The notes beneath the pieces are model-generated. The model made no database searches. It was not told the DNA's origin and was given only the letters and a program-made list of their open reading frames with translations. From Achromobacter sp. B7 (GTDB taxonomy: Bacteria > Pseudomonadota > Gammaproteobacteria > Burkholderiales > Burkholderiaceae_B), in contig NZ_CP032084.1 of the NCBI RefSeq assembly GCF_003600685.1, positions 248,001 to 312,000 on the forward strand: a stretch of 64,000 nt of DNA, in the 5' to 3' direction. Positions 1 through 64,000 of the stretch are shown here, in pieces. Each line of letters starts with the position of its first letter. Position 1 is the stretch's first letter. The position numbers and the translations under genes were made by a program.

Positions 1-516
1 TATATCTCGGCGCGCGGGCTGCTGAACTTCCAGGGCGTCACCCCGCTGATGTGCGCGCTGGTGCAGGCGATGATCTACGTATCGGTGTACCTGGTGGTGT
101 TCGCCGTGCTGATCAGCGCGGGCCACGCGCTGGGACTCATCACGCTGCCGGAAAGTTGGGCGGGCTTCATTCTTTTCGTCGTGCTGATGGGCTGCTGCGG
201 GTCGGCGATGGGCGTGCTGTTTGGGTCAATCGCGACCTTCTGGCATTTCTTCCTGCGCCTGGCGCCCGTCATCGAACGGGGCTTGCAGATATTCTCCAGC
301 GTGTTCTTCGTGTCGGAGCAGTTGCCCGAGCATCTGCGCCCATGGATTCTGTGGTCGCCGTTCGCGCACGGCATGCAGCTGCTGCGTTCGGCTTACTTCG
401 CGGCCTACGATTCCCACGATGCCAGCCTGGGCTATTTCTTGACGGCATTGGTGTTCATGATGGTGGTCGCCCTGGCGGCCGAGCGTCTTGCACGCCCCAA
501 TGTCCAGCCGATGTAA
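1..516 (+). CDS. kpsM: Capsule polysaccharide ABC exporter, permease subunit (5' truncated by window)
   Basis: Inner-membrane permease of an ABC-2 type polysaccharide exporter (KpsM/CtrC/BexB family), which moves a lipid-linked capsule chain out of the cytoplasm. The reading frame is open from base 1, so the start lies upstream; 171 codons are visible and family members have about 260. The visible part has hydrophobic stretches typical of ABC-2 membranes segments, and a C-terminal region with a WSPFAHGMQLLR motif that is characteristic of KpsM/CtrC-type permeases. The next gene, an ATPase-like protein, starts 10 bases after the stop, and a KpsE/CtrB-like gene follows, so this is the 3' end of a capsule export operon. 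The gene symbol is by family resemblance; organisms of this group may use other names. Confidence 0.85.
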   Translation, partial: YISARGLLNFQGVTPLMCALVQAMIYVSVYLVVFAVLISAGHALGLITLPESWAGFILFVVLMGCCGSAMGVLFGSIATFWHFFLRLAPVIERGLQIFSSVFFVSEQLPEHLRPWILWSPFAHGMQLLRSAYFAAYDSHDASLGYFLTALVFMMVVALAAERLARPNVQPM

Positions 517-525
517 GGGGGCCAG

Positions 526-1242
526 ATGATTCATCTGAATGGCGTCACTGACGAACCCTACGCCTTTGGCAGCCGGCAACCGCTGCTGGCCAACGCCACG
601 CTCGACATACCCGTCGGGCGCTACGCCCTGCTGTCGCATACGCCCGAGATGCACCGCCAGATTGTCGACGTGTTGTGCAACCTGCGGCCGCCGCGCCAGG
701 GCTTCGTCAAGCACGACGGCAATGTGTCGTGGGCGATTGGGCGGCAAGGTTTTATCCGGGGCAAGGCCAACGGGCTTTCCATCATCGACTTCGTCTGCGA
801 GATGTACGAAATCGATATCGAAGCCACGCACGAACTGGTCGCGGACCTGATCAGCGACCCCAAGGTGCTGGCCAAACCCATGGAACATTGGCCGCTTTAC
901 GCACGGCAGGAATTCTCGTTCGCCCTGGCGCTGGCGCCGGCGTTCGACGTTTACGTGATCGAAGGGGCCATCCCTTTCGAACCCTGCCGGTTCACCCGGC
1001 TCTGGCTGGCCCTGTTCGAAGAGCGGTTGATCGGCCGGACCCTCATTCTCTCTAGCTATCGCCAGAACCAGATGGCGGACTACTGCCTCAAAGGCTTGAT
1101 TTATGAACGAAGCGCTCTCAGCATCGAAGACGACCTCGACCAATGCCTCAGCAAATACCCCCCGCGACGATCTCGAAGCGACTCCGGCACCGGCGATGAC
1201 GTCTTCGGAGGCGGCTTCGAAGACAGCCAGCTCGGGATCTGA
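526..1242 (+). CDS. KpsT-like ABC exporter nucleotide-binding protein with degenerate ATPase motifs
   Basis: 238 aa. Position between the permease and KpsE-like gene, length, and several framework segments (GLSIIDFVCEMYEID, FSFALALAPAFDVYVI, the C-terminal YCLKGLIYE) match the KpsT/CtrD/BexA ATPase of capsule exporters. All catalytic motifs are altered. The Walker A position (about residues 35-46) reads LLSHTPEMHRQI with no GxxGxGK[ST]. The signature region is LYARQEFSFAL rather than a YSSGM-type motif. Walker B has E146-G147 where D-E is expected, and the H-loop His is Ser (SSYRQ). I infer a pseudo-ATPase, or one paired with an active ATPase encoded elsewhere. No frameshift or stop breaks the frame. 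The last 140 bases overlap the next gene, so the C-terminal ~45 residues are the least certain part. Confidence 0.75.
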   Translation: MIHLNGVTDEPYAFGSRQPLLANATLDIPVGRYALLSHTPEMHRQIVDVLCNLRPPRQGFVKHDGNVSWAIGRQGFIRGKANGLSIIDFVCEMYEIDIEATHELVADLISDPKVLAKPMEHWPLYARQEFSFALALAPAFDVYVIEGAIPFEPCRFTRLWLALFEERLIGRTLILSSYRQNQMADYCLKGLIYERSALSIEDDLDQCLSKYPPRRSRSDSGTGDDVFGGGFEDSQLGI

Positions 1243-2395
1243 GGGCGGCTCCGAAATCGAACGCCGCCGTCGCGAACGGCAGGCTGCGCTGCGCGAACGC
1301 CGGCGCCACCGCTGGATCAACGCGTTCATCGTCATCGCGCCGGTGGCGCTGGCGCTGGTCTATGTGCTGTGCGTCGCCACCCCGCGCTACGAAGCGGAAT
1401 CGCGCTTTTTCGTGCAGTCGGGCTCCGGCCAGCAAGGCGGCGGAGGGGGCGCGGCAAGCCTGCTGACCACGGGCAACATGGGCGGCATGCTGGGCGGCTT
1501 TGTCGACGGCTGGGCGGTCAGCGATTTCCTGAAATCGCGCGATGCCATGCAACAGCTGGACAAGAAGGTCGGCCTGCGCCAGTACCTGATCCACACGGGT
1601 ATCGACCCCTTCAACCACCTGGCCGAAGATTCCAGCGAAGACGACCTGTACCGCGCCTATCAGTCGGCGGTACACGTCTCGTTCAACGCCCTGGAGCAGA
1701 TCGACGTGCTGCGCGTCAGCGCGTTCTCGCCGGAAGACGCCGCGATGCTGTCCAAGGCGCTGATCGGCCTGGCCGAAGAATTCGTCAGCTCGATGAACGA
1801 GAAAGGCGTGGCCGACAAGCTGAAGGTCAGCGAAGAGTCGGTCAGGCTTGCCGAGCAAAAGGCGCTGGCCGCGCGCGAAGCCTTGACGGCGTGGCGCACC
1901 ACGCACGGCAACATCGACCCGACGGCCACGGTGGCCATGCTGTTGAACCTGTCCAGCCAGCTGGAAACCGAACTGAGCAGCGCGCAGATCAATCTGGACA
2001 AGATCCGCGCGTTGGAAAACAAGGACCACTTCATGCTCAAGCCCGCCCAGATGCAGGTGGTGGCATTGCAAAAGCGCATTGCGTCGGTGCGTCGTCGCCT
2101 CAGCGGCGACGGCAATGCCGAAGCCAAGCAGCTCAAGTCCTACGAGGCGCTGCGTAACACCCAGGCGTTCGCGGATTCCAACCTGACGCTGGCGCAGCAG
2201 TCGTACCAACAGGCGATGACGGACGCGCTGCGCTTGCAACGCTATCTGTCCATCATCGCGCAGCCGGTGCCCACGGACCGCCCCAGCAGCCCGCGTACCG
2301 CCATCCTGTTGCTGCAAGCGCTGGCGCTGGGCTTTGTGCTGATGTTTGTGTCGCGCGTGGCAATGGCATTGTTGCGGGGGCTGCGCCATGGTTGA
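1103..2395 (+). CDS. kpsE: Capsule export inner-membrane periplasmic adaptor (KpsE/CtrB/BexC family)
   Basis: 430 aa polysaccharide co-polymerase/adaptor that links the inner-membrane ABC exporter to the outer-membrane Wza/KpsD channel. Features: a low-complexity Ser/Thr/Ala-rich cytoplasmic tail (about residues 1-50), an Arg-rich stretch, TM1 near residues 70-92, the family motif PRYEAESRFFVQSG directly after TM1, a long periplasmic helical region, and TM2 at the C-terminus. Start chosen at 1103: AAAGG lies about 9 bases upstream, whereas the alternative ATG at 1196 has no ribosome binding site. The chosen start puts 140 bases inside the preceding gene in another frame. The stop overlaps the next start (ATGGTTGA). 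Confidence 0.85.
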   Translation: MNEALSASKTTSTNASANTPRDDLEATPAPAMTSSEAASKTASSGSEGGSEIERRRRERQAALRERRRHRWINAFIVIAPVALALVYVLCVATPRYEAESRFFVQSGSGQQGGGGGAASLLTTGNMGGMLGGFVDGWAVSDFLKSRDAMQQLDKKVGLRQYLIHTGIDPFNHLAEDSSEDDLYRAYQSAVHVSFNALEQIDVLRVSAFSPEDAAMLSKALIGLAEEFVSSMNEKGVADKLKVSEESVRLAEQKALAAREALTAWRTTHGNIDPTATVAMLLNLSSQLETELSSAQINLDKIRALENKDHFMLKPAQMQVVALQKRIASVRRRLSGDGNAEAKQLKSYEALRNTQAFADSNLTLAQQSYQQAMTDALRLQRYLSIIAQPVPTDRPSSPRTAILLLQALALGFVLMFVSRVAMALLRGLRHG

Positions 2396-4292
2396 TACCG
2401 CTGTTGAAGAACGCCGCGCCCAGGCCGACGCCACCACGCAGCTGCGCGAAGTCATCCGCGACATTCTGGCGGCCGACGAACCCGCCGGCCAGTTGGCAAG
2501 ACTGGGCCCGGCGCTGGCGAAGACGAACGAGGGCTGGCGCGATGTGCGCCGCCTGCTGGTCGCGCCCTGGATGCGCGAAGCGAAGCTCGCGCCCGCCATC
2601 GCCGCCCTGGAAACGCTGATTGCGGCGTACCCGGCCCGCGCCGATGACCGCCGCCTGCTGGCCAGCCTGCTGGGCCGCACCAAGCAGTGGGACCGCGCTA
2701 TTGCCGAGGTGGATGCCGCGGCCGGCATCGAGCCCGCCAACGCATCGCACCACGCCGCGCGCATCCAGTTGCGCGTGCAGGCTGGCCGCGTGACGGACGC
2801 CGCCGAGGTCGCACGCGCCACGGTGTCCATGGCGCGCGACGAGCCCGCCGAGGCGTATGCCTGGATGATGGCCTTTGCGCGTAATGGCGACACGGCCCAG
2901 GCCGCCGACATCGCCGCAAGCCTGGACCCCGCGCAGCTGCCGAATGAACGCGTGGCCACGATGGCCGTGCGCGCATTGCTGGAAGACGAGCGCGCCCAGG
3001 CGGCGATTGAACTGGGCGACCGGGCGCTGAACGCCGGCCACGACAGCCCCGCCTTGCGCGCGTCGTTGGGCATGGCGCATCTGCGGCGTGCGACTGAGGA
3101 TGACCGCAAGGTGCACGCGCTGACCCATTTTGAAACGGGCCTGGCCGCCGCGCCCACGGACGTGCGGCTGTTGACGCTGTACGGCGAAACCCTGCTGCGT
3201 GCCGGCCGCTACAAGGAGGCCGCGGCGCCGTTGGCGCAGGCCATTGAACTGGCGCCCGAGCTGGAGCAGACGCGTGCTTTGTATGCACGTGCGCTGCGCT
3301 ACACCTTGGAGTACGACAAGGCCGCCGAGCAGATGTTGAAGCTGGTCGAGAAGTCTCCCGACAAGCTGATCTGGCAGCGCTCGGCCATCGGCGCGCTGTC
3401 GCAGGCGGGCCGCAAGCAAGAGGCCGAGGCGCTGTACACGAAGTACGTCGCCACGCGCAGCGCACACCTGCCCAAGACCTTCCAGGACGCCATGGCGCAG
3501 ATGGAGCAGCGGCTGCACATGGCGCCGATTCCACAGGCGCGGCTGGATTGGGCGTGGTCGCTGCGCGGCGACGCCAATGCGGACCGCGCGGATTGGGAAC
3601 GCCGCGCGCGCTGGGGCCACATGATCGACCATCTGCTGTTCGACTGGCTGGAATGCCGCGAAGACGATGTCGAAGAGGCCATGCAGTTGCTGGGCGAACT
3701 GGATACCGGCGAGCGCTTTTTCGCGCCGTTGCTGGCGGCCGGCAAGGGCGTGGTGGTGGCGACCGCGCACGTCGGCCCCATGTATGCCGGGCTGATGGCG
3801 CTGGAGCTTCTGGGCATTCCGTCGCGCTGGCTCGCCACCGCGCCCACGGTGGCCCAAAGCAGCTATGCCACGGCCTTGATTTCCACCGCCGATCAAACCG
3901 AGGCGCAGGTGGCCAAAGCCTGCATGCGCGCCATCAACTCGGGCTTTGTGCTGTGCCTGGCCATCGACGGCGCGGCGAATCCCGCCGCGCCCCGCACCAC
4001 CTTCGAAGGTCAGGAGGTGACGTATTCCAGCTTTGCGTCGCACCTGGCGCATCGCATGGGCGTGCCGTCGGTGTTCTACGCGCCGCGTTGGGAAAACGGC
4101 CAGGTGACGTACACGCTGGCCATGCTGCCGGCGGCCAATCCCGGCGAAGACGCCGATGCCTACGCGCTGCGATGGCAGAAGGCGTATTTCGAACGGTTGC
4201 GCGAACACGTGGCCGGCCCCCCTGAAAATCTGCGCTTGAGCGGCGGCATCTGGCGTCATGTGCAGTCCGCGGATCGCTCCGCGCAGCAATAG
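2388..4292 (+). CDS. TPR-repeat protein with C-terminal LpxL/HtrB-like acyltransferase domain
   Basis: 634 aa. The N-terminal ~370 residues are Ala-rich helical pairs typical of TPR/Sel1-like repeats (for example around residues 265-290). Residues ~410-630 resemble the lipid A acyltransferase/LPLAT fold: AGKGVVVATAHVGPMYAG around 451-468 aligns with the HtrB/LpxL GKGVILLTGHFGNWE block, and AIDGAAN...FEGQEVTYSS with the D-x-x...FG block. His461 is present, but the acidic partner of HX4D/E is Tyr466, so classical catalysis is doubtful. It overlaps the KpsE-like stop by 8 bases, so it is translationally coupled to capsule export. I infer a role in capsule assembly or its lipid anchor; this is not shown. 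ATG 2388 chosen over upstream ATG 2346, which lies deep in the previous gene. Confidence 0.6.
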   Translation: MVDTAVEERRAQADATTQLREVIRDILAADEPAGQLARLGPALAKTNEGWRDVRRLLVAPWMREAKLAPAIAALETLIAAYPARADDRRLLASLLGRTKQWDRAIAEVDAAAGIEPANASHHAARIQLRVQAGRVTDAAEVARATVSMARDEPAEAYAWMMAFARNGDTAQAADIAASLDPAQLPNERVATMAVRALLEDERAQAAIELGDRALNAGHDSPALRASLGMAHLRRATEDDRKVHALTHFETGLAAAPTDVRLLTLYGETLLRAGRYKEAAAPLAQAIELAPELEQTRALYARALRYTLEYDKAAEQMLKLVEKSPDKLIWQRSAIGALSQAGRKQEAEALYTKYVATRSAHLPKTFQDAMAQMEQRLHMAPIPQARLDWAWSLRGDANADRADWERRARWGHMIDHLLFDWLECREDDVEEAMQLLGELDTGERFFAPLLAAGKGVVVATAHVGPMYAGLMALELLGIPSRWLATAPTVAQSSYATALISTADQTEAQVAKACMRAINSGFVLCLAIDGAANPAAPRTTFEGQEVTYSSFASHLAHRMGVPSVFYAPRWENGQVTYTLAMLPAANPGEDADAYALRWQKAYFERLREHVAGPPENLRLSGGIWRHVQSADRSAQQ

Positions 4293-4304
4293 GAACAAGC
4301 CTTG

Positions 4305-5513
4305 ATGAAGTCTGCAATGAAAACGATGCGTTGGCTGCTTGCCGTGGCCCTGCTGCAAGGCGGGGTGGCGGCCGCGAATGAAGCCTGCCCCAGCCCGGAC
4401 GAACACTGCCCGCTCGTTTCATCGCTGCTGTCTCAACGCGAAGGCTACGGCGCCAAGGCTACGGGCGGCCTGGGCGGCAAGTTCATCGAGGTGACGTCCG
4501 ACCAGGATTCGGGGCCGGGCACCTTGCGCGCCGCGCTGGCGCAAGCCAAGAAGGGGCCGACCTGGATCCGCTTCGCATCCGATATGACGATCGTGCTGGA
4601 CAAGCAGCTGCGCGTGCCCTCGAACGTGACGATCGACGGGCGCGGCAAGCGCGTTGCCTTGATCGACGACGGGCTGGGCGTGTACGGCGTGCAGAACGTC
4701 ATCCTGACGCACCTGACCATCGACGGCCGCCTGAACCGGCTGACGCAGGCCGTGAACGTGGCCAATGGCAGCCGCGATGTGTGGGTGGACCATATGGATC
4801 TGTCGCGCATGTCGGACCGGCTGCTGAACGTGAAGAACGGGTCCACCGACGTGACGATTTCATGGACCAAGTTCCATAACTCGAACAAGGTCATGCTGCT
4901 GAACAACATCACGTCCAAGAACCTGTTCCAGAACTACGAACGTGATTCGATCGCCCGCGTGACGCTGCATCACAACTATTTCTTCAACACCGTGCAGCGC
5001 AATCCGCGCGGGCAGTTCGGCACGTTCCACCTGTTCAACAACCTGCTTGAAGACTGGGATTTCTACGGCATGAGCTTCAGCCTGGAAGCCAAGGCGCTGG
5101 TCGAAGGCAACATCTTCAACAACACGGCGCAGCGCAAGTGCGTCGAGCCCGAATTCTTTCCCACGGTGGAAGGCGTCAACGTCAATTACTGCCACTACAT
5201 TCCCATTGCCGCCAAACGCAGCGCGCTGGACAACGGCGAGTCGGATCGCGGCGCGTACGAGAAACTGAAGTCGCAGCACGGCTACACGCGCGACTACAAA
5301 GCCTTCCTGCGCCTGAAAGACAACCTGTACCTGGGCGATGCCAAGCCGGTGTTGCAGGACTACCGACCCGATGCCGCGCCGACGCCGCCGTATTGTTACG
5401 GCTACGAGCACCCGACGCCGGAATTGGCAGACAAGATCCGCAAGTTTGCCGGCAACACCGGTGGCGATACGCCCCTGCCTGCATCAAGAACCGGCTCCGG
5501 CTGCGGCGGCTAG
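4305..5513 (+). CDS. Secreted pectate lyase-like polysaccharide lyase (PL1 family)
   Basis: 402 aa. N-terminal signal peptide (MRWLLAVALLQGGVAAA) followed by a parallel beta-helix of pectate lyase C type. Visible family motifs: NVTIDGRGKRV, the calcium-site segment DVWVDHMDLS, and QRNPRGQFG in the position of the RxPxxR catalytic region, then FHLFNNLLEDW. The start has AGGAAC about 10 bases upstream; a TTG three bases earlier is possible. It begins 12 bases after the acyltransferase-like gene and so is probably the last gene of the capsule operon. Lyases in export operons usually trim mis-exported polymer in the periplasm (as AlgL does for alginate), so the capsule may contain uronic acid. 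That inference is not proven; plant pectin use is an alternative. Confidence 0.8.
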   Translation: MKSAMKTMRWLLAVALLQGGVAAANEACPSPDEHCPLVSSLLSQREGYGAKATGGLGGKFIEVTSDQDSGPGTLRAALAQAKKGPTWIRFASDMTIVLDKQLRVPSNVTIDGRGKRVALIDDGLGVYGVQNVILTHLTIDGRLNRLTQAVNVANGSRDVWVDHMDLSRMSDRLLNVKNGSTDVTISWTKFHNSNKVMLLNNITSKNLFQNYERDSIARVTLHHNYFFNTVQRNPRGQFGTFHLFNNLLEDWDFYGMSFSLEAKALVEGNIFNNTAQRKCVEPEFFPTVEGVNVNYCHYIPIAAKRSALDNGESDRGAYEKLKSQHGYTRDYKAFLRLKDNLYLGDAKPVLQDYRPDAAPTPPYCYGYEHPTPELADKIRKFAGNTGGDTPLPASRTGSGCGG

Positions 5514-5654
5514 GCGTCAAGGCTGCGCGACAAAAAACTGTCCACTCTGAGATACACCCGGGTTGTTGTCCCCCTGAAATTGCGACGCAACGTGTTGCAA
5601 TAAGCGTAACAACGTTTACAAATTCGTCCCGCCAAGGACGAGGGGACAGTGACC

Positions 5655-6659
5655 ATGAGTCAAACACCACGATACCTGCGCCGCCCGCAGGGTTCGAACT
5701 GGGGCGATTTCGGCCACGACGACCAGTTGGGCACGCTGAACCACCTGGACAGCCAGGCGCGTCTGGCCGCCGTCGCGGAAATCAAGACCGGGATTTCGTT
5801 TTCGCTCAGCTTGCCATTGACAGTGCCGCGCGCGCCCGTGCTGAACCCGCGCCGCAAGGGGCCGTCGATCCAGCCCGCCGAGAAAAACGGCGTGCCGGTG
5901 TACCGATATCCCCTGGGCCTGGACGTGCCCGGCGCCACCGACGTCGTCAGCGACGACCGCGTTACGCTGTCGCCGCAGTACTCCACGCAATGGGACGCAC
6001 TGGGCCATGTGGGCTCGATGTATGACGCCCACGGTACGGGCCAGCCGCAGCCCACCGGGTACAACGGCTTTACCGTCAGCGAGCCTTCCCCCGACAACTT
6101 CACCGGCACGCAAGACCTGTCCATCGCGCCGATGGCGCGCCATGGCATCCAGGGGCGCGGCGTGATGGTTGACCTGCGCGCCCGCTTTGGCGATGAACAA
6201 CGCAAGGTGTCGTACCGCGACCTCATGGACGTGATCGAGGCCGACGGGGTGCAAGTGCGGCCCGGCGACGTGCTGTGCCTGCACACTGGCCTGGCCGACC
6301 TGGCGTTGACGCTGGGCGAGCACGAACAGGAACGGCTCAAGACCAGCTGCTGCGTGCTGGACGGCGCGGACGCGCAACTGCTGGCCTGGATCAAGGACAG
6401 CCGCATTGCCGCCATCGCGGCGGACAACCACGCCGTGGAACTGCGCAACCATCAGCTGGACGCAGGCCCCGGGCCGCTGCTGCCCTTGCACGAACAATGC
6501 CTCTTCAAGCTGGGCCTGCCACTGGGCGAGCTCTGGCATCTGACCCCGCTGGCGCACTGGCTGCGCCAGCATGGCCGACACGCTTTCTTCCTGACCGCCG
6601 CACCCATGTACGTGCCCGGTCTGGTCGGCGCGCCGGTCAACCCCATCGCGACCGTCTGA
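5655..6659 (+). CDS. Cyclase family protein (kynurenine formamidase-like metal hydrolase)
   Basis: 334 aa, cyclase/KynB fold (Pfam Cyclase). The metal-binding region reads QWDALGHVGSMYD, the variant found in the larger ~320-aa branch of the family, rather than the HxGTHxD of short KynB. Further conserved blocks are GRGVMVDL, DVLCLHTG and the late AADNHAVE. The substrate cannot be told from sequence; family members hydrolyse cyclic amides, esters or formamides. ATG 5655 is preferred over GTG 5649 because GAGGGGA lies about 9 bases upstream of it. It is followed by a Bug receptor and a carboxymuconolactone-decarboxylase-like gene on the same strand, suggesting uptake and breakdown of a carboxylate. 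Confidence 0.8.
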   Translation: MSQTPRYLRRPQGSNWGDFGHDDQLGTLNHLDSQARLAAVAEIKTGISFSLSLPLTVPRAPVLNPRRKGPSIQPAEKNGVPVYRYPLGLDVPGATDVVSDDRVTLSPQYSTQWDALGHVGSMYDAHGTGQPQPTGYNGFTVSEPSPDNFTGTQDLSIAPMARHGIQGRGVMVDLRARFGDEQRKVSYRDLMDVIEADGVQVRPGDVLCLHTGLADLALTLGEHEQERLKTSCCVLDGADAQLLAWIKDSRIAAIAADNHAVELRNHQLDAGPGPLLPLHEQCLFKLGLPLGELWHLTPLAHWLRQHGRHAFFLTAAPMYVPGLVGAPVNPIATV

Positions 6660-6731
6660 CCCCGTCAGGCGGATCGCGCAACGATTCATCATCAATCGAA
6701 TATCCCCGTCGGGGAGTTGTGAGGAGCACAC

Positions 6732-7718
6732 ATGAAGAAGACCCGTTTCGCGGCCTTGGCCGCATTGCGTCCGCTGGTTGCGGCCATCGGCCTGGTCGGC
6801 GCTGTCGGCGCGGCCAACGCCGCCGGCTATCCCGAGCAGCCCATCACGATGGTGGTGCCGTATTCCGCCGGCGGCGGCGCTGACAACGCCGCGCGCATCA
6901 TCGCCCAGGGCATGAGCGAAGTAGCCGGCCAAAGCGTCGTGATCGAAAACAAGGGCGGCGCCAGCGGCTCGATCGGTGCGGCCTTCGTGGCACGCGCCAA
7001 GCCGGACGGCTACACGGTGCTGTTCGACGCGTCCGCGTTCTCGATCAACCCGGTGCTGCGCAAGCTGCCCTACGACGCGAAGAAGGACTTCGTGCCGGTC
7101 TCGCAAGCGGTCAGCGTGCCCAACATCCTGGTGGCGGCGCCGGGCTCGGCGTTCAACAACCTGCCCGACTTCATCAAGGCCGCGCGTGCCAACCCCGGCA
7201 AGTACACCTTTGCCTCGTACGGCCCCGGCAGCCTGGCGCAGATGGCTGCTGAACTGCTCAAGAAGGATGCGGACGTGAACGTGGTGCACGTGCCCTACAA
7301 GGGCGGCGCGCCGGCCATCGTGGACGTCATGGGCGGACAGGTGGACGTGTACTTCGCCAACGCGGCATCCAGCCTAAACTACGTCAGCGGCGGCAAGCTC
7401 AAGGCGCTGGCCGTGTCCTCGGCCAAGCGCATGCCGGAATTGCCCAATGTGGCCACGGTCGGCGAAGCCGGCATCAAGAATTTTGACGTGGTCGAATGGA
7501 ACGGCCTGTTCCTGCCCGCCGGCTCCAGCCCGGAAGTGGTCGCCAAGCTGCAAGACCTGGTGCAAAAGGCGCTGGCGCGTCCCGAAACGCGCGACAAGCT
7601 GGCCAAGCTGGGCCTGACCCCCGTGGGCAGCAGTGCCGCCGACTTTGCCAAGTTCGTCGACGCCGAGCAAGTGCGTTGGGCCGAGGTCGTGAAAGCCAAT
7701 AACATCACGGTGAACTGA
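6732..7718 (+). CDS. Tripartite tricarboxylate transporter substrate-binding protein (Bug/TctC family)
   Basis: 328 aa periplasmic solute-binding protein. Signal peptide with AANAAGYP cleavage region, then the Bug hallmarks YPEQPITMVVPYSAGGGADNAAR and VPYKGGAPAIVDVMGGQVD, both of which shape the carboxylate pocket. Strong Shine-Dalgarno GAGGAG 7 bases upstream of ATG. Bug receptors are greatly expanded in Bordetella and Achromobacter, and most are orphans. No TctA/TctB membrane genes are in the window, so it must use a permease encoded elsewhere. Likely delivers the substrate of the flanking cyclase and decarboxylase-like enzymes (inference from context). A hairpin follows the stop. Confidence 0.95.
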   Translation: MKKTRFAALAALRPLVAAIGLVGAVGAANAAGYPEQPITMVVPYSAGGGADNAARIIAQGMSEVAGQSVVIENKGGASGSIGAAFVARAKPDGYTVLFDASAFSINPVLRKLPYDAKKDFVPVSQAVSVPNILVAAPGSAFNNLPDFIKAARANPGKYTFASYGPGSLAQMAAELLKKDADVNVVHVPYKGGAPAIVDVMGGQVDVYFANAASSLNYVSGGKLKALAVSSAKRMPELPNVATVGEAGIKNFDVVEWNGLFLPAGSSPEVVAKLQDLVQKALARPETRDKLAKLGLTPVGSSAADFAKFVDAEQVRWAEVVKANNITVN

Positions 7719-7727
7719 TCCACCGAC

Positions 7728-7756
7728 GGGAACGGGCGCGGCGTTGGCCCGTTCCC
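7728..7756 (+). terminator. GC-rich hairpin after the Bug receptor gene
   Basis: Perfect 10-bp inverted repeat: GGGAACGGGC (7728-7737), 9-base loop, GCCCGTTCCC (7747-7756), followed by TTGT. It starts 10 bases after the stop. The T tract is short, so it may attenuate rather than end transcription into the next gene. Confidence 0.55.
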
Positions 7757-7786
7757 TTGTCAACCCGTTGCAGGGAGAAGCACACG

Positions 7787-8248
7787 ATGAGCCGAGAAGA
7801 AGACTTCGAGCGCGGTCTGGCGAACCGCCGCGCTGTGTTGGGTGACGAATGGGTGCAGCGTTCGCTGGACCGCGCCACCACGTTCACCGCCGACTACCAG
7901 AACATGATCACGCGTTACGCGTGGCACGATATCTGGAGCCGTCCGGGCTTGCCGCACAAGGCGCGCCGCATGATGGTGCTGGCCGTGACGCTGTCGCTGG
8001 GCCGCTGGGAAGAATTCGAGCTGCACGTGCGCGCCGCGCTGACCGCGCCAGATGAGTCGCGCCTGACGCCCGATGAGTTGAAAGAAGTGCTGTTGCAGAA
8101 TGCCATCTACGCTGGCGTGCCAGCGGCCAATACGGCGTTCAATCTGGCGCAGAATATTTTGCGTGAGGTGGCTGCGCAGATTGGCTATGACCTGGCGTCG
8201 GCGGACCCCCGGCAAGCGGATCTGTTTGGCGCGGGCTCGCAGCCGTAG
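7787..8248 (+). CDS. pcaC: 4-carboxymuconolactone decarboxylase family protein
   Basis: 153 aa, CMD/AhpD-like fold. The block RYAWHDIWSRPGLPHKARRMMVLAV, split here into its two halves YAWHDIWSRPGL and ARRMMVLAVTLSL, and ELHVRAAL with the catalytic Glu/His pair are typical of PcaC of the beta-ketoadipate (protocatechuate) pathway. AGGGAGAAG lies 8 bases before ATG 7787; an upstream ATG at 7757 lacks a ribosome site. No other pca genes are present, so a paralogue acting in the adjacent cyclase pathway is quite possible, and the symbol is tentative. The 3' end overlaps the convergent outer-membrane factor gene by 110 bases. Confidence 0.75.
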   Translation: MSREEDFERGLANRRAVLGDEWVQRSLDRATTFTADYQNMITRYAWHDIWSRPGLPHKARRMMVLAVTLSLGRWEEFELHVRAALTAPDESRLTPDELKEVLLQNAIYAGVPAANTAFNLAQNILREVAAQIGYDLASADPRQADLFGAGSQP

Positions 8249-9716
8249 CGTGCGACGCGGCCTGATCGGCGTCGGGGCTGCTTTGCGTTGACGCTGGCGT
8301 CGCGGGGGTCGTCGGCGCATCCGACTCGAAGCGTCCGCCCAGCGCCAGATGCAGGTTCACGCGCTGCACCAGCCTTTCGGCGCGCACGTGCATCAGGTCG
8401 CTTTGCACGCGCAGCGCGTCGCGCTTGCGCTGCAATACGTCGAAGTCGTCAAACTGGCCAATCTGGCGTTGCACCTGCGCCAACGCCAGCGCGCGGCGGC
8501 TTTCGGAATACTGGCGTTGCAGCGATTGCTCTCGCATCGCCAGCTGCTGCTCGCCGGTCAAGCCGTTTTCCACTTCGGCCATGGCGCCCAGGATGGCGCG
8601 CGCATACAACGCCAGCGCTTCGCGCTGTTGTTCTGTGCGTAGTTCGAGCGTGATCTGGCGACGGCCGGCGTCAAATAGCGGCCAGGCCAACGAGGCGCCC
8701 ACGGGGAACACCCAGCTTTGCATGCTGGTTGCCAAGCCGGAATAGTCTTTGGTAAAGCGCCCCGCGCCGGCAAATATCGCAATGGTGGGCAGGCGCGCTG
8801 CCTTGGCTTCCTCGGCGCCGAAAAAGGCCGCCACCAGGCGTTCGCGCGCGGCCACCAGGTCAGGCCTGCGGTCCAGCAGCGCCAGCGGCAAGCCGGGCGC
8901 CAGCGGCGCGGGCGAATCGGGAATGGCTTCGTCCGCCTGCGCGACGCCGGCGGGGTAGCGTCCCAACATCAATTCCAACGCGCGCAGCGCTTGCACCCGC
9001 GCCAGTTCGCGCTGGGCCACCACGTCCGCCGCCGCGGCCACCTGCTCGGACCACTGCGCCACTTCAAATTCACCGACCCGGCCGATACTGCGACGGTATT
9101 GGATCAGCTTGAGCTGGTCGCTTGTTGCACTTTCCAGTTCGCGAGCCAGCGCAAGCTGCCCGCTTGCCTCCAGTGCCGCGAGCCAGCTTTTTGCGGTCAA
9201 TGCCCCGATGGACTGGCGCGCGTAGGCGTAGTCGGCTTCCGATGATCGGTAGCCCGCCTCGCCGGACAGTTTCTCGGCCCTGGCCCTGCCCCACAGGTCC
9301 AGCTCCCAGTTCATCAGGACGGCGTAGCCGTTGGCGGAAAACGCACTGCCCGGCGTCGGGTCCGTGGCCGCGCGTGCGCCAATGCCTACCGTGGGCAGCA
9401 ACGATGCGCCCGCCAGCCGCGCCTGGTGCGCGGCCTGTTGCATCCGGCTGGCCGCCACGCGCAGGTCCACATTGTTCGCAAGCGCTTCCTCGATCAGCGC
9501 TTGCAAGGTGCCGGTCTGCGGAAACCCCGCCCATGCGGGCTCGAACGCGGCAGCTTGCGCGCTGGTCGTCCACGCCGCCGGCACATCGGTACCGGCCATG
9601 GCGTCCTTGACCATGGCATCGTCCGCCGGCCGGTTCAGGTTGGCGCAGCCGGCCATCAGCATGGCCATGCATGCCAGGGGCAGCGCGCGGGAAAGAAGGG
9701 TCGGGGGCGCGGACAT
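8139..9716 (-). CDS. Outer-membrane efflux lipoprotein (NodT/TolC family)
   Basis: 525 aa. Lipoprotein signal peptide with lipobox LMAGC, then the two outer-membrane-factor repeats of the RND/MFS efflux channel family (NodT type), with the conserved LLDRRPDLVAARERL block. ATG 9716 is chosen; a TTG lies two codons upstream. Family members are ~470-480 aa. Here the C-terminal ~65 residues after LALGGRFES are Pro/Ser/Thr/Ala-rich low complexity, and part of that tail is encoded antisense to the end of the pcaC-like gene. It starts 12 bases after the HlyD-like gene and so belongs to the DUF3302-HlyD-OMF operon, where it would form the outer channel. Confidence 0.9.
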   Translation of the reverse strand: MSAPPTLLSRALPLACMAMLMAGCANLNRPADDAMVKDAMAGTDVPAAWTTSAQAAAFEPAWAGFPQTGTLQALIEEALANNVDLRVAASRMQQAAHQARLAGASLLPTVGIGARAATDPTPGSAFSANGYAVLMNWELDLWGRARAEKLSGEAGYRSSEADYAYARQSIGALTAKSWLAALEASGQLALARELESATSDQLKLIQYRRSIGRVGEFEVAQWSEQVAAAADVVAQRELARVQALRALELMLGRYPAGVAQADEAIPDSPAPLAPGLPLALLDRRPDLVAARERLVAAFFGAEEAKAARLPTIAIFAGAGRFTKDYSGLATSMQSWVFPVGASLAWPLFDAGRRQITLELRTEQQREALALYARAILGAMAEVENGLTGEQQLAMREQSLQRQYSESRRALALAQVQRQIGQFDDFDVLQRKRDALRVQSDLMHVRAERLVQRVNLHLALGGRFESDAPTTPATPASTQSSPDADQAASHATAASPRQTDPLAGGPPTPGHSQSAQPPHAKYSAPD

Positions 9717-9728
9717 AGGCAAGGCCGG

Positions 9729-10871
9729 TCAGTGCAGCTTGAGAACCAGGTAGTCCAGTTTGGACGACACGCGGAAGATGACTTTGCGCACCATATGCAG
9801 CGCGCGCAGGCTGTCTGTGTAGATGGCGGCGTTGCCTCGCGCGCCCATCGCAAACATGATGTCCTCGGGCGCTTGCAGGTCTATGCGCACCGCGTATTGC
9901 ATCGGCGCGGCGGCGCTGGCGCCTTCCGCCGTGGTGCCCGGCAAGGCGCCGGACGCCTGGAACTGGCCTTGTGATGTGGCCCACACAATGGAATCGACGC
10001 TGCCTTTGAACACGCGGCCGGGGATGGTGCGCAAGGACACCTCGACCTCGTCGCCCGGCTTGACCTTGGTTAGTTGGTTTTGATCGAAGAACGCGATGAC
10101 CTGCTGCGAGGTTTCAACGAACGACATGATGGGCCGCAAGGGGATCGCGGCGGCATACGAGCCCACGCGCGCTTGCAGGTTGATGGCGTATCCGTCCGCC
10201 GGGGCATACAGCGTGGTTTGCGCCAGCTCCCACTTGGCCGTGTCCAGTTCGGCTTTCACCTGCGCCACGGCGGCCTGGTCGCCTTCGTACATGGCGCCGA
10301 TGTTCAAGCGGATTTTCTGTTCCGCTTCGCGCGCGGCTTCCCAGTTGGCTTGGCGTACCTTCAGCTCGCTTTGAAAGCTCTGCACGTCGTATTGACTACC
10401 GGCGCCGCGCGCGGCCAGCGCGGTGCTTTGGCGCAGCCGCATGCGGGCCAGATCAACCTGCGCCAACGCGGCCGCCGTCATCGCCTTGGCCGAGGACAAA
10501 TCCCGGTCCAGCGATTGCTGCGTGGCCTGCGCATCGATCAGCTTGGCTTCCAGTTGCCGCAGTTTCAAACGATAGGGCTCGTCGTCCAGGCGCAGCAGCA
10601 CGTCGCCCTTCTTGATCAGTCGATTGCCTTCGACGGCGATTTCAACCACGCGACCGGTCACGCGGGGCACGACTTCGACGACGTAGTTGGTCACGCGCAA
10701 TTCGGCGGACGAAGGCGTGACGACGTTGATGATGAAAATAAGTGCGGTCAGGCCCGCCGCACCCACAGCCACCACGCCGACCTGCGATTGAATATTCCAG
10801 GGCAGCAGCTTCAGCTTGATGAAGATCAGCCACACCAGCACGCCGTAGAAGAGAGCAATGAGTTCAAGCAT
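9729..10871 (-). CDS. HlyD/EmrA-family membrane fusion protein (YibH/YiaV type)
   Basis: 380 aa periplasmic adaptor. Two N-terminal hydrophobic segments (about residues 1-22 and 28-50, the YibH-like topology), a biotinyl-lipoyl half (VVPRVTGRVVEIAVEGNRLIKKGDVLL), a coiled-coil hairpin (~95-190), then ATLYAPADGYA-type second lipoyl half and beta barrel. ATG 10871 has a perfect AGGAGG 7 bases upstream. The neighbouring DUF3302 gene and this adaptor form the same pair as E. coli yibI-yibH and yiaW-yiaV; here an outer-membrane factor gene is added downstream, giving a nearly complete trans-envelope pathway. The substrate is unknown. Confidence 0.9.
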   Translation of the reverse strand: MLELIALFYGVLVWLIFIKLKLLPWNIQSQVGVVAVGAAGLTALIFIINVVTPSSAELRVTNYVVEVVPRVTGRVVEIAVEGNRLIKKGDVLLRLDDEPYRLKLRQLEAKLIDAQATQQSLDRDLSSAKAMTAAALAQVDLARMRLRQSTALAARGAGSQYDVQSFQSELKVRQANWEAAREAEQKIRLNIGAMYEGDQAAVAQVKAELDTAKWELAQTTLYAPADGYAINLQARVGSYAAAIPLRPIMSFVETSQQVIAFFDQNQLTKVKPGDEVEVSLRTIPGRVFKGSVDSIVWATSQGQFQASGALPGTTAEGASAAAPMQYAVRIDLQAPEDIMFAMGARGNAAIYTDSLRALHMVRKVIFRVSSKLDYLVLKLH

Positions 10872-10952
10872 GCAAACCTCCTGGACAAGTGCGGCATCCA
10901 CATGTCGCGCAAACACGCCCACGCGACACGTACCCCTTTGGCGCGCCGGTCA

Positions 10953-11366
10953 TCAACCGTCGGGTCGGGATGGAGGGGGCGGTAGATCGGTGGCGGGCGT
11001 GGTGACCGGCGCCTCATGGTGCGTGTCGCGGCCATACGCCATCTGATAACCGATGGGTTTGGTGTGCGCCCACAGCCAGGCAAAGGGCCACAGCATGCCG
11101 CCGAACGCCAGGGATAAAAGGCACAGCGATTTGATGGCTTCGGCTTGCGGGTGGTGGCGCTTTTCGGCGATGACTTCCGGCAGGACGTGCAGCTTCCAGA
11201 ATATCCAGACGGCCAGGATGGGCACCAGAACCAGCACCACCCAGACCAGCACGTCGGCGATGGCGTCTTCCCAATGGCCCGCCGCGGCGTGCCCGGTGCC
11301 CGGCGCCATGGCGGCAGCAACGGCAAAGGCCACGGCAAATCCATGTCGTGAACGGGCTAAAGACAT
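10953..11366 (-). CDS. DUF3302 inner-membrane protein (YibI/YiaW-like)
   Basis: 137 aa. Possible signal/TM segment at residues 8-28, a strong TM at about 38-58 (DVLVWVVLVLVPILAVWIFWKLHVLPEVIAEKRHHPQ, quoted in part: VLPEVIAEKRHHP is the family hallmark), and another hydrophobic segment around 75-95. Start ATG 11366 with AGGGG about 8 bases upstream. It heads the operon for the HlyD-type adaptor, as DUF3302 proteins do in enterobacteria. Their molecular role is unknown; a partner or regulator of the adaptor is a reasonable guess. Confidence 0.8.
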   Translation of the reverse strand: MSLARSRHGFAVAFAVAAAMAPGTGHAAAGHWEDAIADVLVWVVLVLVPILAVWIFWKLHVLPEVIAEKRHHPQAEAIKSLCLLSLAFGGMLWPFAWLWAHTKPIGYQMAYGRDTHHEAPVTTPATDLPPPPSRPDG

Positions 11367-11531
11367 TTCGCGCCCCTTTTCCCTATGGGATGCCAATAAC
11401 TCAACCGTTGCCAAGGTGGCTTATTGCGAAACAGCAAATTGATTTTCGCCAGTGACCCAAGCATGTGTCTATGCTAATTTCGGCAATATGTTGTCAGATC
11501 CACGTCGTCGGTACCTTGCCAGGGGAAACAG

Positions 11532-12449
11532 ATGGATCTTCATCATTTCAAGTCGTTCGATTCCTACGCCGACGCCATCTTCGACGCCCAGGCACGCGTA
11601 TTTCTCTTGGGAAGCGGGGGCGGGGGGTGGCGTATCAGCCGTTTCGACATTGACGGCATCGACCTCCAGCAGGGTAGCGCCGCCGTTTCAAACGTGTGCG
11701 AAGCGGTGTGCCGGTCTACTCACCTGACGTTGCTGTTGTCGCAGCCTTCTCCCTGCCAGGCCTGGCTGAATGGGGCGCCCTTGAATGCGGCGGCGCTGGG
11801 CATCCTGGCGCCGGGCAAGGGTTACGTCTTTCGCGCGGCAGGGCCCAACGAATGGATCAGTATCGCGTTGCCGGTTGATGCCGAGCTGTTCACAGGCGAT
11901 GGCCTGCTGGCGCAGACGCTCAGGCGTTGGCGTAGTACAGGCGGCATGGAAAAAACAGACCCCCTGCAATGGGGCGCCCTGCGCGAAGCGGCCCTGATGG
12001 CGATGACCCCGGCTTGTCCGCCGGCGATCGGCCGCCGCTTGATCGAACGCAGGCTGTTTGACCTGATGGCCTGTCGTTTCCCGCACGACCGGTGCAAGGG
12101 CCGCCCCTCGTCATCGCTGGCATGGTTGTGCGACGCCACGCTGACGGTCTTTCGCGAGCGTAATGAGAACGCCCACGTCGAAGACATACGCCGAGGCCTG
12201 AAAATCAGCGAGCGCGGTTTGCGCGACTTCTTCCAAACGTGTTTCGGCATGGGCCCAGGGCATTATCTTTGCCTGCGCAAGCTTCACGACGTGTATTGGG
12301 ACCTGGCATCGGGCGAGGACAAACGGATGACGGTGGCCGACTGCTTCTTGCAGCATGGCTATCCCTATTCCACGCATTCCGCGGCGCAATACCGCGCGCT
12401 GTTCCTTGAAACGCCTTCCGCAACGCGCAATCGTTTTCATCCGCAATAA
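11532..12449 (+). CDS. AraC-family transcriptional regulator (EutR-like)
   Basis: 305 aa. C-terminal AraC helix-turn-helix region from about residue 200 (VEDIRRGLKISERGLRDFFQTCFGMGP is its first half; YLCLRKLHDVYWDL the linker helix). The N-terminal domain resembles that of EutR-type ethanolamine regulators, with the LLLSQPSPCQAWLNGAPL block. Start ATG has AGGGGA 7 bases upstream. No ethanolamine genes are nearby. It is divergent from the DUF3302-HlyD-OMF operon across a 165-bp gap, so control of that efflux operon is the simplest inference. Confidence 0.85.
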   Translation: MDLHHFKSFDSYADAIFDAQARVFLLGSGGGGWRISRFDIDGIDLQQGSAAVSNVCEAVCRSTHLTLLLSQPSPCQAWLNGAPLNAAALGILAPGKGYVFRAAGPNEWISIALPVDAELFTGDGLLAQTLRRWRSTGGMEKTDPLQWGALREAALMAMTPACPPAIGRRLIERRLFDLMACRFPHDRCKGRPSSSLAWLCDATLTVFRERNENAHVEDIRRGLKISERGLRDFFQTCFGMGPGHYLCLRKLHDVYWDLASGEDKRMTVADCFLQHGYPYSTHSAAQYRALFLETPSATRNRFHPQ

Positions 12450-12580
12450 CGCTGCAACCGCCGTGCGCACGGGGCGCGATTCTGGTGATTCGAACCTGAC
12501 GATTTTTCGCCGGAATCATCATGGACCTTCAATTGCGACTCGGCTCACAATGCCCGATGGGCCGATCAAGGAGCGAGATG

Positions 12581-13426
12581 ATGAAAACCGAAAAAGCAAT
12601 CGCAAAGGACGAACCCGTCAGCGCCGCACTTGAAAACGGCGCGCCCGGTGTCGCGGGGTTGTCGGCAAAGAAGTACGAGCGCGAACTGGCCAAGCTTCAT
12701 GTTGAACTGGTCAAGCTTCAGCAATGGGTGGTGCACAGCGGGGCAAAGGTCTGCATCCTGTTCGAAGGGCGCGACGGCGCGGGCAAGGGCGGCACCATCA
12801 AGGCCATTACCGAGCGGGTCAGCCCACGGGTCTTTCGCGTGGTGGCGCTGCCGTCGCCCACCGACCGCGAAAAAACGCAGATGTACGTGCAACGCTATCT
12901 GCCGCATTTGCCGGCGGCCGGCGAAATCGTGATTTTCGACCGCAGTTGGTACAACCGCGCGGGCGTGGAACGCGTCATGGGGTTCTGCACCAAAAGCCAG
13001 GCCAAGGCGTTCTTGAAAGCGGTGCCGCTGGTCGAGCGCGCCATCATCGATTCCGGCGTGATCCTGATCAAGTACTGGCTGGAAGTCAGTGAAGCCGAGC
13101 AGACGCGGCGGCTACAGGCGCGTATTCACGACGAGCGGAAAATCTGGAAGCTGTCCAAGCTAGATCTGGATTCGTACAGCCATTGGTATGACTATTCGCG
13201 CGCCCGCGACGATATGTTCGCGCAAACGGACACGGACTACGCGCCTTGGTTCGTGGCGGATTCCAATAACAAAAGACGGGTGCGGCTCAATATCATCAGC
13301 CACCTGCTCAAGAGCATTCCGTACAAGGCGCTGCCCCGGGCAAAGATAACGCTGCCCAAGCGGCAAAAGCCGCAGGGCTACCGCGAGCCGGACCGCGCGA
13401 TCCGCAGCGTTCCGGCTGTGTTCTAG
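12581..13426 (+). CDS. ppk2: Polyphosphate kinase 2
   Basis: 281 aa, cytoplasmic PPK2 (class I size), which transfers phosphate between polyphosphate and nucleotides. Walker A is FEGRDGAGKGGTIKA; the lid/Walker B segment is IFDRSWYNRAGVERVMGF; C-terminal RVRLNIISHLLKSIPY is typical. ATG 12581 lies 7 bases after AAGGAG; the adjacent ATG 12578 is the alternative. It is transcribed away from the AraC gene with a 131-bp gap and no clear terminator. Role: phosphate/energy storage, nucleotide regeneration. Confidence 0.93.
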   Translation: MKTEKAIAKDEPVSAALENGAPGVAGLSAKKYERELAKLHVELVKLQQWVVHSGAKVCILFEGRDGAGKGGTIKAITERVSPRVFRVVALPSPTDREKTQMYVQRYLPHLPAAGEIVIFDRSWYNRAGVERVMGFCTKSQAKAFLKAVPLVERAIIDSGVILIKYWLEVSEAEQTRRLQARIHDERKIWKLSKLDLDSYSHWYDYSRARDDMFAQTDTDYAPWFVADSNNKRRVRLNIISHLLKSIPYKALPRAKITLPKRQKPQGYREPDRAIRSVPAVF

Positions 13427-13519
13427 GAATTCGGCGGCCGCCAAACCCGTGCGTCCGGGGCGAGTGGTATCTTGTGTCTGTTTTTTTATGTAGATGCATA
13501 GGCAGACGCCACCCGCCCC

Positions 13520-14296
13520 ATGTCCGACCACGTACCTTCCGCGCCGACCACCCCGTCCGACGAGCCCCAAGCCATCCACCGGCCTTTCGTCCAGAACGTG
13601 GGCACGCGGCGCATGTTGCATTTCACGCAGAAAGAAATCCAAAGCAGCATGTCGCTGCTGAATCCCGACGCGCTGGAAATTGAATACACGCGCATGATGA
13701 TGGGCTTCGTGCTGTTCAACCCCGAGCCCGCGCGCATCCTGATGGTGGGCCTGGGCGGCGGCTCGCTGCCCAAGTTCTGCTATCGCTACCTGGCCGGTGC
13801 CGACATTGAAGTGGTCGAGATCGACCCCGCCGTCATCGCCCTGCGCGAGGCCTTCATGGTGCCCCCCGACAACGCCCGCTTTCGCGTGGTGCAGGCCGAC
13901 GCGGCCGACCACTTGCGCGGCCTGTCGGACCATGCCGACGTGATTTTCCTGGATGGTTATGGCGTGGGCGGCATTCCGGATGCGCTGTGTTCCGAAGCGT
14001 TCTACGCCGACTGCCATCGCGCACTGCGCGAGAACGGCATCCTGGTCATCAACTACCACGTGAACCACCCGATGCATCACGAGTACCTGGCGCGCGTGCG
14101 GGCCTCGTTCGGCTCGTCAATGTTTGAAGTGGTGGATGACGACATGACCAACAGTGTCGTGTTCGCCTGCAAGGGCGACTTGCTGAACGATCCGGCCGCG
14201 GCCGAATTGAAGCGTCCCGCCGCCATCCCCCGCGACGCGTGGCGTCAGCTGATGCCGACGCTGCGCGTCATCGGGGCCACGCTGGAACTCAGATAG
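13520..14296 (+). CDS. Spermidine synthase-like methyltransferase-fold protein
   Basis: 258 aa of the spermidine/spermine synthase family. The nucleotide-binding GxGGGS loop is VGLGGGSLPKF, followed by EVVEIDPAVIAL and IFLDGYG. Its N-terminal beta-barrel is reduced, and the residues that bind polyamine in true SpeE are not clearly present, so it may not be an aminopropyltransferase. A poly-T stretch and GTAG lie just upstream, and no strong ribosome site is visible before ATG 13520. It converges on and overlaps the YdeP-like gene by 8 bases. Confidence 0.75.
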   Translation: MSDHVPSAPTTPSDEPQAIHRPFVQNVGTRRMLHFTQKEIQSSMSLLNPDALEIEYTRMMMGFVLFNPEPARILMVGLGGGSLPKFCYRYLAGADIEVVEIDPAVIALREAFMVPPDNARFRVVQADAADHLRGLSDHADVIFLDGYGVGGIPDALCSEAFYADCHRALRENGILVINYHVNHPMHHEYLARVRASFGSSMFEVVDDDMTNSVVFACKGDLLNDPAAAELKRPAAIPRDAWRQLMPTLRVIGATLELR

Positions 14297-16553
14297 CCTT
14301 GCGGATCCGCACGGGGATGGACTTGTAGCTGGGCGTGCCGCTTTGCTTGTCCTGGTAGTCCAGCGGGCAAAGGTTGTTGGCTTCCGGGTAGTACGCGCCG
14401 ACGGACCCGGGCGCAATGTCGTAGGCAATGGCGGTCAGCCGCAGATGGCGGTGCGATTCGCCCGGCAGGCCGGTGTTGATGTCTACCTCGTCCCCATGTT
14501 CCAGGCCAAGGCGCGCCAGGTCGGCCGCGTTCATGAACAGCACGTCGCGCCGTCCGAACACGCCGCGATAGCGGTCGTCCAGCCCGTAGATGGTGGTGTT
14601 GTATTGATCGTGGCTGCGCAGCGTGGTCAGCGTCAGCGTGTCCGACGGCGCGGCCGGGTCTTCGCGCAGGCCCTTGAACGGCAGGAACCGCGCCTTGCCG
14701 GACGGCGTCTTCCAGATGCGTTCCGTGGGCGGCAACGGCAAGCGAAAGCCACCGGGCTTCAGGATGCGTTCGTTGTAGCCGCGGAAGTCCGGGTACACCT
14801 GTTCGATCAGGTCGCGGATGCGGCCGTAGTCTTCCACCAGGTGCAGCCATGGCACGCGGCTGTGCGGCAGCGTGGCAGCGGCCATGGCGGCGATGATGGC
14901 GGGTTCGGAACGCAGGTGTTCCGAGGCCGGCGCCAGCTTGCCGCGCGAGGCATGCACCATCGACATGGAATCCTCGACCGTGATCGACTGCGCGCCGCCA
15001 GCCTGCACGTCGCTTTCGGTGCGGCCCAGCACCGGCAGGATGATCGACTCGCGGCCGATCAGCAGGTGCGAGCGGTTCAGCTTCGTGTTCATGTGCACCG
15101 CCAGGTCCAGCCGGCGCATGCCGGCTTCGCACTGGTCGGTGTCGGACAGCGCCATCGCCAGGTTGCCGCCCAGGCAGATCAGCGCGCGCGCCGAGCCGTC
15201 GACCATGGCCTTCATCGCGTCCACGGCGTCGTGGCCGTGGCGCTCGGGCGGGCGGAAACCAAACGTCTTTTCAAAATTGTCGAACATCACCGGATCGATC
15301 TTTTCCGTGATGCCCACCGTGCGATTGCCCTGCACGTTGGAATGCCCGCGCAACGGGCAGATGCCGGCGCCCGGCTTGCCGAAGTTGCCGCGCATGAGCA
15401 GCAGCGCGGCAATCTGCTGCACGTTTTGGGTGCCGCGCGCGTGCTGCGTGATGCCCATGCCGTAGGTCACGATGGTGGCATTTGATCTGGCGTAGGCGGT
15501 GGCCACGGCCTCCAGGTCCGCGCGGGACAGGCCGCTGGCCGCTTCGATGTCGTGCCACGGGGTGTCGTCCAGGTCCTGCACATAGTCGTCGAAGCCTTCC
15601 GTGTGCTGGGCAATGAAGTCATGGTCCAGCACGCCGGGCGCGTCGCGGTCCGCCGCCACCAGCGCCTTCATGATGCCCTTGAGCGCGGCCGCGTCGCCGC
15701 CGACCTTCACCTGGTAATACGTGGAGGCGATGCGGGTAGACCCCAGCGTGCCCATCTCAACCGGGTTCTGCGGATCGGCAAAGCGTTCCAGCGCGCGCTC
15801 ACGCAAGGGGTTGAACACGATGATGGGCACGCCGCGCCGCGCGCACTCGTGCAAGGTGCCCATCATGCGCGGATGGTTGGTGCCCGGGTTGTGGCCCATC
15901 GAGATGATGAGGTCACAGGTGTCGAAGTCGTCCAGCGATACCGTGCCCTTGCCGATGCCGATGGCTTGCGGCAGGCCGACGCTGGTGGCCTCGTGGCACA
16001 TGTTCGAGCAATCGGGAAAGTTGTTGGTGCCTAGCTCGCGCGCGAACACGCTGAAGAGAAAGGCGGCTTCGTTCGAGGCGCGGCCCGACGTGTAGAACTC
16101 GACCATGTCGGGGTCGGGCAATGCCGACAACGTGGCGCCGATGCGGGCGAACGCGGCGTCCCAACCGATGGCTTGGTACGTGTCGCTGGCCGCGTCGTAC
16201 GCCAGGGGGTGCGTCAGGCGGCCGGCGTCTTCCAGGTCGTGGTCGCTCCAGGTCAGCAGTTCGGTGACGGTATGCGCGGCAAAGAACTCGGGCGTGACGC
16301 GCTTCTTGGTGGCTTCCCACGTGACGGCCTTGGCGCCGTTTTCGCAGAACTGGAAGGTCGACGTGTGCGCCTTGTCGGGCCACGCGCAGCCGGGGCAGTC
16401 AAAGCCGTCGGGCTTGTTGGTGCGCAACAGCAGCACGGGCGCTTCGGCGATGCGCATCTGGTCGGCGACGGCCTGCGCCGTGGCCTTGAGCGCGCCCCAG
16501 CCGCCTGCGGGTGCGTCGTAGCGATGGATGCCGGTCAGGTTGCGTGGCTTCAT
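14289..16553 (-). CDS. FdhF/YdeP-family molybdopterin oxidoreductase
   Basis: 754 aa, about the length of E. coli YdeP (759). The N-terminal motif DCPGCAWPD...FCENGAKAVTWE, the central CSNMCHEATSVGL block and SMGHNPGTNHPRM are those of the YdeP/FdhF-like branch of the bis-MGD molybdenum enzymes. The canonical CxxCxxxC [4Fe-4S] motif of formate dehydrogenases is only partly present. In enterobacteria YdeP is linked to acid resistance; its substrate is not settled. Start ATG 16553 gives the family N-terminus (MKPRNLTGIHRYDAPAGGW); upstream sequence lacks a clear Shine-Dalgarno. No fdhD or electron-transfer subunit is adjacent. Divergent from the CsgG-like operon. Confidence 0.9.
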   Translation of the reverse strand: MKPRNLTGIHRYDAPAGGWGALKATAQAVADQMRIAEAPVLLLRTNKPDGFDCPGCAWPDKAHTSTFQFCENGAKAVTWEATKKRVTPEFFAAHTVTELLTWSDHDLEDAGRLTHPLAYDAASDTYQAIGWDAAFARIGATLSALPDPDMVEFYTSGRASNEAAFLFSVFARELGTNNFPDCSNMCHEATSVGLPQAIGIGKGTVSLDDFDTCDLIISMGHNPGTNHPRMMGTLHECARRGVPIIVFNPLRERALERFADPQNPVEMGTLGSTRIASTYYQVKVGGDAAALKGIMKALVAADRDAPGVLDHDFIAQHTEGFDDYVQDLDDTPWHDIEAASGLSRADLEAVATAYARSNATIVTYGMGITQHARGTQNVQQIAALLLMRGNFGKPGAGICPLRGHSNVQGNRTVGITEKIDPVMFDNFEKTFGFRPPERHGHDAVDAMKAMVDGSARALICLGGNLAMALSDTDQCEAGMRRLDLAVHMNTKLNRSHLLIGRESIILPVLGRTESDVQAGGAQSITVEDSMSMVHASRGKLAPASEHLRSEPAIIAAMAAATLPHSRVPWLHLVEDYGRIRDLIEQVYPDFRGYNERILKPGGFRLPLPPTERIWKTPSGKARFLPFKGLREDPAAPSDTLTLTTLRSHDQYNTTIYGLDDRYRGVFGRRDVLFMNAADLARLGLEHGDEVDINTGLPGESHRHLRLTAIAYDIAPGSVGAYYPEANNLCPLDYQDKQSGTPSYKSIPVRIRKAI

Positions 16554-16640
16554 GAATTCACTTTTTTCAAAACAACGGCCACGTTTTAAACGTTTTTTGC
16601 TGAATACCGCATGTCGTGCCAAAAGTCTCGTTATTTCAAT

Positions 16641-16670
16641 TTGTGACAAAACTATTCATTTGCTTATAAT
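16641..16670 (+). promoter_or_regulatory. Sigma-70-like promoter of the CsgG/DUF4810/DUF799 operon
   Basis: TATAAT at 16665-16670 is a consensus -10 element. TTGTGA at 16641-16646 (4 of 6 to consensus) lies 18 bases upstream as a candidate -35. The element is 69 bases before the CsgG-like start and sits in an AT-rich divergent gap, unlike the GC-rich surroundings. Confidence 0.6.
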
Positions 16671-16739
16671 GCCGGCTCGATTCAATAACGATTAGAGGCT
16701 TGCCCGCCGCGACTGCGGTGGCGCCGGCAGGAGAAGAAG

Positions 16740-17417
16740 ATGTTGAACAAGGTCGTAAAGATGGGCGCGCTGGCCGTGTTGGCGGCGGCAATTTCCGGTT
16801 GCGCCACCGAGCGCTCGCAAGCGCTGGTGGTGCCGGCCACGCAGGCGGCGGCCAAGCCGTATCAAGGCGTGCGCAGCCCGATCTCGGTCGGTAAATTCGA
16901 TAACCGCACCAACTATCTGCGTGGCGTGTTCTCGGACGGCGTCGACCGTCTGGGCGGCCAGGCAAAGACGATCGTGGTCAGCCATCTTCAGCGCAGCGGT
17001 CGCTTCCAGGTCATGGACCGCGACAACCTCTCCGAAATCAAGCAGGAAGCCGGCTTCAACAAAAAGGCCAACCAGATCAAGGGCGCGCGCTATGTCGTGA
17101 CCGGCGACGTCACCGCGTTCGGCCGCAAGGTCACCGGCGACCAGCAGCTTTTCGGCATCCTGGGCCGTGGCAAGGAACAAGTGGCGTACGCCAAGGTGGA
17201 CCTGAACGTGGTCGACGTGACGACGTCCGAAGTGGTGTATTCGGCATCGGGCGCGGGCGAGTACAGCCTGTCGAACCGCGAAGTCATCGGCTTTGGCGGC
17301 ACCGCCAGCTACGACTCCACCCTGAACGGCAAGGTCCTGGACCTGGCCATCCGTGAGGCGGTGGACCGCCTGGTCGACGGCATCGAGCAAGGCGCCTGGC
17401 AGCCTTCCGCCAACTAA
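16740..17417 (+). CDS. CsgG/HfaB-family outer-membrane lipoprotein
   Basis: 225 aa. Lipoprotein signal peptide with ISGC lipobox (residues ~17-21), then the CsgG domain (SVGKFDNRTNYLRGVFSDG; YVVTGDVTAFG). In curli systems CsgG is the secretion pore. Here no csgA/B/E/F is present; instead a DUF4810 and a DUF799 lipoprotein follow, the same trio as the Neisseria NMB1124-1126/1162-1164 clusters. GGCAGGAGAAGAAG precedes the start. Function of the trio is unknown; an envelope or secretion complex is a reasonable inference. Confidence 0.88.
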   Translation: MLNKVVKMGALAVLAAAISGCATERSQALVVPATQAAAKPYQGVRSPISVGKFDNRTNYLRGVFSDGVDRLGGQAKTIVVSHLQRSGRFQVMDRDNLSEIKQEAGFNKKANQIKGARYVVTGDVTAFGRKVTGDQQLFGILGRGKEQVAYAKVDLNVVDVTTSEVVYSASGAGEYSLSNREVIGFGGTASYDSTLNGKVLDLAIREAVDRLVDGIEQGAWQPSAN

Positions 17418-17428
17418 GGAGACTTGCC

Positions 17429-17890
17429 ATGTTGAAACTACAGGCGATGCGTCGCCCGGATGCGCTTGCGCGCGCGGGGCGCGGTTTGGCGGTAGCCGCC
17501 GCGGTGGGTCTCTTGAGTGCATGCGTGCAGCAGCCCAAGTCGATGTACAGCTGGCAGGCCTATCAGCCGTCTGTCTATGCGTATCTGAAGGAAGACGGGT
17601 CGGATAACGCGGTGCAGGCTCAAGCCCTGGAAAAGAACATTGAAACCGCGCGTGCGGCCAATGTTGAGTTGCCGCCGGGCTTTCGCGCGCACCTGGGCAT
17701 GCTGTACCTGAAGATGGGTGACGGCGACAAGGGCGTGGAGCAACTGCAAAGCGAGAAGGTGGCTTTTCCGGAATCCACGCCGTTCATGGACTTCCTGATG
17801 CGCAACGTCGGCAAGCCCGCGGCGTCCGTTGACGCCACGTCCGCCACCCCGGCATCCGCCGATGCGGCAGCCTTGAAGAAGGGATCGTGA
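17429..17890 (+). CDS. DUF4810 lipoprotein
   Basis: 153 aa. N-terminal signal with LLSAC lipobox near residue 31, then YSWQAYQPSVYAYLKE, typical of DUF4810, and a TPR-like helical region (FRAHLGMLYLKMGDGDKGVEQL). The C-terminal ~20 residues are Ala/Ser/Thr-rich. AAGGAGA precedes ATG, which lies 11 bases after the CsgG-like stop. The stop overlaps the DUF799 start by one base (TGATG). Second member of the conserved trio; possibly a partner of the CsgG-like pore. Confidence 0.85.
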   Translation: MLKLQAMRRPDALARAGRGLAVAAAVGLLSACVQQPKSMYSWQAYQPSVYAYLKEDGSDNAVQAQALEKNIETARAANVELPPGFRAHLGMLYLKMGDGDKGVEQLQSEKVAFPESTPFMDFLMRNVGKPAASVDATSATPASADAAALKKGS

Positions 17891-18540
17891 TGATGACCCG
17901 CTTGTTCCGAATCGGCCTGTTGGCCGCCGTCGCCATGCTGGCCGGTTGCGTCGCGCCGCAGCAGCACGTGGACTACACCGCTTTTCGCGAAAGCAAGCCG
18001 GCGTCGATCCTGGTGCTGCCGCCGCTGAACACGTCCGTGGACGTGGCCGCCACGGCCGCCGTGCTGTCGCAGGCCACGCGGCCCCTGGCGGAATCGGGCT
18101 ACTACGTGATCCCGGTCGGTGTCATGGACGAAACCTTCAAGCAGAACGGCCTGAGCTCCCCGGACGAAATCCACGGGCTGCCCGGCGCCAAGCTGCGCGA
18201 GATCTTCGGCGCCGACGCGGCCTTGTACATGACGGTAAAGCAGTACGGCGCCAGCTATGCCGTAGTGTCCAGCAACGTCACGGTGGCCATCGATGCCGAA
18301 CTGATCGACCTGCGCAACGGCGCCAAGCTGTGGTCGGGCAGCAAGCAGGTGGTACAGGCCAGCAACAGCAGCGGCGGCCTGATCGGCATGCTGGTGCAGG
18401 CGATGGTGGACCAGATCGTCAACACGCTGTCGGATCGCAGCTATGGCGTGGCCGGCACGACCAACCACATGCTGCTCAGCGCGGGCCAGCCCGGCGGCAT
18501 CCTGTACGGGCCGCGCTCCCCGCGCTACGACACGCAGTAA
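17890..18540 (+). CDS. DUF799 lipoprotein (GNA1162 family)
   Basis: 216 aa. Signal peptide with MLAGC lipobox, then ASILVLPPLNTSVDV and YYVIPVGVMDETFKQNG, characteristic of DUF799, whose Neisseria member GNA1162 is a vaccine-candidate surface lipoprotein with a TolB/ABC-fold. ATG 17890 overlaps the preceding stop; GTG 17887 and ATG 17893 are alternatives. Last gene of the trio. Confidence 0.87.
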   Translation: MMTRLFRIGLLAAVAMLAGCVAPQQHVDYTAFRESKPASILVLPPLNTSVDVAATAAVLSQATRPLAESGYYVIPVGVMDETFKQNGLSSPDEIHGLPGAKLREIFGADAALYMTVKQYGASYAVVSSNVTVAIDAELIDLRNGAKLWSGSKQVVQASNSSGGLIGMLVQAMVDQIVNTLSDRSYGVAGTTNHMLLSAGQPGGILYGPRSPRYDTQ

Positions 18541-18554
18541 TCCTGCCCGACGTA

Positions 18555-19358
18555 TCAGTCCCAGGCCGCGGCCAGCCCTTCGGGGCTGACTTCGCGGCCG
18601 TTTCTTTCCAGCGTGGCGATTTGCGCCATGTCTTCGTCGGTCAGGCGCAGTTGCAGGGCCAGCAGGTTGCTGGCCAGGTTGTCGCGCCTGGTCGATGACG
18701 GGATCACCGAATAGCCCAGCTGTAGCGCCCAGGCCAGCGTCACCTGGGCGGGCGTGGCGTTGTGTCGCTTCGCAATCTGCTGGATCACCGGGTCCTTCAG
18801 CACCCGGCCATACGCCAGCGTCATGTACGACGTGACGTGGATGCCCTGCTCTTTCAGGAACGCGGTCAGCGTGGCGTTCTGCAAGTACGGGCTGAGCTCG
18901 ATCTGATTGGTGGCGATGGCCTCGCGGCCCACGGCGGCGATGGCCGCGCGGGTTTGCGCGATGGGAAAGTTCGAGATACCGATCTGGCGCGTCAGCCCCT
19001 GCGCGCGCGCCTCGGCCAGCGCAGTCATGCATTCGTCGATGGACACGCCGTTGCCCGGCGCGGGCCAGTGGATCAAGGTCAGGTCCACATAGTCGCTTCG
19101 CAGCTTGGCCAGGCTGTCCTTCAAGCTGGGCACCAGCTTGTCGCGCCCGGTGTTGGGCACCCAGATCTTGGTGGTGATGAACAGCGCATCGCGCGCCACG
19201 CCCGATTGCGCAATGGCCTGGCCCACGTCCGCTTCGTTCTCGTAGATTTGCGCCGTGTCGATGGCGCGGTAACCCACGTCCAGCGCGTTGCGCACCGAAT
19301 CAATGACGACTTGTCCTTGCAGCCGGAACGTGCCGACGCCAAAACGGGGAATGCTCAT
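18555..19358 (-). CDS. dkgB: 2,5-didehydrogluconate reductase B-like aldo-keto reductase
   Basis: 267 aa, exactly the length of E. coli DkgB, and very similar throughout ([50 protein letters not shown]). The AKR tetrad is recognisable: Asp and Tyr in [11 protein letters not shown], Lys in TTKIW, His in LTLIHWP. Reduces aldehydes/alpha-keto aldehydes such as methylglyoxal with NADPH. Start ATG 19358 is the conserved MSIPRFG start. The divergent LysR gene is the same arrangement as yafC-dkgB. Confidence 0.93.
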
Positions 19359-19480
19359 GTAAAACTCCGAAAGAGGGAAAGATCCAGGCGCCCATGGCCC
19401 GGGAATGCCGCCAGTGTGCCCGCCCGATACTTGCCCAAAAAGCCCCATATCGGCGAAATACTTTTGATATAACGTCAAAT

Positions 19481-20395
19481 ATGAAAACGACGCTGGACGA
19501 AATGCAGGTCTTTATCGCCGTGGTGGATAGCGGCTCCATCACCGCTGCCGCCGAGGTGCTGGGCCAGACCATCTCGGCCACCAGCCGCACCATGAGCCGG
19601 CTGGAAGAAAAGCTGCAAACCACGCTGATGCGCCGGACCACGCGCAGGCTGGCGCTGACCGAAGAAGGCCGCGCGTATCTTGAGCAGGTGCGCCGCATCG
19701 TCGCGGCGGTCGAAGAAACCGAAGACCTGATGAATGTGCGGCGCAATCAGCCCGCCGGATTGTTGCGCGTGGACGCGGCCTCGCCCTTCATGCTGCACGT
19801 CATCGCGCCGCTGGTGCCCGGCTACCGCAAGCGGTATCCGCAAGTGGAGCTGGAACTGAACAGCAACGAAGGCAACATCGATCTGCTGGAACGCCGCACC
19901 GACCTGGCCATCCGCATCGGCCGATTGAAGGATTCGTCGCTGCACGCGGTGCCGCTGGGCCAGAGCCGCGTGCGCGTGTTGGCCAGCCCGGCATATCTGG
20001 CGCAGCACGGCACGCCCAAGCGCGTGGCCGACCTCGCCCGCCACATGCTGCTGGGGTTCAGCCAGCCGGAGTCGTTGAACGAATGGCCGTTGCTGGATGC
20101 GGATGGGCAGGCGCTGCACATCAAGCCCGGCGTGCGCGCACACAGCGGCGAGACGCTGCGGCAACTGGCGCTGAACCATGGCGGCATCGTGTGCCTGTCG
20201 GATTTCATGACGCGGGCCGACCGCGAAGCGGGCGCGTTGCAGCAGGTGCTGCCGCGCCAGACGCAAGACGTCAGGCAGCCGATCAACGCCGTGTACTACC
20301 GCAACACCGCGATTTCATCACGCATCAAATCGTTCATCGACTATGTGCTGGAGACGGTGGGGCCTGATGGATTCTCGGAGCCTGCCGGTCGGTGA
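19481..20395 (+). CDS. LysR-family regulator (YafC-like), divergent from dkgB
   Basis: 304 aa. N-terminal winged HTH ([23 protein letters not shown] through LTEEGRAYL) and the LysR substrate-binding fold. ATG 19481 fits the family start; the frame is open further upstream but without a plausible start. Divergent by 122 bp from dkgB, so it most likely regulates dkgB and itself from that gap. The effector is unknown. Confidence 0.9.
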
Positions 20396-20483
20396 GAGAT
20401 GTGTCCAATGGAGACATCGGCATCGGGCCCGCCAAGGGCAAACGTATACTGCCCCCGTTTTAATTCCGGATAGCCCCAACCCC

Positions 20484-21377
20484 ATGAGCATCTTCTCCCG
20501 CTTCTTCGGCCGCAAGGAAGAATCCGCCGACGCCCGCGCGCTGGTCGCCAACCCCGCCATTGAAAACCCGCTGAGCTTGCAGGTGCTGTTCGCCGAGCCC
20601 CTGGCGCTGGACGAGGACGGCTTGCGGGCGGCGCTGTGCGCGTATCACCCGTCGATGAGCGATGCCCGCGTCGAGATCGCGCCCGACATGCCCGAAGTGC
20701 TGGGCCTGGCCGGCTGGGGCGATCACGTGGTGCGGCTGGTGGGCTTTGACGCGCCCTATCCCAAGGATGCGTTGGAAGCCTGCGTGGCGCCGGCGCATTA
20801 TCCGGGCACGGTCAAGGACGAAGTGCGCGCGCACGCCAGCCACATCGTTCTGTACTACGGGGGGTTTTCGCAAGATCCGCTGGAGCAGTACGTGGCGCTG
20901 GCCGCCGTGGCCGGTGCGTTGACCGGCTTTGGCGCGGTGGCGGTGTTGAACGAACATGCGCACACCTCGTTGCCGGCCGGCGTATTCGATGCCGAGTCGC
21001 TGGGTGAAGAAAGCCTGGACCTGCTGCGCGCGCTGCCGCTTAACATGCTGTATTGCGGCTTTGTGAAGTATGAGGTGGATGGCGTGGCCGGCGTGTGGAT
21101 GCGCACCTATGGCGCCGACCTGTTCAGCCTGCCCGACTTCGCGGCGCTGGCCCGTGGCCATGATGAAGGCGAGTACTACTCGAACATCTTCAACAACATC
21201 ATGGGCTACATGCTGGAAAGCGGCGCGGAGCTGGCCGCCGGGCACACCATGCAGATCGGCGAGAACGCCTATATGAAACTGCGCGAGCCCACCCAGGAGG
21301 AATACTTCCTGGACGGGCCCGCGCAGGTACTCGTTGCCGAAATCATCACGGCGGACGAGATCAACGCGCCGCAATAA
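20484..21377 (+). CDS. DUF4261-like protein
   Basis: 297 aa. Begins MSIFSRFFGRKEES, a short amphipathic/basic start common in such proteins, then a globular domain with SHIVLYYGGFSQDPLEQYVALAAVAGAL and YSNIFNNIMGYMLESGAELAAGHTMQ that I associate with DUF4261. No signal peptide or TM. Function unknown. It lies alone between the LysR gene and a convergent MFS gene and overlaps the latter by 17 bases at its 3' end. The ribosome site (GGATAGCCCC) is poor. Confidence 0.6.
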   Translation: MSIFSRFFGRKEESADARALVANPAIENPLSLQVLFAEPLALDEDGLRAALCAYHPSMSDARVEIAPDMPEVLGLAGWGDHVVRLVGFDAPYPKDALEACVAPAHYPGTVKDEVRAHASHIVLYYGGFSQDPLEQYVALAAVAGALTGFGAVAVLNEHAHTSLPAGVFDAESLGEESLDLLRALPLNMLYCGFVKYEVDGVAGVWMRTYGADLFSLPDFAALARGHDEGEYYSNIFNNIMGYMLESGAELAAGHTMQIGENAYMKLREPTQEEYFLDGPAQVLVAEIITADEINAPQ

Positions 21378-22581
21378 TCGCGCGGTTCCCGGTGGCCGGC
21401 CACACGCGCAGGCCCAGCGCCAACGCTGCCGCGCCCGCCGCCACGACCGTCACGCCCGTCCAGCCCCAATGGGCCAGCGCCAGGCTGCCCAGCGCGCCAC
21501 CGGCAGCCATGCCGATGAACACGCCCGTCATCAGGATGGCGTTCAGGCGGCTGCGGGCGGCCGGGTCGATGCCGTAGACGATGCTTTGATGCGCGATCAG
21601 CGAGGTCTGGATGCCCAGGTCAAAGCCGATGGCGGCACCCGCGATCAGCCACAGCGCGGCGTGCGGTGACAGGAACGGCAGAAAGATCATGGCGGCGAAC
21701 GACACCATCGTCAGCCCGGCGCCCAGGCTGGCCACGGCGAGCGGACCACGGGTGTCGGCCACGCGGCCGGCCAGCGGCGCGGCCAACGCGCCGGCCGCGC
21801 CCGCCAGCCCGAAAGCGCCTGCCGCACCCGCGCCCAGGTGAAACGGCGCGCCATGCAGCATCACCGCCAAGGTCGACCAGAACGCACTGAAGCCCAGCGA
21901 CAGCAAGCCCTGCGCGGTGGCGGCGCGGCGCAGGCCGGGGTGCTGGCGCCACAGCGTTGCCAGCGAGCCCAGCAGCGCGGCGTACGACAGCTGCGCGGTC
22001 GGCACGAAGCGCGGCAGGCCACGCCACAGCGCCGCGCCCAGCGCCACGATGGTGACCGCCGCCGCCACGAACATGGCGCGCCAGCCGAACTGCTCGGCAA
22101 CGAATCCGCTGACTACGCGGGACAACAGGATGCCCAGCAACAGCCCCGTCATCACGGTGCCGACGATCTTGCCGCGTTGCTCGACCGGCGCCAGATGCGC
22201 GGCGGCCGGCACGATGTCCTGCGCCAGCGTGGCGGACAGGCCGACCACGAAGCTGGCGGCCAGCAACAGGCCGATGGAGGGCGCGACGGCGGCGGCCAGC
22301 AACGCCACGCTAAGCACGGCGGCCTTGATGAGGATGATGCGCTTTCTGTCGTGGCGGTCGCCCAGGGGCGCCAGCATCAGGATGCCGAACGCATAACCCA
22401 GCTGCGTCAGGGTGGGGATCCAACCCAGCGTCTCGGCGCTGGCGTGGATGTCCACGCCCAGTACGCCCAGCATCGGCTGGCTGTAATACAGGGACGCTAC
22501 CGACAGACCGGCGCCGATCGCCAGAAGGAAAACAAGTCCGCGCGATAAGGCAGCGGTAGAGGTGGGGGTTTGGGATGACAT
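21361..22581 (-). CDS. MFS transporter (12 TM, sugar/drug efflux type)
   Basis: 406 aa. Twelve hydrophobic helices; the MFS loop motif GDRHDRKRIILIKA between TM2 and TM3 and the related GRVADTRGPL between TM8 and TM9. It resembles the YgaY/NepI-like exporters of small molecules. Divergent LysR gene 98 bp upstream on the other strand probably controls it. 3' end overlaps the DUF4261-like gene by 17 bases. Substrate unknown. Confidence 0.88.
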   Translation of the reverse strand: MSSQTPTSTAALSRGLVFLLAIGAGLSVASLYYSQPMLGVLGVDIHASAETLGWIPTLTQLGYAFGILMLAPLGDRHDRKRIILIKAAVLSVALLAAAVAPSIGLLLAASFVVGLSATLAQDIVPAAAHLAPVEQRGKIVGTVMTGLLLGILLSRVVSGFVAEQFGWRAMFVAAAVTIVALGAALWRGLPRFVPTAQLSYAALLGSLATLWRQHPGLRRAATAQGLLSLGFSAFWSTLAVMLHGAPFHLGAGAAGAFGLAGAAGALAAPLAGRVADTRGPLAVASLGAGLTMVSFAAMIFLPFLSPHAALWLIAGAAIGFDLGIQTSLIAHQSIVYGIDPAARSRLNAILMTGVFIGMAAGGALGSLALAHWGWTGVTVVAAGAAALALGLRVWPATGNRAIIAAR

Positions 22582-22679
22582 GGTGAGGTGTCCGAAAGAT
22601 CATGTACGGGGCAGATTCTGGGCGCGCGCGTCCCGTTTTGGTAGCCGACTTGCGGGTACATCGGTTATACGATTGGCGT

Positions 22680-23627
22680 ATGACCACCTCTGCCCCGCCC
22701 TCCGCGGCCGCCACCGCCGCCGCCACCGACCGCCTGCTGCTGATCGAGACCTTTGTGCGCATCGTCGAGGCCGGCAGCCTGTCGGCCGCCGCTGCGCAGC
22801 TGGGCGGCACGCAGCCCACCGTCAGCCGCCGCCTGCAATTGCTTGAACGCACCATGGGGGTGCGCCTGCTGCAACGTTCCACCCACGCGATCCGGCTGAC
22901 TGAAGACGGCCAGCGTTGCTATGAACGCGCCAAGGAATTGATCGCTACCTGGCAATCGTTTGAAAGCGAGGTGCGCGGCGCGGGCGACGAGCCCATCGGT
23001 ACGCTGCGCGTGGTGGCGCCGCACGCGTTCGGCCAGGACCAGTTCGTCGATCCGCTGGCCAGCTATCTGCGGCAGTATCCGAACATGCGCGTGGAATGGC
23101 TGCTGCACGACCGCATGCCGGACCTGATCGCCGAGAACGTGGACTGTGCGATTCGCGTCGGCGCGGTGACCGATCCATCCGTGATCGCCATCAAGCTGGG
23201 TGAAGTGCCACGCATCGTCATCGCGTCGCCTGACCTGCTGCAAGGCGAGCCCATCCCGCAACATCCCGACGACCTGGCGCGCCTGCCCTGGCTGGCGCTG
23301 CGCACGTTCTATCGCACCGAGGTCAGCCTGACGCATTGCGCCACGGGGGCAACTGAACGCTTCGGCATCCAGCCGCGTCTGTCCACCGATGGCCTGTACG
23401 CGCTGCGCAAGTCCGCGCTGTTGGGCCTGGGGGTGGCGCTGGGCTCGGCCTGGGCAATGCAGGAAGACCTTGCCACCGGCAGGCTGGTGCATCTGGCGCC
23501 TGATTGGCGCGCCGATCCGCTGCCGGTATTCCTGGTGTACGCGCCGTCGCGCTTTCAGCCGGCGCGTTTGCGTCGGTTCATTGAAATCATGCGCGAACAC
23601 CTGCCGGTGGAGCTGGGCGGCGGCTGA
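22680..23627 (+). CDS. LysR-family regulator, divergent from MFS gene
   Basis: 315 aa. N-terminal HTH (RIVEAGSLSAAAAQLGGTQPTVSRRLQLLE), LysR co-inducer domain of the CrgA/DmlR-like branch. A Pro/Ala-rich N-terminal leader precedes the HTH. ATG 22680 is chosen because it directly follows the divergent promoter gap; the frame continues upstream without a better start. Probable regulator of the adjacent MFS exporter. Its last 41 bases overlap the convergent EAL gene. Confidence 0.9.
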   Translation: MTTSAPPSAAATAAATDRLLLIETFVRIVEAGSLSAAAAQLGGTQPTVSRRLQLLERTMGVRLLQRSTHAIRLTEDGQRCYERAKELIATWQSFESEVRGAGDEPIGTLRVVAPHAFGQDQFVDPLASYLRQYPNMRVEWLLHDRMPDLIAENVDCAIRVGAVTDPSVIAIKLGEVPRIVIASPDLLQGEPIPQHPDDLARLPWLALRTFYRTEVSLTHCATGATERFGIQPRLSTDGLYALRKSALLGLGVALGSAWAMQEDLATGRLVHLAPDWRADPLPVFLVYAPSRFQPARLRRFIEIMREHLPVELGGG

Positions 23628-24693
23628 TGGCGCGCGACGACTCGTCGGCCAGCGCCGCCGGGCAAAAGCCGGGCGTAACCGGTGCACTGGCCGACGCGGG
23701 CGGCGATGCCGGGCGCGAGACCAGCACGGGCAGCAGCTCGGCGCGGCACGGGCGGCCATACAGCCAGCCCTGTCCGGTTGCCGCCGGCGCGCGTGCCAGG
23801 ACATAGCGAGCTTGCTCGGGACTTTCGATGCCTTCCACAATCACGTAGATGTTCATGCGGCGCGTCATCTCGAACACCGACTCCAGCACGGTCGCGGCCC
23901 AGTCGTTGGCGCTGACCCAACGGATCAGGGTGCGATCCAGCTTCAAACCGCTGACGCCCCACGTCAGCAGATTGCTCAGGTTGGCGTAGCCGGTGCCGAA
24001 GTCGTCAATGACCACACGAAACCCCGCTTGCAGATACTGCGCAATCAAGGTGCGCGGGTCGTCCACCACGAAGGCAAGCGACTCCGTGATCTCAAGCACG
24101 ATGCGCTCGGGCGAGATACCGAATTCGCGTGTCGTTTCAAGCATGAACCGCGCAAACGAAATGTCTTCGATATCGCGCGGCGTCACGTTGATGCTGCAAT
24201 AGAAATCACCTGGCTCGCGCAGCGCGATGCGCAGATCGGCCAACGTGGCGCGCACCACATACCGAGTCAGCTGGCGGCCCAGACCCGTCGCTTCCGCCCA
24301 CGCAAAAAATGTCTCGGGTGCAATCGCGCCCAGCGTTTCATGGGGCCAACGCGCCAGCGCCTCGACCCCCACCGTGTGGCCCGACGACATGTTCGCCAGC
24401 GGTTGGTACACCATGTGGATATGGCCGCGTCGCATGGCGCGCTTAATGCGGTGGCGCACGCCCGGCGCGCCGCTGTACCAGCGATACAGCAGCAGGCTGA
24501 GCAATACGCCGCCGAAAGCGCCGGCCAGCGCGGGCACCAGCACGCCGCCTGCCGGTTGCGCCGTCGCGTCCAGATCGCGCGCATCTGCCGCGGTACTGAA
24601 TGCGCCCACCGCCACGCCAAGCACAATCCCCGCCAGGATCAGCAGTAGAAAGTACGGCAAGCACGGCCGCATAAACCGATGAGAGATTGTCAT
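23587..24693 (-). CDS. Membrane-anchored EAL-domain c-di-GMP phosphodiesterase
   Basis: 368 aa. TM1 at ~12-31, short periplasmic part (~32-50), TM2 at ~52-70, then an EAL domain (~85-330). Catalytic residues appear intact: EAL at 111-113, the SINVTP Asn, VLEITES Glu, IDDFGTGYANL Asp pair, LKLDRTLI Lys, and VEGIES Glu. Predicted to hydrolyse c-di-GMP to pGpG. The C-terminal ~45 residues are Pro/Ala-rich and end antisense to the LysR 3' end (41-base overlap). The periplasmic segment is too short for a CSS domain. Confidence 0.9.
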   Translation of the reverse strand: MTISHRFMRPCLPYFLLLILAGIVLGVAVGAFSTAADARDLDATAQPAGGVLVPALAGAFGGVLLSLLLYRWYSGAPGVRHRIKRAMRRGHIHMVYQPLANMSSGHTVGVEALARWPHETLGAIAPETFFAWAEATGLGRQLTRYVVRATLADLRIALREPGDFYCSINVTPRDIEDISFARFMLETTREFGISPERIVLEITESLAFVVDDPRTLIAQYLQAGFRVVIDDFGTGYANLSNLLTWGVSGLKLDRTLIRWVSANDWAATVLESVFEMTRRMNIYVIVEGIESPEQARYVLARAPAATGQGWLYGRPCRAELLPVLVSRPASPPASASAPVTPGFCPAALADESSRAISRRPAPPAGVRA

Positions 24694-24800
24694 GGGTGCG
24701 AAGAAAAAAAAGTAACGTCAATACGTAAAGAAAAAATCCGTGCATCCCGACACGCGAATAATCGCGTGGTGACCATCCGGACACGTCAGCAAGGCGGTGC

Positions 24801-25739
24801 TATGTGTTCACGCCGTCAAGCGGCTTTACGGGCGAACTGGTGGTGCGCTACCGCGTCAGCGACGGCAACGGCGGGTTCACGGAGTCGACGTTCACGCTGC
24901 GCAACTCGGCATCGTTGTTCACCGAGCAGGACGACTTGCGCTTCGTAGAGGGGGCGGGAGCAAGCGAGTCGGCCATCGGCGGCAATGGCGGCATGGTGGC
25001 CAGCGAGGTGAACTCGGTGTTGATCCGGGCGGTAAACGGGCTGGGCTCGCTGGACGGCACGCCGGACTTGCAGCAATCGGGTGGAGCAGTGCTGCTGGCC
25101 GTCAATGGCGTCAACAGCCTGGACCACCTGGGAAGCTTCACGGGGGTGGGGGCGGTGCTGCAAGCGGTCAACGATATCGACTCGCTGAATGGCATCGACG
25201 ACATCGGCGCCCGGAGTGGCTTGCATCAGCTGCTGGGCTCCGGCCTGGGCGGCGGGCTGGGAGACGGGCAGGCGGTCTTGTCGACGCTGCCGCTGGGAGC
25301 AGGCTTGCAGCTGGACCTGGTGGGGCGTGGCGATCAGCTGCTCTTCATCGTCAACGGCGGCGACGGCAAGGCGGACATGCGCATCACGCTGGCCAACGGC
25401 GCGGCATTGCCGGGCTGGGTGCAAGCGGATGGACGTGGCCTCTTGCTGATCAACCGACCGGCCGGCATGGAAACGCTGAGCCTGCGCCTGACTCCCAGGT
25501 CTGGGCCCGGAGCCGGGGTGGGCCGTGTCATCACGCTGGATTTCCTGTCTGGCACGATGCGCGAACAGCGCGCGCCGGCCGATCCGGTGTTGCGTCCGCA
25601 GACGACGCCGGATGCCAAGCCGGGTGCGTCGCTGGCCGCGCCGGAACGCTTGGCGGGGGCACCGTTCTCGGTGCAACTGGCCCAGGCGGCGCGCCAGCAT
25701 GACGTGGAGGACATCGCCTTGATGGATCTGCTGGACTGA
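24801..25739 (+). pseudogene. Orphan C-terminal fragment of a giant Ig-like/cadherin-like surface adhesin
   Basis: Open from an in-frame stop at 24759. The recognisable coding sequence begins at 24801 in the middle of a repeat: YVFTPSSGFTGELVVRYRVSDGNGG is the end of a bacterial Ig/cadherin-like repeat of large RTX-type or BapA-like adhesins (the first 11 residues of it are YVFTPSSGFTG). Codons 24804 onward would give 311 aa only from a GTG with no ribosome site. The tail contains three imperfect repeats of the form AVNG..SLD (AVNGLGSLDG, AVNGVNSLDH, AVNDIDSLNG), a beta-rich domain, and an acidic end (DIALMDLLD). I infer that the large N-terminal repeat region was lost by deletion and that this is a 3' remnant; expression as a small protein cannot be excluded. 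Confidence 0.7.
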
Positions 25740-25853
25740 GGCGCACGAAGTGCAGGATGCGCATGACGCGGATGACGTGGATCACGCGCATTGCGTGCAG
25801 GGGGCCGAGGCGGGCCGGGGCATTCGTCCCTGCGCGCCTCGGCCCCAGTCCGT

Positions 25854-26279
25854 TCAGATGGCTTTGAATGTCTTCAGGTGGATGCTGGTCTCGGTGGCCG
25901 AGATGCCCTTGAGGGTGCGCAGCCGGTCCAGCACTTCGGACAACTGATCGATGGTGGGAACCCGCAGTTCCGCCAGCAGGTCCCAGCGGCCGTTGGTGTC
26001 GTGCAGGCCCGCCACCGCGGGTTCGCCCATCAGCAGGTTCACGATCTTGCGGGTTTCGTGGCCTTCCACGGCGATGCTGATCCACGCCACGATGTCGTCC
26101 GTTTCTGACTCGGGGCGCAGGCGCACGGTATAACCGACGATGATGCCGCGCTCTTCAAGCTTGCGGATGCGGTTGTCGATGGTGCCGCGCGATACGTCCA
26201 GCTTCTTGGCCAGCGTGGCGATGGACAGGCGGGCGTTCGCGCGCAGCAGGCCCAGCAAGCGTTGGTCTAGCGTGTCCAT
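25854..26279 (-). CDS. Lrp/AsnC-family transcriptional regulator
   Basis: 141 aa. N-terminal HTH (LDQRLLGLLRANARLSIATLAKKLDVSRGTIDNRI) and RAM effector domain (VAGLHDTNGRWDLLAELRV). Divergent from an ornithine cyclodeaminase gene across 124 bp, the usual layout for a local Lrp-type activator responding to the amino acid degraded by its target. Expected ligand: ornithine, arginine or proline (inference). Confidence 0.93.
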   Translation of the reverse strand: MDTLDQRLLGLLRANARLSIATLAKKLDVSRGTIDNRIRKLEERGIIVGYTVRLRPESETDDIVAWISIAVEGHETRKIVNLLMGEPAVAGLHDTNGRWDLLAELRVPTIDQLSEVLDRLRTLKGISATETSIHLKTFKAI

Positions 26280-26403
26280 TGTGCAAAGTGCTAATGTTGG
26301 CTGTCGAATTGCCAGAATCTTAGCGTTTCGTGTGGAAAGTTGTCACTATGAATTGATTTGGGCATCGGCCAGAATTTCCTTTCCATAACTTGGGGAGAAA
26401 AAA

Positions 26404-27456
26404 ATGACGACATTGCTCACGACGTCGGACGTTGCCACCATCGTGGCCCGATACGGCCCGCGCAAGGTTTTCACCGATCTGCTGGACTATGTGCTGGCCG
26501 ATTTTCTGCGATGGCAAGAATTCGACAAGTGCGCGCGTGTCGCCAGTCATTCCCCTGCCGGCGTCATCGAACTGATGCCCGCCGCCGACAGCGAGCTGTA
26601 CAGCTTCAAGTTCGTGAACGGCCACCCCGACAACCCGCAAACCGGCCTGTCCACCGTGATGGCCTTTGGCGCCCTGGCGCAAGTCAGTACGGGCGAACCG
26701 CTGCTGATCAGCGAACTGACCCTGACCACCGCCCTGCGCACCGCCGTCACGTCGGCGCTGGCGGCACGCGCGTTGGCCCGGCCCGATTCGCGCTCGATGG
26801 CGTTGATTGGCAACGGGGCGCAGGCGGAATTCCAGGCCCTGGCATTTCACTATGTGCTGGGTATCGACGTGTTGCATGTGTACGACGTGGACGCCGACGC
26901 GACGCGCAAGCTGCAAGCCAACCTGGCCGCCGTCGCCCCGACGCTGCGCGTGGTCGCGTTTGACGGCACCGCGCAGGCGGTCAAGGGGGCGGACATCGTC
27001 ACCACCGTCACCGCCGACAAGGCCTACGCCACCATTCTGACCGCCGACATGGTTGAACCCGGCATGCACATCAACGCCTTGGGCGGCGACTGCCCGGGCA
27101 AGACCGAACTGCATGCCGACGTGCTGCGCCGGGGCGCTGTCTTTGTCGAATACGAACCGCAGACGCGCATTGAAGGCGACCTGCAACAGATGCCCGCGGA
27201 TTTTCCGGTGACGGAACTGTGGCGCGTGCTGACGGGGCAGGCGGCCGGCCGCCGCAGCGCTGAAGATGTGACCATCTTCGATTCGGTGGGTTTTGCGCTG
27301 GAAGACTTTTCGGCCTTGCGCTGGTTGCGCGACAGCGCCGTCCGATTTGGCATCGGCGCTCGCATTGAAGTGGCGCCGCGATTGCAGGATCCCAAGAATC
27401 TGTTCGATGTGGTGCGCGCGGCCACTGACGTGAAGGCCGCGCCGGGGCAGCCATAG
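26404..27456 (+). CDS. ocd: Ornithine cyclodeaminase
   Basis: 350 aa, mu-crystallin/OCD family, NAD-dependent conversion of L-ornithine to L-proline and ammonia. Length matches true OCDs. Visible: the substrate-binding GVIELMPAADSELYSFKFVNGHP block, Rossmann loop ALIGNGAQAEFQ, INALGGDCPGKTEL (the DxxGKTEL motif of ornithine-specific members), and VFVEYEPQTRIEG. GGGGAGA lies 7 bases before the ATG. Divergent from the Lrp gene, which probably controls it. The Asp in GGDCPGKTEL supports OCD over alanine dehydrogenase or lysine cyclodeaminase. Confidence 0.93.
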   Translation: MTTLLTTSDVATIVARYGPRKVFTDLLDYVLADFLRWQEFDKCARVASHSPAGVIELMPAADSELYSFKFVNGHPDNPQTGLSTVMAFGALAQVSTGEPLLISELTLTTALRTAVTSALAARALARPDSRSMALIGNGAQAEFQALAFHYVLGIDVLHVYDVDADATRKLQANLAAVAPTLRVVAFDGTAQAVKGADIVTTVTADKAYATILTADMVEPGMHINALGGDCPGKTELHADVLRRGAVFVEYEPQTRIEGDLQQMPADFPVTELWRVLTGQAAGRRSAEDVTIFDSVGFALEDFSALRWLRDSAVRFGIGARIEVAPRLQDPKNLFDVVRAATDVKAAPGQP

Positions 27457-27483
27457 CCCCGGCGATTCATCAGCAAAGCGCGA

Positions 27484-27696
27484 TCAGGCGGCGCGCGGGG
27501 CGTCAGTGGGCGGCGTGCCGTCGTGGAACATCGTCTTGAGCTGCGAGCGCAGCTCTGGCGAGTCGGCGTGCTTGTGCACGGTGGTGGCATGCTGCACGGC
27601 GGCTTCCAGCAATTCGTCGTCGGAATCCGCGGCCAGGGCTACCGAGCAATTCATCTCGCTTGGAAACTCACGGCAGTCGATGTATTTGCGGGTCAT
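27484..27696 (-). CDS. DUF1059 small protein
   Basis: 70 aa. Starts MTRKYIDCREFPSEMNCS, the DUF1059 signature with two Cys, and contains AAVQHATTVHKH. Small soluble proteins of unknown function, common in soil bacteria and archaea. AAGGAGA lies 6 bases before ATG 27696. Convergent with the ornithine cyclodeaminase gene (27-bp gap). Confidence 0.9.
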   Translation of the reverse strand: MTRKYIDCREFPSEMNCSVALAADSDDELLEAAVQHATTVHKHADSPELRSQLKTMFHDGTPPTDAPRAA

Positions 27697-27823
27697 GATT
27701 GTCTCCTTGCGCAGCGCCCAGGGGCGCTTGCGTAATGGCACATCCGACGCGCGGCATGCGGGGCATCGGGCAGTTGGCGCGTCGCAGCGCACCCGATGAT
27801 TCCAAAAGTATAGACCCGGGCGC

Positions 27824-29908
27824 TTACGGCTTTTCTTCTGGCAGTGCGTCATGCGACACCGGGCGGCCCAAGAGGTAACCCTGGAAGTGCGAGCAGCCTT
27901 CCTGTGTCAGCCGGTCCAGCTGCGCGGCGGTTTCCACGCCTTCGGCAGTGGTCGGAATGTCCAGGCTGCGCCCGATGCCGTTGATGGCGCGGATGATGGC
28001 CAGTGCTTCTTTACTGGATTCGACGTCCTGGGTGAACGATTTGTCGATCTTGATCTTGTCGAAATCGAACGAACGCAGATAGCCCAGCGACGAATAACCC
28101 GTGCCAAAGTCGTCCAGCGCCACTTTCACGCCCAGCGCCTTCAAGCGCTTGAGCGTGTTCAGGTTGGAGGCCGAGTTGGCCAGCAGCACCGATTCGGTAA
28201 TCTCCAGTTCCAGCCGCCGCGCCGGCAGGCCGGACTTGGTCAACGCCGATTCCACCAGCGACACCAGCGCGCTGTTGGTGAACTGGCTGGCAGACAGGTT
28301 TACGGCCACGGTTTCGTGGTCGTCCCAGCGCATGGCTTCGGCGCAGGCCTCGTGCAGGGTGAAGGCGCCCAGCTCGTGGATCAGGCCGGTTTCTTCGGCG
28401 ATGGGAATGAAGTCGCCGGGCATGATCAGGCCCTTGACCGGATGCTGCCAGCGCATCAGCGCTTCGCGCCCGACGATGCGCACGTGGCTGACGTCCAGGA
28501 TGGGCTGGTAATACAACTGCAATTGCTGACCCATGATGGCCTGGCGCAAGTCCATTTCCATTTCATGGCGCTTGAGCGCGGCGGCCTCCATCTCGGGCTG
28601 GAAGAACGCCATGCGGTTGCGGCCGTTGCGCTTGGCTTCGTACAGCGCCATGTCGGCGTAGCGCAGCAGGTGGTCGGCGGTGTATTCGGGCGTCTCGGCC
28701 AGCGCGATACCGATGCTGACGCTGATCGGCACCGTATGGCCGTCCACTTCAAAGGGCTGGCGCACCGCGTCGATCAGCCGTTCGGCCATCTTGCGCACGT
28801 CGTCCTGCTGGCCAATGTTGGGCAGCACCACCGCGAATTCGTCACCGCCCAGGCGGGCCAGCGTGTCCTGCTCGCGCAGCACCTTCGGCAGCCGCTTGGC
28901 CAAGAGGCGCAGCAGCTCGTCGCCGCAGGGATGGCCCAGCGTGTCGTTCACGCTTTTGAAATTGTCCAGGTCCAGGCACAGCACGGCGGTGCGGCGGTCG
29001 TCGGCACAGTGGTGCAGCGCCTTGAGAAGCTGCTCGCGGAACAGCCGGCGGTTGGGCATGCCGGTCAGGGTGTCGTGATGCGCCATGTAGCGCACCTGGG
29101 CATGCGCCGCGTTCTCGTCCGTGACGTCATCGGAGATCAGCAGCGCGTAACGCGAGCGCGGGTCGTTGCTGTGGAAAACCAGCGTGCGCGTGCGCAAGGT
29201 GCGCATGCCGCGCGCGGTGGTCAGCTCTTCTTCCGCTTCACGCAGGGCGCCGTCCGATCGCAAGGCGTCGTGCGTCAGCCGGTCCAGGAATTCGCACACG
29301 GGTTCAGGCAGGCACTGCTGCGCCGTCTTGCCCAGCATCTGGGCGCGCGTGACGCCGAACGTGGCTTCCGCCTGACGGTTGGCCAGCAGGATATTGCGCG
29401 ACACGGCGTCCATCACCAGCACGCACGACGGGATGTGCGACACCACGGCATCCAGGAAGCTGGATAGCGACGTCAATTCCGAGTTGTAGTGTTCGGCCAG
29501 CTCTTTGGCCTTCACCAGCTGCTGTTCGCGTTCACGGCGTTCGGTGACGTCGCGCGTGACCTTGGCAAAGCCAATCAGCTCGCCCTGGTCGTCGCGGATG
29601 GCGTCGATCACCACATTGGCCCAGAACAGCGTGCCGTCGCGGCGCACGCGCCAGCCCTCGGCTTCGAAGCGGCCCTGTTCGCGCGCCGTGGCCAGGCCGC
29701 GTTGCGGCAAGCCGGCGGCCTGGTCGGCGGCCGTGTAGAAGCACGCAAAGTTCTTGCCGACGATCTCTTCTTGGGTGTAGCCCTTGGCGCGCTGCGCCCC
29801 GGCGTTCCAGTTGGCGACTGTGCCGTCCGGATGCAGCATGTAGATGGCGTAGTCGACGACACCCTGCACAAGGTGCCGGTACATGACGTCGGAATTGTCG
29901 ATGATCAT
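27824..29908 (-). CDS. PAS-GGDEF-EAL c-di-GMP turnover protein
   Basis: 694 aa cytosolic protein without TM segments. PAS1 ~10-125 (DYAIYMLHPDGTVANWNAGAQRAKGY, quoted in part: GTVANWNAGAQRAKGY), PAS2 ~150-265, diguanylate cyclase domain ~275-440 with RLGGDEF at 352-358 and an intact RxxD inhibitory site at 345-348, and EAL domain ~450-690 with EAL at 482-484, VNLSASQ, ELEITES, LDDFGTGYSSL and KIDKSF. Both enzymatic halves look catalytically competent. The first PAS is of the type that binds haem, flavin or small ligands, but the cofactor cannot be told. No clear Shine-Dalgarno before ATG 29908. Confidence 0.93.
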   Translation of the reverse strand: MIIDNSDVMYRHLVQGVVDYAIYMLHPDGTVANWNAGAQRAKGYTQEEIVGKNFACFYTAADQAAGLPQRGLATAREQGRFEAEGWRVRRDGTLFWANVVIDAIRDDQGELIGFAKVTRDVTERREREQQLVKAKELAEHYNSELTSLSSFLDAVVSHIPSCVLVMDAVSRNILLANRQAEATFGVTRAQMLGKTAQQCLPEPVCEFLDRLTHDALRSDGALREAEEELTTARGMRTLRTRTLVFHSNDPRSRYALLISDDVTDENAAHAQVRYMAHHDTLTGMPNRRLFREQLLKALHHCADDRRTAVLCLDLDNFKSVNDTLGHPCGDELLRLLAKRLPKVLREQDTLARLGGDEFAVVLPNIGQQDDVRKMAERLIDAVRQPFEVDGHTVPISVSIGIALAETPEYTADHLLRYADMALYEAKRNGRNRMAFFQPEMEAAALKRHEMEMDLRQAIMGQQLQLYYQPILDVSHVRIVGREALMRWQHPVKGLIMPGDFIPIAEETGLIHELGAFTLHEACAEAMRWDDHETVAVNLSASQFTNSALVSLVESALTKSGLPARRLELEITESVLLANSASNLNTLKRLKALGVKVALDDFGTGYSSLGYLRSFDFDKIKIDKSFTQDVESSKEALAIIRAINGIGRSLDIPTTAEGVETAAQLDRLTQEGCSHFQGYLLGRPVSHDALPEEKP

Positions 29909-30106
29909 TGGATGAGGGGGCGGGGGGAAGCGCCCGCGTCTGGCGGGCCTGGCCGGCGTACGCGTGGGCTGTCCCGCGAATGGAATGAGGGATCTACGGC
30001 TTTACGTCGCCGTCTTGGCAATAGTTAAGGCGCGGGCCTGAAAAGGCGTGAATCTAACGAATGTTGTCGTAGAAACACGATTCATTGCATGGGGTGGCGC
30101 GGCAGG

Positions 30107-31216
30107 TCACAGCTTTACCCGCTGGCGCAGCGCCTGCGCGATCATCCCGATGTCGATGTCCTTGCCCGGGTTCTTCAAGCAGAAGTCGTACAGCACGGCC
30201 ACGTACGCATTGCCCAGCAGCTTGGTGATGGCGCCCGCGGTGGTGGCGGCGATGGTGCCGCCCACGGCGCTGCCCGCGCCCGGAATGAATTTCAGCATGC
30301 CCGATACCACCGACCGCCCGATCAGCGTGGCCGCCGACGCACCCAGCGTGGAGGTGACCAGCGTGGTGATGGCGGTGGTGTCCAGCTCCATGCCGAAGGT
30401 GATGCCGATCTTGGCGATCATGCCGACCTGGATCGGCACCAGCGCAAACGCGTCCGAAAACGGAATGGGCGCGGCGGCGGCGGACGCGGCCAGGCCGGCC
30501 GCCACGTTCACTTCTATCTCAGCCCGCTTTTTTTTTACTTCCAGGGCCTTCTTGTTGCGGGTGGACAGGGCATTGGCGTAGGCGCGCTGCTGCCCCTCGG
30601 GAATGTGTTCGGCCGTGACTTCAATCAGCTTGTCCAGGCCCATCGGCGGCAGTTCCGCGTCCAGTTCTTCGATCCATTCCGGCAGCGCGCGCACGGCCAC
30701 TACCTGCTTGGCGCTCGGCAGCAGCTTGTGCGCCTCGGCAACGAAGGGGCTGTTCTTGCGCGCCTTGGTCAGCACCACCACCACCGGGATGCCGGCGGTG
30801 GCCAGCATGTCGGCCAGTTCGATCTCGGCGTCTTCCACGCGGTGGCTGCTGTCCTGGATGCACAGCCAGGCCACATGCACGTGCTTGTCCTGATCGTCGG
30901 ACGCCGAGCGTTCCTGGATCAAGTCCGTCAGCGCCTGGCGCGAGCGCGCGTAGTCGCCCACTTCCAGGCCGCGCGTGTCGATGATGGTCAGCGGATGGCC
31001 GGGCTTGGTGTATTCCTGGGTGGTCTGCGTGACGGGCTTGCCCGCGCCCGTCTTGGCCAGATCGCCGCGAAACACGGCGTTGATCAGCGTGCTCTTGCCC
31101 ACGCCGGTCTTGCCCGCGATCAGGATGTTGACGCGACCCGCGCCGCGCGTGGCCGTGCTGATGGCGTCGGCGATGGCGTCCTGCAAGGCGGGCGAATCGG
31201 GGCGTAGGGGCGGCAT
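30107..31216 (-). CDS. Membrane-associated GTPase with DUF697-like C-terminal domain
   Basis: 369 aa. Era/YjiA-like G domain (~25-190): Walker A GKTGVGKST at 35-43, switch II IIDTRGLE around 78-84, G4 position is LTKAR, lacking the Asp of [NT]KxD, so guanine specificity may be relaxed. Residues ~235-360 hold Gly/Ala-rich hydrophobic helices similar to the DUF697 (YcjF-like) membrane-insertion domain; a KKKR cluster precedes them. Function unknown; relatives act in stress or polarised membrane processes. Divergent from the SSF symporter gene. Confidence 0.8.
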   Translation of the reverse strand: MPPLRPDSPALQDAIADAISTATRGAGRVNILIAGKTGVGKSTLINAVFRGDLAKTGAGKPVTQTTQEYTKPGHPLTIIDTRGLEVGDYARSRQALTDLIQERSASDDQDKHVHVAWLCIQDSSHRVEDAEIELADMLATAGIPVVVVLTKARKNSPFVAEAHKLLPSAKQVVAVRALPEWIEELDAELPPMGLDKLIEVTAEHIPEGQQRAYANALSTRNKKALEVKKKRAEIEVNVAAGLAASAAAAPIPFSDAFALVPIQVGMIAKIGITFGMELDTTAITTLVTSTLGASAATLIGRSVVSGMLKFIPGAGSAVGGTIAATTAGAITKLLGNAYVAVLYDFCLKNPGKDIDIGMIAQALRQRVKL

Positions 31217-31397
31217 GAGCGGTAATAACTGGAAAGGGATTGAGCAACGATATCAGATGAGTCCGACATTCGCGGCAACCGCGATATTTTTCTTGCCACT
31301 TCACCGAAGATCCGGGTTGCTTGATGAATCCGGTGCGTGGGCAGGCGCAACGGATCCCATAACCATATGGCTGCCCTGCGGTAAGGAGACCTTGAAA

Positions 31398-32801
31398 ATG
31401 GCGTTGGACATAGGAGTCGTCATGCTCTACCTGGGCGGCATGCTGCTGCTGGGCTGGTACGGCATGCGGCGGGCAAAAACCCAGGAAGACTATCTGGTGG
31501 CGGGCCGCAACCTGGGGCCCGGTTTGTACATGGGCACCATGGCGGCAACGGTGCTGGGCGGGGCCAGCACGGTGGGTACGGTGCGGCTGGGATATCAATA
31601 CGGTATTTCGGGGTTCTGGCTATGCGGGGCGCTGGGGCTGGGCATCATCGTGCTGAACCGGGTGCTGGCCAAACCCCTGCTGAAGCTGCGCATCTTCACG
31701 GTGACGCAGATTCTTGAACGGCGCTTCACGGCGGGCGCCAAGCATGTCAGCGCGTTGGTCATGATGGCGTATGCGCTGATGTTGGCAGCCACGTCCGTCA
31801 TCGCCATGGGCACGGTGATGCAGGTGCTGTTCGACCTGCCGTTCTGGGTGTCGGTCGTGGTCGGCGGCGGCGTGGTCGCGGTGTATTCCACGCTAGGCGG
31901 AATGTGGTCATTGACCTTGACCGACATCGTGCAATTCATCATCAAGACGGTGGGCCTGATGTTCGTGCTGCTGCCCATCTGCCTGATACGGGTGGGCGGC
32001 TGGGACCAGCTGGTGGCGCAGCTGCCCGCCGCCAGTTTCAGCCTGACGAACATCGGCTGGGGCACGATCATCACCTACTTCGTCATCTACTTCCTGGGCA
32101 TCCTGATCGGCCAGGAAATCTGGCAGCGCGTCTTCACTGCCCGTGACGAACGCGTGGCGCGCGTGGCGGGCACCGCCGCCGGGTTGTACTGCATCGTGTA
32201 CGGCCTGGTGGGCGCGGTGATCGGCATGACCGCGAAGGTGCTGCTGCCCGATCTGCCCGACGTCAACCACGCGTTCGCCGCCATCGTGCAGGCGGGCCTG
32301 CCGGACGGCATACGCGGCCTGGTCATCGCCGCGGCGCTGGCGGCCATGATGTCCACGGCCAGCGCCGCCATGCTGGCCACGTCCACCGTGCTGGCCGAAG
32401 ACCTGTTGCCGGCGCTGCGGGGCGGGCGCTCGTTCACCGACGTGCGCGTGCACCGGCTGATCACGCTGCTGGCCGCGCTGTCGGCGCTGGGCGTGGCGTT
32501 GGTGGTCGATGACGTCATGAGCGCCCTGACCTGCGCGTACAACCTGCTGGTGGGCGGCATGCTGGTGCCGTTGCTGGGTGCCATCTACTGGCGCCGCGCC
32601 ACCACCGCCGGCGCAATGGCGGGGATGCTGCTGGGTTGCGCGGCGGCCATTGCGTTCATGGTCAAGGACGGCCTGGCGGCCAACACACCGGTCTACGCGG
32701 CGCTTGCGGCCAGCGCCGCCGGCTTTGTGCTGATCAGCCTGCTGGGGCGGGCGGGCGCGCCTTGGGGCGATACACCCGTGCCGCGAGCCGACGCCAAATG
32801 A
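31398..32801 (+). CDS. Sodium:solute symporter (SSF family)
   Basis: 467 aa, about 13 TM helices, SSF/SLC5 family. The hallmarks are EDYLVAGRNLGPGLYMGTMAATVLGGASTVGT (the first part, EDYLVAGRNLG, is diagnostic) and the AALAAMMSTASAAMLATSTVLAEDL block. Start ATG 31398 has AAGGAGA 9 bases upstream. It is followed 23 bases later by an arginase-family hydrolase, so it most likely imports that enzyme's substrate (agmatine or another guanidino compound), by inference. Confidence 0.92.
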   Translation: MALDIGVVMLYLGGMLLLGWYGMRRAKTQEDYLVAGRNLGPGLYMGTMAATVLGGASTVGTVRLGYQYGISGFWLCGALGLGIIVLNRVLAKPLLKLRIFTVTQILERRFTAGAKHVSALVMMAYALMLAATSVIAMGTVMQVLFDLPFWVSVVVGGGVVAVYSTLGGMWSLTLTDIVQFIIKTVGLMFVLLPICLIRVGGWDQLVAQLPAASFSLTNIGWGTIITYFVIYFLGILIGQEIWQRVFTARDERVARVAGTAAGLYCIVYGLVGAVIGMTAKVLLPDLPDVNHAFAAIVQAGLPDGIRGLVIAAALAAMMSTASAAMLATSTVLAEDLLPALRGGRSFTDVRVHRLITLLAALSALGVALVVDDVMSALTCAYNLLVGGMLVPLLGAIYWRRATTAGAMAGMLLGCAAAIAFMVKDGLAANTPVYAALAASAAGFVLISLLGRAGAPWGDTPVPRADAK

Positions 32802-32824
32802 ACCTTTTATTTCAGGAGCACATC

Positions 32825-33871
32825 ATGCGCTTTACCCCGGAGCGCCTTGCGGCGCTGCGCGCCCGCTTTGGCGGCGCCAACGAAGCCACCATCCACGACC
32901 CGCATTTTCGCGAAGTGGCCGTCAACATCATCGACGGCAGCGGCACGCGCAGCGCGCCCTATGCGGGCATGCCTACCTTGCTGGACGCCCCGGCACGCCC
33001 CATCGACTGGCAAGCGCCCGACTTCGGCGACCTGCAAGTGGCGCTGACCGGCGTGCCGATGGACCTGGGCGCCAGCAACCGCAGCGGTTGCCGTTTTGGG
33101 CCGCGCGCGCTGCGCGCCATCGAACGCGTCGGCCCCTACCACCACGTCTTGCGCTGCACGCCCACGCACGACCTGCGCGTGGCCGATATCGGCGATGTGC
33201 CGATGCGCAGCCGCTTCAACCTGGAGCAATCACATGAAGATATCGAAACCGCGTACGCCCAGATCCATGCGGCGGGGGTCATTCCGGTTTCGGTGGGGGG
33301 CGACCATTCCATTACCCTGCCGATCCTGCGTGCGCTGGGCCGACGCGCGCCGGTCTCGCTGATCCACTTCGATGCGCATTGCGATACGGGCGGCCCGTTC
33401 GACGGCAGCCGCTTTCACCACGGTGGCCCGTTCCGCCAAGCCGTGCTGGACGGCGTGCTGGACCCCACGCGCACCATCCAGATCGGCATCCGTGGCGCGG
33501 CGGAATACCTCTGGGAATTCTCGTACGAGTCCGGCATGACGGTCATTCACGCGGAAGACATTGCCCGCCTGGGCGTGGATGCCGTGGTCGCGCAGGCGCG
33601 CAAGGTCGTGGGCGACACGCCGGTGTATGTCTCGTTCGACATCGATTGCCTGGACCCGGCGTTTGCGCCGGGCACGGGCACGCCCGAGGTGGGCGGCGTG
33701 ACCGTGCGCGAAGCGCAGGCCATCCTGCGGGCGCTGGCGGGTATCGACATCATCGGGGGCGACGTGGTCGAAGTGGCGCCCGCCTATGACGCCACGGCCA
33801 ACACCGCGCACGCGGGCGCGCAGATGCTGTTCGAGATCCTGAGCCTGGTCGGCGTGCGCCACGCGGGCTGA
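32825..33871 (+). CDS. Agmatinase/guanidinobutyrase-like ureohydrolase
   Basis: 348 aa, arginase/agmatinase superfamily with two-metal site: VGGDHSI, FDAHCDT, SFDIDCLDP. These are the full ligand sets (H; D-H-D; D-D). The family splits agmatine, guanidinobutyrate, guanidinopropionate or guanidine into urea plus amine. The FDAHCDTGGPF variant and the long N-terminal region differ from classic SpeB (DAHTD), so the exact substrate is open. Cotranscribed with an SSF symporter. It is not close enough to the hut genes to be assumed to be HutG, though formiminoglutamase belongs to the same superfamily. Confidence 0.85.
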   Translation: MRFTPERLAALRARFGGANEATIHDPHFREVAVNIIDGSGTRSAPYAGMPTLLDAPARPIDWQAPDFGDLQVALTGVPMDLGASNRSGCRFGPRALRAIERVGPYHHVLRCTPTHDLRVADIGDVPMRSRFNLEQSHEDIETAYAQIHAAGVIPVSVGGDHSITLPILRALGRRAPVSLIHFDAHCDTGGPFDGSRFHHGGPFRQAVLDGVLDPTRTIQIGIRGAAEYLWEFSYESGMTVIHAEDIARLGVDAVVAQARKVVGDTPVYVSFDIDCLDPAFAPGTGTPEVGGVTVREAQAILRALAGIDIIGGDVVEVAPAYDATANTAHAGAQMLFEILSLVGVRHAG

Positions 33872-34225
33872 CGACGCGCGCGCACTTTCTTGCATTCCCC
33901 TTTCGCTTTGGCGCAAAAGGTAATGGAAGGTACGAACGCACACTCGGCGGCGTGGTGCCGCCGATAGTGCGTTCGTCACGGTAAGCATGCACGCTAATGG
34001 TGCGCAGGGGCTACGCGCGCGCGCGATGCCCTGGGAGGCTGCACTGGCGCGGGTTTCGCGATATGGGACGGCGGCGACGACGGGGCGTGCGCGCAAAAAA
34101 AAGGGCGCGATCGAATGCCCTGCCATGCTGTTACATCACAAATGTTTCGGACGCGTTGGCGGGCATGGCGCCCTCGTAGAATCAGCGCCTCGTAAGGTTT
34201 CGCCGCGCTGTCAGCGGCACCGTTC
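33872..34225. other. Intergenic region (354 bp) with a long hairpin
   Basis: No credible gene. It contains the 20-bp hairpin at 33932-33976 and then a stretch leading to the glycan genes, with an A-rich run (AAAAAAAA near 34095) and a TGTTACATCACAAATGTTTC segment that may hold the promoter for the downstream operon. Short reading frames here have no ribosome site or family features. Confidence 0.6.
33932..33976. repeat. 20-bp near-perfect inverted repeat (hairpin)
   Basis: Left arm 33932-33951, loop GTGGT (33952-33956), right arm 33957-33976; 18 of 20 positions pair. Outer part is ACGAACGCAC, inner part CGGCGGC. It starts 60 bases after the ureohydrolase stop and has no T tract, so it may be a REP-like palindrome or a stabilising/terminating structure rather than a standard intrinsic terminator. 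Confidence 0.7.
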
Positions 34226-35245
34226 ATGACCCGATTTGCCCTCGTCCCCCGTTTGCTCCGGTCGCGCCCGCTGACCAAGGGCTTTCGCTATCTTTACCGC
34301 TATACGCGAGCCGGCGCCTATCGGCATAACGAAACCTTGTGGCCGCTGGTGAAAGTACGCCGCGATGCCCGCGACCACGACCGCTTGCTGTCCTGCAACG
34401 TGCTCGGCGTGCAAGGCCCGGCTACCTTGCCCCTGGCCGACGTGCCGCGAGACATCACCGGCGACGCCCACCTGATCCTTAGCGGCCCTTCCATTGCTGA
34501 CATCGACTATGCGCGTTGCCGACTGGGCAACGTGATGGGCGTGAACGGGTCGATTGCGCTGCGGCGCGCGCATCCCTCGTTGCGCTTCGATTACTACGCG
34601 ATGCTGGACGCGGGCTTTGTGAAGCGCCGGCGCGACCTGGTTGCCGAGGTCTTGTCGCAGGACCTGCTGCTGTTTGTCACGCCCGAGGTGTACCGGTGGA
34701 TTTCGTACTTGTTCGACGCCAAGGCGGTTCGGTGCCGCATTGCGTTGTTCGAGGAAGTGCACCAGCGTGCGCTGCAACCGCGCGCGCAACCCGATGCCCT
34801 TGCCGCGCGGTTGGCGCGCGACCCCGAGCTGGTGTTGTTCGACGCGCATCACCCGCAGCACGCGCACGGCTTCAGCCTGAACCCGTCGCGCGGCCTGTTC
34901 GGCGGCGGCACGGTGGCCTACACGGCCTTGCAACTGCTGGCCTGGATGGGCGCGCGCACGCTGTACCTGCACGGCCTGGACCTGAGCGCCACGGCCGGCC
35001 CGCGCTTTTACGAAAGCCCGGGCGCGCAGTTGGCCACCGCGCTGGACCGGCAGTTTGCCGGACATATCGAACCGGCGTTCCGCCAGGCCAGCCGCCTGCT
35101 GCGCGCGCACGGCGTTCAGGTCTACAACCTGTCCTTGAACAGCCGCCTGGGCGAGGACATATTTGAAAAGCGCCACTGGAGCTGTTTGCTCAAACAAGGG
35201 GAATCCCCGCCTTCCCCGCAACGGTTCTCGGGCCTATCACGATGA
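34226..35245 (+). CDS. LPS-core-type glycan biosynthesis protein (possibly WaaZ-like Kdo transferase)
   Basis: 339 aa cytosolic/peripheral protein. Key segments: HLILSGPSIADIDY, MGVNGSIALRR, YYAMLDAGFVKRR and the late GARTLYLHGLDLSA. The SGPS...GVNGS layout is that of a group of glycosyltransferase-like proteins including WaaZ (KdoIII transferase) and MAF/DUF115-type proteins; I cannot decide between them. The last four bases overlap the following GT4 glycosyltransferase start (ATGA), so the two are translationally coupled and likely decorate the same glycan, probably LPS core. Confidence 0.55.
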   Translation: MTRFALVPRLLRSRPLTKGFRYLYRYTRAGAYRHNETLWPLVKVRRDARDHDRLLSCNVLGVQGPATLPLADVPRDITGDAHLILSGPSIADIDYARCRLGNVMGVNGSIALRRAHPSLRFDYYAMLDAGFVKRRRDLVAEVLSQDLLLFVTPEVYRWISYLFDAKAVRCRIALFEEVHQRALQPRAQPDALAARLARDPELVLFDAHHPQHAHGFSLNPSRGLFGGGTVAYTALQLLAWMGARTLYLHGLDLSATAGPRFYESPGAQLATALDRQFAGHIEPAFRQASRLLRAHGVQVYNLSLNSRLGEDIFEKRHWSCLLKQGESPPSPQRFSGLSR

Positions 35246-36384
35246 AGATTCTGTACACCAACTTTCACCAGGGCGATGGCGGCGGGCACACCACCTACGT
35301 CATGTCCCTGGCACGCATGCTGCGCCAACGCGCCCAGATTACCGTGGCCGCGCCGCTTGGCAGCCGCCTGCTGGCCGAGGCCCACGCCTTGCCCGGCGTG
35401 CACTCCGTTGACCTGGAATTCAAGGGCCGCCCGTTTCAGCAGTTAAGCGCGTTGCGGCGGCTGCGCGCGCTGCTGCGCCGCGAACAGTTCGACGTGATCC
35501 ACGTGAACGGCTCGGCCGACCATCGCCTGTGCATGCTGGCCACGGTGGGCATGGGCGCCAAGCGCCCGTTCATTGTCTACACGCAGCATACCGATCGCAG
35601 CGCCAACAGCCTGGGTGTGCGCATGCGCGCCAAGTGGGGCACCAACCGCGTCATCTGCGTGTGCGGCCACACCTTCCGCCGGATGAAAGATTCGGTGTTT
35701 CGCGATGAAGACCTGCGCGTGGTGCACAACGGCGTGGATACGCTTCAGTATCGACCGGCCACCCCTGACGAAGTCGCCCAAGCGCGCGCCGCGCTGTTGC
35801 CCAAGGCCATGCAGCGCCGGCTGGTGATTGGCAGCAACGCCGGCACCGCCGTGTACAAGAACTGGCTGGACATGGTGACCGCCGTGTCGCTGCTGCCCGA
35901 GCACCAGCGCGATCAGGTCGTGATCCTGATTGCCGGCAAGGAACCCGACGACGAACAGCGCCAGCGCGTGGCCGACCTGGCCATGACGCATCAAGTGGTG
36001 TTCACGGGCTTGCTTGACGACGTGCGGCCTTTCCTGGCGGCACTGGATGTGGGGTTTGTGTTGTCGTCCCGTCTGGAGACGATCTCGTTCGCGTGCCGCG
36101 AAATGATGGCGGCGGGCAAGCCGGTCATCGTCAGCAAGGTGGGCGGCCTGACCGAGAACGTGACCGACGGGCGCAACGGCTGGGTGGTGCCGCCCGGTTC
36201 CGTCAGCAGCGTGCTGGCCACCGTGTCCACCCTCTTGAACGATCGCGCCATCGCCGCGAAGATGGGCGAAGAAGCGCGCAACACCGCGTTGCGCGAGTTT
36301 TCTCTGGCGCATTTCGTGGGGCAGACCGAGCAGGTGTACCAAGAACGCGGGGCGTCCGACCGCCAGTTTGAACTGACGTCCTGA
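35242..36384 (+). CDS. Glycosyltransferase family 4
   Basis: 380 aa GT-B glycosyltransferase. N-terminal YTNFHQGDGGGHTTYVMSLA is the acceptor-side Gly-rich loop; the C-terminal donor domain shows VHNGVDTLQYRP, VFTGLLDDVRPFLAALDV and a degenerate EX7E region at SSRLETISFACREMMAAGKPVI. Retaining sugar transfer from a nucleotide sugar is expected. Coupled by ATGA to the preceding gene; role in LPS core or another surface glycan is inferred. Convergent with frmA. Confidence 0.9.
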   Translation: MKILYTNFHQGDGGGHTTYVMSLARMLRQRAQITVAAPLGSRLLAEAHALPGVHSVDLEFKGRPFQQLSALRRLRALLRREQFDVIHVNGSADHRLCMLATVGMGAKRPFIVYTQHTDRSANSLGVRMRAKWGTNRVICVCGHTFRRMKDSVFRDEDLRVVHNGVDTLQYRPATPDEVAQARAALLPKAMQRRLVIGSNAGTAVYKNWLDMVTAVSLLPEHQRDQVVILIAGKEPDDEQRQRVADLAMTHQVVFTGLLDDVRPFLAALDVGFVLSSRLETISFACREMMAAGKPVIVSKVGGLTENVTDGRNGWVVPPGSVSSVLATVSTLLNDRAIAAKMGEEARNTALREFSLAHFVGQTEQVYQERGASDRQFELTS

Positions 36385-36408
36385 CGCCCCGGCGTTGCCG
36401 CGTGATCC

Positions 36409-37545
<1,137 letters not shown>

Positions 37546-37836
37546 TTACTTCAAATAGGAACGGACGATGCGCATCAGCTGGTCGACCTCGGCCTCGGCG
37601 TCGATCCCGGCGTGTTGCGGCCCGCCCTGGGCGGATTGCAGGAAGGTTTCCCGGAGATGGCTTTCCAGCACCTCGGCCATCAGGCCGGTGGCTGCACCGC
37701 GCAAGGCGGCCAGCTGTTGCAGCAGCGCGCCGCATTCCGTGCCTTCGTTGACCGCGCGTTCCAATGCTAACGCCTGCCCCTGGATACGGCGCAAGCGGGT
37801 AACGACACGTTTTTTTTCTTCCGGCGAATGCGGCAC
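37546..37836 (-). CDS. frmR: Formaldehyde-responsive repressor FrmR (CsoR/RcnR family)
   Basis: 96 aa four-helix DUF156 repressor. Begins MPHSPEEKKRVVTRLRRIQGQ; Pro2 and Cys35 are both present, the residues that formaldehyde crosslinks in E. coli FrmR. LMAEVLESHLRETF is the family helix. GTG start with GGAGCC upstream. Transcribed just ahead of frmA; its likely operator lies 18 bases upstream. Confidence 0.95.
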   Translation of the reverse strand: MPHSPEEKKRVVTRLRRIQGQALALERAVNEGTECGALLQQLAALRGAATGLMAEVLESHLRETFLQSAQGGPQHAGIDAEAEVDQLMRIVRSYLK

Positions 37837-37853
37837 GGCAGGCTCCGAAAACG

Positions 37854-37870
37854 ATACAGGGGGGGAGTAT
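37854..37870. promoter_or_regulatory. Probable FrmR operator
   Basis: ATAC-AGGGGGGGA-GTAT: a seven-base G tract flanked by A/T-rich inverted ends (ATAC and GTAT). This is the site type bound by CsoR/RcnR-family repressors, and it lies directly upstream of the frmR start. Confidence 0.75.
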
Positions 37871-37905
37871 ACGAAAAGCGCGGGGTCATTCGCAAGACAT
37901 GTGTA

Positions 37906-37922
37906 CCTGTCTATACTACAAG
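37906..37922. promoter_or_regulatory. Probable HutC operator upstream of hutC
   Basis: CCTGTCTATACTACAAG resembles the HutC site CTTGTCTATACAAG with a two-base expansion in one arm. It is 42 bases before the hutC start, suggesting autoregulation of hutCD. The match is imperfect, unlike the site before hutU. Confidence 0.5.
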
Positions 37923-37964
37923 CCGTTTTTCACCGCCGTGTGGCGCCCACTCCAGGATCATTCC

Positions 37965-38708
37965 GTGGCTTCTTCTCCCCCCCGACTACCCGTCCAGGCC
38001 AATGCCCTGCCCGCCCCGCTGTATGCGCAGGTCAAGCAGATGATTGCGCAGCAGATCCGCACGGGCGCGTGGCCCGCGCACTACCGGGTGCCCTCGGAAA
38101 GCGAACTGGTCGACGAGCTGGGATTCAGCCGCATGACGATCAACCGCGCGCTGCGCGAGCTGACGGCCGAGGGCTTGCTGGTGCGCATGCAGGGGGTGGG
38201 CACGTTCGTGGCGCAGCCCAAGGCGCGCTCGGCATTGTTTGCCGTGAACAACATCGCGGACGAGATTGCCGCGCGCAACCATCGGCACCACAGCCGCGTG
38301 GTGCGCCTGGCCGAGGAGCCGGCCGGGTCCGAGCAGGCGCTGGCGCTGGACCTGCGCGTGGGCCAACCCGTATTCCATTCCGTCATCGTGCATTTCGAGG
38401 ACGACGTGCCGATTCAGCTGGAAGACCGCTACGTCAATGTGCGGTTGGCGCCGGACTACCTGAAACAGGACTTCACGCAGCACACCCCGTACGAATACCT
38501 GACGCGCGTGGCACCGCTTAGCGAAGGCGAACACGTCGTAGAGGCCATCCTGGCCAAGCCGCGCGAATGCCAGCTGTTGCAGATCGAACGCAGCGAGCCG
38601 TGCCTGTTGATCCGTCGCCGCACGTGGTCCGGCGACCGCGCGGTGACGCTGGCGCGGCTGATCCACCCCGGCTCGCGCCACCGTCTGGAAGGCAAGTTCA
38701 CGACATGA
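37965..38708 (+). CDS. hutC: Histidine utilization repressor HutC (GntR family)
   Basis: 247 aa. N-terminal GntR winged helix (APLYAQVKQMIAQQIRTG, ESELVDELGFSRMTINRALREL), C-terminal UTRA domain binding urocanate (IEDRYVN-type segment QLEDRYVNVRLAPDYLKQDF). GTG start with AGGA 7 bases upstream. The stop overlaps the hutD start (ATGA). It heads the hut cluster; release by urocanate would induce it. Confidence 0.95.
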   Translation: MASSPPRLPVQANALPAPLYAQVKQMIAQQIRTGAWPAHYRVPSESELVDELGFSRMTINRALRELTAEGLLVRMQGVGTFVAQPKARSALFAVNNIADEIAARNHRHHSRVVRLAEEPAGSEQALALDLRVGQPVFHSVIVHFEDDVPIQLEDRYVNVRLAPDYLKQDFTQHTPYEYLTRVAPLSEGEHVVEAILAKPRECQLLQIERSEPCLLIRRRTWSGDRAVTLARLIHPGSRHRLEGKFTT

Positions 38709-39313
38709 ATCCGCCCAACGTTCGCCTGTATCGCGCTGCCGACTACCCGCGCATGCCGTGGAAAAACGGCGGCGGCACCACGCAGGAAGTCGCCTGCAAC
38801 CCTGGCGGCAGCACCGCCGCGTTCGACTGGCGCCTGTCGATTGCCGACGTCGCGCAAGACGGCGGTTTTTCGGCGTTCGCGGGCTATCAGCGCATCATCA
38901 CCGTGCTGGAAGGCAGCGGCATCGAACTGACCGTTGACGGCCAGGCACAGGCGCCGCTGATGCCGTATCAGCCTTACGCGTTCCTGGGGGACGCGCAGGT
39001 CCAGTGTCGTTTGCTGGAAGGGCCGATCCGCGACTTCAATCTGATCTACAAGCCGCAGCGTTATCACGCTCGGCTGCAATGGGCGTCCGGCGCCGGGCCA
39101 TGGGTATTTCATAGCGATGCGCACAGCCTGCTGGTGCTGAACGCGGGCGACGCCCTGACGTTGAACGTGGACGGGGTCGACCATGCGCTGCCTGCGCGCT
39201 ACGACTGCCTGCATGTGGACGGGCGGCAAGCCCTGGCGTCGTATCGCCTTGCCGGCAACGGCGCTGTGAACGCTTGCGTGATCGAGCTGCATCCCTTAGT
39301 TCATTGGGGGTAA
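38705..39313 (+). CDS. hutD: HutD family protein
   Basis: 202 aa cupin-fold HutD. Typical segments: YPRMPWKNGGGTTQEVACNP (start block), RLSIADVAQDGGFSAFAGYQR, LLEGPIRDFNLIYK. In Pseudomonas HutD appears to limit hut expression, possibly by binding urocanate or formylated intermediates; no catalytic role is established. Translationally coupled to hutC. Confidence 0.95.
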   Translation: MNPPNVRLYRAADYPRMPWKNGGGTTQEVACNPGGSTAAFDWRLSIADVAQDGGFSAFAGYQRIITVLEGSGIELTVDGQAQAPLMPYQPYAFLGDAQVQCRLLEGPIRDFNLIYKPQRYHARLQWASGAGPWVFHSDAHSLLVLNAGDALTLNVDGVDHALPARYDCLHVDGRQALASYRLAGNGAVNACVIELHPLVHWG

Positions 39314-39341
39314 ACCCCTACCAAAATTCGTCTCGTCCTAT

Positions 39342-39355
39342 CTTGTATATACAAG
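39342..39355. promoter_or_regulatory. HutC operator upstream of hutU
   Basis: Perfect 14-bp palindrome CTTGTATATACAAG, matching the known HutC target. It lies 74 bases before the hutU start, in the gap between hutD and hutU, so the enzyme genes have their own HutC-controlled promoter. Confidence 0.85.
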
Positions 39356-39429
39356 CATAGGCATCCTATGATGCGGGCAATCGCCGCGCTGCGGGTACGC
39401 GCGCGGCAGAACCGATCAAGGAGACTGTC

Positions 39430-41109
39430 TTGGACCAATCGAATCGATATCGCGATGTCGTCATCCGCGCGCCGCGTGGCAACCAGCTGACCGCCAAAAG
39501 CTGGTTGACCGAAGCGCCGCTGCGCATGTTGATGAACAACCTGGACCCGGACGTCGCTGAAAATCCAAAAGAACTGGTGGTGTACGGCGGCATTGGCCGC
39601 GCCGCCCGCAACTGGGACTGCTACGACAAGATCGTCGAATCGCTGACTCAGCTGAACGACGATGAAACGTTGCTGGTGCAGTCGGGCAAGCCGGTCGGCG
39701 TCTTCAAGACCCACGCCAACGCGCCGCGCGTGCTGATCGCCAACTCCAACCTGGTGCCACATTGGGCCACGTGGGAACACTTCAACGAACTGGACGCCAA
39801 GGGCCTGGCCATGTACGGCCAGATGACGGCGGGCAGCTGGATCTACATCGGCAGCCAGGGCATCGTGCAGGGCACGTACGAAACCTTCGTCGAGGCGGGC
39901 CGCCAGCACTACGGCGGCAATCTTGCCGGACGCTGGGTGCTGACCGCCGGGCTGGGCGGCATGGGCGGCGCGCAGCCGCTGGCGGCCACGCTGGCGGGCG
40001 CATGTTCGCTCAACATCGAATGCCAGCAGGCCAGTATCGATTTCCGTCTGCGTACCCGCTACGTGGACGAGCAGGCCACCGATCTGGATGACGCGCTGGC
40101 GCGTATCAAGACGTACACCGAGCAAGGCCGCGCCGTGTCCATCGCGCTGTGCGGCAACGCCGCCGACGTGCTGCCCGAGCTGGTGCGCCGCGGCGTCAAG
40201 CCCGACATGGTCACCGATCAGACCAGTGCGCACGATCCGCTGAACGGCTATCTGCCGGCCGGCTGGACGTGGCCCGAATATCGCGAACGCGCCAAGCGCG
40301 AACCGGCCGTCGTCATCAAGGCCGCCAAGCAATCAATGGCCGTGCACGTGCAGGCGATGCTGGCGTTCAAGCGCCAGGGCATACCCACCTTCGACTACGG
40401 CAACAACATCCGCCAGATGGCACAGGAAGAAGGCGTGGCAGACGCGTTTGACTTCCCCGGTTTCGTGCCCGCGTATATCCGCCCGCTGTTCTGCCGTGGC
40501 GTGGGCCCCTTCCGGTGGGCCGCGCTGTCGGGCGACCCGCAAGACATCTACAAGACGGACGCCAAGGTCAAGGAACTGATACCCGATGACGCGCATCTGC
40601 ACCGCTGGCTGGAGATGGCGCGCGAACGCATCAGCTTCCAGGGCTTGCCGGCGCGTATCTGCTGGGTGGGCTTGGGCCAGCGCGCCAAGCTGGGTCTGGC
40701 ATTCAATGAAATGGTGCGTTCGGGCGAGCTGTCGGCGCCCGTCGTCATCGGCCGCGACCACCTGGATTCCGGGTCCGTCGCCAGCCCCAACCGCGAAACC
40801 GAATCCATGCGCGACGGCTCGGACGCCGTGTCCGACTGGCCGCTGCTGAACGCCTTGCTCAACACCGCCAGCGGCGCCACCTGGGTGTCGCTGCATCACG
40901 GCGGCGGCGTGGGCATGGGGTTCTCGCAGCATTCGGGCATGGTCGTCGTGTGCGACGGCACGGATGAGGCCGCCGAACGCATTGCGCGCGTGCTGACCAA
41001 CGACCCGGCCACGGGCGTGATGCGCCATGCCGACGCCGGCTACGACATCGCCATCGACTGCGCGAAAGAGCAGGGTTTGAACCTGCCCATGGTCAACGCC
41101 CAGCGCTAA
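39430..41109 (+). CDS. hutU: Urocanate hydratase
   Basis: 559 aa, NAD+-dependent urocanase, converts urocanate to 4-imidazolone-5-propionate. Conserved blocks include [19 protein letters not shown] (start region), [18 protein letters not shown]-binding [26 protein letters not shown] and [21 protein letters not shown] start, seven bases after AAGGAG; the family N-terminus begins at this point and no ATG fits better. First enzyme gene after the palindromic HutC site. Confidence 0.97.
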
Positions 41110-41205
41110 GCGCGGCACAACCCTTCCGCACACCCCCCGATCCCGCCAACCCGCGTGGGGCCATGACCGCATCGGTCCGCCCCACGTCACTCACGAGGCA
41201 ATGCG

Positions 41206-42618
41206 ATGGCGCAAGACAGCGAGGCCGGTTCCGCGCCGCTCATCGAGCGGCGTTCGATTGACTACATTCCGCCGTCCGAACGGCACGGCAAGCTCTACAG
41301 CCAGTTCACGCTGTGGATGGGCGCCAACCTTCAGATCACCGCGATCGTCACCGGCGCGTTGGCGGTGGTGTTGGGCGGCGACGTGTTCTGGTCCTTGATC
41401 GGGCTGTTTATCGGGCAGGTGCTGGGCGGTGTCGTGATGGCGCTGCACGCGGCGCAAGGGCCCAAGCTGGGCTTGCCGCAGATGATCTCCAGCCGCGTGC
41501 AGTTCGGCGTCTACGGCGCCGCGATTCCGATTGTGCTGGTGTGCTTGATGTACCTGGGTTTCACGGCCACGGGCACGGTGCTGTCCGGCCAGGCGCTGGG
41601 GCAGTTGTTCGGCGTCAGCGATACCGTGGGCATCCTGATCTTTGCGTCGGTCATCGTGGTGGCCACGCTGTTCGGCTACCGCGTCATTCACCTTATCGGT
41701 CGCGTTGCCACCGTGTTCGGGCTGATCGCGTTCGTGTACCTGTTCAGCCGCGTGGTCGCCGTGGGCGACGTGGGGCAGCTGCTGCAAATCCGGCATTTCG
41801 CCTGGGGGCCGTTCCTGTTGGCGGTGTCGCTGGCGGCGTCCTGGCAGATCGCCTATGGCCCCTACGTGGCCGACTATTCGCGTTATCTGCCGGCTTCGAC
41901 CTCGTCGGTAAAGACGTTCCTGGCGGTGGGCCTGGGGTCGGTGTTGGGCGCGCAGATCGCCATGGTGCTGGGCGTGTTGGCCGCTGCGATGTCCGCCGGC
42001 CAATTCGCGGGGCGCGAAGTCGCGTACATCGTGGGGCTGGGCGGCACGGGCACGATGGCGGCGCTGCTGTACTTCAGCATCGCCTTCGGCAAGGTCACGA
42101 TTTCGACGCTGAATTCCTACGGCAGCTTCATGTGCATGGCGACCATCGTCAGCGGCTTTCGCGGGCATGTGCAGATATCGCGGCGCCAGCGCGCGGTGGC
42201 GGTGGTGCTGATCGTGGGCGCGGCCACGGCGGTGGCGCTGGTGGGCCAGCATTCTTTCCTGAACGCGTTCAAGTCCTTCATCCTGTTCCTGCTGGCCTTC
42301 TTCGTGCCCTGGAGCGCGGTGAACCTGGTGGACTACTACTTCATCAACCGTGGCCGCTACGACGTGGCCGCGTTGTCCGACCCGAACGGGCGCTACGGGC
42401 GTTGGAACCTGCCCGGCATCCTGGTGTACGCGTTTGGCGTGCTGGTGCAGATGCCGTTCATCTCGACCAAGCTATATACCGGCCCCATGGTCGAACGGCT
42501 GGGCGGCGTGGATGTGTCGTGGATCATCGGCCTGATCGTACCCAGCATTCTCTATTACCTATTCGCCCGCCGCGATTCGCGGCTTGCGGCGCACGAGCCG
42601 GCACAACGTCCGGTCTGA
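41206..42618 (+). CDS. NCS1-family permease (CodB-like) of the hut cluster
   Basis: 470 aa, about 12 TM. Cytosine/purine permease family: RSIDYIPPSERHGKLYSQFTLW (N-terminal IP.sER motif), GPKLGLPQMISSRVQFG, and NLVDYYFINRGRYDV (DYY motif). In Pseudomonas hut loci a CodB-like permease is also present between hut enzymes. Likely imports urocanate, histidine or imidazolepropionate-like compounds; specificity is inferred from context only. Confidence 0.88.
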   Translation: MAQDSEAGSAPLIERRSIDYIPPSERHGKLYSQFTLWMGANLQITAIVTGALAVVLGGDVFWSLIGLFIGQVLGGVVMALHAAQGPKLGLPQMISSRVQFGVYGAAIPIVLVCLMYLGFTATGTVLSGQALGQLFGVSDTVGILIFASVIVVATLFGYRVIHLIGRVATVFGLIAFVYLFSRVVAVGDVGQLLQIRHFAWGPFLLAVSLAASWQIAYGPYVADYSRYLPASTSSVKTFLAVGLGSVLGAQIAMVLGVLAAAMSAGQFAGREVAYIVGLGGTGTMAALLYFSIAFGKVTISTLNSYGSFMCMATIVSGFRGHVQISRRQRAVAVVLIVGAATAVALVGQHSFLNAFKSFILFLLAFFVPWSAVNLVDYYFINRGRYDVAALSDPNGRYGRWNLPGILVYAFGVLVQMPFISTKLYTGPMVERLGGVDVSWIIGLIVPSILYYLFARRDSRLAAHEPAQRPV

Positions 42619-42662
42619 CAACAACATTGCATCAAGCCGGGCAACCGGCGTAGGAGACCCCC

Positions 42663-44192
42663 ATGGATTTGCACTTGAAGCCCGGTCATCTGACTTTGTC
42701 CGACTTGCGGCGCGTGTACCACGAACCCGTACGGCTGACGCTGGATGCCGGCGCGGCCGACGCCATCGACGCCAGCGTGGCCACCGTTGAACGCCTGATT
42801 GCGGAAGGCCGCACGGTGTACGGCATCAACACGGGCTTTGGCCTGCTGGCCTCCACCAAGATCGCGCGCGAAGACTTGCAGGCGCTGCAAAGTTCGCTGG
42901 TGCGTTCGCACGCGGCGGGCGTGGGCGAACCCCTGGATGACGCCATGGTGCGCCTCATCATGGTGCTGAAGATCAACAGCCTGGCGCGTGGCTATTCCGG
43001 CATCCGCCGCCACGTTATCGACAGCCTGATCGCCATGGTCAACGCGGGCGTCTATCCGCACATCCCGCTGAAGGGCTCGGTGGGCGCCTCGGGCGACCTG
43101 GCGCCGCTGGCGCATATGTCCATCGTGCTGCTCGGCGAAAGCCGCGCGCGCTATCAAGGCGAATGGTTGCCCGCGCAAGAAGCGCTGGCGCGCGCCGGGT
43201 TGGTGCCGCTGACGCTGGCGGCCAAGGAAGGGCTGGCGCTGTTGAACGGCACGCAGGTGTCCACCGCCTATGCGCTGCGCGGCCTGTTCGAAGCCGAAGA
43301 CATGATGGCGGCCGGGTTGGTGTGCGGCAGCCTTAGCGTGGAAGCCATGCTCGGCTCGCGCGTGCCGTTCGACGCCCGCATCCACGCCGCGCGCGGCCAG
43401 CCGGGCCAGATTGCGGTGGCCGCCGTGTATCGCGACCTGCTGGGCCAGGACAGCGAGGTCGGCCATTCGCACGCCGATTGCGAAAAGGTGCAGGACCCCT
43501 ACTCGTTGCGCTGCCAGCCGCAGGTAATGGGCGCGTGCCTGACGCAGATCCGCCACGCCGCGCACGTGCTGCAAATTGAATCGAACGCCGTGTCGGACAA
43601 CCCGCTGGTGTTCGTGGCGCAGGGTGACGTGATTTCCGGGGGCAACTTCCATGCCGAACCCGTGGCGATGGTGGCCGACAACCTGGCGCTGGCGCTGGCG
43701 GAAATCGGCGCACTGTCCGAACGGCGCATTGCGCTGATGATGGACAAGCACATGTCGCAATTACCGCCGTTCCTGGTGGCCAAGGGCGGGGTCAACTCGG
43801 GTTTCATGATTGCGCAGGTGACGGCTGCCGCGCTGGCCAGCGACAACAAGGCGCTGGCGCATCCGGCCAGCGTGGACAGCATGCCCACGTCGGCCAACCA
43901 GGAAGACCACGTGTCGATGGCGCCCAATGCCGGCAAGCGTTTGTGGGCAATGGCGGAAAACGTGCGCGACATCCTGGCCATTGAATGGCTGGGCGCATGC
44001 CAGGGCCTGGACTTCCGTGTAGGGCTCAAGACCTCGCCGCAACTGGAGCAGGCGCGCCGGGTGCTGCGCGAGCAAGTGCCGCACTACGAAGAAGACCGCT
44101 TCTTCGCGCCCGATATCGCCGCCGCCAGCGGCTTGATCTCGGCGCAGGTGCTGAACGGGCTGATGCCGGCGGGGCTGCTGCCCAGCCTTTGA
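42663..44192 (+). CDS. hutH: Histidine ammonia-lyase
   Basis: 509 aa, deaminates L-histidine to urocanate. The MIO cofactor triad Ala142-Ser143-Gly144 lies in [13 protein letters not shown]; other markers are [30 protein letters not shown]-type segment [15 protein letters not shown] and [17 protein letters not shown] precedes the ATG. Length and motifs match P. putida HutH closely. Confidence 0.97.
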
Positions 44193-44320
44193 TTTTTTCA
44201 ACCGTTGCGGCGCCCTGCGCGGGGCCGCCACCACCGCGCTGTGCCGAAGCGTCCATAGAAGCCGCTCGCACAGCGTTTGACCCTGTACGCCTATACCTAT
44301 AACAAGGACGGAGACGCAAC

Positions 44321-45727
44321 ATGCAAACGCAAACGCAGGATCTCAAACGGGGACTCAACGCCAGGCACATCCGCTTCATGGCCTTGGGCTCGGCCATCGG
44401 CACGGGGCTGTTCTACGGGTCGGCCAAGGCCATCGAGCAGGCCGGGCCGTCGGTGCTGATCGCGTACCTGATCGCCGGCGCGGCCGTGTACATGGTGATG
44501 CGCGCGTTGGGAGAAATGGCCGTGAAGGACCCCGTGTCCGGCTCCTTCGGGCACTACGCCACCGCCTACCTGGGCCCGGTGGCGGGCTTTCTGACCGGCT
44601 GGACCTACGCGTTCGAGATGATCATCGTGTGCCTGGCGGACATCACCGCGTTCGGGCTGTACATGGGCTTCTGGTATCCCGATGTGCCGCGCTGGATCTG
44701 GGTGCTGTCCATCGTGTTCTTCATCGGCGCCATCAACCTGTGCTCGGTCAAGGTGTTTGGCGAACTGGAATTCTGGTTGTCGCTGTTGAAGGTGGGCGCC
44801 ATCATCGCGATGATCGCCGGTGGGCTGGGCATCATGCTGTTCGGCTTTGGCCTGAACGTGGAAAGCGCGGCAACGGGTGTGCATAACCTGTGGGAGCACG
44901 GCGGCTTCATGCCCAATGGCGTGGGCGGGCTGATTGCGTCGCTGGCGGTGGTGGTGTTTGCGTTTGGCGGCATCGAGATCATCGGCATCACGGCGGGCGA
45001 AGCCAAGGACCCCGGCCGCACCATTCCGCGCGCCATTAACGCCGTGCCGCTGCGCATCCTGCTGTTCTATGTGCTGACTTTGTTCGTGTTGATGTCCATT
45101 TTCCCGTGGACGCAGATCGGCAGCCAGGGCAGCCCGTTTGTGCAGATCTTTGACGGGCTGGGCATCAAGTCGGCGGCCACCATCCTGAACATCGTCGTGA
45201 TCTCGGCGGCGGTGTCGGCCATCAACAGCGACATCTTCGGCGCGGGCCGCATGCTGTACGGCATGGCGCGGCAGGGGCAGGCGCCGCGTGGCTTCGCGGC
45301 GGTGTCGGGCTCGGGCGTGCCGTGGATGACGGTGGTGGTCATGACGGTTGCGCTGCTGCTGGGCGTGTTGCTGAACTATCTGATCCCCGAAGACGTCTTT
45401 GTGCTGATCGCATCGATCGCCACGTTCGCCACCGTGTGGGTCTGGCTGATGATTCTGTTGTCGCAGGTGGCGATGCGGCGCAAGATGAATCCCGACGAGG
45501 TCGCGGCGCTGAAGTTTCCCGTGCCGTTCTGGCCGATTGGCCCCCTGCTGGCGATTGCGTTCCTGGTGTTTGTGATCGGCGTGCTGGGGTACTTTCCGCG
45601 TACCCAGATGGCGCTGGTCGTAGGCGCGGTGTGGATTGCGGTGCTGTGTGTGGCGTACCGCTATCTGGTGCTGCCGCGCGGCCCGGGCGGTGGACTTCCG
45701 GCGCCGGTGCCGCAAGGGTCCGACTGA
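44321..45727 (+). CDS. hutT: Histidine/amino-acid permease (APC family, HutT-like)
   Basis: 468 aa, 12 TM. Amino acid transporter family of AroP/ProY type: N-terminal [36 protein letters not shown] (consensus amphipathic region), [20 protein letters not shown]. Position between hutH and hutI supports histidine as substrate, as for HutT/ProY. Substrate inferred from context. Confidence 0.85.
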
Positions 45728-45784
45728 ACGAACACGGCGCCCCGCCGCATTGCGCGGCGCGGCGCCGGCTTTAAGGAGAACTGC

Positions 45785-47002
45785 ATGAGACAGGTCTGGC
45801 GACATTGCCACGCCGCCACGATGGTGGACGGGGCCTATTCGGCGATTGAAGACGCGGCCATCGTGACGCATGCCGACCGCATCGAATGGATCGGCAAGGA
45901 GGCGGCGTTGCCGCCGGTTGACGCGGTGCACGAACATGACCTGCGCGGGGCGTGGGTCACGCCCGGGCTCATCGATTGCCACACGCATCTGGTCTTTGGC
46001 GGCAACCGCAGCACGGAATTCGAGCAGCGCCTGCAAGGCGTGGACTACGCGCGGATCGCGGCGCAGGGCGGCGGCATCGCCAGCACCGTGCGCGCCACGC
46101 GCGAGGCATCCGAAGACGCGCTGTACGCCAGCGCCCGGCAACGCGCGCTGCACTTGCTGCGCGATGGCGTCACCACGCTGGAAGTGAAATCCGGCTACGG
46201 GCTGGACCTGCCCAATGAACGCAAGATGCTGCGCGTGGCGCGGCGTTTGGGGCAAATGCTGCCGATGACCGTGCAGGCCACCTGTCTGGCCGCGCATGCC
46301 TTGCCGCCCGAATTCGCCGGCCGGCCCGACGACTACATCGACGAGGTCGCGCGGCGCATGTTGCCGGTGCTGGCGGCCGAAGGGCTGATCGATGCCGTCG
46401 ATGCCTTCTGCGAGCATCTGGCGTTTTCACCGGAACAGGTTGAACGCGTGTTCCAGGCGGCGGTGCACCTGGACCTGCCCGTCAAATTGCATGCCGAACA
46501 ATTGTCGTCGCTGCACGGCGCAACGCTGGCCGCGCGCTATGGGGCCTTGTCGGCGGACCATCTGGAGTACCTGACGGAAAGCGATGTGCTGGCCATGGCG
46601 CAGGCCGGCACGGTGGCGGTGCTGCTGCCCGGCGCTTTCTATGCGCTGCGCGAAACGCAGTTGCCGCCGCTGGATCTGCTGCGCCGCTATGGCGTGCCGA
46701 TGGCAATTTCCACCGACCTGAACCCGGGCACGTCGCCCGTGTTGTCATTGCGGCTGATGATGAGCATGGCCTGCACGCTGTTCAAGATGACGCCCGAAGA
46801 AGCGCTGGCCGGCGCAACGTTGCACGCGGCGCGCGCCCTGGGGCTGCACGTCACGCATGGCTCGTTGGAAGCGGGCAAGGTGGCCGACTTTGTCGCCTGG
46901 GACGTGGCGCACCCGTCCGAGCTGGCGTACTGGATCGGCGGTGACCTGCCCAAGCGCGTGATCCGCCACGGCGCGGTGGTGGATGTGGCGGCGCTGAACT
47001 GA
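45785..47002 (+). CDS. hutI: Imidazolonepropionase
   Basis: 405 aa, amidohydrolase fold; opens 4-imidazolone-5-propionate to N-formimino-L-glutamate. Metal-site HTHLVFGG motif after VTPGLIDC, substrate-site [28 protein letters not shown], and late [18 protein letters not shown] precedes ATG. Its product would need HutG or HutF/HutG, neither of which is seen in the window. Confidence 0.97.
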
Positions 47003-47090
47003 GCAGTCGATGCACCATGGCGGGTCCTGGCGTTCTACGATGTCGTTCGGTCGCGCCTGATTCCGGGCGCGCCGTGCATCTGGGGAACGT

Positions 47091-47855
47091 ATGCGGATCT
47101 GCATGATGGAAGGGCCGGTGGACTTGATGCCGGACAGCGCCACGTGGGCGGGCATCGCCGAGCGGGTGGCCGAGCTGGCGCCGGACTTGCTTGTCACCAA
47201 CGAAATGCCTTTCGGCCCGTGGCTGGCGGCCTCGGCTGCCTATGACGCCGCGCGCGCCGCCGAGTCGGTGCGCCTGCACGAAGCGGGGCTGACCGCACTG
47301 GCCGCGTTGCAGGTGCCCGCCGTTGTTTCGTCACGCCCCGTGCCCGCCGGCGACCGTCTGGCCAACGAAGCGTTCGCCTTGCAGGGCGGGCGCTACACGG
47401 CGCTGCATCACAAGCAGTTCTTCCCAGAAGAGCCCGGGTTCTTCGAAGCCACCTGGTTTCGTCCCGCGATGGACGGTTTTCAGGTGTTCGAGGTGGGCGG
47501 CATCCGCCTGGGCGTGCAGCTGTGCACCGAATTGATGTTCAACGAACGGTCGCGCCGCTACGGGCGCGAGGGGGCCGAATTGATCGTGGTGCCGCGCGCC
47601 AGCGGCGCGTCCGTCGGCCGCTGGCTGACGGCCGGCGCGATGGCGGCATTGGTGTCGGGCTGCTATGTGGTCAGCTCGAACCGGGCCGGGCGCACGGCGC
47701 AGGGCCAGGTGTTCGGCGGCCGGGCGTTTGCGTTTCAGCCGGACGGCGAAGTGCTGGCGCAGTCCACCGATACGGAGTCCATCGTGGTCGTCGACGTGGA
47801 CCCGGCGCGGTCGCGGGCGCAGCAATCGCAGTATCCCTGCTACGTGAAGGAATAG
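47091..47855 (+). CDS. Nitrilase-superfamily (carbon-nitrogen) hydrolase of the hut cluster
   Basis: 254 aa. Catalytic triad positions: Glu in VTNEMPFG, Lys in ALHHKQFFPEE, Cys in GVQLCTELMF, and the C-terminal second-Glu region. Family members hydrolyse amides, nitriles or carbamoyl groups. Ends the hut cluster 88 bases after hutI. Homologues sit in some other hut loci, but their role is unclear; deformimination/formamide processing or ring-amide side products are possible. No HutF/HutG follows; the next gene is on the opposite strand. Confidence 0.85.
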   Translation: MRICMMEGPVDLMPDSATWAGIAERVAELAPDLLVTNEMPFGPWLAASAAYDAARAAESVRLHEAGLTALAALQVPAVVSSRPVPAGDRLANEAFALQGGRYTALHHKQFFPEEPGFFEATWFRPAMDGFQVFEVGGIRLGVQLCTELMFNERSRRYGREGAELIVVPRASGASVGRWLTAGAMAALVSGCYVVSSNRAGRTAQGQVFGGRAFAFQPDGEVLAQSTDTESIVVVDVDPARSRAQQSQYPCYVKE

Positions 47856-47880
47856 CCGGTCCGCTGGAATAGCCGGTCCG
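47849..47880. repeat. Tandem 15-bp direct repeat at the end of the hut cluster
   Basis: GGAATAGCCGGTCCG occurs at 47849-47863 and 47866-47880 (period 17). The first copy contains the stop codon of the nitrilase-like gene. It looks like a small local duplication. Confidence 0.85.
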
Positions 47881-47909
47881 TTGCGATTGCGCGCGGTCCC
47901 GCGCCGCGC

Positions 47910-49508
47910 TCAGGCTGCGATGGCGATGTGCCGTCGGTCTTCGATCAAGGTCGGCAGCCGGAACGCGCTGACGGCGCCTTGCAAACGTTGCGCCTGGTTT
48001 TCCAGCGAGGTGGCGGCGGCCGCGGCTTCTTCGACCAGCGCGGCATTTTGCTGCGTCACCTGGTCCATCTGATTGACGGCGGTGTTGACCTGATCAATGC
48101 CGGTCACCTGCTCTTGCGAGGCGGTGGCGATGTCGTTGACCAGCAGCGTCAGCCGCTCGATGGTGTCCAGGATTTCTTGCATGGTGCGCCCGGCCGTTTC
48201 GACCTGGGTGGACCCCGCCTGCACGGTGGCGCTGGAGGCCGACAGCAATTGCTTGATCTCTTTGGCCGCGCCCGCGCTGCGCTGCGCCAGCGACCGCACT
48301 TCCGCCGCCACCACCGCGAAGCCCTTGCCCTCTTCGCCCGCGCGTGCGGCCTCGACCGCCGCGTTCAGCGCCAGGATGTTGGTCTGGAAGGCGATGCCGT
48401 CGATCACGCTGACGATGTCTTCGATGCGCCCCGAGTCCTGTGCGATTTCCCGCATGGTGCTCACGGCTTCCTTCACCGCCATGCCGCCGCGCTGCACCAC
48501 CTGGCTGGCCACAACCGCCATCTGGTTGGCCTGCCGCGCGTTCTCGGCGTTGCTGGTCACCGTGGACAGCAGTTGCTCCATGCTGGCGGCGGTTTGTTCC
48601 AACGAGGCCGCCTGCTGTTCGGTGCGGCTGGACAGGTCCTGGTTGCCGGCGGCAATTTCGCTGGAACCCGCGTTGATCTCGACCACGCCTTCGCGCACGG
48701 CATGCACGGTGCGCACCAGGCTTTCCTGCATGTCTTGCAGGTACGGGATGATCTGGCCCACGCAGTTGCGGCCGTAGGGTGCCAGCGGCGTGGTCAGGTC
48801 GCCGCTGGCGATGCGGCGAAAGTGCGCTTTGATGGTTTCCAGGGGACGCCGCACGAAAATCACCACATAGCGGTCGCCCAAAGCCAGCAACAGCAGGCAG
48901 ATCGCCAGGACGATACCCATGCCGGTGTAGGCTTGCCGGCGCTTGGCGGCGGCGTCTGCCCACAGCTGCGTTTCGCGGTCCTTGGCGTAGGCTTCATAGT
49001 TTTCGATGCTTTTGCCGAACGCGCGGCTGGCGCTCACGACGGCCCCGGCCGCATGTTCGCGTGCGCGTTTGACGTCGCCGGCTTCCAGGTGTTGGCGCTG
49101 CACGGCGATGCCGCCATTGACCAGCGCATCGAAGCCTGCCTGCATGGGTTGCAGGATGGCGGCGGGCGCGTCGTCGCGGGCAAGTTCGATGAAGATGGCC
49201 TGCTGCTTGCGGGCTTCGTCCAGCGCGGCGTCGATGCTGCGCCCTTCTTCCGCTGCCTGGGCCGTTTTGCCCTCGGCCGCGTATTCCAGTTGCCGGGACA
49301 GCCGCAGCCGTGCGCGCATGATTTGATCGTTGACCCGAGACAGGGCTGAGACTTCGTGAAGCAGTTCGCTACTGTCGGCAAGCGCTTCCCCGGCGCTGCG
49401 CAACCCGTTGACGCTGATGGCTGAAAGTCCGATGACCAGTGCACTGATGGCAAGCAGGGTGCACAGGATCAGGCGCCGGATGGTGATGTCTTTCAAAAAC
49501 TGTGTCAT
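47910..49508 (-). CDS. Methyl-accepting chemotaxis protein
   Basis: 532 aa. TM1 ~11-33, periplasmic four-helix-bundle ligand domain (~34-195), TM2 ~196-216, HAMP, then the cytoplasmic coiled-coil with methylation helices and hairpin tip ([23 protein letters not shown] and [21 protein letters not shown], the invariant MCP core). Tar/Tsr-like class. The C-terminus lacks the NWETF pentapeptide for CheR tethering. Start ATG 49508 gives the [12 protein letters not shown] membrane-entry sequence. Signal unknown; its position next to the hut genes hints at an amino acid-type attractant, only as a guess. Confidence 0.93.
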
Positions 49509-49654
49509 GCGTGTCGTCCCAAATACAGCGAGTGCTGCATAGACAACAACGACCCCGCTGCCGCGATATTTAGCGACTGTTGCACAACTTACGAATATGT
49601 CTGGCCGTTCGACGAATATGTCGATAAATACCGCAACAATCTTGCGATTTGGCG

Positions 49655-51112
49655 CTATTTCGAAGGGTGCGGCGTGGGCGCCTGCATGGGTTCGGACGCG
49701 TCGAAGCGCAGACGCGAAAAGCTGGCGATGCAGGCTAGCGCCGCGCATAGCCCGCCCAGCCACAACGCCGCCACCGCGCCATGGGTCGTGGACACGTGAA
49801 AACAGGCCGCCACCAGCGCCGCCCCGGTCGCCTGGCCCAACAGCCGCACCGTACCGATCATGCCGCTGGCGCCGCCCGCTCGCGAAGCCGGGGCGGACGT
49901 CATGATGGCGCGCAGATTGGGCGATTGGAAGAACCCGAAGCCCGCGCCGCAGATGGCCATGCGCCAGCAGATGTCCCAGACCGTCGGCGCGGCGGGCAGC
50001 AGCGCCATCAACACCATCCCCAGCGCCAACATGGCCAGGCCGACGCCGCCCAGGATGCCCGCCGGATACCGGTCGGACAAACGGCCCGCGATGGGCGCCA
50101 TGATGGCGACCACGACGGGCCACGGCGTGATCAGGAAGCCGGTGTGGACCTGGCTATAGCCCAGCACGGTCTGGAACATGAAAGGCAGGGACACAAAGGC
50201 CAGTGCCTGCGCGGCGAACGCGCACACGGCGGTGGCCGCCGACAGGGCGAACAGCGGGCGGCGCAACAGGTCCACGGCAAGAATGGGCGCGGGGTGCCCG
50301 GCTTGCCGACGCATCAGCAACCACAGGGTGGCAACGGCGCCGCCCCATTCCAGCGTGACGCGCGGCCATGGCGCAGCATGCGCCAGTTCATTGGAGCCCA
50401 GCACGAACAGCCCCAGCGTCAGCGCGCAAAGGGCCGCGGCGATGCCGTCAAAGCCGTGCGGCGCGCGCGCGGTTTCCGGCAGGCCGCGCAAGCCCAGCAC
50501 GGCGGCCAGGATGCCGATCGGCACGTTGATCAGGAACAGCCAGTGCCAGGAGCCCAGCAGCAGGATGGCCGACGCGGCGGTCGGCCCGGCGGCGAACGAC
50601 AGGCCGACCACCATGGCGTTCAGGCCCAGTCCACGGCCCAGCATCGAAGACGGATAGATGAAGCGCAGCAAGGCGCCGTTCACGCTCATCACGCCTGCCG
50701 CGCCCAGCCCCTGCAAGATGCGCGCGACCACCAGCGTGGGCAGCGACGGCGCCAGTCCGCAGGCCAGCGACGACAAGGTGAACACCACCAAGCCCACCAT
50801 GTACACCCGACGATGGCCCAGGATTTCACCCAGCGCGGCGGCGGGCAGCAAGCCGGCCACCATGGCCAACTGATAACCGCTGATTACCCAGATCGACCCG
50901 GCATCGCTGGCTTGCAGGTCGCGCGCGATGGTGGGCAGCGCCGTGTTGGCGATGGCCGTATCCAGGCTGGCCATGCACACAGCCAACATGACGGCCAACA
51001 GGGCGCCCAGCCGTTCCGAGGCGGGCAGGCCGGCGCCGGCCGGGTAAACGGTATTGCGTGAGAACGGGAGCATGGGCGTCAGGGATGGCGTGCGGGCGGA
51101 CGTGTCCGGCAT
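49655..51112 (-). CDS. DHA2-family MFS multidrug transporter (EmrB/QacA type)
   Basis: 485 aa, 14 TM. Motif [17 protein letters not shown] in TM1, the motif A region [25 protein letters not shown] and [20 protein letters not shown] (motif B/C). Exports drugs or toxic compounds by proton antiport. The exact start is uncertain: no Shine-Dalgarno precedes ATG 51112, and an internal ATG at 51073 also fits. No EmrA-like adaptor is adjacent, so it probably acts alone. Confidence 0.9.
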
Positions 51113-51504
51113 CAGGAGGACTGATTCTAATGCGGCATCGGGATTCAACGCTTGGTCAGCCAGCCGCCCCGCGCATCGGTAATCAAACTGATGCCGGCGA
51201 TCGACCATGCCAAATAATCGCCGAGGCGTCTCGGGATTAATACTTGCTACATGTGCTGAATATCCGCAGAGTCACATGCAGAAACGAAATTCAGCGCGTA
51301 TTTACAACGAAATGTATGTCCGCAAAATCGGCCGATTTTCATAGGGTGAGTCTCGCAACGCCACCGCTGCGTTGCATTCCGTTTTGTCGCAATGGGCAAA
51401 ATGCGCAGGCGAATTTGAAACTATTCTGCTTGGGTATGCGATATTGCACGTACGATTAATTTCGATTTTCTTGATGGTGCAACTATTTGGGTGGGAGGTT
51501 TCCT
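51113..51504. other. Noncoding region upstream of the pilus operon (392 bp)
   Basis: No gene. The base composition is distinctly AT-richer than the surroundings. The right part (about 51370-51500) probably holds the pilus promoter; TTGAAA at 51415-51420 followed by AT-rich ATATTG near 51440 is a weak candidate. Two divergent genes face away from this gap. Confidence 0.5.
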
Positions 51505-52008
51505 ATGAAGCGCTTGTCCTTGTATGTAGCAGCGTTGTCCGCGTGCGGCGTGGGTTTACCGGGGGTGGTAAATGCGCAAGCCGGTCCCACCGCGAATTTC
51601 AATGTCACGCTGACCATTACCGCCAACTGCGTGATTGCCGCGAATAATCTGGCGTTTGGCACCCACGGTGTGTTGAATACCGCGATAACCGGCAATACCA
51701 CGCTGAACGTCACGTGCAGCAATACCACGCCATATACCGTGGGCTTAAGTTCCGGCACCGGCACCGGTTCCTCCGGCACGACTCGGTTTATGCAAGGCAC
51801 GGGCTCCAATACCGCCACGGTTGCGTATCAGCTGTATCAGCCGAATAGCCCCACCGTTGTCTGGGGCGACGCCCAGGTAGCGGACCGGGTGGGCGGCGTG
51901 GGCAACGGCAGCGCGCAGGCACTGGTTGTCAACGGCACGGTGCCGGTGCAAACCACCCCGGCGCCAGACACCTACTCTTCCACGGTCACTGCCACGGTCT
52001 ACTTCTAG
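51505..52008 (+). CDS. Spore coat U domain pilin (Csu-type major subunit candidate)
   Basis: 167 aa secreted subunit of an archaic (sigma/Csu) chaperone-usher pilus. Signal peptide to about VVNAQA, then the SCPU domain with two Cys (TITANCVIAANN and NVTCSNTTPY) expected to form the disulfide, and C-terminal donor-complementable strand YSSTVTATVYF. GGGAGG lies 7 bases upstream of ATG. Its stop overlaps the chaperone start (TAGTG). Confidence 0.88.
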   Translation: MKRLSLYVAALSACGVGLPGVVNAQAGPTANFNVTLTITANCVIAANNLAFGTHGVLNTAITGNTTLNVTCSNTTPYTVGLSSGTGTGSSGTTRFMQGTGSNTATVAYQLYQPNSPTVVWGDAQVADRVGGVGNGSAQALVVNGTVPVQTTPAPDTYSSTVTATVYF

Positions 52009-52733
52009 TGCGCGCCCTGATGCGTACGCTGCCGGTGGCCGTGTCGGTGCTGTGCCTGGCGGCGTGGACGCCGGCCGCGCTGGCGGCGGCCTTGCAGATA
52101 TCGCCGGTGCTGGTGGAGCTTGCGCCCCAGCAGGGGGCCAGCGCCGTCATGCTGCGCAATCCGGGCGCCACACCGATCTACGGCCAGGTGCGCACCTATC
52201 GGTGGGACCAGGCCAATGGCGACGATGTCTTGACGCCCACGGAAGATATCCAGGCCAGCCCGCCGATCATTCAGGTGCCGCCCGGCGGCGAACAACTGGT
52301 GCGGCTGGTGCGCGCCTCGCGCGAACTGGAGCCGGTGCAGCGCAGTTACCGCGTCATCATCGACGAGATCCCCGACCCTTCCACCCCCGGCATGAACGGC
52401 GTGGTGTTGCGCCTGCGATATTCCGTGCCGGTGTTCGTGGCGGGGGCGGCGGCGTCGCCGCAACCCGAGCTGGCCTGGCGCGTTGCAAAAGAGGGCGACG
52501 CCTGGGTGCTGCGGTTATCGAACACCGGCTCGCGCTACGCGCAAGTCGCGGCGTTGCAGATCGTTAACGGGGCGGGCAAGACGGTGGCGAAAGTCGACGG
52601 GTTGCTGGGCTACGCATTGGCGCAGCGCGCCCGTGAATGGCGGATTCCCGCAAAGCAGGCCGCGCCTGGCCCGGTGCGGATCAAAGCCCTGATCAATGGT
52701 GACGACGTCACCGTCGCCCCGCGCATCGAATGA
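52008..52733 (+). CDS. Periplasmic pilus chaperone (PapD/CsuC-like)
   Basis: 241 aa. Signal peptide (residues ~1-27), then two Ig-like domains. Conserved FGS-chaperone features are ALQISPVLVELAPQQGASAVMLRNPG, YRVIIDEIP and RYSVPVFV. GTG start overlaps the upstream stop by one base. Escorts the SCPU subunits to the usher. Confidence 0.88.
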   Translation: MRALMRTLPVAVSVLCLAAWTPAALAAALQISPVLVELAPQQGASAVMLRNPGATPIYGQVRTYRWDQANGDDVLTPTEDIQASPPIIQVPPGGEQLVRLVRASRELEPVQRSYRVIIDEIPDPSTPGMNGVVLRLRYSVPVFVAGAAASPQPELAWRVAKEGDAWVLRLSNTGSRYAQVAALQIVNGAGKTVAKVDGLLGYALAQRAREWRIPAKQAAPGPVRIKALINGDDVTVAPRIE

Positions 52734-52784
52734 CCGCGCATCGCGCGCGGCTGCGCGAGGGGCAATGACGAGGAAGGCCAGTCC

Positions 52785-55130
52785 ATGGCAGTACGCGCTT
52801 GTCTTGGGCGGGGACGACGCATGTGGCGGCTTGCACTTTGCCTGCTGTGCGCGCCGGCAATGGCGGCGGACCCGCCCGACCAACTGGTGTCTTTCGGCAA
52901 TATCGCCGAGCGTGATGTGTATCTGGAGGTCAGTATCAACGGCGTCAATACGTCCCAATTGATTCGGTTTCGCGACGTGCAAGGCCGGCTGTCGGCCAGC
53001 GCGGGCGCCTTGCGGTCGGTGGGTGTGGACCTATCCACGCTGGGTCTGCCGGACGGCCGCGATATCGCGCTGGATAGCATTGCCGGCGTGCGCTACGCGT
53101 ACCGGACGGCAGAGCAATCGGTGGACATCCAGTTGCCCGACTCGTTGCGCGTGCCCTATGAAGTGGGCGCGGCCGGGGCCACGCAAACGCCGCCGGCCAC
53201 CTCCGGGCGCGGGCTGCTGCTGAACTACGACGCGTATGCGCAAACCGATTCGCTCTATCGGCTGGCGCTGTTTACCGAGCAGCGCTACTTCGATCCGCAC
53301 GGCCTGTTCAGCAATACGGGCACGGCGTATCTGGGCGGCGCGGCGGATCGCTACGTGCGCTATGACACCTTCTGGACGCGATCAGACCAGCAGACGATGC
53401 GCACGCTGCGGCTGGGCGACACCATCACGTCGTCGTTGAACTGGTCGCGTTCGGTGCGAATGGCCGGCGTGCAATGGGGCCGGAACTTCGCGCTGCGGCC
53501 CGACCTGGTGACGTTTCCCGTGTCGTCGTTGAGCGCATCGTCGGTGGTGCCCTCGTCCGTTGCGCTGTACGTCAATGGCGTCCAGCAGTTCTCCGGCAAC
53601 GTGCCGCCCGGGCCCTTTGTGGTGAACCAGATTCCGGGCATCACGGGCGCGGGCCAGGCCACGCTGATCACTCGCGACGCGCTGGGCCGCACGGTGACAA
53701 CCTCGGTGCCGCTGTATATCGATACGCGCATGCTGGCGTCCGGCCTGTCCAGCTGGTCGGTGGAAGCGGGCTTTGTGCGCCGCCAGTTCAGCGTGCGCTC
53801 GTTCGACTATGACGACAAACCCATGCTGACCTCGTCAGGGCGCTACGGGGTCAGCGACGACCTGACCGTGGAAGGGCACGCGGAAGCGGGCGCCGGCCTG
53901 GCCAACCTGGGCGCGGGCGCCTTGGTGAAGCTGGGGCAGGCGGGCGTGCTGAGCGGGTCCGTGTCGGGCAGCGCGGGCAGCTATTCCGGAGGCCAGATCG
54001 GCCTGGGGTACCAGTACGTGCGGCCAAGCTTCAGCATCGATATGCAGGCCACGCGCGCGCTGGGCGATTACGGCGACCTGGGTTCGCGCGAAGACGCGCC
54101 GGTGCCGCGCCAGACCGAACGCGTCACCGTGTCCCTGCCCCTGACCAGTGCGCAAAGCGTGGCGTTGAGCTACATCGGCTATCGCATGCCGCAGGTGCCG
54201 GCGGCAAAGCTCGGGTCGGTGTCGTACACGGTCAATCTGCACAGCCGGGTGGTGCTGACGGCCAGCGCCTACAACGATTTTGCCGAGGACGGTTCGCGCG
54301 GTGTCTACCTTGGCCTGTCGCTGATGCTGGGCGATCGTACGCAAGCCACCGCATCGGCAGGTCGGCAGGCCGGGCAGGACACCTACAGCGTGGGCGCGCA
54401 GAGCAGCGTGGCGTACGAAGGCGGCTGGGGGTGGGCGTTGCAGAACGGGCGGTCGGGCAGCATGCAATACAACCAGGGGCAGGCCCAGTTTCTGGGCCGC
54501 TACGGCCAGCTGACGGGCATCGTGCAGGACTATGGCGGCACGACGACGGCCGCAGCGCAGGCATCCGGGTCGCTGGCCATAATGGACGGCGCGGTGCTGC
54601 CGTCGCGCCGCATCAACGACAGCTTTGCGCTGGTCTCCACCGACGGCGAGCCCGATGTGGCGGTGCTGCACGAAAACAGAAAGTTGGGCAGGACGAACCG
54701 CAGCGGCTATCTGTTGGTGCCGGACTTGAATTCCTATCAGACCAATCGCCTGGCCATCGACCCGGAAGACCTGCCCGTGGACGTGAAGCTGGACACCACG
54801 AAGGCCGTGGTGGTGCCGCAGGCGGGCGCCGGGGTGCTGGCCAAGTTCCAGGTGGAAAAGTACGCGGCGGCCTCGGTCATCCTGCAATTGCCGAACGGCG
54901 CGCCGGTGCCCGTGGGCGCCCAAGTCGTGCAGGTGGAAAGCGGCAAGCGTTCCGTGGTGGGATACGACGGGATTGCGTTCGTGGAAGACCTTCAGGCCAG
55001 TAACCAGCTGCGGGTGCGTGGCGCAGGCGTATCTTGCCTGGTGGACTTCGATTACGTCCGCGACGAAGACCACCCGCTGCCCACGCTGGGGCCGTATCCG
55101 TGCCGGCCGCTGCAAGGAGCGCGGCCGTGA
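52785..55130 (+). CDS. Fimbrial outer-membrane usher protein (CsuD-like)
   Basis: 781 aa, shorter than classical ushers (~830-860) but normal for Csu-type. Signal peptide (residues ~1-28), N-terminal domain, 24-strand barrel with plug (GPFVVNQIPGITGAGQATLITRDALG is the conserved part of the barrel start), and C-terminal domains; YLLVPDLNSYQTNRLAIDPEDLP is an usher hallmark. AGGAAGG precedes ATG. Its stop overlaps the next start by one base. Confidence 0.93.
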   Translation: MAVRACLGRGRRMWRLALCLLCAPAMAADPPDQLVSFGNIAERDVYLEVSINGVNTSQLIRFRDVQGRLSASAGALRSVGVDLSTLGLPDGRDIALDSIAGVRYAYRTAEQSVDIQLPDSLRVPYEVGAAGATQTPPATSGRGLLLNYDAYAQTDSLYRLALFTEQRYFDPHGLFSNTGTAYLGGAADRYVRYDTFWTRSDQQTMRTLRLGDTITSSLNWSRSVRMAGVQWGRNFALRPDLVTFPVSSLSASSVVPSSVALYVNGVQQFSGNVPPGPFVVNQIPGITGAGQATLITRDALGRTVTTSVPLYIDTRMLASGLSSWSVEAGFVRRQFSVRSFDYDDKPMLTSSGRYGVSDDLTVEGHAEAGAGLANLGAGALVKLGQAGVLSGSVSGSAGSYSGGQIGLGYQYVRPSFSIDMQATRALGDYGDLGSREDAPVPRQTERVTVSLPLTSAQSVALSYIGYRMPQVPAAKLGSVSYTVNLHSRVVLTASAYNDFAEDGSRGVYLGLSLMLGDRTQATASAGRQAGQDTYSVGAQSSVAYEGGWGWALQNGRSGSMQYNQGQAQFLGRYGQLTGIVQDYGGTTTAAAQASGSLAIMDGAVLPSRRINDSFALVSTDGEPDVAVLHENRKLGRTNRSGYLLVPDLNSYQTNRLAIDPEDLPVDVKLDTTKAVVVPQAGAGVLAKFQVEKYAAASVILQLPNGAPVPVGAQVVQVESGKRSVVGYDGIAFVEDLQASNQLRVRGAGVSCLVDFDYVRDEDHPLPTLGPYPCRPLQGARP

Positions 55131-56167
55131 TGGCGCGGCGGCGCGGCATGGGGCCGACGCAGGGGGCGGCGCGGTTGCCGCTGCGCTGGCTGTTGTTGTC
55201 CGCCAGCGCGGCGTTGGCCATGGCCTATGGCAGCTTGGCGCAGGCCAGTTCCTGCACGTTGGGCGCGGGCACGACATCGACGATGGATTTCGGCGCGGTC
55301 AACCCGCTGCTGCCGGCCGATACCGTCAACGATAGTGGGCAGGTCACGGTGACCTGCACCTTTACCGCGCTGGGCCTGTTTGCGCGCGTGTGCTTCAACC
55401 TGGGCCTGGGCAATACCAGTACGTCAAACAACCCGCGTACCTTGGGGGCCGGCACGAACCGGATGAACTACAACCTGTACACCAACACCGCGCGCACGCA
55501 GGTGTGGGGCGCTTCGACCAGTTCCGGCCCGACATCGGTATTGCTGACCGGGCCGCTGTTGGTTCTGGGCGGGCCGGTGTCGACCACGTTCAAGTTCTAC
55601 GGCAAGGTGCCGGGCAACCAGCCGCTGGTCTCGACGGTCAATAACGCCAACACGACGTATTCCGAAACCTACCCCAGCACGGCTACGGTCGACGTGTTGT
55701 TCGGCCTGGGCGCGTTGGGCAATTGCCCGTTGTCCACGGTCACGCAGCGCATCTCCATTCCGTTGACCGTGACGGCGCAGGTACAGAAAAATTGCACGAT
55801 CAACGCGACGGATCTGGCGTTTCCGCCCAAGGGGGTGTTGAGCACAGCGGCCACGGCCACCAGCGCCATCACCGTCAAGTGCACCAACAACAACGCATTT
55901 TCGATCGCGCTGAACGGCGGTTCGGTAGCGGGCAACGTGCTGGCGCGCAAGATGAAGCACGCGACGGCGGCCGACACGGTCAGCTACCAGCTTTATCAGG
56001 ACAGCAGCTACGCCACGATCTGGGGCGACGCGTCGGGCGGCGCCCCGCGCGTGGGCACCGGCACGGGCGCCAACCAAACGTTCACGGTGTACGGCCGGGT
56101 GCCTCCCCAGCCTACTCCCCGGCCGGGTAATTACAAGGACGTTGTCACCGCCACCATCACGTTCTGA
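55130..56167 (+). CDS. Two-domain SCPU pilus protein (CsuE-like tip adhesin candidate)
   Basis: 345 aa. Signal peptide (~residues 18-38), then two SCPU-like domains: N-terminal ~40-185 (SSCTLGAGTTSTMDFGAVN) and C-terminal ~200-345 (VQKNCTINATDLAF; VKCTNNNAFSIAL), the latter similar to the 51505 pilin and ending with a strand-like YKDVVTATITF. Two-domain SCPU proteins such as CsuE are tip adhesins. AAGGAG upstream; start overlaps the usher stop. Last gene of the operon. Confidence 0.85.
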   Translation: MARRRGMGPTQGAARLPLRWLLLSASAALAMAYGSLAQASSCTLGAGTTSTMDFGAVNPLLPADTVNDSGQVTVTCTFTALGLFARVCFNLGLGNTSTSNNPRTLGAGTNRMNYNLYTNTARTQVWGASTSSGPTSVLLTGPLLVLGGPVSTTFKFYGKVPGNQPLVSTVNNANTTYSETYPSTATVDVLFGLGALGNCPLSTVTQRISIPLTVTAQVQKNCTINATDLAFPPKGVLSTAATATSAITVKCTNNNAFSIALNGGSVAGNVLARKMKHATAADTVSYQLYQDSSYATIWGDASGGAPRVGTGTGANQTFTVYGRVPPQPTPRPGNYKDVVTATITF

Positions 56168-56174
56168 CGCCCGC

Positions 56175-58304
56175 CTAGGGGGTGGCCGTGGGCGTGGGGG
56201 CAGGCCGTGGCTTGACGGGCCAGAACAAGGTGGCGGGCCGTTGCCAGATGCGTTGGCGCACGCCGGCAGATAGCGAATCGCGGTCGCGGCGGCGCAGGTC
56301 GCGTGAACGCAGCGCGACGTTGAATGCCAGGGCGAAGCTGACGCCGACGTTCAGGATGCCGGTCAGCGCCGTGCCTGCCACGGCCAGCCAGAAAATCTGT
56401 GTGTGCACCACCTGCCAGCCCAGCGTGCCGATCACCGTGCCAAGCTGTCCGGCGCTGAGTGTCACATGGCGCACTTCAACGTGCGGCCCGAAGAAGCCCA
56501 CGATGGCCGGCCCCAGGCCCAGCATCAGGCCCAGCGACAGGTTGCCGGCGATGCCCGATATGTTGCGTTGCCAGAAGCCCGCCCAGCGCGCCGCGCCGCG
56601 TTCGCCCAGCAGGTGCCGCGCGCGCCGGTTATAGGCCATGACGTCGTGCACGCGATGCAGCGCGAACCAGTTGTCGGCCCAACCCGCGATCAGGCTGGAC
56701 AGCCACAGCAGCACGCCGGTAGCGGCGGCATACAGCGGGGTCGGCCCCCAGGCCGAAAACGACGCCAGTGTTTCCTGCGCTTTCTCGGCGTTGATCAGCG
56801 GGCGGTCCAGCGCGTTGAGCGCAACCCACTGCACCGCCCATGCCAGCGGAAACACCACCGCCAGGTTGCCCAGGATGGCGGCCGCGTTGGACCGGATCAT
56901 GGCCAGCGTGTCGTCCAGGAAGGCGTCGCGGCCTTCGGGTGTGTAGGCGTCGTCCAGGCGGTGGGCCAGCGCGGGGCCCGTCATCGCGGGCTGCTTGGTG
57001 GCCAGCGTGAAGTGGGCGAAGTGAATGACGAGAAAGCCGCCCGCATAGTTCAACGAGGCCAGCAGGCCCTCGATGAACTTGTCCAGATGCAGCGACACGA
57101 TAAAGAACTTCAGATAGACGGTGAACACCATGACGAAGCCGCCGCCCAGCGACGCCTTGAGCATCGTCAGATATTCCACCGTGTCGCGCGCGATGTAGTG
57201 TTCGCCGGTCTCGGCGGTGCGCTCCATGACGCGCCGCGCCAACTGCGCGAAGGACGAGGCGGCCAGGTGGCGGATGCTGCTGCGCGCCTGGGTGGACCGG
57301 ATCAGCTCGGCGGTCAGGTGCACGAACTTGTGGCGCTGGGTGGGGTCCACCCAGACGCCGAGCAGCAGTTCGATGCGGGCCAGGCGCAGCTTCATGCGTT
57401 CAATCTGGAACACGACTTCGACGGATACGCCGTTCTTTTCCAGCTCGTCGTAGACGCCTTGCGTGGCGGCGCGGCAGCTGTCCAGCAGCGCGCGGAACAC
57501 GTTCAGGCGGCGGCCGAATACGTCGCGCGGCGTGGCGGGCGTGGTCGCGCAGAGCTCGGCGGACGCGGCGGCCAGGGCGAAGAAGGGCGATTCTTCAACC
57601 CGACCGGGCAGGCGTGTGCGGATGTCCTGGCTCAGGCCGGTCGCGCGCACTTGGCTGACCAGCACCTGGATGCTGCTGGTCAGCGCCTGCTCCAGCCTGG
57701 GCGATAGCGGTTCGGCGCCGGTGGCGTCGCGGTGTTGCGGCAGATCGGCCGCGTGCATTGCCGCGTCCTCGCCCGCGCGATACAACGCCCGCATGCGCGC
57801 CAGCGTGTCGTCATCCAGGGATTCGATCCAGGCCGCGTCGCCGGTGCGCCGGAAGATCAGCGAGAACAGGCCGAACATGTCGGGGCGATTGGGCGGGGGC
57901 GGCAACATTCGTGCCTGGGCGCGGTCCCAGAATTCGCCCCAGAACCCGGGGTGCGAGGCCACGCCCGTGTCGCACAGCAATGACGTCGGGTCGTTATCGG
58001 CCACCAGCGAGCGCAGCGTAGCGGCCACGCGCGCGGCGCGTTCGGGGTCGCGTTCCAGCACCTGCAATACGTAGCGCAGGCGGGCGTGCTGCGGGTGGTG
58101 CGTGGTGGGGAGCGTGGCGGCGCGCGGGGCATCTCCCACGGCGGCGGCCGGTGGGCTGGGGCGATCCAGCCAGCGGCACAGGTCCACTATCCACATATTG
58201 CGGTCGGCCAGCGGCGCGCCGGGGTCGGCGCTCGCCAGGATGACGTCCAGCTGCGGGCCGCCGTGCCGCGCGGCCCGCCAGTTGCGCCAAAGGGATGTCA
58301 GCAT
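56175..58304 (-). CDS. SpecificRecomb-family membrane protein (annotated 'site-specific recombinase')
   Basis: 709 aa. Soluble N-terminal half and a C-terminal half with several TM helices (~420-680); the block YLTMLKASLGGGFVMVFTVYLKFFI and IHFAHFTLATKQPAMTGPALA match the family PF10136, named after Neisseria Gcr. Despite the name, no tyrosine- or serine-recombinase active site is visible, and the many TM helices argue against recombination. Function unknown. It starts 16 bases after the MFS_3 stop, forming an operon with it. Confidence 0.85.
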   Translation of the reverse strand: MLTSLWRNWRAARHGGPQLDVILASADPGAPLADRNMWIVDLCRWLDRPSPPAAAVGDAPRAATLPTTHHPQHARLRYVLQVLERDPERAARVAATLRSLVADNDPTSLLCDTGVASHPGFWGEFWDRAQARMLPPPPNRPDMFGLFSLIFRRTGDAAWIESLDDDTLARMRALYRAGEDAAMHAADLPQHRDATGAEPLSPRLEQALTSSIQVLVSQVRATGLSQDIRTRLPGRVEESPFFALAAASAELCATTPATPRDVFGRRLNVFRALLDSCRAATQGVYDELEKNGVSVEVVFQIERMKLRLARIELLLGVWVDPTQRHKFVHLTAELIRSTQARSSIRHLAASSFAQLARRVMERTAETGEHYIARDTVEYLTMLKASLGGGFVMVFTVYLKFFIVSLHLDKFIEGLLASLNYAGGFLVIHFAHFTLATKQPAMTGPALAHRLDDAYTPEGRDAFLDDTLAMIRSNAAAILGNLAVVFPLAWAVQWVALNALDRPLINAEKAQETLASFSAWGPTPLYAAATGVLLWLSSLIAGWADNWFALHRVHDVMAYNRRARHLLGERGAARWAGFWQRNISGIAGNLSLGLMLGLGPAIVGFFGPHVEVRHVTLSAGQLGTVIGTLGWQVVHTQIFWLAVAGTALTGILNVGVSFALAFNVALRSRDLRRRDRDSLSAGVRQRIWQRPATLFWPVKPRPAPTPTATP

Positions 58305-58320
58305 GGGCGGGCCTCGCGAT

Positions 58321-60012
58321 TCAGGGGGCTTCGGGGTGTCGGCGCAAGGAGAACCCTTGCGCTTCATTCATGGCCTGGTAGCTGACATTGCGCGACACCA
58401 CCGGCGGTTTGTCGCCGCCATGCAGGGCCCGCACTTCGTCCAGCACCATCTTGTCAGCCAGCGTCATGCGGTCGATCATGCGCAGGTACTGCATCCAGCT
58501 TTCCACCAGGAACACTTCGCGCCACACGCCTTCGCGCTCCAGGTCGCGAAACAGCTGCCACTGCTGCGCACCGTTGCGCAGGCGCAGCAAGCGCAAGGGG
58601 TGCGCGGCGGCAATCAGCGCGCGCAGTTTTTCGTGATTGATCTGGTATTCCACGGCGACCAGCACGGCGCCATGCTGCGTGTTGAAGCCGGCGGCGGCCA
58701 TAGCGGGCTCGGCGTTGTCCACGCGGGCGAGCGACTGCGTGTCCAGCTGTTCGGGCAAGCGCGAGCGGTACAGCAGCGCCACGGTGATGCCCAGCATGAT
58801 GCCCGCCGTGGTCAACGCGCCGGACACGCCCATGGTGCCCGCGAAGTGGCCCCACATGAACGAACCCGCCGCCAGCCCGCCAAAGATCGCAGTCTGGTAA
58901 AGCGCCAGGGATCGCGCCTTGACCCAGTCGGGCACCAACATCTGCACCGTGGTGTTGTAGGTGGCCAGCACGCCGATCCAGCAACTGCCCGAGACCAGCA
59001 GCGCCGGAAACGCTACCCACAGCGTTTGGGTCAGGCCCAACGCCGCCAGGCACACGGCCAGCAACGCGGCGGCCACGGTGACCAAGCCGCCCGCGCCCCA
59101 GGCGGCCTGCACGCGCCGCACCACGGCGCTGCCCAGGATTGCGCCCACGCCCAGCGCGCCCAGCATGTAGCCGTAAAGCAGCGCGCTGCCGTCCTCATGT
59201 TCATGCGCCAGCAGCGGCAGCAAGGCCCACAACGCGCTGGCGGACAAGCCGAATGCAAACGAGCGCAACATCACCACGCGCGTCACCGTGGAATGCTGCG
59301 TGTAGCGCAGCGCCGCGACGACGCCTTCCAGCAAACCTTCGGGGGGCAGGCGACGTTCGGGCAGTTCGCGCTGCCAACGCCAGATGGCCCATACCAGGGC
59401 GCCGTAGCAAACGCAGTTCAGCAAAAAGACCCAGGGGGCGCCCATGGCGCCCAGCAACAGGCCGCCGATGGCCGGGCCGACCGCGCGCGCCACGTTGTAG
59501 TTCACGCTATTGAGCAGCACGGCGCTGCCGACGTGTTCGCGTGGGACCTGTTCGCCCACTGCCGCCTGCCACGCCGGGGTCACGATGGCGCTACCGATGG
59601 CAATGCAGAACACCGAGGCGATCAGCGTGATGGGGTGCAGCAGCCCGGCAAACGCCAGGATGGTGATGAAGACGCCGCCCGCCAGCTCCATGAGCATGCC
59701 GGTCAGCATGACCTTGCGGCGGTCGTAGTTGTCGGCCAGCACGCCGGTCAGGATGGACAGCGCCACCAGCGGAAGCGCCGCGGCTACCTGGATCATGGCA
59801 ACCATCAGCGGGCTGCTTTGCTCGGTGGTGATGATCCAGGCGGCGGCCACGGATTGCGCCCAGGTGCCCAGATTGGCGAACAGGTTCGCGATCCAGATAA
59901 TGCGGAACGCGGGAAAGGCGAATGGGGAAAGCGTGCTGACGGTCAGGGGCGCGGCAGGCGCGGCGGGCGCGTTCGGCGGCAGATCGGCGGAGGGCGAGAC
60001 GGGTTGGAGCAT
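58321..60012 (-). CDS. MFS_3-type transporter with C-terminal ABM-like domain
   Basis: 563 aa. Twelve-TM MFS_3 (EntS/DUF894-like) transporter (NLFANLGTWAQSVAAAWIIT at the start; GVLADNYDRRKVMLTG as loop motif), then a ~110-residue cytosolic C-terminal domain (~435-545, with WQLFRDLEREGVWREVFLVESWMQYLR) that resembles antibiotic-biosynthesis-monooxygenase/DUF proteins. This fusion is a known architecture in the family. Substrate unknown; siderophore or drug efflux is typical. Upstream of the unknown membrane protein on the same strand. Confidence 0.87.
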   Translation of the reverse strand: MLQPVSPSADLPPNAPAAPAAPLTVSTLSPFAFPAFRIIWIANLFANLGTWAQSVAAAWIITTEQSSPLMVAMIQVAAALPLVALSILTGVLADNYDRRKVMLTGMLMELAGGVFITILAFAGLLHPITLIASVFCIAIGSAIVTPAWQAAVGEQVPREHVGSAVLLNSVNYNVARAVGPAIGGLLLGAMGAPWVFLLNCVCYGALVWAIWRWQRELPERRLPPEGLLEGVVAALRYTQHSTVTRVVMLRSFAFGLSASALWALLPLLAHEHEDGSALLYGYMLGALGVGAILGSAVVRRVQAAWGAGGLVTVAAALLAVCLAALGLTQTLWVAFPALLVSGSCWIGVLATYNTTVQMLVPDWVKARSLALYQTAIFGGLAAGSFMWGHFAGTMGVSGALTTAGIMLGITVALLYRSRLPEQLDTQSLARVDNAEPAMAAAGFNTQHGAVLVAVEYQINHEKLRALIAAAHPLRLLRLRNGAQQWQLFRDLEREGVWREVFLVESWMQYLRMIDRMTLADKMVLDEVRALHGGDKPPVVSRNVSYQAMNEAQGFSLRRHPEAP

Positions 60013-60112
60013 AGGGGCTCGGGGGCGCGTCTTGGTCTGCCCGGAAGGCCGGGCGTTGCACGGGTGATCAATGGTACGCCTGAATCGGAGCCGCCGTGCA
60101 AGAGGCCCGGGC

Positions 60113-60188
60113 GGTGGATAACACTGTGGGTAAGCCGGTGGATTTGCGGTGGACAGCCGGGGGATAAGCGGTGGACAACGCGGGATAA
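60113..60188. repeat. Helically phased array of seven DnaA-box-like 9-mers
   Basis: Copies start at 60113 (GGTGGATAA), 60125 (TGTGGGTAA), 60137 (GGTGGATTT), 60148 (GGTGGACAG), 60159 (GGGGGATAA), 60170 (GGTGGACAA) and 60180 (GCGGGATAA), that is every 10-12 bases. The 9-mer resembles the reverse complement of the DnaA box (TGTGGATAA); the first two match 8 of 9. Protein binding to one helix face is the obvious reading. Confidence 0.7.
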
Positions 60189-60506
60189 CTTTGCGAGGCG
60201 GCCGGCGAATGGCGGCGTTGCAGGGCGCATTGCGGCACGGCTTGACCGCGCCGTCGAGAGCGCGGTGGTGTGACCGTGGCGCCGGGATAACTTTTAGTGA
60301 CGCATGAAAGGCTGCTGTTTCCGGGTTTTCCCGGGGATATCGAGTACGCTGCCCGGGGTCCGGTTGCCGGCCCTCTTTTCTTGGATCTCGGGCTGCCTGC
60401 TTGCCGCCGGGGCCGGCTTCTGCCTGCTACCGGCTATCTGCTGTGCGTGTGTACTGTGCGCTGTCTGCTGTCTGCTATGCGCTTTGTACTGCGTGCTTTG
60501 TACTGC

Positions 60507-60548
60507 GTACTGCTTGCTGCGTACTGCTTGCTGCGTACTGCTTGCTGC
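60507..60548. repeat. 14-bp tandem repeat (3 exact copies)
   Basis: GTACTGCTTGCTGC at 60507-60520, 60521-60534 and 60535-60548, preceded by degenerate copies from about 60450. It ends 41 bases before the DUF2809 start, so copy-number change could alter the leader or promoter spacing. Confidence 0.9.
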
Positions 60549-60589
60549 GTGCCCGTGCTTGTTACTAGCTTCTAACTGCTTCTTCTCCC

Positions 60590-61021
60590 ATGACCCTGAC
60601 TTTCAACGGGCGCGCGTTCGCCGCCCTGCTTGCCGTTACCGCGCTGCTGGCGCTGATCGCCTTGTATGGCGCGCCGTACCCGTTCCTGCGCGGGTTCCTG
60701 GGCGATGTGATCGCGGTGGGCTGGGCCTACCTGGTGTACCGCACGTTCATCCGCGCGCAGGTCTTGCCGCTGGCGATTGCGGCGCTAGTGACGGGGTATG
60801 CGGTGGAATTCGCTCAGTACCTGGCGCGGCTGTACGGCTGGCAGTTGCAGCAGCCGGTCTTGCGGGTCGTGCTGGGCAGTGTGCCCGACTGGTGGGACGT
60901 GCTGGCCTATACCGTGGGCTTCGTCGTGGTGTTGCTGCTGGCGGGCGCTAACCAGCGCCGCCAACACGCCGCGTCGCTACAGGACGCGCGCCTGCGTGCA
61001 AGCTTGCGCGCGCGCCGCTAG
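60590..61021 (+). CDS. DUF2809 membrane protein
   Basis: 143 aa, four TM helices. The DUF2809 family features are YGAPYPFLRGFLGDVIAVGWAYLVYRTF and VTGYAVEFAQYLARLYGW, and SVPDWWDVLAYTVGF (residues quoted in shorter pieces: SVPDWWDVLAY). The C-terminus is basic (ASLQDARLRASLRARR). Function unknown; relatives include VanZ-like small membrane proteins. The ATG lies directly after a pyrimidine-rich repeat tract and lacks a good ribosome site. Confidence 0.85.
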   Translation: MTLTFNGRAFAALLAVTALLALIALYGAPYPFLRGFLGDVIAVGWAYLVYRTFIRAQVLPLAIAALVTGYAVEFAQYLARLYGWQLQQPVLRVVLGSVPDWWDVLAYTVGFVVVLLLAGANQRRQHAASLQDARLRASLRARR

Positions 61022-61104
61022 ACGGACGCCGGGGCACCGGCCCGGGCGTGGCGCCCCGGCGGGATGACCGACCGCTTCAGCAGCGTCCGCCCCGGCACAT
61101 CACA

Positions 61105-61127
61105 AGCCCGGCCTTGCCGGCCGGGCT
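61105..61127. terminator. Hairpin between convergent genes
   Basis: AGCCCGGCC (61105-61113), loop TTGCC, GGCCGGGCT (61119-61127). A second stem CGCCGGGGC/GCCCCGGCG lies at 61027-61035 and 61053-61061 just after the DUF2809 stop. No T tract; possibly shared factor-independent terminators for the DUF2809 gene and the opposite small gene. Confidence 0.45.
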
Positions 61128-61137
61128 GCCAAGACCA

Positions 61138-61353
61138 TTACCCGGCTTGATACATCGGCTCGTCGTCGTTACGACGGGCCGCGGGTGCTGCCGGGCGCAG
61201 CGGTTGCAGGCGTGCGTTGCGGAAAGGCGCGAACAGTTCGGCCCAGGACTTGGGCAGCAGCGGCGTGGCGTGGCGCACCGCATCGCGGCGGGCGTAATGC
61301 GCCAGCAGCTGCTGGCCGATGGGAGCGTCTCCAAGAGGATGGCGGGTATTCAT
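61138..61353 (-). CDS. Small hypothetical protein (71 aa)
   Basis: 71 aa, Arg/Ala/Pro-rich, no TM or signal; begins MNTRHPLGDAPIGQQLLAHYA and ends NDDEPMYQAG. GGAA lies 6 bases before ATG 61353; upstream in-frame ATGs (61371, 61386) are alternatives. The sequence WAELFAPFRNARL is amphipathic. I do not recognise a family. Codon use is ordinary for the region and it fills an otherwise empty gap, which supports but does not prove that it is real. Confidence 0.45.
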   Translation of the reverse strand: MNTRHPLGDAPIGQQLLAHYARRDAVRHATPLLPKSWAELFAPFRNARLQPLRPAAPAARRNDDEPMYQAG

Positions 61354-61521
61354 GGTATTTCCGTATTGCATTGAAAGTGTATTCATTGTACTGGCGGCAC
61401 CCCGCATCGTCCAGTTCGCTCGCCGCGCCTGTTGTGCGCCGTCAACTCGTTGATATCAAAAGGTCTGCCCCTTTTTTTCCTGGGTTTCTCCGGGATTGCC
61501 CTAGCAGTCCAAAACAGTAGA

Positions 61522-61533
61522 CGGTATACAATG
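61522..61533. promoter_or_regulatory. Candidate promoter/GntR operator of the diiron-ferredoxin operon
   Basis: CGGTATACAATG contains the GTATAC core typical of FCD-type GntR operators and overlaps a -10-like TATACAAT (61525-61532). It is 58 bases before the HDO start; an FCD GntR gene lies at the far end of the operon. No convincing -35 at standard spacing was found. Confidence 0.35.
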
Positions 61534-61590
61534 TTCTTCATGGCCGGGCTAAACCAGCCTGGAATCCCTCCCACTGGACTGGAGCGCGTC

Positions 61591-62322
61591 ATGGCAGAAC
61601 TGATGAACCGAGATGAATTCCGTACCGCGTTGGAAAACGCGATCAAGGGCAAGAGCGCCAACGCGTCGCCCTTTTCCATTGCCTGGGCCGAAGGCAAGCT
61701 CAGCCGCGAGCACCTGTCGCGCTGGGCCGAGAACCACTATCACTATGTCGGTCCGTTCGCGGATTACCTGGGATACCTCTACGCTCGTACGCCCGATACC
61801 TACACCGAAGCCAAAGACTTCCTGCTGGCCAATATGTACGAAGAGGAAATCGGTGGCGACCGCCATACCGATCTGCTGATTCGTTTTGCCGAAGCCTGCG
61901 GCACCACGCGCGAACGCGTCACCAACCCGGACAACATGTCGCCCACCACGCGGGCGCTGCAAAGCTGGTGTTATGCCGTGGCCATGCGTGAAGACCCCAT
62001 CGTGGCCGTCGCCGGGCTGGTCGTGGGCCTGGAATCCCAGGTGCCGTCCATCTATCGCAAGCAGACGCCGACGCTGCGCGAAAAGTACGGCTTCACCGAT
62101 GAAGAAGTGGAGTTCTTCGACCTGCACATCGTGTCGGACGAGATCCACGGCGAACGCGGCTATCAGATCGTGCTGGAACACGCCAACACGGTCGAGCTTC
62201 AGCAGCGCTGCCTGAAAATCTGCGAAATCGGCGCCCAGATGCGTTTGCTGTACACCACGGCGCTGTACACCGACTACGTGCAGCACGAGATCAAGCTGCC
62301 CGAACTCGGTCTGGCCGCCTGA
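61591..62322 (+). CDS. Haem-oxygenase-like diiron oxidase (HDO; TenA/PqqC/CADD-like)
   Basis: 243 aa, all-helical TenA/PqqC/CADD fold. All six metal ligands of CADD-type diiron enzymes can be placed with matching spacing: Glu85 and His92 (EEEIGGDRH), Glu148 (GLESQVP), His179, Asp183 and His186 (LHIVSDEIH). PqqC and TenA lack this set. Chlamydia CADD and Nitrosomonas NE1434 make p-aminobenzoate from their own tyrosine, with a nearby Lys; here Tyr50/Tyr52 and Lys157 are candidate counterparts. Other HDO members are oxygenases (UndA, SznF, BesC). Two ferredoxins follow, suggesting an external electron source. ATG 61591 has GGAG 6 bases upstream; the frame extends upstream through non-conserved sequence. 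Confidence 0.85.
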   Translation: MAELMNRDEFRTALENAIKGKSANASPFSIAWAEGKLSREHLSRWAENHYHYVGPFADYLGYLYARTPDTYTEAKDFLLANMYEEEIGGDRHTDLLIRFAEACGTTRERVTNPDNMSPTTRALQSWCYAVAMREDPIVAVAGLVVGLESQVPSIYRKQTPTLREKYGFTDEEVEFFDLHIVSDEIHGERGYQIVLEHANTVELQQRCLKICEIGAQMRLLYTTALYTDYVQHEIKLPELGLAA

Positions 62323-62341
62323 TTCACACCCGGCATTTATC

Positions 62342-62369
62342 GGGGCGCGCTGCATCGCTGGCGCGCCCC
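62342..62369 (+). terminator. Hairpin between HDO and first ferredoxin genes
   Basis: GGGGCGCGC (62342-62350), 10-base loop, GCGCGCCCC (62361-62369), a perfect 9-bp stem 19 bases after the HDO stop and 27 before the ferredoxin start. No T tract. It may set relative expression of the HDO and its electron carriers rather than separate the genes. Confidence 0.4.
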
Positions 62370-62395
62370 ACCCGCAGCTCCAGGACGACAGACTC

Positions 62396-62695
62396 ATGCC
62401 TACCGTTGTATTTCATAAAGGCGGCCAGACCTATACCGATGTGGTCAAGGACAACACCAACCTGGTGGTGCGGGCCGGCATCAAGCAGTTTCCGTATCCG
62501 CATCTGCGCTACGAATGCGGCATGGGCAAGTGCGCCAAGTGCGCGTGCCGAGTGCTGGCCGGCGCCGAACATCTTCCCCCGGTGAACTGGAAGGAAAAGA
62601 AGCAACTGGGCGACCGCATCGACCAGGGCTACCGGCTGGCGTGCCAGCTGTGGCTGAACCATGATGTTGAACTGGTTCAGGACGCGGAGGCATAA
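62396..62695 (+). CDS. Plant-type [2Fe-2S] ferredoxin 1
   Basis: 99 aa. Cluster cysteines C41-x4-C46-x2-C49...C83 (YECGMGKCAKC and RLACQLW) in a beta-grasp domain; an additional Cys51. ATG has AGGA about 11 bases upstream. Presumed one-electron donor to the diiron oxidase just upstream. No ferredoxin reductase is present here. Confidence 0.92.
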   Translation: MPTVVFHKGGQTYTDVVKDNTNLVVRAGIKQFPYPHLRYECGMGKCAKCACRVLAGAEHLPPVNWKEKKQLGDRIDQGYRLACQLWLNHDVELVQDAEA

Positions 62696-62699
62696 CGCG

Positions 62700-63026
62700 A
62701 TGGACGCCTCCTACGTGATCCTGACGACCAAGCCCGGCGTGTTCCACACAGACGTGGGCGTCGACGTCGACATCATCGAAACCTACGACTACGTCTTCTA
62801 CGGGCGCACGCTTGCCGTGTTTCGCATTGCCCGGCTGCACGGCGAGACGCGCCTGATCGTCACTGAAGACACGCCGCCTTACGTCGTCAACCGCGTGCCG
62901 TCCAAGTTCCTTGAAAAATTCTCGTCGGTCGAGGCAGCCCGCAAGGAACTGGCGCACCTGACGCGATTCGGCAGCATGGAATCCACCTTGACGCTGCGGC
63001 CCGCCGCCGCTGTTGCAGAGCATTGA
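62700..63026 (+). CDS. Unknown 108-aa protein between two ferredoxins
   Basis: 108 aa, no TM, signal or Cys cluster. Begins MDASYVILTTKPGVFHTDVG, followed by ETYDYVFYGRTLAVFRIARL and TEDTPPYVVNRVPSKFLEKF. The alternating hydrophobic pattern suggests a beta-rich fold with one helix near residues 75-95. Family not recognised. It starts 4 bases after ferredoxin 1 (with GGAGG upstream) and ends 5 bases before ferredoxin 2, so it is clearly cotranscribed and probably a component of the same redox system. Confidence 0.8.
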   Translation: MDASYVILTTKPGVFHTDVGVDVDIIETYDYVFYGRTLAVFRIARLHGETRLIVTEDTPPYVVNRVPSKFLEKFSSVEAARKELAHLTRFGSMESTLTLRPAAAVAEH

Positions 63027-63031
63027 CACCC

Positions 63032-63382
63032 ATGGTTCAGATCACATTTCTTTCCAATGGCGGCAAGGTTGCCACCGCGCCCGAGAACAGCAACCTGCTG
63101 CGCGTGTCGCTCAAGGAAAAGGGCGGCATTCCGTTCAAGTGCGGGGGCGGCTTGTGCGGCACCTGCAAGTGCCGCATCGAAGAGGGGCTGGAGAACACCG
63201 ACGCGGTCAAGCCGAAAGAGCGCAAGCATCTGCGCCCTGAGGACTTTGAAGCCGGCTACCGCATGGCGTGCCAGACATTTGTGAACGGCGACGTCAAAGT
63301 TTCGTGGGTGGTGCAGAACGGCAAGGGGGTGGTGGTGGGCGTGGGCGCGGACCCGGTCGACGCGCCGGTGCCCTCCGCCTGA
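63032..63382 (+). CDS. Plant-type [2Fe-2S] ferredoxin 2
   Basis: 116 aa. C37-x4-C42-x2-C45...C80 (FKCGGGLCGTC and RMACQTF), with an extra Cys47, like ferredoxin 1. The first cluster loop is the Gly-rich KCGGGLCGTC form; the C-terminus has a Val/Gly/Pro-rich extension. ATG 63032 chosen; a TTG 9 bases earlier is possible. Two different ferredoxins in one operon suggest distinct partners or an electron relay. Confidence 0.92.
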   Translation: MVQITFLSNGGKVATAPENSNLLRVSLKEKGGIPFKCGGGLCGTCKCRIEEGLENTDAVKPKERKHLRPEDFEAGYRMACQTFVNGDVKVSWVVQNGKGVVVGVGADPVDAPVPSA

Positions 63383-63478
63383 CGCTAAGGGGTGACGCGC
63401 GTCGCAGCGTCGGCTGCGAGCGCACATTGTCCAGGTTTCAGAGGCGTATCCCAGCCCGTAAAAAACCGCGGTGCCGCG

Positions 63479-64000
63479 TCAATCCGCCGCGTCGTGGTGC
63501 TGTTGTTGCTGCTGCGTGTCCGTGTATGCCTTGGCCGCGTTGTGCACGTGCTGGCTCGCCAGCAAGGCGGCCAGGTCGCCGTTGCCGGCAATCACGGCAT
63601 TCAGAATCTGCGAATGCTCATCCCAGTTGGCCTTGGCGCGGTGCATGTTGCTGGGCGCGAACAGCAGCGCCGTGCGATCGCGCAGCGACCGCATCAAATC
63701 CGTCAGCACCACATTGCCGCCTATGGTGGCCAGCATTTCGTGAAACTGCGAATTCAGCGCCAGGAACTTGTCCAGCTGTTCACTGCGCGCGGCTTCCGTG
63801 CCTTCGCGCAGAAAGGCCTGCAAGCGTTCCACCGTCTTGGCATCGCGCCGCTGTGCCGCCAGCTTGGCATTGAGCCCCTCCAGCGTGGCGCGCACTTCCA
63901 CCATGTCATAGGCCACGGCGTCCGACAGCACGGATACCGAGGCGCCGCGACGCGGCTCGATGGTGACCAGCCCTTCGGCGGCCAAGGCGCGCAAGGCTTC
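63479..64000 (-). CDS. GntR-family regulator, FCD subfamily (5' end beyond window)
   Basis: 173 codons visible; the start and most of the HTH lie beyond base 64000. The frame enters at EALRALAAEGLVTIEPRRGASV, the end of a GntR wing, followed by an FCD domain (AYDMVEVRATLEGLNAKLAAQR; FLALNSQFHEMLATIGGN; HRAKANWDEHSQILNAVIAGN with the metal-binding His/Asp positions). C-terminus has a short poly-Gln run before HHDAAD. Convergent with the HDO-ferredoxin operon; ligand unknown but a carboxylate is usual for FCD. A role as regulator of this operon is inferred. Confidence 0.88.
   Translation of the reverse strand, partial: EALRALAAEGLVTIEPRRGASVSVLSDAVAYDMVEVRATLEGLNAKLAAQRRDAKTVERLQAFLREGTEAARSEQLDKFLALNSQFHEMLATIGGNVVLTDLMRSLRDRTALLFAPSNMHRAKANWDEHSQILNAVIAGNGDLAALLASQHVHNAAKAYTDTQQQQQHHDAAD

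What the first reader, a model, noticed from the sequence alone, without database searches (positions are those of the whole stretch)
61591..63382. HDO diiron protein with two ferredoxins and an unknown protein: candidate new oxidase system
Seen: four tightly spaced genes: a TenA/PqqC/CADD-fold protein with a full diiron ligand set (Glu85, His92, Glu148, His179, Asp183, His186, spacings as in CADD), two plant-type ferredoxins, and a 108-aa protein of unknown family between them. Known: HDO enzymes include CADD/NE1434 (p-aminobenzoate from an internal Tyr) and several oxygenases. Inference: the ferredoxins feed electrons to the diiron site and the unknown protein is an effector or substrate-handling subunit. 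This gene set is not a described system that I can name.
Basis: partly seen in the sequence, partly recalled or inferred. Interest (0 to 1): 0.78.

Follow-up and report, generated by a model that had tools for sequence, protein, structure and literature searches.

The report
Multi-part HDO diiron oxygenase operon
A bacterium carries a conserved gene set that pairs an unusual two-iron oxygen-using enzyme with two small electron-carrier proteins, an unknown partner protein and, just outside the window, a matching reductase and breakdown-type enzymes, which points to a multi-part oxygenase of a kind I found no description of for this enzyme family.

Summary
61591-62322 encodes an HDO-family (heme oxygenase-like diiron oxidase) protein with the full 3His/3carboxylate ligand set; 62396-62695 and 63032-63382 are plant-type [2Fe-2S] ferredoxins; 62700-63026 (X108) has no Pfam, NCBIfam or PDB relative but is under purifying selection. 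In 268 genomes of the family, a close HDO (76), X108 (76) and the first ferredoxin (77) occur in the same genomes; 75 have both HDO and X108. In 79 named loci found by X108 (of 152 hits), the order ferredoxin-X108-ferredoxin is kept in 78 and the HDO is present in 76; the other 3 are cut by contig ends. X108 reads as one frame with the second ferredoxin in two genera. The window cuts the locus short: beyond it, and near the set in most of the 79 loci, lie a GntR/FCD regulator, permeases, an aldehyde dehydrogenase, an HbpS-like protein and a BenC-type NAD(P)H/FAD/[2Fe-2S] reductase. Best reading: a catabolic, multicomponent HDO oxygenase. CADD-like p-aminobenzoate synthesis is rejected: both sacrificial residues are absent and the genome has pabB. 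Substrate, reaction and X108's role are unproven.

The parts
61591..62322 (+). HDO (heme oxygenase-like diiron oxidase) protein, 243 aa; ligands E85, H92, E148, H179, D183, H186
   Evidence: Pfam Haem_oxygenas_2 134.1 bits; PDB 4-aminobenzoate synthases and CADD 1rcw, E 6e-18 to 1.1e-17; ligand alignment; conservation
62396..62695 (+). FdA, plant-type [2Fe-2S] ferredoxin, 99 aa
   Evidence: Pfam Fer2 34.9 bits; four Cys conserved in 34 representative loci; in 77 of 268 family genomes, the union of the HDO and X108 genomes
62700..63026 (+). X108, 108-aa protein of unknown family, no cysteine; predicted seven strands and one helix (mean pLDDT 86.8)
   Evidence: no Pfam/NCBIfam match, no credible Pfam match in 33 members, no credible PDB relative alone or as profile; alignment of 33 members; model; dN/dS median 0.147
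63032..63382 (+). FdB, plant-type [2Fe-2S] ferredoxin, 116 aa; one frame with X108 in loci L052, L125, L130
   Evidence: Pfam Fer2 48.7 bits; four Cys conserved in 22 representative loci; fused frames
63479..64000 (-). GntR/FCD transcriptional regulator, convergent, cut by the window's end (full gene in L032)
   Evidence: Pfam FCD and GntR plus FCD on the longer frame in L032; a homologue in 73 of 79 named loci

Best explanation
The four genes are the catalytic and electron-transfer core of a multicomponent HDO oxygenase inside a catabolic operon. Proposed working: a permease (the 510-aa membrane protein and/or the TauE/SafE-type permease) brings in a small organic substrate; NAD(P)H gives electrons to the BenC-type Fer2-FAD-NAD reductase encoded downstream; these pass through FdA and FdB to the diiron centre of the HDO; the reduced centre activates O2 and oxidises the substrate (hydroxylation, desaturation or C-N/C-C cleavage); the product, probably an aldehyde or a precursor of one, is oxidised by the aldehyde dehydrogenase; the GntR/FCD protein controls expression. 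X108 has no cysteine and is most likely a redox-silent accessory that works with FdB, for docking or gating. Shown: the genes, ligand set, cluster motifs, co-occurrence, gene order, shared frames and nearby partners. Inferred: the direction of electron flow, oxygenase activity, catabolic role, X108's role. The substrate is unknown; a weak lead (about one in four) is an amino-acid-derived amide or gamma-glutamyl-type compound, from the GGT-family hydrolase, OCD-family and peptide-type ABC genes in part of the loci.
For: Co-occurrence over the same 268 genomes: HDO at 83% identity or more in 76, X108 (E 1e-19 or better) in 76, both in 75; FdA in 77, exactly the union; overlap probability 1e-64 by hypergeometric test, uncorrected for kinship. 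The same 16 genera carry HDO and X108. In the phylum sample of 299 genomes the three with a close HDO are the same three with X108. In plasmid records the 6 with a close HDO are the 6 with X108. In two genomes the HDO lies away from the FdA-X108-FdB genes, 65 kb in G221 and 3.5 Mb on the contig in G107 (about 0.5 Mb if circular), yet both are kept. Of 79 named loci (up to 9 kb each side): FdA and FdB 79, contiguous FdA-X108-FdB 78, HDO 76; homologues of HbpS 74, GntR 73, ALDH 62, 510-aa protein 60, TauE 55, reductase 55, OCD 30, GGT 17. Reductase domains Fer2-FAD_binding_6-NAD_binding_1, best NCBIfam BenC, 210 bits, under its cut-off 430. X108 and FdB in one frame in Pseudorhodoferax (L125, L130) and genome G153 (L052). 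HDO and X108 trees both join Bordetella sp. 02P26C-1 and genomosp. 2 with Comamonas, not with other Bordetella (supports 97/91 and 99/98). Precedent: MboA with MboB, an NAD(P)H/flavin/[2Fe-2S] reductase (PMC13185094, passages).
Against: No biochemistry. No reductase homologue was found in 24 of 79 loci, among them the Acetobacteraceae-type loci, though some loci are cut by contig ends; electrons there must come from elsewhere. X108 was not found in G262, a 100% complete genome with HDO, FdA, FdB, HbpS, the 510-aa protein and GGT, so it is not strictly needed. Distance correlation between HDO and X108 is low (Spearman 0.12; X108-FdB 0.47). A 46%-identical HDO (G690) sits beside HbpS and GntR homologues and a Rieske-domain gene; no ferredoxin like FdA or FdB in the 19 kb read and no X108 in the genome, so these ferredoxins are not universal HDO partners. 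Known HDOs are mostly biosynthetic, and the review PMC13108848 says those studied need no protein effector (passage).
Confidence: 0.6

Rival explanations
1. A CADD/NePabS-like self-sacrificing p-aminobenzoate synthase, with the ferredoxins as reductant.
For: Closest solved relatives are CADD and two 4-aminobenzoate synthases; the metal ligands align.
Against: Sacrificial Tyr27 is Ser29 and amino-donor Lys152 is Gln158 (the two residues are named in PMC11965152, passages); Ser29 and Gln158 are in the at-least-95% set of 32 loci, the neighbouring Lys157 is not. TIGR04305 (CADD family) 100.1 bits against cut-off 200. Own genome has pabB over its cut-off (371.8 against 328.4). None of the common neighbours that were identified is a folate gene.
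Confidence: 0.03
2. The HDO makes a small signalling or defence metabolite (biosynthetic cluster), like MboA, PolF or FlcD.
For: Characterised HDOs are described as acting in natural product biosynthesis (PMC13108848, abstract, passages); MboA/MboB is the nearest precedent for an HDO with a reductase.
Against: The commonest neighbours identified are permeases, an aldehyde dehydrogenase and an FCD regulator, and in part GGT, OCD, alpha/beta hydrolase or GMC dehydrogenase; no ligase or synthetase was seen among the clusters that I identified in the 79 loci, but the rarer clusters were not all identified. Spread over 16 genera of one family as a stable set.
Confidence: 0.15
3. FdA, X108 and FdB form an electron module for a different enzyme (a dehydrogenase or a Rieske oxygenase elsewhere), and the HDO is only co-regulated with it.
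For: HDO and X108 distances correlate weakly (0.12); in G107 and G221 the HDO lies far from the module; in 7 of 76 loci HDO and FdA are more than 400 bases apart.
Against: 75 of 77 genomes with HDO or X108 have both; FdA was not found without one of them in 268 genomes; of the oxidoreductases identified none is as constant in the 79 loci (HDO 76, ALDH 62, reductase 55). NAD-type aldehyde dehydrogenases need no ferredoxin (general knowledge).
Confidence: 0.15
4. The HDO-fold protein is not an oxygenase but a metal store, sensor or cofactor-free PqqC-like oxidase.
For: The fold also carries PqqC and TenA (general knowledge; Pfam TENA_THI-4 match).
Against: All six dimetal ligands kept in at least 95% of 32 loci; PqqC model 53 bits against 240, TenA 12.8 against 130; a reductase and ferredoxins fit a redox enzyme.
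Confidence: 0.05

Closest known systems
MboA/MboB (mangotoxin HDO with its reductase; PMC13185094)
   Same: HDO with a dedicated NAD(P)H, flavin, [2Fe-2S] reductase, which the authors say may be the first characterised dedicated HDO-redox partner pair (passages).
   Different: There a biosynthetic acetylenase with one reductase, which gates the second step; here two extra ferredoxins, X108 and a catabolic-type neighbourhood. MboA's sequence was not compared here.
CADD / NePabS p-aminobenzoate synthases
   Same: Closest solved relatives by sequence; same six ligands and spacing.
   Different: Sacrificial Tyr and Lys absent; score under the family cut-off; different neighbourhood.
Bacterial multicomponent (ferritin-like) diiron monooxygenases
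   Same: Working logic: ferredoxin, diiron oxygenase and a small catalytic effector (PMC4200526, abstract start in the listing), plus a reductase (general knowledge).
   Different: Oxygenase belongs to the heme-oxygenase-like family, not the ferritin-like one; X108 has no Pfam relation to MmoB/DmpM-type effectors. Convergent at most.
PqqC and TenA
   Same: Pfam TENA_THI-4 (TENA/THI-4/PQQC family) match, 46.4 bits over cut-off 22.
   Different: Far below both equivalog cut-offs; carries the dimetal ligand set.
BenC/AntC reductases
   Same: Same domain order Fer2, FAD, NAD in the downstream reductase.
   Different: 210 bits against BenC's cut-off 430; no Rieske oxygenase was seen among the common neighbours that I identified, though one lies near the set in L060.

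Membership tests
HDO superfamily (heme oxygenase-like dimetal oxidases) | 3His/3carboxylate ligand set in CADD-like spacing | tested here: met
   E85, H92, E148, H179, D183, H186 align to the 1rcw ligand positions (positions recalled); at least 95% conserved in 32 loci
HDO superfamily (heme oxygenase-like dimetal oxidases) | sequence family of the fold | tested here: met
   Pfam Haem_oxygenas_2 134.1 bits, cut-off 28.9. The fold itself was not modelled
HDO superfamily (heme oxygenase-like dimetal oxidases) | bound Fe/Fe or Fe/Mn and O2 activation | not testable with these tools
   needs purified protein
CADD/NePabS pABA synthase | sacrificial Tyr (CADD Tyr27) | tested here: not met
   Ser29
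CADD/NePabS pABA synthase | amino-donor Lys (CADD Lys152) | tested here: not met
   Gln158
CADD/NePabS pABA synthase | TIGR04305 cut-off | tested here: not met
   100.1 against 200 bits
PqqC | TIGR02111 cut-off | tested here: not met
   53 against 240 bits
Plant-type [2Fe-2S] ferredoxin (FdA, FdB) | Fer2 domain with four cluster cysteines | tested here: met
   Pfam over cut-off for both; cysteines conserved
Plant-type [2Fe-2S] ferredoxin (FdA, FdB) | TIGR02008 (fdx_plant) cut-off | tested here: not met
   18.7 and 29.2 against 81.15 bits: Fer2 proteins, but not of that subfamily
Three-component diiron monooxygenase (ferritin-like) | MmoB/DmpM-type effector | tested here: not met
   no such Pfam match in 33 members of X108
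Three-component diiron monooxygenase (ferritin-like) | Fer2-FAD-NAD reductase in the operon | tested here: met
   L032:7973-8989; a homologue in 55 of 79 loci
HDO with dedicated redox partner (MboAB type) | turnover that depends on the partner | not testable with these tools
   genomic association only

The most novel reading that the evidence does not exclude
This is the first multicomponent HDO: a catabolic oxygenase with its own reductase, two ferredoxins in relay and a protein effector (X108) that gates O2 activation, an independent re-invention, on the heme-oxygenase-like fold, of the component logic of the ferritin-like bacterial multicomponent monooxygenases.
Probability: 0.3. Interest if true: 0.8.

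Novelty: new variant of a known kind. Interest (0 to 1): 0.62.

Why it matters
The 2026 review PMC13108848 states that HDOs studied to date need no protein effector (passage), and PMC13185094 says that MboAB may be the first characterised dedicated HDO-redox partner pair (passage). A widespread, highly conserved HDO (83% identity or more over 16 genera of one family) with its own reductase, two ferredoxins and a conserved unknown partner would extend HDO chemistry to catabolism and make the question of the natural electron donors of HDOs directly testable. It would also give meaning to genes now annotated 'iron-containing redox enzyme' and 'hypothetical protein'.

Tried and rejected
CADD-like role: rejected on two residues, cut-off and pabB. 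Known relatives for X108: none credible in Pfam (33 members), NCBIfam (window member) or PDB (single and profile). The model of the 510-aa membrane protein (mean pLDDT 78.8, all helical) was not compared either. Substrate from that protein: 1 of 25 members touches DUF969 at E 1.3e-4, and the own-genome DUF969 search found nothing at E 1; too weak. Distance correlations: computed, no help to the HDO-X108 link. Literature: nine searches ran. I saw the listed titles and abstract starts only, and four of the lists were cut (20 of 209, 20 of 110, 15 of 33, 25 of 277); in what was listed I saw no paper on this gene set or on a catabolic HDO with ferredoxins. Only open-licence PMC papers are covered. 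I opened four papers, as passages only (PMC13108848, PMC11965152, PMC13185094, PMC13232832).
Full report
What is there. The first encodes a 243-aa protein of Pfam family Haem_oxygenas_2. In the PDB its best sequence relatives are two 4-aminobenzoate synthases and CADD, E 6e-18 to 1.1e-17. Residues E85, H92, E148, H179, D183 and H186 align to the six CADD ligand positions (the positions are recalled) and stay at 95% or more in 32 representative loci, mostly of different genera. Two Fer2 ferredoxins follow, with X108 between them. X108 has no match in Pfam or NCBIfam, no credible Pfam match in any of 33 members (best E 0.03) and no credible PDB relative (best E 1.3 alone, 0.97 as profile). The window's X108 has no cysteine; K11, Y31, A39, N64, L87 and G91 are invariant in 33 members. 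AlphaFold2 gives it mean pLDDT 86.8: seven strands and one helix. All four genes are under purifying selection inside the genus, HDO most (dN/dS 0.012), X108 least (0.147), 41 loci from 39 genomes each. The genus is Achromobacter by inference: contigs of same-genus genomes have the lengths of named Achromobacter contigs (for example G022:C4 and L081, both 738616 bases).

The set is real. In the same 268 genomes of the window's family, a close HDO (83% identity or more) is in 76, X108 in 76, FdA in 77. HDO and X108 share 75 genomes and the same 16 genera. The exceptions are G203 (X108 and FdA, no close HDO; 72% complete) and G262 (HDO, FdA, FdB, no X108; 100% complete). In 299 genomes sampled over the phylum, the close HDO and X108 are in the same 3, the window's own among them; in 274 sampled over the class, X108 is only in the window's own genome. 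In plasmid records, the 6 with HDO at 88.9% or more are the 6 with X108; the other 10 HDO matches are about 25% identical and annotated as PqqC. Of 152 X108 hits in named genomes 79 loci were returned, 27 of them Achromobacter, the rest from beta- and alphaproteobacteria such as Bordetella, Cupriavidus, Comamonas, Variovorax, Hydrogenophaga, Bradyrhizobium, Roseomonas and Azospirillum. FdA and FdB are in all 79, in the order FdA-X108-FdB on one strand in 78. HDO is in 76; in the other 3 FdA begins within 251 bases of the locus start, at a contig end. HDO lies within 400 bases of FdA in 69 of 76 (53 same strand, 16 divergent). X108 presence is by construction in these loci; the partners' presence is not.

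The set is larger than the window shows. Downstream of the window (L032 = G000:C1:309000-325000) follow the GntR/FCD regulator (minus strand), a TauE/SafE-type permease (minus), a 510-aa membrane protein without Pfam match, an aldehyde dehydrogenase (NCBIfam best: alpha-ketoglutaric semialdehyde dehydrogenase, 533.7 bits, under its cut-off 770), an HbpS-like protein and a Fer2-FAD-NAD reductase. Homologues in the 79 loci, up to 9 kb each side: HbpS-like 74, GntR 73, ALDH 62, 510-aa protein 60, TauE 55, reductase 55, OCD/mu-crystallin 30, GGT-family 17 (which labels each frame once, gives 73, 73, 62, 60, 55, 57, 30, 17). These are matches by sequence score, not proven orthologues; some ALDH and regulator matches are weak. 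Azospirillum canadense (L156) has HDO-FdA-X108-FdB-ALDH-HbpS-reductase in a row; a Caballeronia plasmid adds an alpha/beta hydrolase, an OCD gene, an MFS gene and a porin. Partial loci add a choline-dehydrogenase-like GMC enzyme (Bradyrhizobium), a glutathione-transferase-like gene, and a peptide-type ABC permease (Mangrovicoccus type).

Links between parts. X108 and FdB are one uninterrupted frame in G153 (L052) and in two Pseudorhodoferax (L125, L130); FdB and an alpha/beta hydrolase are one frame in L150. A sequencing error that hides a stop was not excluded. In trees of HDO and of X108, two Bordetella (02P26C-1, genomosp. 2) group with Comamonas with good support (97/91 and 99/98) while three other Bordetella group with Achromobacter, so the two genes seem to have moved together. 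Against this, pairwise distances of HDO and X108 correlate poorly (0.12), X108 and FdB better (0.47); long X108 branches make this weak either way.

How it probably works. The reductase is of the type that hands electrons from NAD(P)H through FAD to a [2Fe-2S] centre (domain composition; function from knowledge of the BenC class). With FdA and FdB it makes a complete chain to the diiron HDO. The products are then handled by an aldehyde dehydrogenase. A GntR/FCD regulator and permeases fit substrate breakdown. X108, redox-silent and in one frame with FdB at times, fits a docking or gating partner; this is inference. The order 510-aa protein-GGT-HDO-ALDH-HbpS-reductase in L079 and L105 puts a hydrolase at the start in some lineages; its reading frame in L079 shows no obvious export signal (by eye). 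I therefore favour, at low confidence, an amide-type or gamma-glutamyl-type substrate.

Compared with what is known. The HDO review PMC13108848 (passages) says HDOs studied so far need no protein effector, unlike ferritin-like oxygenases. PMC13185094 (passages) says MboA with its flavin/[2Fe-2S] reductase MboB may be the first characterised dedicated HDO-redox partner pair. The present set goes further: reductase, two ferredoxins, accessory protein, catabolic setting. It is a member of the HDO superfamily by the tests made, not of the CADD, PqqC or TenA families, and it may work like, but is not, a ferritin-like multicomponent monooxygenase. PMC13232832 (passages) describes another HDO-domain protein, DtpC, in desiccation tolerance; so an HDO outside a known biosynthetic cluster is not itself without precedent.

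Limits. No chemistry was tested. No reductase homologue was found in 24 of 79 loci, some of them cut by contig ends. The 46% HDO of G690 keeps HbpS and GntR neighbours but no FdA- or FdB-like gene in the 19 kb read and no X108 in the genome, and has a Rieske-domain gene upstream, so HDO-HbpS may be the older pair. The fold comparisons of X108 and of the 510-aa protein could not be run, and the HDO was not modelled.

Noticed in passing
L052:1543-2187; L125:8383-9594; L130:8695-9594: X108 and FdB read as one uninterrupted frame in G153 and two Pseudorhodoferax genomes.
   Followed up: yes
L150:9295-10647: FdB and an alpha/beta hydrolase (HGGAF / GHSAGG type) read as one frame in a Burkholderiales MAG; a related hydrolase gene adjoins FdB in a Caballeronia plasmid (L078).
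   Followed up: partly
L032:4253-5785 (just downstream of the window): 510-aa all-helical membrane protein with no Pfam match, with a homologue in 60 of 79 loci; one of 25 members touches DUF969. Possibly an undescribed transporter family.
   Followed up: partly
L032:7481-7960 and L169:9804-10988: An HbpS-like (haem/iron-binding family) gene is nearly as constant (74 of 79) as the HDO and also flanks the distant 46% HDO of G690; its role beside a diiron enzyme is unexplained.
   Followed up: partly
L170 (G262:C1:742000-759000): Compact version of the locus without X108: GntR, FdB, FdA, HDO, HbpS, 510-aa protein, GGT.
   Followed up: yes
G200:C4:2144659-2144951: FdA match is split over two frames, a broken gene or a sequencing error.
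   Followed up: no
window 60473-60552: Short tandem array (14-base unit CTGCGTACTGCTTG, 3.4 copies at 100%, inside a looser 21/28-base array) upstream of the DUF2809 gene at 60590.
   Followed up: no
window 1103-5513: Wzz-like (weak, under cut-off), TPR and pectate-lyase-like genes in a row, possibly a polysaccharide export or processing cluster.
   Followed up: no
window 16740-18540: CsgG-like gene followed by two small genes with lipoprotein-like starts (CsgG by Pfam; the starts by eye).
   Followed up: no
window 52785-56167: Fimbrial usher gene (PapC type) followed by an open frame at 55034-56167.
   Followed up: no
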